Shown: positions 1 through 31,956 of the stretch, in pieces
Position numbering within the stretch: the stretch's first letter is position 1
Layout of the letters: every line of letters starts with the position of its first letter
Source: a virus
Length of the DNA stretch: 31,956 nt
Strand: one strand, 5' to 3'
IMG/VR virus record: IMGVR_UViG_3300008107_000464
Span: 1-31,956 of that record
Made by a program: the position numbers and the translations under genes
Notes under the pieces: model-generated
Database searches by the model: none
Seen by the model: only the letters and a program-made list of their open reading frames with translations
What the model was told of the DNA's origin: nothing

Positions 1-135
1 ACCTATTAACCCATTAACAATTCTATCTGACAAATCGTCTGGTAAGAATTTTAAAAATCCTAAAAAATATAGTGCAACACTTCCATAAACAAAAATTTTC
101 AAACACATGTCAAAGGTCTTTTGATATTCGTTCAT
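1..135 (-). CDS. Partial small membrane protein (C-terminus beyond window)
   Basis: Read on the minus strand from the ATG at 135-133, the frame is open to the window edge for 45 codons. The product begins MNEYQKTFDMCLKIFVYG and has a hydrophobic stretch at about residues 11-30, suggesting one membrane segment. The start overlaps the stop of the upstream 165-aa gene (ATGA arrangement), so it looks translationally coupled and part of the same operon. I do not recognise a family, and the C-terminus is not in the window. Confidence 0.6.
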   Translation of the reverse strand, partial: MNEYQKTFDMCLKIFVYGSVALYFLGFLKFLPDDLSDRIVNGLIG

Positions 136-629
136 CTTCCGCACCTATTACCCGTCTGGCAAAACTGCATTAGTTCATATCCACCAATAAACATTATGAA
201 TAAAACAAATGAACAGGCACCTATAATCATTGCCCATTCATTTAATTCAGCTTCTTTTTGTTTACGAGCTCGCTCTTGAGCATTGTATAGTCTTATTTCT
301 TGAGCATCGTCTGCATCCATTTCAGCTTGTCTGGCCTTAATTTTATTCCATACATCAATCTTGCCTGTCTGCATAAACAACATTTTCAATTCTTCTTCAA
401 ATGCTCTGGCCTGTTCTAATGCCATTTCAATCTGAAGTGCGGTTCCCATATTGGAACCTTTCTTAGACTTTTTAGCTTCAATCAAGGCCTTAGTAGCTAC
501 ACTCTTGGCATCAAACATTTTACCAATTATGGGTGCAAGAGAGCCTAAGTCATTTGCTACTTTACTAGCCTTTTTGACCATGCTTATTGCGGTCTGTATA
601 CCTGCAAGTGCGGTTAGTGGATCAATCAT
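132..629 (-). CDS. Conserved phage protein, helical with C-terminal membrane segment
   Basis: This is a 165-aa protein. The N-terminus (about 1-50) is a mildly hydrophobic, Ala/Lys-rich helical region, the middle (70-130) is a charged Glu/Lys/Gln-rich likely coiled coil, and residues about 132-153 form one strong transmembrane segment followed by a short Cys-containing tail. I have seen similar small membrane proteins in marine T4-like phages, but no function is known to me. It lies in a minus-strand operon with the 46-aa and 195-aa genes, with overlapping start and stop codons on both sides. A membrane-associated role is inferred only from the hydrophobic segment. Confidence 0.7.
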   Translation of the reverse strand: MIDPLTALAGIQTAISMVKKASKVANDLGSLAPIIGKMFDAKSVATKALIEAKKSKKGSNMGTALQIEMALEQARAFEEELKMLFMQTGKIDVWNKIKARQAEMDADDAQEIRLYNAQERARKQKEAELNEWAMIIGACSFVLFIMFIGGYELMQFCQTGNRCGR

Positions 630-766
630 TTTTTCTTCTCCTCTTTTTCTTTTTTACGCCACTCTAAGCAAATCACTTTTCTACTATAAACATCACCGCT
701 CCAAGTCCACCTGATACACTCAGGTTGTTTTGCGTACATGTACACAGCAAGAATGGTGCCAAACAT
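626..766 (-). CDS. 46-aa conserved small protein
   Basis: The minus-strand ATG at 766-764 opens a 46-codon frame ending in TGA at 628-626. The product has a hydrophobic start (MFGTILAVYMYA), a central CIRWTWSGDVYSRKVICLEW motif and a very basic Lys-rich tail. Both ends overlap neighbouring genes: its start forms TAATG with the stop of the 195-aa gene, and its stop overlaps the ATG of the 165-aa gene. This snug fit and the conserved-looking Trp/Cys core support a real gene. Its function is unknown. The hydrophobic N-terminus could be a membrane anchor. Confidence 0.7.
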   Translation of the reverse strand: MFGTILAVYMYAKQPECIRWTWSGDVYSRKVICLEWRKKEKEEKKK

Positions 767-1353
767 TATTTGTTTGCCAATGGGTTGTCGATAGCTTTCT
801 GTATTTTGCCATCAACTTCTTTCTTTAATTGAATCACTTCACGCTCAATATCTCTACGTGCATCGGCCATTTCTCTACGAATGGTGTTGGCTTCATTACG
901 AGCCTTTTCTAAGTCTTCACGTACAGCTTTACGCATTTCACGCATTTCTGATTCAGTTTCACGTTGTGCATTCTTAACACTACGTTCTACTTGTTCGGTT
1001 ACTGTTTCATTACGGCGAATATCGTTTTTCAAATCAACTTTAATATCACGGGTATAATCTGCACCCTTTTGACTATTTTCTTCAATAACTGCCAAACGCT
1101 TATCAAAACCTGATAAGTCTGGAGCTTCATAAGATGCAATTTTCTTTTTCATGCCAATATAGTCTTTGTACACTTCAAATGTACCATAAAGTCCACCAAG
1201 AATGGATGATACAATAGTTGCTGCAACCATTAATTTTGCTGGTGTGAATTCATAGCCGCCAATACTGATAACAGTATCTTTACTTGCGTACTTCTTAACT
1301 GCAGCTTCTGCTTCGTCAATTTTAGCGTTGACGTTTTTAATTTCTTCTGCCAT
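766..1353 (-). CDS. Membrane-anchored coiled-coil protein
   Basis: This 195-aa protein has a short charged N-terminus, a hydrophobic segment at about residues 39-60 (PAKLMVAATIVSSILGGLYG), and then a long, highly charged heptad-like helix (about 75-190) rich in Arg, Glu and Lys, ending at PLANK. The pattern indicates a single membrane anchor with an extended coiled coil. The ATG is preceded by a good ribosome binding site. It sits between the secreted Pro-rich protein gene and the 46-aa gene. I recognise no enzyme motif. An i-spanin-like role is conceivable from the topology but is not supported by anything specific. Confidence 0.75.
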   Translation of the reverse strand: MAEEIKNVNAKIDEAEAAVKKYASKDTVISIGGYEFTPAKLMVAATIVSSILGGLYGTFEVYKDYIGMKKKIASYEAPDLSGFDKRLAVIEENSQKGADYTRDIKVDLKNDIRRNETVTEQVERSVKNAQRETESEMREMRKAVREDLEKARNEANTIRREMADARRDIEREVIQLKKEVDGKIQKAIDNPLANK

Positions 1354-1362
1354 TTTACTTCC

Positions 1363-3096
1363 TCATTTGTATTGTTGGTTAACCATCTCTTGGTGTAATC
1401 TATCAGAACTTAGTTGCCTTAAAGCTCTTACATTATCCACCGTTTTCTGATTTTTGTAAATTTCTTTTGGTGCGTAGAATGCCACATCAGGTATCATAAC
1501 AAAATATTGAGCATAATTTGCAGGTTGTTTTGCAATAGACTCAATTGATATATTTCCTGCGAGTTCATTGTTTTGCACATTCTTTTTAACAGTATCACTT
1601 TGTTGTGATTCTGTATTCATTTGCACAATAAAAGGTTTTGAATCCATGGCATTTTCGACAGGATTTCTAAAACCAAATTTTAACCCTTCAATCATAGGCA
1701 TTTCAATAGACTGCATTGGCTGTCTAGTTGGCGGCAATATTGTATATGATACAATAGGTGTTGTAATTGCCGTTGTGATTTCTTGTTTAAATGTTGGTGG
1801 TTGATATTGTATACCTTGTTGGCCAACATTGCTCAAAATTGAACTCTCTGTTTGACTAGTAAAACTACTATTGAGTGATTGTTGCAATCTAGCCGTATTG
1901 AAGGTTGTATTTGATTGTAAGTTGCCTTGCAATGAAGTTGATGAACTTTGCACCTGAGAAGACTCACCGGCAGAAAATGCCTGTGCATCAGCTGATTGAA
2001 CTACAGATTTTTCCAAAGCACTTGTTTTATCTTGGTTAGAACTAATCATGTTTAGTACTGACGATAGAGATACTGTTGATTTTGAACCGCCTGAAGAATC
2101 AGACACTTCACCAACTTTAGTTTGTTGGCCACTTGGTGCTGGTTGAGTAGATGCAACTTGTGGTGCAGGACCTGGTGCTGGTGCTCCCATAGGTGCAGGA
2201 CCTGATGGAGGCGGAGGAGGTTGTGAACCTTCTGGTGGTGGAGGACTTCCAGGTGGCGGAGGCGGAGGCGCACTACCATAAGTACCAGTTGGTGTTATCG
2301 CAACATTATCAACAATTGTTATAGTTCCTGTTGGTGTTGTTGTTTCTGATGTTGTTGGAGATGTTGTAGTTTTTGGCAGTAATTTATTTAAAGCATCCAA
2401 ATATCCAGGACAAGTTGGACTATACATTGGATTAGTTGTGCATGGGTCTACAGAATACTTTAAACTGAAACTGACATTATAGATTTCTGGTCCATATGGG
2501 CCTGCCCATCCATTATTATCACTACCGATAAAACCATACTGTACTTGGCCAATAGAAGGTACTGCAAGCGGTGTTGTAAATGTTTTTGAATAATCAAATG
2601 AAGTCCAGTTAAATCTATAATTTAAAGAATACACATCTCCATACAATAAATTTGTAGCGCCTCTACCATTAGTGTTATCCCAAAAGCGAACAAGCGCCAT
2701 TAAGTTATCTGTGCGCCCATCATCCCAACCATTACCATTCTTTGCCATAAACCCAAAGTTATATCCGTTAACTTGAAGTCCAGTAGCAGAAGGTAGCAAT
2801 GTTGAAATGTGCTGTTGCTGATAGAGATATGTTGAGCCGTAAGAAAAGTTAATGTTGCCACCAGGTCGAACAATTGCATTTGGCCCACAATAACCAGGAT
2901 CACCCCAACCCCAACAAGTTAGATTGTCTTGATAAACGCCATTCACCCAAGGCGTAGGTCCACCTTGAGGTGTTGTCTGAACAACATTCCCTGTAGTGTA
3001 AACTTGACCTGGTTCTAGTGTTTGCGCTTTACTTAAAAGCGGCGTGAACGAGAACGCCAAGCAAAGAGCCGAAGCCAATGTTTTTAACAGTTTCAT
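1363..3096 (-). CDS. Secreted Pro-rich multidomain protein
   Basis: The chosen start (ATG 3096-3094) gives 577 aa and places a textbook signal peptide at the N-terminus (MKLLKTLASALCLAFSF...SKA). Longer in-frame starts would put the signal peptide internally and overlap the upstream gene further. Residues about 25-235 form a Gly/Trp/Asn/Tyr-rich beta-type domain with repeated aromatic strands and a few Cys, possibly lectin- or adhesin-like. Residues about 272-322 are a proline-rich linker with several PPP runs, which usually need EF-P for smooth translation. The rest is Ser/Gln/Thr-rich and ends in a mixed domain. It overlaps the 3' end of the upstream repeat-protein gene by 68 bases. Exported fibre, adhesin or envelope-interacting roles are possible; the function is unknown. 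Confidence 0.75.
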   Translation of the reverse strand: MKLLKTLASALCLAFSFTPLLSKAQTLEPGQVYTTGNVVQTTPQGGPTPWVNGVYQDNLTCWGWGDPGYCGPNAIVRPGGNINFSYGSTYLYQQQHISTLLPSATGLQVNGYNFGFMAKNGNGWDDGRTDNLMALVRFWDNTNGRGATNLLYGDVYSLNYRFNWTSFDYSKTFTTPLAVPSIGQVQYGFIGSDNNGWAGPYGPEIYNVSFSLKYSVDPCTTNPMYSPTCPGYLDALNKLLPKTTTSPTTSETTTPTGTITIVDNVAITPTGTYGSAPPPPPPGSPPPPEGSQPPPPPSGPAPMGAPAPGPAPQVASTQPAPSGQQTKVGEVSDSSGGSKSTVSLSSVLNMISSNQDKTSALEKSVVQSADAQAFSAGESSQVQSSSTSLQGNLQSNTTFNTARLQQSLNSSFTSQTESSILSNVGQQGIQYQPPTFKQEITTAITTPIVSYTILPPTRQPMQSIEMPMIEGLKFGFRNPVENAMDSKPFIVQMNTESQQSDTVKKNVQNNELAGNISIESIAKQPANYAQYFVMIPDVAFYAPKEIYKNQKTVDNVRALRQLSSDRLHQEMVNQQYK

Positions 3097-4207
3097 ATTT
3101 GTCTTCTTTTGGTCGTTGTGGAATCTTATCTTTATTATCTTCCCATGTAAGTTTAGCTTGTTCGTTAAACACTCTTTCATCTTGACACATGACCGCAACC
3201 GCAGCAACTTTCATACCCATATCATATAGAGTTTTGGATAACTTCAAGCGTTCACAATTCATATCACGAACCGTTCCGCCACTGGATACACCAAACACCT
3301 GTGTTTGTACTGAGCCAGAAGAACCTGTTGAACACAAATCATTATTACCACCACTCATCATAGCTGGTGCTACGGCAGTTGGAGGAGGTTGAATTACACG
3401 CTGAGTAATTTCTGTTTTGTTAATGTTAGTGTTTGTCATTTCACCAGAGTTGATGTTCTGGTTTACATTGGCATTTTGATTTACGTTTGTATTATTATTG
3501 GTAGAAGTTGATACATTGTTATTGTTATTTGTCATCGTACCCGAATTGATATTGTTATTCGTGTTTGTGGATGAGCTAACATTGTTGTTATTATTGGTAG
3601 CGGTACTCACATTGTTATTGTTGTATGTCATTGTACCAGTATTTTCATTTTTGTTAATATTCGTAGAAGTGCTTACGCTATTATTGTTATTATTGAAAGT
3701 TTGAGTACCGCTATTAACATTATAATTTGTGTTTGTATTTGTGTTGTTGCTAGTTGAAACAGATGTGTTTTGATTAACATTTGTCATTGTACCAGAATTG
3801 ACATTATTATTATTGTAAGTCAAAGTTCCAGAATTGACATTGTTATTATTAAACGTCTGAGTACCACTATTCACATTGTTATTTGTGTTAACATTTGTGC
3901 TTGTGCTTGTACTTGCATTATTGTTGTTGTTAGTATTAGTAGATGTGCTGTTTACAGTTGATGTGCTCGTAGCATTTGAATTGCTTGTAGCGGTACTATT
4001 ACTGTTTACTGTACTGACACTATTTGAAGTGCTATTGGTGTCTACCAATGTTTTACTGTCGTATGTGCCTTGATTGATGAGACTTGTGGTCCCCGTTGTT
4101 GTTCCGCCAGTTGTACTGGAAGTTCCACTTGTTGTTTGAGCAATCGTGCTGCCAAACGCCATAACAAAAAGAGCAATAATTAAGCCCTTCTTGTTTAAGA
4201 ATTTCAT
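3029..4207 (-). CDS. Secreted Asn/Thr/Ser repeat protein with conserved Cys-containing C-terminal domain
   Basis: This 392-aa protein has a signal peptide (about 1-23, MKFLNKKGLIIALFVMAFG) and a Thr/Ser/Gly-rich spacer. Residues about 60-265 consist of imperfect repeats built from blocks such as VNSGTMTNNNNN and VSTSTNNN. The C-terminal domain of about 120 residues has three Cys (in DLCSTG, DMNCERL and VMCQDE) and resembles conserved C-termini I recall from aquatic phage proteins. The Asn-rich beta-prone repeats recall curlin- or amyloid-type repeats, but this is only a resemblance. It is the first gene of the minus-strand operon, has an AAAGGA ribosome binding site, and lies downstream of a T4-late-like motif. 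Confidence 0.8.
   Translation of the reverse strand: MKFLNKKGLIIALFVMAFGSTIAQTTSGTSSTTGGTTTGTTSLINQGTYDSKTLVDTNSTSNSVSTVNSNSTATSNSNATSTSTVNSTSTNTNNNNNASTSTSTNVNTNNNVNSGTQTFNNNNVNSGTLTYNNNNVNSGTMTNVNQNTSVSTSNNTNTNTNYNVNSGTQTFNNNNNSVSTSTNINKNENTGTMTYNNNNVSTATNNNNNVSSSTNTNNNINSGTMTNNNNNVSTSTNNNTNVNQNANVNQNINSGEMTNTNINKTEITQRVIQPPPTAVAPAMMSGGNNDLCSTGSSGSVQTQVFGVSSGGTVRDMNCERLKLSKTLYDMGMKVAAVAVMCQDERVFNEQAKLTWEDNKDKIPQRPKEDKYETVKNIGFGSLLGVLVHAAFK
3420..4070 (-). repeat. Degenerate coding repeats (Asn/Thr/Ser blocks)
   Basis: The plus strand shows many imperfect repeats of short units such as ACATTGTTATTATT and TTTGTCATTGTACC. On the minus strand these encode the NNNNVNSGTxT and VSTSTN blocks of the secreted repeat protein. 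The unit length is irregular, so this is a low-complexity expansion and not a clean minisatellite. Such tracts change length easily by slippage or recombination. Confidence 0.8.
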
Positions 4208-4261
4208 ATCCTTTTCCTTTTTTTATTAATCTCCGTCAAATGATTATGATATAATACTTGC

Positions 4262-4270
4262 CTATTTATG
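4262..4270 (-). promoter_or_regulatory. T4-late-type promoter motif CATAAATAG
   Basis: On the minus strand CATAAATAG matches 7 of 8 positions of the T4 late promoter box TATAAATA. It lies about 55 bases upstream of the ATG of the secreted repeat protein, leaving room for a leader with an AAAGGA ribosome binding site. The phage encodes a gp33-like late co-activator, which fits this promoter class. The same nonamer occurs at 28838-28846 (plus) and 28400-28408 (minus). Confidence 0.5.
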
Positions 4271-4291
4271 CATTCCAGCGTGCATCCATGC

Positions 4292-4311
4292 GTGTTGTAT
4301 AAAAACAACAC
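4292..4311. promoter_or_regulatory. GTGTTGT/ACAACAC dyad upstream of early promoter
   Basis: A perfect 7-bp inverted repeat (4292-4298 and 4305-4311) with a 6-base loop ends 5 bases before the -35 box at 4317. It has no U-tract on either strand, so it is more like an operator or transcript-end dyad than a classical terminator. Related TGTTG/CAACA dyads precede the promoters at 11796 and 13844. Confidence 0.5.
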
Positions 4312-4316
4312 ACTGG

Positions 4317-4345
4317 TTGACTAGATACCAAACATGTGATATACT
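4317..4345 (+). promoter_or_regulatory. Sigma70-type promoter
   Basis: TTGACT (4317-4322), a 17-base spacer and TATACT (4340-4345), with a TGTG element just upstream of the -10 box. The expected start, near 4352, leaves a short leader containing AGGAG before the ATG at 4368. It reads into the long plus-strand early region and is divergent from the minus-strand secreted-protein operon. Confidence 0.75.
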
Positions 4346-4367
4346 GGTACAGTTAATTAGGAGTATT

Positions 4368-4634
4368 ATGTCCGATGGAATTTATATTTTAGCATCGCTA
4401 GAAGGCTATCGAGTTACCTATTCAAAGAGATATGACGATTTTATGACGCTTGAAGGCAAACTAGTTGGCAATGTTATAGAAGAATGCTTTATTAGCTGTC
4501 AAAATTGTGATACAATGGAAATTGCTATGGATGAAGCCCACAGAATTGCCAAAAAATACCATGAAACCGATGATGGTATTTGTTTGATTAGTACTGGTAA
4601 AAATAAGTCATTTGAACAAATTGTGAAAGGTTGA
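4368..4634 (+). CDS. 88-aa phage protein of unknown function
   Basis: The ATG at 4368 follows an AGGAG ribosome binding site at good spacing and lies downstream of a strong promoter. An upstream in-frame TTG falls inside the -35 box and can be discounted. The product (begins MSDGIYILASLEGYRV) is a small mixed alpha/beta protein with two Cys in CFISCQNC. No family is recognised. It is followed after two bases by the 349-aa gene, so the two are probably co-transcribed. Confidence 0.7.
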   Translation: MSDGIYILASLEGYRVTYSKRYDDFMTLEGKLVGNVIEECFISCQNCDTMEIAMDEAHRIAKKYHETDDGICLISTGKNKSFEQIVKG

Positions 4635-4636
4635 TT

Positions 4637-5686
4637 ATGGCTAGAATGCCTAAAATTTTGGAACCAAAATATGATGGAACAATGGACAAAGTCCAAATTG
4701 CTCTTGCATTAAATTGGTATCATCAAAATATGGAAAACAAGGATGCTCAACGATACATCCAAGAATATGCCAAAAAGCATAATATTGAAGGTAAGTTGAA
4801 CACCAAAAAAAGTTATTTGACACTAGCATGGCTTTGCCGAATGCAAATGAATGGTAATGATATTGACCACGGCGTGGATTACATCAAAAAAGAAATTGAA
4901 GATGTAATGCAGGAAGAAGTGGAAGAACCAGAAGTGAAAGTAGAAACTGGTCCCGTAATTACAATTCAAGACCGTATCCGTGAAAAGGTTTCGGAATGTG
5001 TCGGTGAATTGGAAGGCCAAATCGATGAATTGGTGGAATCGGCATTCAAGGCTAATGTTTCACCTTACGCTATCATGCACACATTAGATATTAAAGGTGT
5101 ACATGCAAACCGAGTTATTGACGCATTCAAAATTAAGCGCCAAGAATTCGATGAAGTTATGAATACTGATGATAAAGAATTAAAAGAAGGTTATTCCAAT
5201 TTTAAGAAAATCGAATTGAAGAAACTGGTTGCCTATTGTGACCAGGTCATCATGGACGGTCTTAAAATTGCAGGCGCAGCCACTAAGTCACGCAAGCCAA
5301 GAAAACGCAAGGAGAAGACTCCAGACCAGTTGGTTGCGAAGATGAAATTGTGTGTGGAATTTGCTGAGTTAAACCTCAAGTCGGTAAAGCCGAGAGAAAT
5401 TATTGGTGCAATGGCATTGTGGGTATACAATACAAAAACAAGAAAATTGGGTTGTTACCATGCCGAAGATGCAGGTGGATTCTCTGTTAAGGGAACATCA
5501 TTAACCAATTTCAATGAAACAAAATCAGTTCAAAAGAAACTGAGAAAACCCGAAACTACTTTGCCTGAAGTTTTAAATGGTGGCAAAGTTTATCTACGGA
5601 ATGCAATGGACAACATTCGTGCCGTAGAATCAGCCTTGACAGGACGTATCAATGATGATACAATACTGGTGCGCTGTATTAAATAA
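4637..5686 (+). CDS. 349-aa conserved phage protein, unknown function
   Basis: The start ATG at 4637 follows AAGG; a TTG two codons earlier overlaps the previous gene and is less likely. The N-terminal region (about 1-75) is helical and Lys-rich. Residues 95-115 are a strongly acidic Glu/Val linker. The centre has an amphipathic helix (DRIREKVSECVGELEGQIDE) and a basic patch around SRKPRKRKEKTPDQLV, and the C-terminus is mixed. I recall homologues in T4-like marine phages without an assigned role. The basic patch and its place in the early region would fit a nucleic-acid-associated protein, but that is inference. Confidence 0.7.
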   Translation: MARMPKILEPKYDGTMDKVQIALALNWYHQNMENKDAQRYIQEYAKKHNIEGKLNTKKSYLTLAWLCRMQMNGNDIDHGVDYIKKEIEDVMQEEVEEPEVKVETGPVITIQDRIREKVSECVGELEGQIDELVESAFKANVSPYAIMHTLDIKGVHANRVIDAFKIKRQEFDEVMNTDDKELKEGYSNFKKIELKKLVAYCDQVIMDGLKIAGAATKSRKPRKRKEKTPDQLVAKMKLCVEFAELNLKSVKPREIIGAMALWVYNTKTRKLGCYHAEDAGGFSVKGTSLTNFNETKSVQKKLRKPETTLPEVLNGGKVYLRNAMDNIRAVESALTGRINDDTILVRCIK

Positions 5687-5695
5687 GGATTAATA

Positions 5696-6550
5696 ATGAA
5701 GATTGCTGTTTGTTCCGATTTGCATTTAGAATTTGGACCGATTAGTTTAGAGAATACCGATAATGCTGAGGTATTAATTCTCTCTGGTGATATTTGTGTT
5801 GCAAAAGACCTGGGAGAAAATGATAGTTACAATATCAAAGGTGAAAATGACAAGTCTAACCAAATCCATAAATTCTTTCAAGAATGCTGTGCTAGATTCC
5901 CTTCCGTTATATACATCGCCGGGAATCATGAACATTATCATGGTGATTTTGTTAAGTCTATTGGAAGTATCCGTGATAGGCTTGGTTATTTGGTTAACCT
6001 TCATGTCCTAGATAAAGAATCGGTACTTATCAATAATGTATTGTTTATTGGTGGTACATTGTGGACTGATATGAATAAGGAAGACGGAATCACTTTAATG
6101 CATATGAAAGATATGATGAATGATTTTAGGTGTGTAACTAATGGTGCAAGAGAAACACATTACCGTAATAGTGCTGGTAATTCTTATGTTCGTACCGCAA
6201 GATTTACTCCTGATGATGCCGTTGAAGACCACAAGAAAATGCTTGAGTATATAAAAATTATGGTTGAAGGCAAACACGACCAAAAAATCGTGGTTGTTGG
6301 TCATCATGCACCAAGTAAATTATCCACACATCCTAGATATGCCAAAGAAGAAATTATGAATGGTGGTTACAGCTCTGATTTGTCGGAGTTTATCCTTGAC
6401 CATCCGCAAATTAAATTGTGGACACACGGGCATACGCACGAAGATTTTGATTACCTAATTGGGTCAACCCGTATTGTTTGCAATCCTCGTGGTTATATTA
6501 ACTATGAAGCTAGTGCTGATAAATTTACTTTAAAAACTGTGGAGATTTAA
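5696..6550 (+). CDS. Calcineurin-like metallophosphoesterase
   Basis: The 284-aa product contains the full set of two-metal phosphoesterase motifs in order: D8-x-H10 (SDLHLE), G31-D32 (LSGD), GNHE at 76-79 with H80, GHH at 202-204 and HGHTH at 244-248. These ligands bind the dinuclear metal site that hydrolyses phosphomono- or diesters. The substrate (nucleotide, cyclic nucleotide, nucleic acid or protein phosphate) cannot be read from the sequence. The length is typical for a single-domain member. The AAGGA site before the ATG and the 1-base gap to the next gene suggest an operon. Confidence 0.9.
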   Translation: MKIAVCSDLHLEFGPISLENTDNAEVLILSGDICVAKDLGENDSYNIKGENDKSNQIHKFFQECCARFPSVIYIAGNHEHYHGDFVKSIGSIRDRLGYLVNLHVLDKESVLINNVLFIGGTLWTDMNKEDGITLMHMKDMMNDFRCVTNGARETHYRNSAGNSYVRTARFTPDDAVEDHKKMLEYIKIMVEGKHDQKIVVVGHHAPSKLSTHPRYAKEEIMNGGYSSDLSEFILDHPQIKLWTHGHTHEDFDYLIGSTRIVCNPRGYINYEASADKFTLKTVEI

Positions 6551-6551
6551 A

Positions 6552-7076
6552 ATGGATTACGATTACCAAAGATATGAACAAGTTATTATAGAGCTTCTCA
6601 AAGCTTCATGGCGAGACCCTGATGATTTGGAAATTGGCCGAGATATCTCCGACCAACCAGAAGTCAAAATCATTTTTGATGGCTACGGTGATTTAGAAGA
6701 TACTGATGAAGATGGTGAATATCGATACACAGAAGGTGGCAACACCAATATGGAATCATATGCCATTTTCATTCATCGAGGTGCTATTGATCCAGACTTT
6801 ATGTTCCCTGAGCATGAGTTAACACCTTGGGCTCTGATTCATCGACCAAAAGAAGAAGTTTGCATTTATGCTTGGTATGATGTTGAAGCTGATGAATGGT
6901 CAATCAATCAACTTGACGACCATTTAGATGATGGAGAAGGTTGTATGACTGCCGAAGAAGTTATGGCAATCTTAGAACACCTTTATGAGTATTATTTTAA
7001 ACCATGGGAAGGCAAGTTTGAGAATGACCCCGAAACTGGTTTGCCTCTTTGGCCTTTTAACAACATTAAACCCTAA
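6552..7076 (+). CDS. Acidic 174-aa protein of unknown function
   Basis: The product is rich in Asp and Glu, with many Trp and Tyr in the second half. It contains DGYGDLEDTDEDGEY and WYDVEADEWS, and ends in WPFNNIKP. No signal or membrane segment is visible. It starts one base after the phosphoesterase stop and has a GGAG site, so it is co-expressed with it. I do not recognise the family. Strongly acidic small phage proteins sometimes act as DNA mimics or inhibitors, but nothing here proves that. Confidence 0.7.
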   Translation: MDYDYQRYEQVIIELLKASWRDPDDLEIGRDISDQPEVKIIFDGYGDLEDTDEDGEYRYTEGGNTNMESYAIFIHRGAIDPDFMFPEHELTPWALIHRPKEEVCIYAWYDVEADEWSINQLDDHLDDGEGCMTAEEVMAILEHLYEYYFKPWEGKFENDPETGLPLWPFNNIKP

Positions 7077-7085
7077 ACATTGCCG

Positions 7086-7111
7086 CACAAGCAACAAACT
7101 TGTGTTATAAT
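7086..7111 (+). promoter_or_regulatory. Extended -10 promoter overlapped by CACAAG/CTTGTG dyad
   Basis: TATAAT (7106-7111) is preceded by TGTGT, making an extended -10 element. No good -35 box is present; TTGCCG at 7080 would need a 20-base spacer. A perfect 6-bp dyad (7086-7091 and 7099-7104, 7-base loop) abuts the -10 box, an ideal operator position. The expected transcript start (about 7118) coincides with the ATG of the RNase H gene. The 12-mer ACTTGTGTTATA recurs in the promoter at 15783. Confidence 0.6.
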
Positions 7112-7117
7112 GACCAC

Positions 7118-7879
7118 ATGATTATATTTGATTTTAACCAAGTTGCTATTTCTAATCTGATGGAACAAATCGGATCGTCCAAGACTGCGGTCGAGGAAAG
7201 TCTGGTTCGCCACATGATTCTGAATAGCTTGCGTACCTATGTGAAGAAGTTTCGTGACTCACATGGGCCTGAAGTAATTATTGCTTGTGACAATAAAAAA
7301 TATTGGCGCCGTGATATCTTTCCACACTACAAAGCTAGCCGTAAGAAAATTCGTGAGGCCTCTGGTCACGATTGGGCGACTATCTTTGAATGTTTGTCAA
7401 AGATTAAACAAGAGCTTAAAGACTATTCGCCATACAAAGTGATTGATGTTGATACAGCAGAAGCTGACGATATCATTGCTGTATTAACGATGAAGTATTC
7501 TGCCACTCAAAAGGTAATGATTCTTTCAAGTGATAAAGACTTTGCTCAATTGCAGAAATATCCAAATGTTGACCAATACTCACCGATTCTGAAGAAACAC
7601 ATTAAAGAACCGTTGCCTGCTGCTCAACTTAAACAACTAATCATTCGAGGAGATAAAGGCGATGGCATTCCTCAACCGGCAGAGTTCTGTAACGAAGAAA
7701 TGTTGCGAAACTATAACCGTAATGAGTTATTGATTGACTTGGCTAAGATTCCAGATGGGCTCAAGCAAAATATCTTGGATACATATGGTGATACAAAGGC
7801 TAAAACTAAACAACAGTTTATGAATTATCTTATGTCTAATCGTCTAAAAAACCTACTTGAAGTGATTGATGAATTCTAA
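7118..7879 (+). CDS. rnh: RNase H / 5'-3' flap exonuclease (T4 Rnh-like)
   Basis: This 253-aa member of the FEN-1/T4 RNase H family removes RNA primers from Okazaki fragments. Acidic metal-binding residues appear in order: D5 (FDFNQ), D58 (ACDNKKYWR), the TAEADDII helix at 113-120, SSDKDF at 137-142 and GDKGDGIP at 178-185. The last is the helix-hairpin region that contacts DNA. The ATG at 7118 is chosen because an upstream in-frame ATG would lie before the -10 box. There is no ribosome binding site, so the mRNA may be leaderless. In T4 this gene neighbours dsbA-33-59-32; here that cluster lies about 13 kb downstream. Confidence 0.92.
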   Translation: MIIFDFNQVAISNLMEQIGSSKTAVEESLVRHMILNSLRTYVKKFRDSHGPEVIIACDNKKYWRRDIFPHYKASRKKIREASGHDWATIFECLSKIKQELKDYSPYKVIDVDTAEADDIIAVLTMKYSATQKVMILSSDKDFAQLQKYPNVDQYSPILKKHIKEPLPAAQLKQLIIRGDKGDGIPQPAEFCNEEMLRNYNRNELLIDLAKIPDGLKQNILDTYGDTKAKTKQQFMNYLMSNRLKNLLEVIDEF

Positions 7880-8307
7880 TGAGCTCTGAAAAACTATACT
7901 CTGAAATCTTTGAAGATTTCGACAAAGCCACAACTAAAGAAGAACGAATTGGGGTGTTGCGTAAAAACTTCCACCCACGATTTGCTGAATTCTTACAGAT
8001 GGCATTCCACCCCAACATTATCTTTGATGTTCGTATTCCTAATTATAGACCTGCACAGGAACCGGCCGGCCTTAATTTTGCATACATCGATAGTGAAATT
8101 TCTAAATTGTATCGTTTCATTAAAGACCATCCAAAGCGTCCGCCTGAAATGACCACACAAAAACAAACCAGTATTTTATTGGTTATTTTAGAATCATTAC
8201 ATAAAGACGAAGCTGAACTTTTGATTAAACTAATTCAAAAGAATTTAGGTGTTAAACACTTAACTGCCAAACTTGTCAAAGAAGCATATCCTAATTTGAA
8301 TTTGTAA
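7879..8307 (+). CDS. Stand-alone DNA-ligase N-terminal-domain-like protein
   Basis: The 142-aa protein starts in a TAATG overlap with the RNase H gene. Its C-terminal third (TSILLVILESLHKDEAELL, then KNLGVKHLTAKLVKEAYP) follows the pattern of the helical DNA-binding N-domain of ATP-dependent ligases. In T4 ligase the corresponding part reads roughly VLRRVMMRDLECG...ANKVWP. No adenylation motif (KxDG) or OB-fold is present, so it cannot be a ligase itself. Such short proteins beside rnh are, as I recall, conserved in T4-like aquatic phages. A DNA-binding accessory role in lagging-strand maturation is inferred. Confidence 0.7.
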   Translation: MSSEKLYSEIFEDFDKATTKEERIGVLRKNFHPRFAEFLQMAFHPNIIFDVRIPNYRPAQEPAGLNFAYIDSEISKLYRFIKDHPKRPPEMTTQKQTSILLVILESLHKDEAELLIKLIQKNLGVKHLTAKLVKEAYPNLNL

Positions 8308-8308
8308 A

Positions 8309-8734
8309 ATGAAATTTGTTGTTGTGACGGGTGGGTTTGATCCCATTCATTCTGGTCATATTGACTATATTCGTGAAGCTTCAAAACTTGGTGATGTATT
8401 AATTGTTGGTGTTAATTCTGATGAATGGTTGACCCGTAAAAAAGGTAAACCATTTATGAATTGGGAAGAACGCACAACAGTTGTAAGTGCATTGAAGTGG
8501 GTTGACCATGTATTACGATTTGATGATACGGATGATTCTGCTTGTAGTTTATTGGAACAATTAAAGAAATCATGGATTGGTAAAGGTGATGAAATTATCT
8601 TTGCAAATGGTGGTGATAGAAATAGCACAAACAACCGTGAATCTAAAGTTGAAGGTATAACATTTGTTTATGGCGTTGGTGGTTCAAATAAAAAGAACTC
8701 ATCATCCGATATTTTGAAAGCGTGGAAAGAATGA
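8309..8734 (+). CDS. Cytidylyltransferase-family nucleotidyltransferase (HldE/RfaE C-domain-like)
   Basis: This 141-aa Rossmann-type nucleotidyltransferase transfers a nucleotide to a sugar or polyol phosphate. It shows GGFDPIHSGH at 8-17 (the HxGH motif binding ATP or CTP phosphates), NSDEW, ANGGDR and a C-terminal SSSDIL (the ISSTxI-type motif). The length matches the stand-alone heptose-1-phosphate adenylyltransferase or glycerol-3-phosphate cytidylyltransferase class; which substrate is used is not clear. It begins one base after the previous gene and overlaps the glycosyltransferase by 4 bases (ATGA), placing it at the head of a glycan cassette. Confidence 0.88.
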   Translation: MKFVVVTGGFDPIHSGHIDYIREASKLGDVLIVGVNSDEWLTRKKGKPFMNWEERTTVVSALKWVDHVLRFDDTDDSACSLLEQLKKSWIGKGDEIIFANGGDRNSTNNRESKVEGITFVYGVGGSNKKNSSSDILKAWKE

Positions 8735-9480
8735 AAGTAGCAGTAGTAACTCCTACAATTGGCGGAGAATATTTAAAGAAGTGTGTTGCATCGGTTGATA
8801 AACAAACTTATGCCGACTTGACACATTATATTTTTATGGATGGAAAAGAACATTGGGAGAAAATCAATGATACAATTTCAGGCGCTACCAAAATCAAAAC
8901 CATCGCTCTTGAGGAGAATGTTGGTAAAGGTTGGTACGGTCACAGGGTTTACTCCGCTTGTTCTTTTCTTGTTAATGCTGACATAATCTGTTACCTAGAT
9001 GAAGACAACTGGTTTGAACCGTGCCACGTTGAAAAACTTGTTAATAAAATTAAACAAGGAAATGATTGGGCTTATTCTTTAAGGAAAATATATGACAAAT
9101 CAGAAAATTACCTCTGTGAAGACAACTGTGAAAGTCTTGGTAAATGGCCTGTATACTTTAATGACAAAGTATTCCACATTGATACCTCAAGCTTTGCTAT
9201 TAAGCGTAGCGTTGCTACTAGCATTGGCCATGCATGGTACGGCCAATGGGGTGCCGATAGACAATTCTTTTCGAACCTAAGTCAGCACTTTCCAAAGTTT
9301 GCTTGCACAAATAACCATACTCTTTGTTATAGATTGGATGGAAATCCAAATTCTGTAACTGAGGATTTCTTTGACAAAGGAAATAAAGTAACGCAAGAGC
9401 GATATGGTGAGAACTTTCCTTGGAAGAAAGACAACTCATATCATAAAATTCAAATTGCACCAGGTCTCGTAATTGTATGA
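8731..9480 (+). CDS. Family 2 glycosyltransferase
   Basis: The ATG at 8731 overlaps the stop of the preceding gene. The 249-aa product has the GT-A nucleotide-sugar-binding start MKVAVVTPTIGGEYLKKCV, the VDKQTYADL segment usual in family 2, and a metal-binding LDED at 89-92 in the DxD position. A later acceptor-side segment contains WGADRQFFSN. It should transfer a sugar from a nucleotide-activated donor in the cytoplasm. Its neighbours make or modify activated sugars, so it probably uses their product. The acceptor (host LPS, phage DNA or virion protein) is unknown. Confidence 0.85.
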   Translation: MKVAVVTPTIGGEYLKKCVASVDKQTYADLTHYIFMDGKEHWEKINDTISGATKIKTIALEENVGKGWYGHRVYSACSFLVNADIICYLDEDNWFEPCHVEKLVNKIKQGNDWAYSLRKIYDKSENYLCEDNCESLGKWPVYFNDKVFHIDTSSFAIKRSVATSIGHAWYGQWGADRQFFSNLSQHFPKFACTNNHTLCYRLDGNPNSVTEDFFDKGNKVTQERYGENFPWKKDNSYHKIQIAPGLVIV

Positions 9481-9977
9481 TTGAATTTACCGACCTAGAA
9501 GAAGTATTGTTGGTCACACCGCCTGTAATGTATGAAGATTTCCGTGGTACAAACACCGAAATTTTCAACAAAGCTTTATATGAGAATGGTGTGCTAGATG
9601 ATGTTGAATGGAAAATTGATAGTGTCAGCACATCAAGGCATCATGTCTTACGTGGTGTGCATGGTGATGAACGAACTTACAAATTGATTAGTTGCCTTTA
9701 TGGTACAATCTATTTGTTGGTTGTTGATAACAGACCTTGGTCACCTCAATACAAAGAATGGATTTCATTCACTTTATCTGATAAGAATCGTAAACAAGTA
9801 TTAGTGCCACCAGGTTTTGGCAATGGTCACTTGGTCATGTCTAAAACTGCGGTGTTTCATTACAAGTGGTCGGAGTATTATAATCGTGATGCACAATTCA
9901 CAATTAAATGGAATGATCCTGAATATGAATTCTGGTGGCCAGTGAGGCATCCAATTTTATCTGAGAGGGATGCATGA
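9477..9977 (+). CDS. RmlC-like dTDP-sugar 3,5-epimerase family (cupin)
   Basis: The 166-aa product matches the dTDP-4-dehydrorhamnose 3,5-epimerase fold. It has an early substrate-binding YEDFRG (19-24), the catalytic-type His in LRGVH (H62), K69 in TYKLIS, the PPGFGNGHLV cupin strand at 111-120 and an aromatic pair near Y134. It probably epimerises a nucleotide-linked keto sugar. The expected glutamine after RGxH is replaced by GDE, so substrate specificity may differ. It overlaps its neighbours on both sides by 4 bases, indicating tight translational coupling. Confidence 0.85.
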   Translation: MIEFTDLEEVLLVTPPVMYEDFRGTNTEIFNKALYENGVLDDVEWKIDSVSTSRHHVLRGVHGDERTYKLISCLYGTIYLLVVDNRPWSPQYKEWISFTLSDKNRKQVLVPPGFGNGHLVMSKTAVFHYKWSEYYNRDAQFTIKWNDPEYEFWWPVRHPILSERDA

Positions 9978-10903
9978 GAGCGCTAGTAACTGGTGGCTCA
10001 GGTTATCTTGGTTCACATGTCTGCAAAAGATTAAAACAAGAAGGATGGGATGTTGTTGTATATGACATTCGGAATCCAAAACACACATACGCCGACATTT
10101 ATTGTCAAGGTGATATCCGTGATAGAAATACATTGGATGATTTACTAGGCAAAGTAAAATTTGATGTAGTATTTCATTTTGCAGGTCGCATTGAAGTTGG
10201 TGAGTCGGTTAAAATACCGACCGAATTTTATGATGTGAATACTGGTGGGACCTGCAACCTATTAAATGTCATGGTAAAACATGGCGTTGATAATATCATT
10301 TATTCATCGACTGCGGCTGTTTACCGAACAGTAGATTATCAATTGGATGAATATGATGAAGTTCAATACAAGACCAATGCCTATGCAGGTAGTAAGTTGA
10401 GTGCTGAATATGCCATTCAACAGTCTGGTTTAAAACATATCATTTTTAGATATTTCAACCTTGCGGGTGCTGATCCTGATGGTGAGATGGGTGAAGACCA
10501 TGAACCAGAGACACATTTGATTCCTAGAATTATTCAGAATCTAAATAAAGTTGAAGTTTATGGTAAAGACTATAATACAACTGATGGAACATGTGTGAGA
10601 GATTATGTCCATGTGTGTGATGTTGCAGAGGCGCATTTGAACGCAGCCAAGTATCTAGCAGAAGGCAATAAACCTATTATTCTAAATCTAGGAACAGGCA
10701 AAGGTTATTCGGTAGATAAAATTGTTGAGCTTATTGAAAAAGTTTCTGGTAAAAAAATTGACGTTACCTACCTACCAAGACGACCAGGTGATCCAGCAAA
10801 GTTAGTTGCTCATGTTGACCTTGCCAAAAAAGTATTGAACTACCGACCTAAACATGATATAATGAGTATTCTACAAACCGCTTATAACTGGCATACAAAA
10901 TGA
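9974..10903 (+). CDS. galE: GalE-like NAD-dependent UDP-sugar epimerase
   Basis: This 309-aa extended short-chain dehydrogenase binds NAD(P) through GGSGYLGS at 7-14. It carries the Ser/Thr-Tyr-Lys catalytic set (SSTAAVY at 111-117, Y137-x3-K141 in YAGSK), the FRYFNLAGADP motif and DYVHVCDVAEAH, all typical of UDP-glucose 4-epimerase. The fully conserved signature and the length support activity on a UDP-hexose, presumably UDP-Glc/UDP-Gal. It is coupled by overlap to the RmlC-like gene before it and the ClpP-like gene after it. Confidence 0.9.
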   Translation: MRALVTGGSGYLGSHVCKRLKQEGWDVVVYDIRNPKHTYADIYCQGDIRDRNTLDDLLGKVKFDVVFHFAGRIEVGESVKIPTEFYDVNTGGTCNLLNVMVKHGVDNIIYSSTAAVYRTVDYQLDEYDEVQYKTNAYAGSKLSAEYAIQQSGLKHIIFRYFNLAGADPDGEMGEDHEPETHLIPRIIQNLNKVEVYGKDYNTTDGTCVRDYVHVCDVAEAHLNAAKYLAEGNKPIILNLGTGKGYSVDKIVELIEKVSGKKIDVTYLPRRPGDPAKLVAHVDLAKKVLNYRPKHDIMSILQTAYNWHTK

Positions 10904-11463
10904 AAAAAGAAGATATGATGATACCAGCTGAAGAAAAAATCAGCATTGGTTTACTGAACGCTCACATACATTTCCTAACTGGTGAAATTAATGAGGAAAG
11001 TATTAGAAGTGCAATCGAATGGATTGTATATGAAAATCTAAGCACAAACGATACCACACCATTGTCATTGTATATCAATTCAACTGGTGGTGATTTGAAT
11101 GAAGCTTTTGGTTTGATTGATATCATGCGTAATTCAAACCGAGTGATTCGAACCTTTGGTATTGGTTCTATTTGTTCAGCTGCGTTTTTAATCTTTGCAG
11201 CTGGTACCAAAGGTCATAGATATGTTGCTCAAAATACTAGTATCATGTGTCACCAATATGCCACAGAGATGAATGGAAAATACCACGACATGAAAGCGTT
11301 TGTGCGTGAAAGTGAACTTACCAATACAAGAATGCTAACAGTATTGCAGGAATGTACTGGTTTGGAACCTCGTAGTGTGAAGACCAAACTTATACCGCCG
11401 AGCGATGTTTGGTTTACTGCTGAGGAAATAGTAGAGCTCGGTGTTGCGGATATTATTTTCTAA
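10900..11463 (+). CDS. ClpP-like serine protease
   Basis: This 187-aa ClpP-fold protein has an intact catalytic triad in the right context: S93 in GSICSAAF, H118 in MCHQY and D169 in PPSDVWFTAEEI. The Ser-His spacing of 25 matches E. coli ClpP. The preceding LYINSTGGDLNEAF strand-helix is also canonical. It should form an oligomeric peptidase working with a host Clp ATPase or on its own. Phage ClpP-like enzymes also serve as prohead proteases, but no portal or scaffold gene is nearby. It overlaps the galE stop by 4 bases. Confidence 0.88.
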   Translation: MKKEDMMIPAEEKISIGLLNAHIHFLTGEINEESIRSAIEWIVYENLSTNDTTPLSLYINSTGGDLNEAFGLIDIMRNSNRVIRTFGIGSICSAAFLIFAAGTKGHRYVAQNTSIMCHQYATEMNGKYHDMKAFVRESELTNTRMLTVLQECTGLEPRSVKTKLIPPSDVWFTAEEIVELGVADIIF

Positions 11464-11464
11464 A

Positions 11465-11620
11465 ATGTATACAGGCAGGCAGAAGGTTGAAAAACCTGAA
11501 CGAACAAAGTTTCGTAAAAATACAGACAACGTGGTTAAACCAACACAAAAAAAGAAACACCATGACCGAAGCTTTTATCGGTTAGTAAAAGAGGAAAAAG
11601 AATATGAGTTACAGAAATGA
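11465..11620 (+). CDS. 51-aa basic small protein
   Basis: The ATG one base after the ClpP-like stop opens 51 codons ending in TGA at 11618-11620. The product (begins MYTGRQKVEKPERTKFRKN) is highly basic with many Lys, Arg and His and no hydrophobic segment, so it may bind nucleic acid. Its 3' end overlaps the start of the next small gene by 17 bases. No family is recognised. The packing within the operon is the main evidence. Confidence 0.55.
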   Translation: MYTGRQKVEKPERTKFRKNTDNVVKPTQKKKHHDRSFYRLVKEEKEYELQK

Positions 11621-11771
11621 ACTTAAAAAACGCATCGAAGAATTGAAGCAAGAAATTTCCGAAGACAAAGGCCAAATTGAAGCCTTGAAAAAAGAATTGA
11701 AAAGGCTTGAAATGGCTGAATTCGAAGAAGACCTTTCCGAAGATTCGAGTCAGCAACTACTAAAAGGTTGA
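11604..11771 (+). CDS. 55-aa coiled-coil small protein
   Basis: The ATG at 11604 follows AGAGGA at good spacing. The product (MSYRNELKKRIEELKQEISE and onward) shows clear heptads of Leu and Ile with alternating Glu and Lys to about residue 37, followed by an acidic tail. It is a short, probably oligomeric coiled coil of unknown role. It ends directly before the dyad and promoter at 11772-11824, so it closes the transcription unit that includes galE and the ClpP-like gene. Confidence 0.6.
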   Translation: MSYRNELKKRIEELKQEISEDKGQIEALKKELKRLEMAEFEEDLSEDSSQQLLKG

Positions 11772-11789
11772 TGTTGTTTTAATACAACA
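11772..11789. promoter_or_regulatory. TGTTGT/ACAACA dyad upstream of promoter
   Basis: A perfect 6-bp inverted repeat (11772-11777 and 11784-11789, loop of 6) ends 6 bases before TTGACA at 11796. It follows the previous stop immediately and has no U-tract. It matches the dyad at 4292-4311 in sequence and placement. Confidence 0.5.
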
Positions 11790-11795
11790 ACCCGC

Positions 11796-11824
11796 TTGAC
11801 ATTTTTGCTAATATCTGTTAAGGT
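11796..11824 (+). promoter_or_regulatory. Sigma70-type promoter with perfect -35 box
   Basis: TTGACA (11796-11801), a 17-base spacer and TAAGGT (11819-11824) with a TGT extension. The -10 box is weak. The expected start (about 11831) coincides with the next ATG, and no ribosome binding site is visible, suggesting a leaderless transcript. Confidence 0.55.
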
Positions 11825-11830
11825 ATTGGT

Positions 11831-12214
11831 ATGAGTGAAATTCTGCAAGAAACTACAATATGGACAGGCCATTATGGTGCCTGTAATCATACTTATTTAC
11901 TAGATAATCAAAATAAGATTATCGCTTATATCAAACAAAATGATAATAAAGTAAATATATTAAAATCACAGATTAAAATCGATAAACGATATCGGACATT
12001 TATTAAAGTCCGCAATATTCAATTAGAACGATTATCTGGTAAATCCATAAAAGATAATACTAGAGTATTCAATGTGCAAAGTAATACTAAAGTATATAAT
12101 GTAGAACTAAATGATTCACATTATACCTGTACCTGTACAGGTTTTAATTTCCGTGGGAAATGTAAACATATTACTGCTGTTGCAGAAAAACTACAGTCTA
12201 CCGAAATTGCTTGA
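11831..12214 (+). CDS. SWIM-type zinc-finger protein
   Basis: The 127-aa product ends with a SWIM motif, CxC(x8)CxH: C100, C102, C111 and H113 in YTCTCTGFNFRGKCKH. This motif binds one zinc and usually mediates DNA or protein contacts. The N-terminal part (WTGHYGACNHTYLL) resembles small phage proteins I have seen, and the middle is Lys/Asn-rich beta. Its TGA stop lies inside the -35 box of the next promoter. AT content and Asn/Lys/Ile use look even higher than in neighbouring genes, perhaps a sign of separate acquisition. Confidence 0.8.
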   Translation: MSEILQETTIWTGHYGACNHTYLLDNQNKIIAYIKQNDNKVNILKSQIKIDKRYRTFIKVRNIQLERLSGKSIKDNTRVFNVQSNTKVYNVELNDSHYTCTCTGFNFRGKCKHITAVAEKLQSTEIA

Positions 12215-12264
12215 CAAACCTGCCGAAATCTGTATAATGGTACCTGTTGAGTTGATAAGGACAT
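12211..12264 (+). promoter_or_regulatory. Sigma70 promoter and leader, copy 1 of a duplicated element
   Basis: TTGACA (12211-12216), a 16-base spacer and TATAAT (12233-12238), then a leader with AAGGA before the ATG at 12268. The block 12232-12258 is identical, base for base, to 13865-13891 in front of the GP88-like gene. The rest of the element differs at only a few positions. Confidence 0.75.
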
Positions 12265-12267
12265 CAA

Positions 12268-12504
12268 ATGAAAGATAAATTGACATGGGAATTGCAGGCA
12301 TATGGTTCGCCTGCTGATGATATCATTGCTTCTGTAGAAGAATCAATGACCTTTAAATTTTCAGGTGTGGGCATGGTCATTGCTTCTTACCTGTCGGATG
12401 CTCAAGAAATGTTAGAGCGTGACAACAAAAACGCTTCTCGCCAATATATCAATATTGCTAAAATGTTGATGATGCATTATGACCTCGGTTTCAAACGTGC
12501 TTAA
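12268..12504 (+). CDS. 78-aa phage protein of unknown function
   Basis: The ATG follows AAGGA in the duplicated leader. The product (begins MKDKLTWELQAYGSPADD) is mostly helical, with a hydrophobic middle (SGVGMVIASYLSDAQEML) and a Met-rich end. No family is recognised. It heads a run of four small accessory genes (12268-13795) with short gaps, each with its own AAGGA-type site, probably one transcript from the promoter at 12211. Confidence 0.65.
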   Translation: MKDKLTWELQAYGSPADDIIASVEESMTFKFSGVGMVIASYLSDAQEMLERDNKNASRQYINIAKMLMMHYDLGFKRA

Positions 12505-12513
12505 GGATTAAAA

Positions 12514-12786
12514 ATGTCTGCTACAAAAGAATACACCCTCGAAATTTACAAAACTGACCGCCGCACAAAAGAAGGCCGCCGTCTGGTTGCTAAACAAGAA
12601 TTTGCGCCAGTAACCACAGCATACATTAATGCTGTTGCTAACGGTAAACGTAATTTAGGTTTTGATGTAGAAATTTTCGAAACATGGATTACTAAAAAGA
12701 ATTTAATTTCTGGAAAAGAATATCAGGAAAAATACGATACACCGCATTTTTGCTCTGCTTCCTCAGAATCGTATTGGTCAATGTAA
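12514..12786 (+). CDS. 90-aa phage protein of unknown function
   Basis: The ATG follows AAGGA in the 9-base gap after the previous stop. The product starts MSATKEYTLEIYKTDRRTKE, is basic in its first half, and ends in a Ser/Tyr/Trp-rich tail. It looks like a compact beta-rich protein, perhaps with a DNA-contacting arginine cluster (DRRTKEGRRLV). No recognised domain. It belongs to the small-gene operon starting at 12268. Confidence 0.65.
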   Translation: MSATKEYTLEIYKTDRRTKEGRRLVAKQEFAPVTTAYINAVANGKRNLGFDVEIFETWITKKNLISGKEYQEKYDTPHFCSASSESYWSM

Positions 12787-12795
12787 GGATAAAAA

Positions 12796-13107
12796 ATGAA
12801 ATTGCTTATTTCCACCCAAAATTATGAAAACTATGGCGCCCACGATTGGGACGGTCAAGGTGAGTGCCCACAATATTGGAAAGCCAAGGGTGGTAGCGAT
12901 TATGTGGTAAAGAATTTTACCAATATTAATAATACCACAGAGGTCGTTATGGCTCTGCGTGGCCAAATTGAAGAGGACAGCGAGTATTTCCGTTCCTCAA
13001 TCATTAATTGGGAAGTTGTGGCTGATGACTACCTAACAGAATTTGAACAGGATCAGCTTGACTATGAAGGCAAAATCCGCTTTTTTGCCAAAGAACTGGA
13101 GTTATAA
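12796..13107 (+). CDS. 103-aa conserved phage accessory protein
   Basis: The product (begins MKLLISTQNYENYGAHDW) has an aromatic, Gly-rich N-terminus with WDGQGECPQYWKAKGG and an acidic C-terminal half with several Asp/Glu-Tyr pairs. Homologues with this YENYGAHDWDG start occur, as I recall, in other aquatic phages, without known function. AAGGA lies upstream at normal spacing. It is co-directional with and close to the neighbouring small genes. Confidence 0.7.
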   Translation: MKLLISTQNYENYGAHDWDGQGECPQYWKAKGGSDYVVKNFTNINNTTEVVMALRGQIEEDSEYFRSSIINWEVVADDYLTEFEQDQLDYEGKIRFFAKELEL

Positions 13108-13109
13108 AA

Positions 13110-13457
13110 ATGGCTTATATGAATCAACAAAAGAAAGCAGTTATTGCTGCAGCTTTGAAACCCGTTTTAAAGAAATACAACCTCAAAGGTTCTTTGCGGG
13201 TTGACTATCATTCAAGCATTATCTTGAACCTTAAATCTGGCCCAATTGATTTTGGTGGTGATTATGTTCAGGTTAATCCATATTGGCTCGATGACCATTA
13301 TGATGGCGTGGCCTTGGATGCTTTAAAAGAAATCAAAGAAGCTTTGCTTGCGGCTGATTACTATGACCGCTCGGATGCTCAAACGGATTATTTTGATACA
13401 GCATATTACTACCACATTCACGTTGGTAAATGGGACAAACCATACGTATGTCAATAA
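13110..13457 (+). CDS. 115-aa conserved phage protein
   Basis: This protein starts two bases after the previous stop. It begins MAYMNQQKKAVIAAALKPVL, followed by KKYNLKGSLRVDYHSSIILN, a pattern I associate with a widespread, uncharacterised phage family. The N-terminal half is a helix-then-beta unit around GSLRV and LNLKSGPIDF. The C-terminal half is Asp/Tyr-rich (DYYDRSDAQTDYFDTAYYYH) and ends in HVGKWDKPYVCQ. Its function is unknown. The end overlaps the next gene by about 10 bases. Confidence 0.75.
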   Translation: MAYMNQQKKAVIAAALKPVLKKYNLKGSLRVDYHSSIILNLKSGPIDFGGDYVQVNPYWLDDHYDGVALDALKEIKEALLAADYYDRSDAQTDYFDTAYYYHIHVGKWDKPYVCQ

Positions 13458-13795
13458 TTTACACTTACCAAAAATCTAAAAAGAAAAGCAAGACCAAAAA
13501 GGAAATTGCTGAGTATCAGGCATGGCTTGATGGCGTCAATAATATGTCCACTGGATTTTCTAAGTTTAAACCTAAAGTGATTAATTCAGGCGTTCCAAAA
13601 TTGACCACACCTGTTGGCCGTGAAACACCAAGATATCCTAGTTTGGAAACATTTGGTGGTTCTGCCACAAAACCTGTGCATGGTAAAGTTTATACTGGTA
13701 CTGCTATGAAAGGCATCGGTACTTTGCACAAAAGCAATGCGGTTCCTATCTTTTCCGATGAGGAAGCCCGTGACCAGGCAACGATGCGGAGATGA
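13448..13795 (+). CDS. 115-aa conserved phage protein with SNAVPIF motif
   Basis: I prefer the ATG at 13448 (product MSIIYTYQKSKKKSKT and onward), which overlaps the previous gene slightly. An alternative ATG at 13430 would add six residues and has GGTAA upstream. The N-terminus is very basic (KSKKKSKTKKE). The C-terminus carries KPVHGKVYTGTAMKG and LHKSNAVPIFSDEEARDQA, ending in MRR, a motif strongly conserved in many unrelated phages as far as I recall. The function is unknown. It closes the operon before the dyad and promoter at 13811-13871. Confidence 0.75.
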   Translation: MSIIYTYQKSKKKSKTKKEIAEYQAWLDGVNNMSTGFSKFKPKVINSGVPKLTTPVGRETPRYPSLETFGGSATKPVHGKVYTGTAMKGIGTLHKSNAVPIFSDEEARDQATMRR

Positions 13796-13810
13796 GTACT
13801 TTAGTATTAC

Positions 13811-13828
13811 TGTTGTTTCCATGCAACA
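13811..13828. promoter_or_regulatory. TGTTG/CAACA dyad upstream of promoter
   Basis: A 5-bp inverted repeat (13811-13815 and 13824-13828, loop of 8) lies 15 bases upstream of TTGACA at 13844. It is the third member of the TGTTG/CAACA dyad set. The 106-base gap holding it contains no gene that I can support. Confidence 0.4.
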
Positions 13829-13843
13829 CCCGCCAAAAAGTGC

Positions 13844-13898
13844 TTGACAATCCTGCCGATTCGTGTATAATGGTACCTGTTGAGTTGATAAAGGACAT
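13844..13898 (+). promoter_or_regulatory. Sigma70 promoter and leader, copy 2 of a duplicated element
   Basis: TTGACA (13844-13849), a 16-base spacer and TATAAT (13866-13871), then a leader ending in AAAGGACAT before the ATG at 13902. It is near-identical to 12211-12264. The differences are clustered in the spacer, plus one extra A before the ribosome binding site. Confidence 0.75.
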
Positions 13899-13901
13899 GA
13901 A

Positions 13902-14651
13902 ATGAAATTGCTATCTACAGGTAACCCCAAGGTTTTGAAGGGCTTGTCACAAGGTTACAATACCTACATTTTGCACTTGGCACCTGCTGATTTGTCAGGT
14001 TATGAAACCTGCGCTAAACGTACCACTGGTTGTACAGCTGCTTGCTTAAACCTTGCAGGTCGTGGCGGCATGTTCAAAAAAGGCGAAATTACCAACGTCA
14101 TTCAGCAAGCTCGAATCCGTAAAACAAAAATGTTTTTCGAAAACCGTATTCAATTCATGGCCGATTTGGTAAAAGATATTGAATTGGGTATCAAGCAATC
14201 TGCTCGTCTAAATTTAATTCCTGTGTTCCGTTTGAACGGCACATCCGACCTTGCTTTTGAAAAGTATGAGGTCGTTCGTAATGGTCGTTTGTACCGTAAC
14301 ATTTTCTCAGCTTTTGCTGAAGTGACATTCTATGATTACACCAAAATTCTTGGTCGTAAAATTAAAGAAATTCCTAACTATTCGTTGACCTTCTCGGCTG
14401 CGGATGGTAACGATGCTGATGTAGCAAAAGCTATTGTACAAGGTTACAATATTGCTACCGTTTTCGGTATCAAAAAAACATTGCCAATGCCAGAAACCTA
14501 TTTGGGTTTGCCTGTGTTTAATGGCGATGAATCAGACCTGCGGTTTCTGGATCCCAAAGGTGTTGTGGTCGGTTTGTATGCAAAAGGCAAAGCCAAAAAA
14601 GATACAACCGGTTTTGTAAAGTATCCAGTGTTAATGTTGAAAGCGGCTTAA
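13902..14651 (+). CDS. GP88-family phage protein
   Basis: The 249-aa product resembles the phage gene 88 (GP88) family. It starts MKLLSTGNPKVLKG, has a Cys cluster (C37, C44 and C48 in TGCTAACLNLAGRG), a central FRLNGTSDLAFEKY and a C-terminal DLRFLDPKG. The Cys cluster suggests metal or Fe-S binding, but the activity is unknown. It is the first gene after a strong promoter with the duplicated leader, implying substantial early expression. Confidence 0.7.
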   Translation: MKLLSTGNPKVLKGLSQGYNTYILHLAPADLSGYETCAKRTTGCTAACLNLAGRGGMFKKGEITNVIQQARIRKTKMFFENRIQFMADLVKDIELGIKQSARLNLIPVFRLNGTSDLAFEKYEVVRNGRLYRNIFSAFAEVTFYDYTKILGRKIKEIPNYSLTFSAADGNDADVAKAIVQGYNIATVFGIKKTLPMPETYLGLPVFNGDESDLRFLDPKGVVVGLYAKGKAKKDTTGFVKYPVLMLKAA

Positions 14652-14652
14652 T

Positions 14653-14784
14653 ATGAAAGAGTTTTTCTTTTATCTTGATGCATGGAAATATTGTACTGAC
14701 CATAACTTATCAATGGATTGCATTATTCGCAAAAATTGGAAAGTTTGGGAAGTAGTTTGTGAAGAATTTGAAACGGAGAATTAA
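14653..14784 (+). CDS. 43-aa small protein
   Basis: The ATG one base after the GP88-like stop opens 43 codons to TAA at 14782-14784. The product (begins MKEFFFYLDAWKYCTD) is rich in aromatic residues and Cys and has an acidic end. The next ATG follows its stop with no gap. A GGAG inside its 3' end serves the following lipoprotein gene. The evidence is the perfect packing; no family is recognised. Confidence 0.55.
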   Translation: MKEFFFYLDAWKYCTDHNLSMDCIIRKNWKVWEVVCEEFETEN

Positions 14785-15024
14785 ATGAAGCGTTTATTGC
14801 TTATTCCTTTGGTGTTATCGCTTGCGGCGTGTTCGTCAACACCGACTTATAAATTATCTGGTTACAAAGGCCCTGAGGCCATGGATCGGAACGAAGCTGT
14901 GCAAGCAGCTAAACAATGCGTCTTTGCTAAGATGCGTCCTAATGTGGAATATCTGTCGGTTAAAACCGATGCTGGTCCCAAAGTGATGGTGCCTGTTAAT
15001 GTACATTGTGAGCCTTATCAGTAA
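14785..15024 (+). CDS. Small lipoprotein
   Basis: The 79-aa product has a lipoprotein signal peptide with a clear lipobox: MKRLLLIPLVLSLAAC, Cys at 16. After cleavage and lipidation about 64 residues remain, with a QAAKQCVFAKMRPNVEYLSV segment and two more Cys. The residue after the lipid Cys is Ser, which normally directs to the outer membrane. Together with the next gene (one transmembrane segment) it could form an envelope pair, but the sequences are not typical spanins. Confidence 0.75.
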   Translation: MKRLLLIPLVLSLAACSSTPTYKLSGYKGPEAMDRNEAVQAAKQCVFAKMRPNVEYLSVKTDAGPKVMVPVNVHCEPYQ

Positions 15025-15027
15025 AAA

Positions 15028-15378
15028 ATGCTTGATTTTATTTTTCAACAAAGTGTCTTGGAAACAATTGTTATTGTTGGTATTGTAATAGCAATTATTG
15101 GTGTCTTTTGGAAAATAATTTTGATTGGTGGCTCAGCACTTTTTTGTTTGTCGGTATTAGCAAAACATTTACCGCCAGTTGAAGTGAAACCAAGTGTTGA
15201 GATTGTTAAGCCATATCAACAAAATCAGGAAGTGATTAAAGAAGTTATAGTTAGTCCTACTCCTGTGAAACAAGTTGATCCAAGGCGTGATGAATATGTG
15301 AGTGATTGTGTGAGTTATGGATTCGCCAAACAATGGTGCAAAGATAACTGGGATAATAAATTGGAAAAGGAAGAATGA
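15028..15378 (+). CDS. Small inner-membrane protein
   Basis: The 116-aa product has a hydrophobic region at about residues 12-46, possibly two membrane segments (ETIVIVGIVIAIIGVFW and IILIGGSALFCLSVLA). It is followed by a Pro/Val-rich spacer and a short C-terminal domain with two Cys (VSDCVSYGFAKQWCKDNW). It begins three bases after the lipoprotein gene and overlaps the next gene by 4 bases. No known family. Envelope function is inferred from topology. Confidence 0.7.
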   Translation: MLDFIFQQSVLETIVIVGIVIAIIGVFWKIILIGGSALFCLSVLAKHLPPVEVKPSVEIVKPYQQNQEVIKEVIVSPTPVKQVDPRRDEYVSDCVSYGFAKQWCKDNWDNKLEKEE

Positions 15379-15761
15379 TGGGAACTCGTAGTTTAACTTT
15401 TGTGTATGAAGAAAACAAACCGATTGTGAATATGTACCGTCAATTTGATGGTTACCCTTCTGGTCACGGCCAAGAACTGGCTGAGTTTTTGCTGTCTGGT
15501 GAAATGGTCAATGGCATTCCTGTTGGCGTGGATAAATTATTTTTCAACGGCATGGGTTGTCTCGCTGCTCAAATGATTGCTAATTTCAAAAAATCAGCTG
15601 GAGGTTTTTACATTTATCCAATTGAATCTAACAGCTGCTGGCAAGAGTATGAATACCACATTTACGAAGATACCGTGGTTGTAAAGAATCCTGACGAAGT
15701 GATTTTTAACGGCACTTGGAAAGAATTCTACGATTTTTGTTACGATACTGTAACAGAATGA
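15375..15761 (+). CDS. 128-aa conserved phage/bacterial protein
   Basis: Two adjacent ATGs (15375 and 15378) are possible starts, both after AAGGAAG. The product contains MGTRSLTFVYEENKPIVNMY followed by RQFDGYPSGHG, a very conserved opening that I recall from uncharacterised phage and bacterial proteins. Later segments are Trp/Tyr-rich beta. No catalytic motif is evident. It overlaps the membrane-protein gene and is followed by a dyad and promoter. Confidence 0.75.
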   Translation: MMGTRSLTFVYEENKPIVNMYRQFDGYPSGHGQELAEFLLSGEMVNGIPVGVDKLFFNGMGCLAAQMIANFKKSAGGFYIYPIESNSCWQEYEYHIYEDTVVVKNPDEVIFNGTWKEFYDFCYDTVTE

Positions 15762-15782
15762 GGCAAACATTGGCGATGCCTC
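15760..15782. promoter_or_regulatory. GAGGCA/TGCCTC dyad abutting -35 box
   Basis: A perfect 6-bp inverted repeat (15760-15765 and 15777-15782, loop of 11) touches TTGACA at 15783 directly. Its sequence differs from the TGTTG/CAACA set but the placement is equivalent. There is no U-tract. Confidence 0.4.
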
Positions 15783-15811
15783 TTGACAAATTCGCCTACT
15801 TGTGTTATACT
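15783..15811 (+). promoter_or_regulatory. Sigma70-type promoter with extended -10
   Basis: TTGACA (15783-15788), a 17-base spacer and TATACT (15806-15811) preceded by TGTGT. A leader with AGGAA precedes the ATG at 15840. It shares the 12-mer ACTTGTGTTATA with the promoter of the RNase H gene. Confidence 0.78.
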
Positions 15812-15839
15812 AGAACCCTCAAATTGATAGGAATATATT

Positions 15840-16265
15840 ATGTCTAAAACTAAAACTGTAAAAGCAATCAAACTAAAACCGTTCCAAAAACTGTTGACGG
15901 TTATGATTAGTGGCAAACCAACAACCGTTGAAGAAATCGATGCGTTGCTTGGCAAAGAAATTCAAATGTACCGTTTGTCGACCTACATTTGGCACATTAA
16001 GACTAATGCCGATGGCGTAGTCAAAGCAATTAAAGATGGTCGCAAAGTGACCGCTTATCAAATCGTCAATGTCTCTGACGTTAAGAAATACATGGATCGT
16101 GTTGGCATTACCAAGTCTGGTTTTGTTGCAGGCGCACCAGCTGTTGCACCTAAGGCTGCAAAAGTTACTAAGTTGAAAGACTTAGCTGCTACTCCTGTAA
16201 CCACACCTGTTGTTGAAACTGCACCTGTTGCAGAAACACTGGTCGTTACAGAAGTGACTGCATGA
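15840..16265 (+). CDS. 141-aa phage protein, possible DNA-binding N-domain and Ala/Pro/Val tail
   Basis: The N-terminal about 95 residues look like a small helix-turn-helix or winged-helix unit. KLLTVMISGKPTTVEEIDAL is followed by MYRLSTYIWHIKTNADGVVK and a DGRKVTAYQIVN beta strand. The remainder is a flexible Ala/Pro/Val/Thr tail. A strong promoter directly precedes it, so it is likely an abundant early protein. A transcription-regulator role is inferred from the N-domain pattern; I cannot name the family with certainty. Confidence 0.65.
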   Translation: MSKTKTVKAIKLKPFQKLLTVMISGKPTTVEEIDALLGKEIQMYRLSTYIWHIKTNADGVVKAIKDGRKVTAYQIVNVSDVKKYMDRVGITKSGFVAGAPAVAPKAAKVTKLKDLAATPVTTPVVETAPVAETLVVTEVTA

Positions 16266-16540
16266 TTAATGCATCAGAAAAAGAAATCCTCCTGATTACT
16301 CAGGAGGAATGTGCAGAGGTCACTCAAGCTATTTCTAAAGTGTTTCGATTTGGTGTTGATGCTAAACACAATGGCAAATCAAATCGTGACCGTTTAACAG
16401 AAGAAGTTGGTGACCTTCTTTGTATGATTGATTTGATGGTTGAAAGAAAAATTATCGATGATACAAACGTACATGAAGCTATGTTGGCTAAAAAAGCCAA
16501 ATTACAAACTTGGTCTAATATTTTTGGAGAAAAAGAATGA
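16262..16540 (+). CDS. mazG: MazG-like nucleotide pyrophosphohydrolase
   Basis: The 92-aa product has the all-alpha NTP pyrophosphohydrolase motif EExxE (15-19, QEECAEVTQ) and EEVGDLLCMID (47-57), which bind magnesium and hydrolyse nucleoside triphosphates to monophosphates. The single short domain is typical of phage MazG-like proteins, proposed to clean dNTP pools or lower alarmones during infection. It overlaps the genes on both sides by 4 bases, so it is coupled to the 141-aa gene and the AbrB-like gene. Confidence 0.85.
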   Translation: MINASEKEILLITQEECAEVTQAISKVFRFGVDAKHNGKSNRDRLTEEVGDLLCMIDLMVERKIIDDTNVHEAMLAKKAKLQTWSNIFGEKE

Positions 16541-16983
16541 GTTATCTCGTTACACTTGAAACAGATCCAGAAACTGGTGATTTGGTCTTGCCATTGCCAG
16601 ACAAACTAATGGAAGAAACTGGTTGGAAAACTGGTGATACTTTAGACTGGAAAGATAATGGTGATGGAACATTTTCTATGACCAAACAGAAAACAGAAGA
16701 AACTGAATGGGTACTTGTTGAAGCTATCTCTCAGTTCCGTGAACGCTACATGGTCGAAGTACCAAAAGGCAAAGCCCAATGGGCGCTTGATACTGTAACC
16801 TTGAATGAAGCACAAGAATTTAGCCAAGAACATCTTGGTGAAGTTATTGTTTCTCACCGTGTTGTATCATTTGATGAAGCCTTAGAATTGTGTGACAAAG
16901 ACAATCATTATTGTTCAGCATGGGACAATGAGAAAAAGGTAAGCGCTTTCTTTACAAAAGAAGGCGTGAAGTATGACCTATGA
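16537..16983 (+). CDS. AbrB/SpoVT-type swapped-hairpin N-domain protein
   Basis: The N-terminus (15-38: DLVLPLPDKLMEETGW, then KTGDTLDW) and the following DNGDGTFSMTK match the AbrB/MazE/SpoVT DNA-binding fold as adapted in phages. The remaining about 100 residues form an unrelated alpha/beta domain (VPKGKAQWALDTVT and later). It probably binds DNA or another protein as a dimer. It sits directly after the MazG-like gene and ends in an overlap with the 181-aa gene. No adjacent toxin fold is seen. Confidence 0.7.
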   Translation: MSYLVTLETDPETGDLVLPLPDKLMEETGWKTGDTLDWKDNGDGTFSMTKQKTEETEWVLVEAISQFRERYMVEVPKGKAQWALDTVTLNEAQEFSQEHLGEVIVSHRVVSFDEALELCDKDNHYCSAWDNEKKVSAFFTKEGVKYDL

Positions 16984-17525
16984 ACATTTTTTACCTTGAC
17001 AATGATGTAGCTAAATGTGCCGAAATGCACAATGACAAGCATGTGGTCAAAATGATTATTGAGTATGCACAGCTTATGTCAACTGCACACCGAATGCTTG
17101 ACGGCGAAGAATACATTGATAAGACGGCCAATGGCCGCAAAATCAAACGCTGGCGCATGAAAGATAATGATTATGAAATTGGCTTAATGAAAGCTTCTCA
17201 CATTAATCATCCATCGAATGTGTGGGTTCGTGCAAGTAAAGAAAATTATCTTTGGTTAAATCGTATGTGGAATCATTTGCTACTTGAATATACACATCGA
17301 TATGATAAGCACCATGCATGTGAAAAATACGGAAAGCTTTTGTACGCATGTCCAGTAAATATACCAAATAATCCTTTTACTGAACCAACTCCTGCAATGC
17401 CTGATGATGTGAAAGTTGCAGGCGATTCTATTAAGTCCTACCACAATTACTATATAAACAACAAGGCGCATTTAGCTTCTTGGAAGAAACGTAATAGACC
17501 GGAGTGGTATAGTGCCATTGTATAG
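16980..17525 (+). CDS. 181-aa conserved phage protein, unknown function
   Basis: The product opens MNIFYLDNDVAKCAEMHNDK followed by HVVKMIIEYAQLMSTAHR, a conserved His-rich start I recall in phage proteins of unknown or loosely annotated function. Conserved polar residues (N, D, H, K in MHNDKHVVKM; HPSNVWVRAS; Y/H pairs) hint at an enzyme or nucleic-acid-binding protein. Some databases may attach a DNA-repair label to relatives, which I cannot confirm. It overlaps the AbrB-like gene before it and the 97-aa gene after it. Confidence 0.7.
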   Translation: MNIFYLDNDVAKCAEMHNDKHVVKMIIEYAQLMSTAHRMLDGEEYIDKTANGRKIKRWRMKDNDYEIGLMKASHINHPSNVWVRASKENYLWLNRMWNHLLLEYTHRYDKHHACEKYGKLLYACPVNIPNNPFTEPTPAMPDDVKVAGDSIKSYHNYYINNKAHLASWKKRNRPEWYSAIV

Positions 17526-17805
17526 CTTTTTAAATACTGAAACAGGTGAAGAATTTGAATCATTTATGAGCATCTCTGCTCGTGAGGATTATCTACAAAC
17601 CAATCCAACAATCCACTCAGTTGTGACCTCAGCTGCAATTGTTAGTGGAGTTTCCATTACTGGTAAAGTACCAGATGGATTCAAAGAAGTGCTTTCTAAA
17701 ATATCAGAAAACCACAAATCAAGTGATGTTGCTAATCGTCATGGCAAGCGTTCATCTAAAGAGATTAAGACCAAACAATTGGTTGATAAACACATAGGAA
17801 AATAG
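17512..17805 (+). CDS. FmdB-like domain protein without zinc cysteines
   Basis: The 97-aa product starts MPLYSFLNTETGEEFESFMS, which parallels the FmdB zinc-ribbon opening (MPxYxF...GxxFE). It lacks all the Cys pairs of the bacterial family, so zinc cannot be bound that way. The C-terminus (DGFKEVLSKISENHKSSDVA) and the basic end are typical of the T4-like phage version I recall. It overlaps the 181-aa gene by 14 bases and is followed by the exonuclease gene. Confidence 0.7.
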   Translation: MPLYSFLNTETGEEFESFMSISAREDYLQTNPTIHSVVTSAAIVSGVSITGKVPDGFKEVLSKISENHKSSDVANRHGKRSSKEIKTKQLVDKHIGK

Positions 17806-17806
17806 T

Positions 17807-18493
17807 TTGGCTTTTAATCATGTTAAGTTACCTGAATTGGATTTTGAGTTACAAGCACAAACGACCGAAGCAGGCCGTGAGTATGTAACACCAATTGGTA
17901 AATCGTATCCATCCGTAACGACAGTTCTTTCAGACTATAATAAGAAAGCTTTGTTTGAATGGCGTGAAAGAGTTGGTGCTGACGTAGCAAATAAAATTGC
18001 AGCTAAAGCATCCAGTCGTGGTACCAAATTGCATACTGTTTGTGAAAACTATCTGCTCAATGAAATGACAGATGATAAGTTGCGAACAATGATGCCTGAT
18101 ACCAAGCAATTGTTCTTATCACTTAGACCACACATTGATGAAAATATTGGTGATGTATATTGTATTGAACAAGCTCTTTATTCTAAGACCTTGAGATTGG
18201 CTGGTCGTGTTGATTGTATTGCCGAATGGAATGGTCAATTATCGGTGATTGATTTTAAATCCTCTACTAGAGAAAAATCAGAAGATAACATTCTAAATTA
18301 TTTTATGCAATGTACCGCATATGCGGAAATGTTTGGTGAAATTACTGGTAAGCCAATCAATCAAATTGTGGTTGCCATTGCCGTTGAAGATGGTTCTCAC
18401 CAGATTTTTGTGCGAGAAAAGTCCGATTACTATATTGAATCCTTGCAAAGATACATAGGTAAGTATTGGCGCAAAAGGTTGACAAATAAATAG
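17807..18493 (+). CDS. PD-(D/E)XK exonuclease, MGME1-like
   Basis: The 228-aa protein shows the RecB/MGME1-type nuclease core: SRGTKLHTVCE at 70-80, E121, GRVDCIAEW at 133-141 (D136), DFKSS at 149-153 (the D-x-K catalytic pair) and Q168/Y172 in MQCTAYAEM. It should degrade single-stranded DNA ends with magnesium. The start is a TTG at 17807 with AGGAAA eight bases upstream; no ATG occurs before the conserved region. It is one base from the preceding gene, and its stop overlaps the next promoter. Confidence 0.85.
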   Translation: MAFNHVKLPELDFELQAQTTEAGREYVTPIGKSYPSVTTVLSDYNKKALFEWRERVGADVANKIAAKASSRGTKLHTVCENYLLNEMTDDKLRTMMPDTKQLFLSLRPHIDENIGDVYCIEQALYSKTLRLAGRVDCIAEWNGQLSVIDFKSSTREKSEDNILNYFMQCTAYAEMFGEITGKPINQIVVAIAVEDGSHQIFVREKSDYYIESLQRYIGKYWRKRLTNK

Positions 18494-18507
18494 CTTTATG
18501 TTATAAT
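18479..18507 (+). promoter_or_regulatory. Consensus sigma70 promoter
   Basis: TTGACA (18479-18484), exactly 17 bases, then TATAAT (18502-18507) with a TGT extension: both boxes are perfect. The -35 box lies in the last codons of the exonuclease gene. AAGGAA precedes the ATG at 18520. Among the promoters recognised in this window it is the closest to consensus. Confidence 0.85.
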
Positions 18508-18519
18508 AAAGGAATCTTT

Positions 18520-18678
18520 ATGAAACTAATACAATATAGAGATATGGGTATGACAACATATACTTACTTTTATGTTGATGATAACAAACACCAGGTAAGT
18601 CCGTTTTTCAATAGTGAAAAAGAAGCACTAACTTGGTTTGATAAAGTGTTTGATGGATTAGAAGACGAAAATAAATAA
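18520..18678 (+). CDS. 52-aa small protein
   Basis: The ATG at 18520 has AAGGAA upstream and is driven by a consensus promoter. The product (begins MKLIQYRDMGMTTYTYFYVD) is an aromatic, acidic small protein ending in FDGLEDENK. It resembles no family known to me. The promoter strength suggests high early expression, a pattern common for phage host-takeover peptides, but that role is only a guess. Confidence 0.6.
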   Translation: MKLIQYRDMGMTTYTYFYVDDNKHQVSPFFNSEKEALTWFDKVFDGLEDENK

Positions 18679-18707
18679 TTTTTTGTTTTATTATTTACAG
18701 GTGATAT

Positions 18708-19070
18708 ATGACAACTCGTAAGACTGGTTTTGTTGAAAAGGGTTGGGGCTCAGAATTAATTTGGGCGACCAATGACAAGTATGCAGGCAAGATGCTACGT
18801 TTTAATAAAGATGCTCGATTCAGTATGCACTTTCATGCTGAGAAAGATGAGACATGGTATGTTTTGTCTGGTAAATTCGAAGTGAAATATATTATGACCG
18901 AGAATGCAGAAATGAAATCTCAAATTTTGGAAGTTGGTTCGGTGTGGCGTAATGAGCCACTTGAACCACACCAAATCATTTGCCTTGAAGAAGGCACAAT
19001 CATTGAAGTCAGCACACCTGATTCTGTAGAAGATAATTATCGTGTATTACCTGGAGATTCGCAGAAATGA
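18708..19070 (+). CDS. Cupin-domain protein (mannose-6-phosphate isomerase type II-like)
   Basis: The 120-aa single-cupin protein has motif 1 H41-x-H43-x4-E48-x6-G55 (MHFHAEKDETWYVLSGKFEV) and motif 2 around EPLEPHQI, forming the metal site. The opening KGWGSELIWA is typical of sugar-phosphate isomerase-type cupins. It may isomerise or bind a sugar phosphate, consistent with the glycan cassette upstream, though small cupins have diverse functions. It overlaps the next gene by 4 bases. Confidence 0.82.
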   Translation: MTTRKTGFVEKGWGSELIWATNDKYAGKMLRFNKDARFSMHFHAEKDETWYVLSGKFEVKYIMTENAEMKSQILEVGSVWRNEPLEPHQIICLEEGTIIEVSTPDSVEDNYRVLPGDSQK

Positions 19071-19780
19071 AAGTTTACATCGGACCTTATAAGAATTGGG
19101 TTGGCCCATATCAAATAGCCGAAGCACTTTGCTTTTGGGCAAAGCCTGTGAAGGATGAATATGGTTTTAAAAGTAAACCTGATTGGGTACATAATTTTGG
19201 AACATGGCTCTCTCATGGAACTACTGATGAAAAAATTACAGATTCAAAAAATCCACCAAAAACTTGGCTATTAAAACTGTGCCAATGGATAGAGTCTAAG
19301 CGTAGCCGTACGACTTATATTAAGATTGACAGATACGACACATGGTCAATGGATCATACTCTTGGTATTATTGCTTTGCCGATGTTAAAGCAATTACAAA
19401 AAAGTAAACATGGTGCACCAAATGTTGATGATGAAGATGTACCAGAAGAATTGAAATCTACTTCAGCACCTGCTAAAGAGAATGAATGGGATACCGATGG
19501 TAATCATTTCAAACGCTGGGATTGGGTAATGGAAGAAATGATTTTTGCATTTGAACATCATGTTGATAACAAATGGGAAGAAAAATATTCTAAAGGTGAA
19601 TGGTCAACAAGAAGTGAAGCTTGTGAGTGGGATGAAAATGGTAAACCAAAAATGTACAAAATGGTTTACAATGATGACCACACACATGAAACTGATTATG
19701 AAGCTCTAAAGGTTGTACATGAAAGAATCGGAAATGGTTTTAAACTATTCGGAAAGTATTATCGAAACCTTTGGGACTAA
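19067..19780 (+). CDS. 237-aa conserved phage protein
   Basis: The product opens MKVYIGPYKNWVGPYQIAEA and carries a Trp-rich body with DRYDTWSMDHTLGIIALPML, then a long acidic/aromatic segment near residues 155-200 and a conserved C-terminal end (KLFGKYYRNLWD). I recall the GPYKNWVGPYQIA opening from many large phages as an uncharacterised protein. Function unknown. It is coupled by overlap to the cupin gene. Confidence 0.78.
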   Translation: MKVYIGPYKNWVGPYQIAEALCFWAKPVKDEYGFKSKPDWVHNFGTWLSHGTTDEKITDSKNPPKTWLLKLCQWIESKRSRTTYIKIDRYDTWSMDHTLGIIALPMLKQLQKSKHGAPNVDDEDVPEELKSTSAPAKENEWDTDGNHFKRWDWVMEEMIFAFEHHVDNKWEEKYSKGEWSTRSEACEWDENGKPKMYKMVYNDDHTHETDYEALKVVHERIGNGFKLFGKYYRNLWD

Positions 19781-19800
19781 ATATAACTCAAGGAGAAATA

Positions 19801-20364
19801 TTGAGAAGTAAACCAATACTTTTTAGTCTGTTCTTTGCTTCGATTATCATAATGATATCAAGCATCAACATTCAAAATCCAACGATGCCAATTAAAGCAT
19901 CTTTCAACTCACTTACCGATGAATCAAAAAAACAGGTAACGTGTCTCGCAGAAAATGTATACTTTGAAGCTGCCCATGAACCTCTTGAAGGTCGCAAGGC
20001 GGTGGTGTTCGTCACCTTCAATCGTATTCAGACAGGCAACTATGCGAGTACAGTTTGTGATGTGGTAAAACAAAAGTTCAATGGGACATGCCAGTTTTCT
20101 TGGTATTGTGACTCATCATTTACCTCCAGGCTCTTGACAATCAAGCATACTCCGTTGTATAATGAGATATTGCAAATGTCAACACACATGTATTTGAATT
20201 TTGATAGAATGAAGGATGTAACAAATGGGGCAACCTACTATCATGCAGATTATGTAAATCCTGGTTGGACAAAACTACAAAAGGAGAAACAGATTGGCAG
20301 GCATATTTTCTACAAAAGCAAAGGTGATAAAATTGACAGAAACAAAGGAATCTACTATGAATAA
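19801..20364 (+). CDS. SleB-like cell-wall hydrolase with N-terminal membrane anchor
   Basis: The preferred start is TTG at 19801, five bases after AAGGAG; it gives 187 aa. An in-frame TTG at 19771 lacks a ribosome binding site. Residues about 5-21 are a hydrophobic anchor or signal (ILFSLFFASIIIMIS). The catalytic domain shows CLAENVYFEAAHEPLEG at 48-64 with the expected Glu, VTFNRIQTGNY, CQFSWYCD and the ATYYHADYVNPGW strand, all as in Hydrolase_2/SleB enzymes that cleave peptidoglycan. It could act as a signal-anchor endolysin. It overlaps the small membrane protein gene downstream. Confidence 0.85.
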   Translation: MRSKPILFSLFFASIIIMISSINIQNPTMPIKASFNSLTDESKKQVTCLAENVYFEAAHEPLEGRKAVVFVTFNRIQTGNYASTVCDVVKQKFNGTCQFSWYCDSSFTSRLLTIKHTPLYNEILQMSTHMYLNFDRMKDVTNGATYYHADYVNPGWTKLQKEKQIGRHIFYKSKGDKIDRNKGIYYE

Positions 20365-20569
20365 AGATTTGATTACAGTATGTGTATCGGTAATTATTGT
20401 GGTTTGTACCGCAATTATTGGTGCAATCATTTATAATATCAATGACAGAAACAACATGGCCAAAAATATCGAAGCAGCTATTGCTAAAGGTGTTGACCCA
20501 TTGTCTGTAAAGTGTGCATATGAAACAAGCACAAACCCAACCTGCATTACATATGCAATGAAAAAGTAA
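20357..20569 (+). CDS. 70-aa small membrane protein
   Basis: The ATG at 20357 follows AAAGGA; an upstream in-frame ATG lies inside the hydrolase gene and is less likely. Residues 5-28 are one transmembrane segment (LITVCVSVIIVVCTAIIGAI), followed by a short external domain with GVDPLSVKCAYE and two Cys that could form a disulfide. I recall similar AIAKGVDPLSVKC proteins in T4-like phages. Position after a peptidoglycan hydrolase makes a lysis or envelope role possible. Confidence 0.72.
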   Translation: MNKDLITVCVSVIIVVCTAIIGAIIYNINDRNNMAKNIEAAIAKGVDPLSVKCAYETSTNPTCITYAMKK

Positions 20570-20583
20570 ACTAGGAGTATATT

Positions 20584-20856
20584 ATGGCTATTCAGCAAGT
20601 GAGTGTTAATCAATTATCTAATCCAGGCGACCGAGATAAACTATTGAAGGTTATCCGTGAATGTTCTGATGCGATGGTTCGTGCGTCAGCGGAGAAAGAC
20701 TTTATCAAAGAAGCAACGGCTGATATCAGTAAACAATTACAGTTGCCTAAGAAAATCGTTCAACGAATGGTTAAGGTTTACTATAAGCAAAATTATGATG
20801 AAGAAGTGGCAGTACATGACCAGTTTGAAACTCTATATGAAACTGTGGTGAAATAA
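20584..20856 (+). CDS. dsbA: Double-stranded DNA-binding protein (T4 DsbA-like)
   Basis: The 90-aa helical protein aligns in pattern with T4 DsbA (89 aa), above all in the last half (PKKIVQRMVKVYYKQNYDEE, then an acidic stretch and LYETVV), equivalent to the MFNRLLALYHKDN...ELYDTVF region of T4. T4 DsbA binds late promoter DNA and stimulates late transcription. The gene begins the dsbA-x-33-59-x-32 cluster, which has the same order as T4. AGGAG precedes its ATG. Confidence 0.82.
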   Translation: MAIQQVSVNQLSNPGDRDKLLKVIRECSDAMVRASAEKDFIKEATADISKQLQLPKKIVQRMVKVYYKQNYDEEVAVHDQFETLYETVVK

Positions 20857-21254
20857 TGCCTAAATTTACTCTAACATGTGAGCATGATGGTCCTGTTGGG
20901 TCAAAAAATACTTTAGAATTTGAAGCTGACTTTTTACCAACTGTACTTGAACACTTCAGACAATTCTTAAAGGGTTGTTCATTTGAATTTGATGGTGAAT
21001 TGGAAATTGTAGGCCTTGACTATTACAAAGAACCAGAACCTGATTATCCCAATGAGTATGAAGAAGACTATATTGGCGCACAAGTATTTGATAACATGGC
21101 TACCAATCTAACATCTTATGGTGCAGGTCAACCAGTTGAAGAAATGGTGACAATGGATTCAATCAGTCTAAGTGAAAAATGTTCTGTATGTGGTCTTCCC
21201 GTTGCTATTATGGAAAGAAACACATGCTTCGACCCTAAATGTGGACTAAAATAA
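20856..21254 (+). CDS. 132-aa protein with C-terminal zinc knuckle
   Basis: The protein lies between dsbA and gp33 and overlaps both in TAATG style. The first about 55 residues are a beta-rich unit (MPKFTLTCEHDG), the middle is acidic and Tyr-rich, and the end has four Cys (C109, C112, C124, C129: CSVCGLP...CFDPKCG) likely to bind one zinc. This is an insertion relative to T4, where dsbA and 33 are adjacent. Function unknown; the setting suggests replication or late transcription. Confidence 0.72.
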   Translation: MPKFTLTCEHDGPVGSKNTLEFEADFLPTVLEHFRQFLKGCSFEFDGELEIVGLDYYKEPEPDYPNEYEEDYIGAQVFDNMATNLTSYGAGQPVEEMVTMDSISLSEKCSVCGLPVAIMERNTCFDPKCGLK

Positions 21255-21478
21255 TGCCTACTAGAGATGAAATGGCAAAATTTGCCAAAGCTATCGATGC
21301 ATTGGTTGCTAGGTCACAATACAACTATATCGAAGCTATCGTGGAACATTGCAGAGAAACCGGTCTTGAAATTGAGGTTGCAGCTACATTGATTAATGCA
21401 AATCTCAAGGCTAAGATTGAGAATGATGCAATGGATAATAACATGTTGAAAGAAAAAGGTTCTAGATTGCCTATATGA
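21254..21478 (+). CDS. 33: Late-transcription co-activator (T4 gp33-like)
   Basis: The start ATG at 21254 overlaps the previous stop (TAATG). The 74-aa product matches the core of gp33: YNYIEAIVEHCRETGLEIEV, AATLINANLKAKIENDAM, and a C-terminal KEKGSRLPI. T4 gp33 (112 aa) bridges RNA polymerase and the sliding clamp to activate late promoters; the short form without N-terminal extension is usual in marine T4-like phages. Its presence supports the CATAAATAG motifs as late promoters. Confidence 0.82.
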   Translation: MPTRDEMAKFAKAIDALVARSQYNYIEAIVEHCRETGLEIEVAATLINANLKAKIENDAMDNNMLKEKGSRLPI

Positions 21479-22068
21479 CTGGCTACGAAACATTCAGTTT
21501 GTATCAGGCTCTCAAATTACACTTCACTAACGAATCATATGATTTTTTCAAATACAATGGTAAATCCAACGTTAGTGTGACTGCATTTGAGAACCGCAAA
21601 GACAAATATCATTTCTATAAGTTGTCTCGCCGTCTTGTACAAAAAGAAGACATGATTGATTTCATTGTCGCTAATTTTGTAGAAGATGAAAAGACTTGGG
21701 TTGGCTCATTATTACTAGAAGATGCTGAAGTGAATTATCGCAAGCACCAAAAGGTCATACAATCAATGTCATACAATTTTGAAAGTGAATGTCGTGACCT
21801 CTTTGAAGGACTTGATGATCCAAACTCTATCCTACGTGTTGGTGATGACTATCCAACTCTACTGAGAAAAGCACTCAGGAAAGAAGTAACAATAGAAACT
21901 GTTTGCCTATTAAACAATCAAATGGGATTCGTACCTGTTTGGTCTAAGAAGATTGCCGACACGATACATTGGCCAAATTATCGGTTGAAATTGCTCAAGT
22001 ATGCCGCATTTCTTCCTAAGGATGATGTAAAATATAGGCTAATTCTAAAGAAAGTATTGAATAAATGA
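21475..22068 (+). CDS. 59: Helicase loader (T4 gp59-like)
   Basis: The 197-aa all-helical protein (T4 gp59 is 217 aa) starts MTGYETFSLYQALKLHFTNE. It contains the typical YDFFKYNGKSNVSVTAFENR and Lys/Arg-rich YHFYKLSRRL, with DDYPTLLRKALRKEVTIET in the second half. gp59 binds fork DNA and gp32 and loads the gp41 helicase. Position between gp33 and gp32 agrees with T4. It overlaps gp33 and the HAD gene by 4 bases each. Confidence 0.9.
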   Translation: MTGYETFSLYQALKLHFTNESYDFFKYNGKSNVSVTAFENRKDKYHFYKLSRRLVQKEDMIDFIVANFVEDEKTWVGSLLLEDAEVNYRKHQKVIQSMSYNFESECRDLFEGLDDPNSILRVGDDYPTLLRKALRKEVTIETVCLLNNQMGFVPVWSKKIADTIHWPNYRLKLLKYAAFLPKDDVKYRLILKKVLNK

Positions 22069-22553
22069 AAGTAACTAAACTCTACCTGGATATGGATGGT
22101 GTACTATGCAACTTTGAGAAGCGATTCACAGAGCTGTATGGTAAGGATGCTCTTGGTGCTCGTGACCGTAAAAACTTCACAACCAATTGGCCTAACTTTA
22201 TTATGGATGGAAACTTTGAAAGCCTTGAATGGTTCCCAGGTGGAAAAGAGTTGCTTGATTTTATTCAAAACGAAACTGACTGGGAAGTGGAGATTCTATC
22301 TTCATCTGGTGGTGAAAAATTCCATTCAGAAGTTGCTGCTCAGAAAGTTGTTTGGCTTTGCAACAATGGTATTCCATACAAAGCCAATATTGTTCCAGGT
22401 CGCAAACATAAAACAGCATATGCAACACCTGAAACTATTTTAATTGACGATACAGAAGACATTATCGTTAATTTTAATGCCGCTGGTGGTCTTGGTATTC
22501 TTCACAAAGATGCCAATGAAACACTGGCAAAACTGAGGACTCTACTTGATTAA
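22065..22553 (+). CDS. HAD-family 5'(3')-deoxyribonucleotidase-like phosphatase
   Basis: The 162-aa HAD protein has motif I DMDGVLCNF (D9 nucleophile, D11), a motif II Ser in EILSSSG, a Lys-containing motif III (VPGRKHKTAYATP) and motif IV LIDDTEDII. This set fits the short deoxyribonucleotidases that dephosphorylate dNMPs. It could tune nucleotide pools during replication. It is inserted between gp59 and gp32, which are adjacent in T4. Confidence 0.88.
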   Translation: MKVTKLYLDMDGVLCNFEKRFTELYGKDALGARDRKNFTTNWPNFIMDGNFESLEWFPGGKELLDFIQNETDWEVEILSSSGGEKFHSEVAAQKVVWLCNNGIPYKANIVPGRKHKTAYATPETILIDDTEDIIVNFNAAGGLGILHKDANETLAKLRTLLD

Positions 22554-22635
22554 AATACTAAATAAAGTATATTATGAAAATGTGGATAATCAAACTATAC
22601 TCCGTTAATACTACGTCTATACAAAGGAAAATTAT
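22554..22635 (+). promoter_or_regulatory. gp32 leader with competing AGTATA pairings
   Basis: The 82-base AT-rich leader contains AGTATA (22566-22571). It can pair locally with ATACT (22555-22559, 6-base loop) or with TATACT (22596-22601), and a further AATACT lies near 22607. An in-frame mini-ORF (22574-22639, 21 codons) overlaps the gp32 ATG. AAAGGA lies at normal distance from the ATG. T4 gp32 represses its own translation through a leader pseudoknot; a similar role here is inferred, not shown. Confidence 0.35.
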
Positions 22636-23520
22636 ATGACTTCATTTGCAAATCTAAAGCGCAACAGCAGCTCATTTGAAAAACTCTCAAAAGCGGTCGA
22701 AGCTACATCAGCAGGCACCGAAAACTCCAAAGATGACAATCGTTTCTGGCAACCAGAAGTTGACAAGGCAGGTAATGGCATGGCCATTATTCGTTTCTTG
22801 CCAGCACCTGCTGTTGATGGTGATGATGCACTTCCTTGGGTTCGAACATTCAGCCATGGCTTTCAAGGACCAGGCGGATGGTTTATTGATAACTGCTTGA
22901 CCACTCTTAATGAGAAGTGTCCAGTTTGTGAACACAATAACACATTGTGGAACTCTGGTATCGAAGCAAACAAAGATGTTGCTCGTAAACAAAAGCGCAA
23001 GTTAAGCTATCTAGCAAACATTCTTGTGGTTTCTGACCCAAGCAATCCTTCTAATGAAGGACAAATCAAACTGTATAAGTTTGGTAAGAAAATCTTTGAT
23101 AAGATTACAGAAGCAATGAATCCTGAATTTGCTGATGAAACACCAGTTAACCCATTTGATATGTGGGAAGGTGCTAACTTCAAGTTGAAGATTCGTAATG
23201 TCGAAGGCTATCGCAACTATGACAAATCAGAATTTGCTGATGTGTCTGCTCTGTTTGATGGCAACGATGAGAAACTGGAAGAATTGTGGAAGAAAGAATA
23301 TTCTCTGAAAGATTTTACAGAGAAGAAAAACTTCAAACCTTATGACCAATTGAAAGGTCGTTTGGACAAGGTTCTAGGTTTCACTGGTGCACCAATTGCC
23401 AAATCTAAAGCTGAAGATACAGTTGCATCATTCAAAGATGATGTTTCAGTATTAGATTCTAAGATTTCGGAAAGTGATGATGACTTGGATTATTTCAAGT
23501 CTCTTGCCGACCAAGATTAA
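22636..23520 (+). CDS. 32: Single-stranded DNA-binding protein (T4 gp32-like)
   Basis: The 294-aa protein has the three gp32 regions: a basic N-terminal cooperativity part (LKRNSSSF), the zinc-containing OB-fold core with H74, C87, C95 and C98 (HGFQGPGG...NCLTTLNEKCPVC), and an acidic flexible C-terminus (SESDDDLDYFKSLADQD) that recruits partner proteins. It coats single-stranded DNA at forks and recombination intermediates. It is the last gene of the plus-strand block and is followed by a strong terminator. Confidence 0.95.
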   Translation: MTSFANLKRNSSSFEKLSKAVEATSAGTENSKDDNRFWQPEVDKAGNGMAIIRFLPAPAVDGDDALPWVRTFSHGFQGPGGWFIDNCLTTLNEKCPVCEHNNTLWNSGIEANKDVARKQKRKLSYLANILVVSDPSNPSNEGQIKLYKFGKKIFDKITEAMNPEFADETPVNPFDMWEGANFKLKIRNVEGYRNYDKSEFADVSALFDGNDEKLEELWKKEYSLKDFTEKKNFKPYDQLKGRLDKVLGFTGAPIAKSKAEDTVASFKDDVSVLDSKISESDDDLDYFKSLADQD

Positions 23521-23539
23521 ACTAATCCCATGCAAGTGC

Positions 23540-23565
23540 AACCCCGCCTAGTGCGGGGTTTTTTT
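23540..23565 (+). terminator. Intrinsic terminator after gp32
   Basis: A perfect 8-bp stem (23540-23547 AACCCCGC, 23553-23560 GCGGGGTT) with a 5-base loop is followed by seven T in a row. It is oriented for the plus strand and separates gp32 from the convergent tape-measure gene, whose stop lies in the T-tract. Confidence 0.93.
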
Positions 23566-26086
23566 ATGACACTCGTTGGAATAGATTTAAGAACATATCA
23601 TCATATACAGAAGGCAGGTTGCCTTGTTGTTGCTGACCGGCCGCTGCTGCTTGTGTATTGTTATTTGTAATATTTGTAACGGAAGCCATAGCAGTATCAA
23701 ACGCTCTTGTTATATCACCGAATGCAGAAGTTGCTGATGTAATCATGTCACCTACACTTGGTGCAGCTGCAGCTAATGTTCCTAATGATGGCATTTTAAA
23801 ATCTGGTGATGAAGCTGAATCTGAAGTTATACCACTTTTGTTTTTAGCTAACATTGTACCACTGCCATGACCCATTGGACCACCACCTTTTAATGCAGCT
23901 ATAGTTGTATCAACATTTGTATTTAATTGTGGATTAGTTTTTGCAGCTGCACCTTTAAGTCCCAAAACATCTAAAGAATTTGCGTTACCCATACCAGCAT
24001 TTTGTGCATCAATTAATTGTTTAGCACCTTTTGCACCAACAGCGTGAGCCATAGATAGATATTCTTCGGTATCTGGTAGTCCGTAAGCTCTCAACTGTTT
24101 AGCATTTGCTTCTGTATATGCTGCCATCATTTTTTCTTGATTCTGACCATTGAATAAATCATTTGGTCCAAGACCTGCTAATTTAGCAGCTGCAATAACA
24201 TCCATAAACTGATATTTTCCAGCAGCTTGTTTATTTGATTTCTTTTCTCTTTCACCTGCTTGCCAAGCAGCAACTTCACCTATTGTATTTTCAGTAACTA
24301 ATTTTCCGTTTATTGTAGCACCACCCGCTTTTCCAAATATCGTGTCGTAATTTCCACCAGACTCTCTGCCGCCAATTCTAGAAGCATAGTCACCAGAAGG
24401 TGCTGCTGTTGGTTTTGTTGAAGGTGCTGCTGGTGCTGAAGTTGAAGCAGCTGGAGTTGGTTTGCCGGCAGCTGCAAGTCTTGTTGCTTCAGCAGAACTC
24501 TCATTTGGTGCAGAAGGTAATGCTTGTACTTTAGCACTCTCAAGTTGTTGTGGTACAATACCTAATCGTTTTAATTTTTCTTCGTAGAATACAGCTCTCT
24601 GTTTCAAAACTTTTTCATCACCACCTTGATTAATGTCATCCTGTATTGAAGCAAGAGCTGCAACTCCATCTATAACTTGTAGTTGACTATCTGGTGCAAG
24701 TGCATCTATAACTTGATACGCAGTATATGCTGTTAACCATGCAGCGCCTATTGGACCACCAAGAAGGGCGGCTGCTTCACCAGCAAAAAATCTTTTAAGC
24801 ACTTCACCCGCACCTTTTTTAGCAACGTCTTTAGCACCTTGTTCAGCCGCCATTCTAGTAGCACGTTCTCGTATTTTATCTTCGGCTGTTTTATTGAAAC
24901 CTGCTGGTACTTTTTCACCAATAGTTCCAGGTTTTATTATTGGTCCTTTTCCTGGTGCTCCTGGTGGAGCTCCTGGTGCTGGTGCTCCTGGTGGTGCTCC
25001 TGGTGCTCCAGGTAATGGCAGTCCTAGTCGGCTTGCTGCAGCCGTTGCAGCTACACCTGCTAAGAGTGTGAGAGCCTTACCTAAACCAATAATTGCTAAG
25101 TATAATGCACCACCAACACCTAAAACAGTTAATAGTCCACCAGGAACATTTAATTCGTCTTTTAGATAACTATCTAAACTAACAAATGCTTTTTTGATTG
25201 CTTCATAGATTGCAGAAAAAACTTGAACAACACCTTCTGCAAATCTTGGGTCAGAAGCCAAATCACCCAGTAAATTAATACCTTTAACGAATAAATCTTT
25301 AATAGCAACAAATGTTTTAATAAAACCCTCTTTTACATCAGGGTCACTAAAAAGGTCCCCTAAAATTTCAGAGCCTTTTTGAATAATATTTTGTATACCT
25401 AAAATCACTTGTTTAATAAAAGATTTTATGCCATCAGCTACGTCTTGATTTTCTAGTAGTTTGCCAACACCTATTGCTAATAATCCAAGCAATCCACCTT
25501 TTAACAAATAACTAGCAATTGTTCCTAAAAACCCTAATATTCCACCACCCTCTTTTTCTTCTTTTGGTTTAGCACCAACTTGTGTTGGAGTTTTAGTTGC
25601 TATTCCACCAGCTTTATTAAACCTAGATTCGTAAGCTGTTTCTCTGTCACCAGCTCTTTTAAAGAACATGTCTGCATTTTTTGTTGCAGTACCACCTTGC
25701 AACTTGACCAACTTCATAATATTCAATTTGGTCAAATTCATGTCCATTGCCATTGCAGGCAAGACAGAGGAGTTTTTTGCAGCTAACTTAGAGTGAATTT
25801 TCAGTTCTCTGGTTTCACCAGTAAGAATGTCCATCTTTGTTTCTAGTGCGCCACTAGAGAATGAACCACTGCCTAAACTAGAAACCTTTCCACCAGATTT
25901 AGCAGGTGTTGCACTATATGATTTAAACAATGATGGCAAAGCAGCCGCCATGAATCCTTTTTGATTAAAGAATTGCCTTGGATCCACTTTCTCAAGAGTT
26001 CGTTTACCTAAAGTGGATGCTATTCCGCCACCTTTAGATTTTTCGGCTTTGTAAATCTCTGCTAATCTGGACTGTGTGTCTGCCAT
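23564..26086 (-). CDS. Tail tape-measure / hub protein with muramidase-like domain
   Basis: The 840-aa protein has a basic helical N-terminus, hydrophobic helices near residues 182-205 and 315-345 as in tape-measure proteins, a Gly-Ala-Pro linker (about 355-380), and a helical segment. At about 565-720 lies a peptidoglycan-hydrolase-like domain with a likely catalytic Glu in IGGRESGGNY (near 573), followed by AAGKYQF and later MAHAVGAKGAKQL. It ends in a Ser/Ala/Gln-rich part. The place directly after the gp26/gp51 frame-shifted pair is where a tape measure is expected. T4 gp29 is the likely positional counterpart; the lytic domain would help cell-wall passage. Confidence 0.75.
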   Translation of the reverse strand: MADTQSRLAEIYKAEKSKGGGIASTLGKRTLEKVDPRQFFNQKGFMAAALPSLFKSYSATPAKSGGKVSSLGSGSFSSGALETKMDILTGETRELKIHSKLAAKNSSVLPAMAMDMNLTKLNIMKLVKLQGGTATKNADMFFKRAGDRETAYESRFNKAGGIATKTPTQVGAKPKEEKEGGGILGFLGTIASYLLKGGLLGLLAIGVGKLLENQDVADGIKSFIKQVILGIQNIIQKGSEILGDLFSDPDVKEGFIKTFVAIKDLFVKGINLLGDLASDPRFAEGVVQVFSAIYEAIKKAFVSLDSYLKDELNVPGGLLTVLGVGGALYLAIIGLGKALTLLAGVAATAAASRLGLPLPGAPGAPPGAPAPGAPPGAPGKGPIIKPGTIGEKVPAGFNKTAEDKIRERATRMAAEQGAKDVAKKGAGEVLKRFFAGEAAALLGGPIGAAWLTAYTAYQVIDALAPDSQLQVIDGVAALASIQDDINQGGDEKVLKQRAVFYEEKLKRLGIVPQQLESAKVQALPSAPNESSAEATRLAAAGKPTPAASTSAPAAPSTKPTAAPSGDYASRIGGRESGGNYDTIFGKAGGATINGKLVTENTIGEVAAWQAGEREKKSNKQAAGKYQFMDVIAAAKLAGLGPNDLFNGQNQEKMMAAYTEANAKQLRAYGLPDTEEYLSMAHAVGAKGAKQLIDAQNAGMGNANSLDVLGLKGAAAKTNPQLNTNVDTTIAALKGGGPMGHGSGTMLAKNKSGITSDSASSPDFKMPSLGTLAAAAPSVGDMITSATSAFGDITRAFDTAMASVTNITNNNTQAAAAGQQQQGNLPSVYDDMFLNLFQRVS

Positions 26087-26281
26087 TTATTTTCTCGCTT
26101 GCTGTTGAGCTTTTAATCGTTCTTTTTCTTCTTCTAAAAATTTCACCAACATATCAATGTAAACTTGTCTTTCCCAAGGTATCATATTATCCAATTCAGT
26201 CAAACTATACTTGTGATGTTGCATTAAAGCAAAGTTAGTTTGAAAGTAATTACCTAAGGTATCATAACCAAATATTATACG
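26087..26281 (-). CDS. 51: gp51-like segment, read by -1 frameshift from gp26
   Basis: From CGT at 26281 the -1 frame relative to gp26 is open for 64 codons to TAA at 26089-26087, directly before the tape-measure ATG. It encodes a conserved-looking helical segment containing NYFQTNFALMQHHKYSL and LDNMIPWERQVYIDML, and ends in a Lys/Gln-rich tail. A TGA upstream closes this frame, and no ATG, GTG or TTG occurs before the internal ATG at 26224, which lacks a ribosome binding site and would cut the conserved part. Expression as a gp26-gp51 fusion is therefore most likely. Confidence 0.72.
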   Translation of the reverse strand, partial: RIIFGYDTLGNYFQTNFALMQHHKYSLTELDNMIPWERQVYIDMLVKFLEEEKERLKAQQQARK

Positions 26282-27015
26282 AAAAAATTTTGAATGCCTT
26301 CTACGACAATCTTTTCTTCATATCCACACTTACCACATTTAAAGTCTAAAGGTTTTGAAATCTTCGGCATGCTGGTAAAAAACTTTTGAATTTTTTCAAG
26401 GTCATCTTGTTGTAAGTTGTCCACAAACTCCATCAATTCTTCTTTTGTGGAATCTTTGGCATAATACATCTGATCCGTATCATAAATGAAATCAATACAG
26501 CTGACAATAACATCCATAATGGTATCGATAGATTCAGTTTGTAAATTATCAAAGTTTTTTACCATTCCTAAAGTTGGATACTTCATTACAATACCCAACT
26601 TGTCACTAATTTCAATCTTATTGTTGTGTTCTGGATCAATAGTTGGTTTGATATCTAAGATGTTTAAATCGAATTTGACTAGGCCACCACAAACTTTATC
26701 TTCACCCTTATCATCTTTAACGGTGTTGTTACAGTTGTATTTTAAATTTACAACCTCACCAACAGACCTAGCACGAAGCTGCATGAATAGATGTTCAAGG
26801 TCGAATGTTGGCAAATCATCAACATTAATATCCGACAGAATACAATTATTCAATACTTGTTTAACCACATCAACTGTTTCTTTTTCATCAGTTGACTGTG
26901 AAGCCATTAGAAAGAGCTTCTGTTCTTTTACAAGAAACGGTCTGTATTTTACTTTTTTGCCTGATGAAATTAAAGTTGTTTCATAGGTTGGCACATCAAT
27001 TTTTGGTAACGCCAT
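26275..27015 (-). CDS. 26: Baseplate hub / tail chaperone gp26-like protein
   Basis: The 246-aa product carries the gp26 pattern: FLVKEQKLFLMASQSTDE, then NNCILSDINVDDLPTFDLEH and LFMQLRARSVGEVVNL. Two Cys pairs (C95/C109 and C227-x2-C230 in FKCGKCGYEE) could bind zinc, which is not seen in the shorter T4 gp26 (208 aa). It acts in assembly of the baseplate hub in T4. The last codons contain the slippery site for a -1 shift. AGGA precedes the ATG. Confidence 0.82.
   Translation of the reverse strand: MALPKIDVPTYETTLISSGKKVKYRPFLVKEQKLFLMASQSTDEKETVDVVKQVLNNCILSDINVDDLPTFDLEHLFMQLRARSVGEVVNLKYNCNNTVKDDKGEDKVCGGLVKFDLNILDIKPTIDPEHNNKIEISDKLGIVMKYPTLGMVKNFDNLQTESIDTIMDVIVSCIDFIYDTDQMYYAKDSTKEELMEFVDNLQQDDLEKIQKFFTSMPKISKPLDFKCGKCGYEEKIVVEGIQNFFV
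26281..26287 (-). other. Slippery heptamer T TTT TTC for -1 ribosomal frameshift
   Basis: In the gp26 frame the sequence reads AAT TTT TTC GTA TAA. Both tRNAs (Phe on TTT and TTC) can re-pair after slipping one base back, so the ribosome continues with CGT ATA ATA into the gp51-like frame. The site is two codons before the gp26 stop. I see no strong stem-loop in the next 40 bases. Confidence 0.7.
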
Positions 27016-27035
27016 TTTATATCCTCATGTTATAA

Positions 27036-27818
27036 TTAAAAAATTGTCCCTGCAAGCGGAGCAACTATAGAATTGCTAATAGATTGTCCCGCCTTGTCAA
27101 AGAATTTGGCAGCTTTAACTCCAAACAAAGCAGCAGCTGCCGCAGCAATGTCATAACTTCCAGAATATACCACACGGTATTTTTGGAAAGTAAATTGTAC
27201 AGACACTCGGTGAAAACCTTCTTCACTCCAAGATAAAGGTTGAGATGCAATTGCAATTGGAAAGGCATCTCTTAATTCTATGACAAATATCTTTTTGATA
27301 AAGTCATCATACTGGACAATTTGAATATTTGTCATGTACCTTGTTTCTTCATCTTTTGAATAACGCAAGTTATTTGTATCTGTTGGCATAATTGCTTCCA
27401 TCCAACGTTCAAACAATTTACGCTCATAGAATTCGTTTGTACACACAAATGTTAATGTTGTTTCTTGGTATTGTGTTTGGTATGGTACTTTAAAACTAGG
27501 ACCATATATTTTAACATCTTGTGTTAAGATTGATTTTCCAGGCAATTCGGCCGATTCACATTGTAACGCCAAATATCTGGAGATGGCTGGATTGGAAGTT
27601 CTAGTTTCTTCTCTCCCACCACCAGTAATACTATTGATATCAGCTGTAATATCTGCAATGATATTATTTGGTATATTAAAAAACTTTTCTAAAGCTGATG
27701 ATTCAATAAAACTATTGATGTAAGTTGGAATAGGAAGAATGACTTCATATCGACTTGGCCTGGCCAGTCCATCTTTTGCTTTAATGTTTGATAGAAATAA
27801 TTGTGGTGAGAATGACAT
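27036..27818 (-). CDS. Tail-tube-like protein (gp54/gp48-type tube initiator or tube)
   Basis: The 260-aa protein begins MSFSPQLFLSNIKAKDGLAR and contains the tube-fold strands YLALQCESAELPGKSILTQD, IYGPSFKVPYQTQYQETTLT and FVIELRDAFPIAIASQPLSW, seen in contractile-tail tube and tube-initiator proteins. The Ala-rich C-terminus is helical. T4 gp54 is about 320 aa and gp19 163 aa, so the exact equivalence is uncertain. Upstream is the gp2-like gene, overlapping at one base; downstream is gp26. A tube protein upstream of the chaperone pair and tape measure matches the usual tail gene order. Confidence 0.72.
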   Translation of the reverse strand: MSFSPQLFLSNIKAKDGLARPSRYEVILPIPTYINSFIESSALEKFFNIPNNIIADITADINSITGGGREETRTSNPAISRYLALQCESAELPGKSILTQDVKIYGPSFKVPYQTQYQETTLTFVCTNEFYERKLFERWMEAIMPTDTNNLRYSKDEETRYMTNIQIVQYDDFIKKIFVIELRDAFPIAIASQPLSWSEEGFHRVSVQFTFQKYRVVYSGSYDIAAAAAALFGVKAAKFFDKAGQSISNSIVAPLAGTIF

Positions 27819-28396
27819 TAAAATTGTTCCTGAGATTCGGCATGAACTTTACCTGCTGATGCACCAACGAAACTTTCCATTGGTAGTAACGCAGCTATGT
27901 CCCATTCGTCAGCAGATATTTCTAAAAACCTTGATTGCACCTGACTAAAGAGATATCGTTTAATACATGGCTGTGCTTCGAATATTTTAGAAGCGGAAGC
28001 CAAAGCGGCATAACTCAATCTCAACTTTGTAGTCTTATCGAATTTGTTATTGCTTGCATAATCACTTAACTTATCCAATAAAACGATTCGTTGCTTTGGG
28101 TGAATGTAGTGTAGATTCAACCCTAAAAATCCGTCATTGTATTGTTCTATTGGTAGTACCAATGGGAACCGGTCGTAGTATGGCATCGAATCTTTTGTCT
28201 TGGGGTCATAGAAGTAAAAATACATCTTGCCGATTATGGTCGAATCACGTAGACGGGTTCTATCCTGTAGTAACGCTTGGCGACTTGGTTTCAACTGAGA
28301 TACCTTAGATTGTAGCCATGCCCGTGCTTGGTTTGTTCTTGGAGTCAAACCTTGTTTTCTTAACGATTGATTTATTCTGTCTAGTAAATACGCCAT
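27818..28396 (-). CDS. Probable DNA-end protector / head completion protein (gp2-like)
   Basis: The 192-aa protein starts MAYLLDRINQSLRKQGLTPR. Its central block GKMYFYFYDPKTKDSMPYYD, GFLGLNLHYIHPKQRIVLLD and the C-terminal DEWDIAALLPMESF are conserved features I recall from T4-like phages for the protein next to gp4. In T4, genes 2 and 4 are adjacent, and gp2 binds DNA ends to protect them from RecBCD. T4 gp2 is longer (274 aa), so I rate the name as probable from synteny only. Confidence 0.6.
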   Translation of the reverse strand: MAYLLDRINQSLRKQGLTPRTNQARAWLQSKVSQLKPSRQALLQDRTRLRDSTIIGKMYFYFYDPKTKDSMPYYDRFPLVLPIEQYNDGFLGLNLHYIHPKQRIVLLDKLSDYASNNKFDKTTKLRLSYAALASASKIFEAQPCIKRYLFSQVQSRFLEISADEWDIAALLPMESFVGASAGKVHAESQEQF

Positions 28397-28399
28397 GTT

Positions 28400-28408
28400 C
28401 TATTTATG
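28400..28408 (-). promoter_or_regulatory. CATAAATAG motif immediately before gp2-like ATG
   Basis: The same nonamer as at 28838 and 4270, minus strand, sits three bases before the gp2-like start codon and just after the gp4 stop. A transcript from it would begin at or after the ATG, so it might give a leaderless message or be accidental. Confidence 0.3.
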
Positions 28409-28840
28409 TCAAAGACCAAGTTCTTTTTCTGTGATAACTTTAAACTGCCATCCATGTTCTCTACAGAAAAGGTCTGCAGCTCGCCACTTCTCCTGATTGA
28501 TAGCATAGGTTGCAGCCTCTTGAATGAATCTTTTAGTCTTGCGTTTTTGTACTGGCATCTTGGTCTGAGCCAATGGTTTGACCTCTAATATATAAGTGGT
28601 GACCTTACCATCTTTAAGACGCATTTTTACAATAAAGTCTGGAAAATATCTGTGTGTTCTATTGTCCACGGGAGACACGTATGGTATTGGAAGTTCTTCG
28701 GATGCCCACCAGATAACATTCGGGTGGTCATCAAAATACTTCATAACCCGCAATTCCCAATTGGAACGGTATATGATATTTTTTGAATTCCCGTTGTACT
28801 TGGATGGGTTCTTGGGTAAAAAAGTTCCTTTATATGACAT
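28409..28840 (-). CDS. 4: Head completion protein (T4 gp4-like nuclease fold)
   Basis: The 143-aa product (T4 gp4 is 150 aa) shows the family core: YNGNSKNIIYRSNWELRVMK, PNVIWWASEELPIPYVSPVD, HRYFPDFIVK and ILEVKPLAQT. The E...D...E-x-K series is that of a PD-(D/E)XK endonuclease fold. It joins the neck after DNA packaging and is needed for head-tail joining. The start is divergent from gp48 with only 31 bases between the two ATGs. Confidence 0.88.
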   Translation of the reverse strand: MSYKGTFLPKNPSKYNGNSKNIIYRSNWELRVMKYFDDHPNVIWWASEELPIPYVSPVDNRTHRYFPDFIVKMRLKDGKVTTYILEVKPLAQTKMPVQKRKTKRFIQEAATYAINQEKWRAADLFCREHGWQFKVITEKELGL

Positions 28841-28846
28841 AAATAG
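28838..28846 (+). promoter_or_regulatory. T4-late-type promoter motif CATAAATAG for baseplate genes
   Basis: Plus-strand CATAAATAG lies 25 bases upstream of the gp48 ATG at 28872. A start near 28852 would leave a leader with AAAGG at the right spacing. It overlaps the first codon of the divergent gp4 gene. It matches 7 of 8 positions of TATAAATA. Confidence 0.55.
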
Positions 28847-28871
28847 TATCTAGGCAACCAAAAGGCAGACA

Positions 28872-30185
28872 ATGGCATTTTTCTCACTTACAGATATAAA
28901 ATATATTCCTGGTCAGAATAGGAATTTTGAAGTCAATTCCGACCAATTTAATATAGACAATAAACGCTATCCTATTGATATTGGAAGAAAGAACACAAGT
29001 GGGTGGTTATAATTATGACGATACGGCTACAGCAAAAATATTGGAAAATACTAGCGGATCACAGAATGCGATTACTGGAGCTCAAGAAATAGTTACAAAT
29101 GTGTTGGATTTTGTGGCAGAAAGAAATGCTATACAAGATGAAAGTCTAACTAGATACGAAGGTAGTTATGATGGCTCTGCCTCTGATGACGGAACAACGG
29201 CTGGTATTTTGGATGAAATCAATTCAAAGAATACACTTTTTAAAGCCGGTCAGTATGCTAAATCTATAAAAGAATCAGACCTTTTAAAAAGAGGAAACTT
29301 TTTTAGAACTGTAAAAAGAACGAAAGACACCATTGCCTTGTATATGCCAGATACATTGGCATTTGATTACAATCAATCATATAGTGATGTAAGTGTAGCT
29401 TCTGGATTAGGGATTGCTGGTGCTGGCTTACAAGCTGGTGCTTCTCTTATGAATGCAGGTAAAAAAGGTGGTGATGCTATACAAAAAAATATGGCTCCAT
29501 TTGTTGCTGAAGCTACGGCTGGTTTTGGTTCAAAGTTTGGTCTGGATAAAAATGTTTTATTCACAGCACTTTCTGCCGCAACAGGTGGTGCTTTAGCAGT
29601 TAACCCACAACTAGAGTTGATATATCAATCACCATCTTTTAGAAATTTCAAGTTTTAACTTCATCATTCGGAAGATACTTGGTTCCTCCATCTGAGTTTG
29701 ATATTAAATTTTATTATAATGGCCAAGAAAATCCAAATATACCTAAAGTTTCCACTTGTGTATTGACTGGAGTTTCAATTGATTATGCACCAAATGGTTT
29801 TGCTTCTTATGAAACACTATTGAATTCACCTGAACGTGGTGGAACTGGTATGCCTGTTGCTATACGTATGGACTTATCGTTTAAAGAAACAGAAATTATC
29901 ACTAAACAATTCTTATCAGGTGAGCAAGTTAAGTATAAGTCACCATTCAGAGGTGATGAAGCAATTAATGGTTTGGATTTTGGTAACGAAAGAAGTGGTG
30001 AACTTAGAACACAGGCCGAGATTGATGCATCTAATGATTTGGGTGATTGGAATGAAACAGGTATAACCTTTGAAACTACTGCTACATCCGATACAGAATT
30101 TGATTTAGCTAATGGCGATTGGGGTACAGAAGACACAACTGGAATTGATGAGTCTGGTAGTGGTGGTTCCATAGGAGGTGCATAA
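28872..30185 (+). pseudogene. 48: Baseplate tail-tube cap gp48, broken by two frame changes
   Basis: Three adjoining frames together resemble one gp48. Part 1 starts at ATG 28872 (MAFFSLTDIKYIPGQNRNFE) and reaches KRYPIDIG, then stops at 29010-29012. Part 2 continues in the +1 frame from about 28976 (EERTQVGGY, later RTKDTIALYMPDTLAFDYNQ, ending SPSFRNFKF with a stop at 29656-29658). Part 3 returns to the first frame (SSFGRYLVPPSEFDIKFYY to 30185). At both joints the segment I expect from homologues is missing: a GHYM-type strand after YPIDIG, and a DFxxxPRxExEA-type helix after FRNFKF. This suggests two internal deletions, real or from assembly. gp48 caps the tail tube on the baseplate and should be essential. 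Confidence 0.7.
30173..30180 (+). promoter_or_regulatory. Strong Shine-Dalgarno AGGAGGTG for gp53
   Basis: AGGAGGTG lies six bases before the ATG at 30187 and inside the last codons of gp48. It decides the start of gp53 over an in-frame GTG at 30178 that falls within it. It is the strongest ribosome binding site I noticed in the window. Confidence 0.8.
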
Positions 30186-30186
30186 T

Positions 30187-30846
30187 ATGGCAAAATATTT
30201 TAATTTCTTTCCTAAAACATCTTACTATAAAAGTAAAGATTCAACTTCTTTAGATATTGTTACTAACATCACTTCAAGGTTTAACTTTGATGATAGGTTG
30301 AAACAGAATGCTTCTACGTATTACAAATATAAAATAAAAGATGGTGATACGCCTGAAATTTTAGCATCTAAAATTTATGGTTCTCCAGAAAAACACTGGA
30401 TCATTTTGGCAATGAATAATATTGTAGACCCACTTTATGAATGGCCTTTAGGTCAAAGAACAATTGGCAAATTCATTGAGGCAAAGTATTCATCGTCATC
30501 ATATGCTAATACTGCATACACTGGTGTAACTGGTTTAGAATGGGCAACAAATAATACTCAAGCATACTATAAAGTAGAAAAAAGAACTGATACTTCAACA
30601 GGCCTGTATAGAGAAGATAGAATTAGACTTGATGCTAACACATATGCTAATGTGGTTATATCTGATACAAATTATACTTTAGAAGATGGAACTCCACTAA
30701 GAATTGTAGTTTCAAAAGAAACAAAAACTTACTATGAATATGAAAATGAATTGAACGAAAACAAAAGAAATATAACCATTTTAAAACCTGAATTTGTAAT
30801 TGACATTGAAGCAGAATTTAAAAATGTGATGAAAGATTCCAAATGA
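30187..30846 (+). CDS. 53: Baseplate wedge protein (T4 gp53-like)
   Basis: The 219-aa product (T4 gp53 is 196 aa) has the aromatic start MAKYFNFFPKTSYYKSKD and the family's LysM-like core YYKYKIKDGDTPEILASKIY, GSPEKHWIILAMNNIVDPLY and EWPLGQRT, corresponding to the IYGNP...W.LL..N..DPYY region of T4. A C-terminal helix ends at FKNVMKDSK. gp53 locks wedges together around the hub. The stop overlaps the next ATG (ATGA). Confidence 0.88.
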   Translation: MAKYFNFFPKTSYYKSKDSTSLDIVTNITSRFNFDDRLKQNASTYYKYKIKDGDTPEILASKIYGSPEKHWIILAMNNIVDPLYEWPLGQRTIGKFIEAKYSSSSYANTAYTGVTGLEWATNNTQAYYKVEKRTDTSTGLYREDRIRLDANTYANVVISDTNYTLEDGTPLRIVVSKETKTYYEYENELNENKRNITILKPEFVIDIEAEFKNVMKDSK

Positions 30847-31956
30847 GTGATTTTAATCTAAAGCAACCTACAGACTTTAGAATTAACGAACTGACTCTTG
30901 TTACCAAAGGTGGTAAAATTGAGTTGCGAGAGATTTTTGAAGAAATTAACATATATGAAAGTATGTTAGCTCCTTGCATTTCTGGTGATATTGTTATCAA
31001 TGATGCTATTGGTCTATCTTCAAAATTGTTAATTGATGGTACTGAAATTATTCTAATAGATATAGACAAAGGTGAAGGTCTTTTTAGATTGAAAAGAGCC
31101 TTTAGAGTATACAAACAAACTGATAGAAGAAATATTAACCAAACAAGTGAATCATATGTTTTAAAATTTGCTTCTGAAGAAGTTATTTTGTCTGAACAAC
31201 AATTAATAGCTGAAGCTTATAAGGGCACTTATACCGATACGGTCAAAAAAATATTGAGCAATAAGTTAAAAGTTCCTGTTTCCAATTTTGTACCAAAGAA
31301 TTTTGAAAAATCTTATGGTGCAATCGATGTAATTATACCAGGTTTAAAACCATTTGATGCTTTAAACTGGTGTTCGAAACGAGCCATTGACTCTAGAGGT
31401 CAACCAACTTTTATGTTTTTTGAGAATGTGGAAGGTTATAACTTTACAACTCTGTCTAAGATTATGCAACAACCTTCAATTTTCAATGTAAACTTTGATA
31501 TTAAAAACTTACAAAATGATGATATTAAAACCGAATTCCTTGGTGCAAGAGCAATGGAAGTTATGACCCAATTTGATTTTATTAAAAGCACACAAGCTGG
31601 TGTTTTTGCAGGAACATTTGTTGGTATTGATCCGCTAACTAGACAAATAATAACCCAAAAGAAAAGTTTTGATAATGTGTTTGCAACGACTAAACATGGT
31701 AATGAAAATCCAAATTTACCTATTGAGACAAATAAATTAGGTAAAACAAACTATCAAATGACCGATTCTAGGATAGTATTTTATTTGACAACAGGCCAAA
31801 GACCACAATCAGCATACATTAAAGCAAATGAGCCTGGTTCATTACAAGTTGATGACGTGCCTCACAAATATACATATGCAAGAAAAGCATTGTTACAAAA
31901 TTTTACATCACAAAGATTAAAAATAGTTTTACCTGGAAACTTTTTGGTATCTCCAG
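30843..31956 (+). CDS. 27: Baseplate hub protein, gp27-like (3' end beyond window)
   Basis: The frame from ATG 30843 is open to the window end (371 codons, C-terminus missing). The product begins MSDFNLKQPTDFRINELTLV. It has the hub-type opening EIFEEINIYESMLAPCISGD, a middle KPFDALNWCSKRAIDSRGQP typical of gp27/VgrG-like hub domains, and later FFENVEGYNFTTLSKIM. gp27 (391 aa in T4) forms the trimeric hub that holds the gp5 spike. It directly follows gp53 with a 4-base overlap. A gp5-type gene would be expected downstream. Confidence 0.8.
   Translation, partial: MSDFNLKQPTDFRINELTLVTKGGKIELREIFEEINIYESMLAPCISGDIVINDAIGLSSKLLIDGTEIILIDIDKGEGLFRLKRAFRVYKQTDRRNINQTSESYVLKFASEEVILSEQQLIAEAYKGTYTDTVKKILSNKLKVPVSNFVPKNFEKSYGAIDVIIPGLKPFDALNWCSKRAIDSRGQPTFMFFENVEGYNFTTLSKIMQQPSIFNVNFDIKNLQNDDIKTEFLGARAMEVMTQFDFIKSTQAGVFAGTFVGIDPLTRQIITQKKSFDNVFATTKHGNENPNLPIETNKLGKTNYQMTDSRIVFYLTTGQRPQSAYIKANEPGSLQVDDVPHKYTYARKALLQNFTSQRLKIVLPGNFLVSP

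Follow-up and report, generated by a model that had tools for sequence, protein, structure and literature searches.

A homologue of T4 gp26 in an environmental phage sequence very probably yields both a short (G) and a long (GT) tail assembly chaperone through a canonical -1 programmed ribosomal frameshift, a reading that we base on comparative sequence evidence. The gene lies on the IMG/VR virus record IMGVR_UViG_3300008107_000464, of which a stretch of 31,956 bases (hereafter, the window) was analysed. Judged by its gene content, the source is an environmental T4-like myophage: the window encodes homologues of T4 gp53, gp48, gp4 (head closure) and gp2 (DNA end protector), as well as a gp32-type single-strand DNA-binding protein. 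A search for an isolate phage near it at the DNA level gave just one 39-base match.

The gp26 gene ends in a slippery heptamer followed by an open -1 frame

The features of the locus, all of which lie on the minus strand, are the following, in the order of transcription:

27036..27818, minus strand: upstream gene, tail-tube family protein (gp19/gp54-like), assigned by phrog_45 and synteny
26275..27015, minus strand: gp26 homologue, predicted short tail-assembly chaperone form (G-like), 246 aa, 0-frame, assigned by PF12322, phrog_150 and an AlphaFold2 model
26297..26301, minus strand: GAAGG, possible weak Shine-Dalgarno-like stimulator (uncertain), 9 nt 5' of the heptamer, from anti-SD pairing
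26281..26287, minus strand: slippery heptamer T_TTT_TTC in 0-frame phase, from sequence and conservation in relatives
26275..26277, minus strand: gp26 0-frame stop TAA, one codon past the heptamer, from sequence
26087..26287, minus strand: predicted -1 extension (T-like, gp51 C-terminal domain), FF + 64 codons + TAA, from phrog_634, dN/dS and profile
23564..26086, minus strand: next gene, 840 aa, presumed tape measure protein, from position and length

The 3' end of gp26 reads ATT CAA AAT TTT TTC GTA TAA, with the heptamer in the X_XXY_YYZ phase, such that after a -1 slip both Phe codons would re-pair as TTT TTT. The -1 frame, which is closed upstream by a TGA, runs after FF for 64 codons (RIIFGYDTLGNYFQTNFALMQHHKYSLTELDNMIPWERQVYIDMLVKFLEEEKERLKAQQQARK) to a TAA at 26089..26087, and this stop abuts the ATG of the next gene at 26086; the predicted fusion product is 309 aa long. 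An earlier note on this DNA had proposed the frameshift from the letters alone, and its statements on the gp26 end, the heptamer phase, the upstream TGA and the 64-codon -1 frame all proved correct.

The identity that the same note had given to gp26 was borne out by a match to PF12322 (T4_baseplate) with an E-value of 1.7e-64 and 218 bits (cut-off 24.5), spanning positions 2-218 of the 219 in the profile, and by a match to phrog_150 (E 1.7e-72). The upstream gene matches phrog_45 (tail tube; E 1.3e-33), and its syntenic counterparts in R10Z, D480 and phiAS5 are annotated as tail tube or tube initiator. The 840-aa gene downstream is presumed to encode the tape measure from its position and length, its sole profile match being a lysozyme-like stretch at residues 576-656 (phrog_90, 1.7e-6). 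The G/GT layout claimed for the locus is supported upstream by the tail-tube-family gene, and downstream it is presumed from the position and length of the next gene.

The heptamer and the -1 frame are conserved in environmental relatives

Among the 61 window ORFs of at least 80 aa, five carry some slippery heptamer within the final 12 codons, and three of those five also have a -1 extension of at least 50 codons. The combination is not rare in the window, so the anatomy by itself is weak evidence. We therefore rest the exclusion of chance on conservation, namely on the presence of the site in every relative scored, the lack of synonymous change within it and the probability of its codon choice.

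Four gp26 queries returned 240 environmental loci, of which the 234 that reach the gp26 stop were scored. All 234 contain an in-frame T_TTT_TTY near the gp26 3' end (220 with TTC and 14 with TTT), and the -1 frame remains open for 52-71 codons beyond the gp26 stop wherever the sequence covers its end. The +1 frame is nearly always much shorter, usually closing within about 20 codons. In two clades, comprising 817 and 985 sequence pairs, not one synonymous difference was seen at TTT TTC (obs/exp 0.0), compared to obs/exp ratios of mostly 0.7-1.5 at the neighbouring codons. The probability of finding T|TTT in every cluster from codon usage alone is 10^-10.6 for 19 clusters at 50% identity and 10^-28.6 for 81 clusters at 90% identity. 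Additionally, the -1 ORF has a median dN/dS of 0.19 and 0.10 in the two clades, and no pair has dN>dS; the protein encoded in the -1 frame is under purifying selection. The frameshift claim of the earlier note is therefore supported by the heptamer, by the absence of synonymous change and by selection on the -1 frame.

Alternative explanations for the two frames

The extension might instead be a separate small gene ('gp51') that is translated by termination-reinitiation after the gp26 stop, with the slippery run being incidental. GenBank cyanophage records do annotate a separate gp51, P-SSM2-like loci have an ATG 5 nt past the gp26 stop in 80/80 cases, and in KVP40-like phages an ATG overlaps the stop (TAATG). 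In the window, however, no ATG, GTG or TTG precedes the conserved block, and the first ATG is found 53 nt past the gp26 stop, inside that block and without an SD-like sequence; +53 nt is also the commonest position of the first ATG in the window's clade (67/78). A gp51 opening at its own ATG, which the earlier note had proposed to look for in relatives, thus has a candidate start at or just after the stop in a minority, the P-SSM2-like and KVP40-like phages, and both groups keep the heptamer despite that ATG. Annotated gp51 starts also vary, giving proteins of 43 aa in Syn1 and about 57 aa in P-SSM2, and these differing internal ATGs are as expected of gene callers forced to pick a start. Moreover, the -1 protein is conserved from the codon immediately after the heptamer, and reinitiation would leave synonymous change at TTT TTC permitted, yet none was found. 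We consider a separate gene very unlikely as the general explanation, and reinitiation may contribute in P-SSM2-like and KVP40-like phages.

We regard as less likely still that RNA polymerase slips on the T6 run and produces mRNAs with one extra U, from which the fusion would be made by normal decoding. The run is present, and RNA polymerases are known to bring about recoding by slipping on homopolymers (reviewed in PMC5009743). Such slippage would favour longer runs, but exactly six T followed by C are found in 220 of the 234 relatives and a longer run in just 14, and the site of P10VF is T6G. A run of six is, in addition, short for slippage by bacterial polymerases. Least credible of all is that the frame break arose by faulty sequencing or assembly, or that the two frames are neighbours without any relation. 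The apparent deletion that the same record has in gp48 would speak for an error, but this reading is refuted by the recurrence of the same arrangement in the 234 environmental loci and in many isolate genomes. A -1 ribosomal frameshift remains by far the preferred reading.

The slippery site is widespread among T4-like phages

A T6N site is present in 17 of the 20 annotated or isolate phages sampled, and in 16 of those 17 the T domain is in the -1 frame. Carriers include Kyanoviridae, S-SKS1, Methylophilales Melnitz-3, Sinorhizobium phiM7, Schizotequatrovirus R10Z, Vibrio D480 and Aeromonas phiAS5, as well as Caulobacter Cr30, Acidovorax ACP17, Rhizobium P10VF, Nitratidesulfovibrio SRB7757 and a single-cell marine virus; the groups represented among the carriers include Schizotequatrovirus, Chrysonvirus and Emdodecavirus. 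The earlier note had suggested an alignment of gp26/gp51 junctions, and this comparison speaks for frameshifting, both close and distant homologues having kept the heptamer. In S-SCSM1 (locus L089, junction near 2505) the heptamer is kept and the T domain is placed in +1 with respect to gp26; this placement is either a sequencing indel or a real exception.

The run is absent in 3 of the 20 phages, the Ackermannviridae LIMEstone1 and SJ2 and Vibrio D492. In Ackermannviridae the gp26 gene ends GAR ATT TTC ATY TAA in 18/18 loci (L268-L285), without T6 and with the T domain in -1, and a pattern of this type also occurs at loci L096, L101 and L266. Most Ackermannviridae loci lack an ATG before the conserved block; Limestonevirus-type loci have one that overlaps the gp26 stop (TAATG), and the other Ackermannviridae loci have none there.

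Homology of the extension with the T4 gp51 C-terminus

The -1 extension of the window matches phrog_634 with an E-value of 3.5e-28, and the same family matches residues 147-246 of T4 gp51. A profile built from the environmental extensions alone matches residues ~190-252 in 5/5 T4-type gp51 proteins and in 0/5 gp26 proteins. On this profile evidence, the extension and the C-terminus of T4 gp51 (residues ~200-245) are homologous, and the description of the extension as gp51-like by the earlier note holds with one qualification: the homology concerns only the C-terminal ~50 residues. T4 gp51 opens with a second copy of gp26, which takes up its first ~200 residues. PF12322 is matched by both T4 gp26 and T4 gp51, and by sequence the two are paralogues.

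The gp26-like N-terminal part and the extension, which form one uninterrupted gene in gp51, do not do so in the window, where the N-terminal part is gp26 itself and is joined to the extension only by the -1 shift. This arrangement tracks with copy number: a single PF12322 copy was found in 19/19 sampled genomes in which the extension follows downstream and in a different frame (-1 in 18/19), and two copies were found in 5/5 genomes with a full-length gp51 carrying the extension (T4, RB43, Aeromonas 31, KARL-1 and SFHK24). T4 gp26 ends GAG TTC TTT GAG TTA CTA TAA, retaining FF without a slippery run. In a maximum-likelihood tree of gp26 and gp51, the gp51 rows cluster together, and a supported branch (99/98) separates the frameshift-type rows from those of gp26/gp51; because the branches are long and the tree has no root, the direction of change in it is only deduced.

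One history, which we put forward tentatively, is that frameshifting within one gene is ancestral in the gp26 family and was replaced once, in T4-type Straboviridae, by duplication to gp26 and an extension-fused gp51. The Ackermannviridae would, under the same history, have exchanged the heptamer for the non-canonical GAR ATT TTC ATY TAA, reaching the -1 frame in another way.

Structural comparison of gp26 with tail assembly chaperones

An AlphaFold2 model of gp26 (pLDDT 84) was compared with 998 structure chains. For its N-terminal ~85 residues, the top three of the 998 were 3FGX, 2OB9 (HK97 gp13) and 3KLU, with VIA Z-scores of 7.7, 7.3 and 7.1 over 84-85 residues, values below 8 being not conclusive by the calibration of the tool. 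All three are described as phage tail assembly chaperones (PMC9603447). A Foldseek search of the gp26 model against the PDB gave no significant E-value (2OB9 and 3FGX had E above 1), and a sequence search of solved structures with the gp26 and T profiles returned nothing relevant. The model is thus suggestive of a chaperone-like fold for the N-terminal domain of gp26. The extension is modelled as helices.

Candidate stimulators of frameshifting

In the window, the RNA structure downstream of the heptamer is not strong (z -0.6), and it is not significant in the window's clade. The anti-SD pairing of GAAGG in the window is unremarkable, with 29% of gene windows at least as strong. In most of 27 relatives tested, the pairing falls within the top 15% of gene windows, and the conservation of the SD-like sequence is partly forced because the E-G residues are themselves conserved.

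In the P-SSM2 clade the SD-like element, GAGGG, is stronger, and GAG before GG is kept in 43/45. In the P-SSM2-like clade (L102-L181) a stable hairpin starts about 5 nt 3' of the heptamer, with z about -4 in several loci; no compensatory pairs and no covariation support were found for it. The hairpin and the GAG of this clade are possible stimulators that are absent in the window's clade. The text of an E. coli motif study gave no match for the efficiency of U_UUU_UUC.

Other features of the window

The gp48-like tube-cap gene on the plus strand (28975-30185) is broken, comprising an ORF at 28975-29658 followed by a -1 frame at 29679-30185. In a contig almost identical to this record (L002), there are roughly 78-92 additional bases at ~29650 and 44 additional bases at ~28985, and in L007 and L010 the gene reads through in one frame. 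The break resembles a deletion or a collapse of the assembly rather than recoding. A ClpP-like protease of the head maturation / ATP-dependent protease families (10900-11463, plus strand; phrog_94, 7e-24) is encoded next to genes for a nucleotide-sugar epimerase and a heptose-type nucleotidyltransferase. A 392-aa protein (3029-4207, minus strand) contains long N/T/S-rich repetitive tracts and has a weak match to phrog_20531 only.

Discussion

We propose that gp26 would serve as the N-terminal (short, G-like) tail assembly chaperone. Most ribosomes would stop at the TAA (26277) and release the 246-aa protein, and a minority would slip one base back at T_TTT_TTC while decoding TTT TTC, both tRNA-Phe re-pairing with TTT TTT. 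The slipped ribosomes would then read 64 more codons in the -1 frame, giving a 309-aa fusion (GT-like). If the analogy to lambda gpG/gpGT holds, the N-terminal part common to both products would form a coat on the tape measure protein, and the tail-tube subunit would be brought in by the extension (T). We infer that the slip takes place in vivo, as well as its efficiency and the partners to which the products bind. The lambda G/GT model is the best-supported mechanism, given a tail-tube-family gene on the upstream side and, on the downstream side, a long gene presumed to encode the tape measure. Weighing against this reading are the +1 position of the T domain in S-SCSM1, the lack of a T6 run in Ackermannviridae-type phages, the weakness of the candidate stimulators in the window and structural Z-scores below 8.

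The order of tube protein, chaperone, -1 shifted extension and presumed tape measure, with a short and a long product (both predicted here), is shared with lambda. Xu, Hendrix and Duda reportedly described the conserved tail-gene frameshift, with lambda gpG/gpGT, in 2004. The heptamer here is T_TTT_TTC versus G_GGA_AAG in lambda. Unlike in lambda, the window gp26 is larger (246 aa) and has C-terminal domains beyond the chaperone-like fold, and searches of Pfam, PHROG and PDB sequences matched the window proteins to no lambda-type chaperone. The lambda chaperones and the conserved frameshift are reviewed in PMC5009743. A conserved poly-T -1 frameshift before the tape measure is also present in Andersonviridae / Vandenendeviridae (phage Adele, PMC12846349), but with the motif GTTTTT and in a different phage group.

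T4 encodes the counterparts of these two forms in separate paralogues, gene 26 for the short form and gene 51 for the short part with the extension fused to it. The likeness lies in a short form homologous to gp26 and a gp51 that is this short form plus the extension; unlike in the window, the two forms are encoded by two divergently transcribed paralogous genes. Both T4 proteins are classed among the hub assembly chaperones; gp51 itself is needed for assembly yet is not in the particle (PMC3004832). Cyanophages (Kyanoviridae, P-SSM2, Syn1) have the same heptamer at the same position and a homologous -1 extension of about 60 codons, annotated as two genes, gp26 and 'gp51'. The observation that cyanophage gp51 lacks the first ~200 residues and reaches just ~20% of its T4 counterpart in length (Sullivan et al., 2010; PMC3037559) would be accounted for by an extension that is added to gp26 by frameshifting.

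The link from the T4 hub proteins to the general chaperone system, which the earlier note had presented as a prospect, is supported but is not new. According to the passages that cite it, the study of Vladimirov, Gautam and Davidson (2022; Virology 566:9-15) identified the tail assembly chaperone genes of T4-like phages: the PRFect paper cites it for the statement that some T4-like phages have short and fused long chaperone genes instead of frameshifting (PMC10885494), and the phage Adele paper cites it for poly-T frameshift signals in T4-like chaperone genes (PMC12846349). As far as these citing passages go, the principle dates from 2022, and the window case is possibly part of an already described set.

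What is added to the 2022 principle is breadth and quantitative evidence. On this reading, the 'gp51' that is annotated as a gene of its own in cyanophages and many T4-like phages would be a -1 extension of gp26, correcting a widespread misannotation, and the T4 hub chaperones 26 and 51 would take their place in the general G/GT tail chaperone scheme. The family would thereby offer a natural case in which programmed frameshifting and gene duplication are alternative solutions to the need for a short and a long protein.
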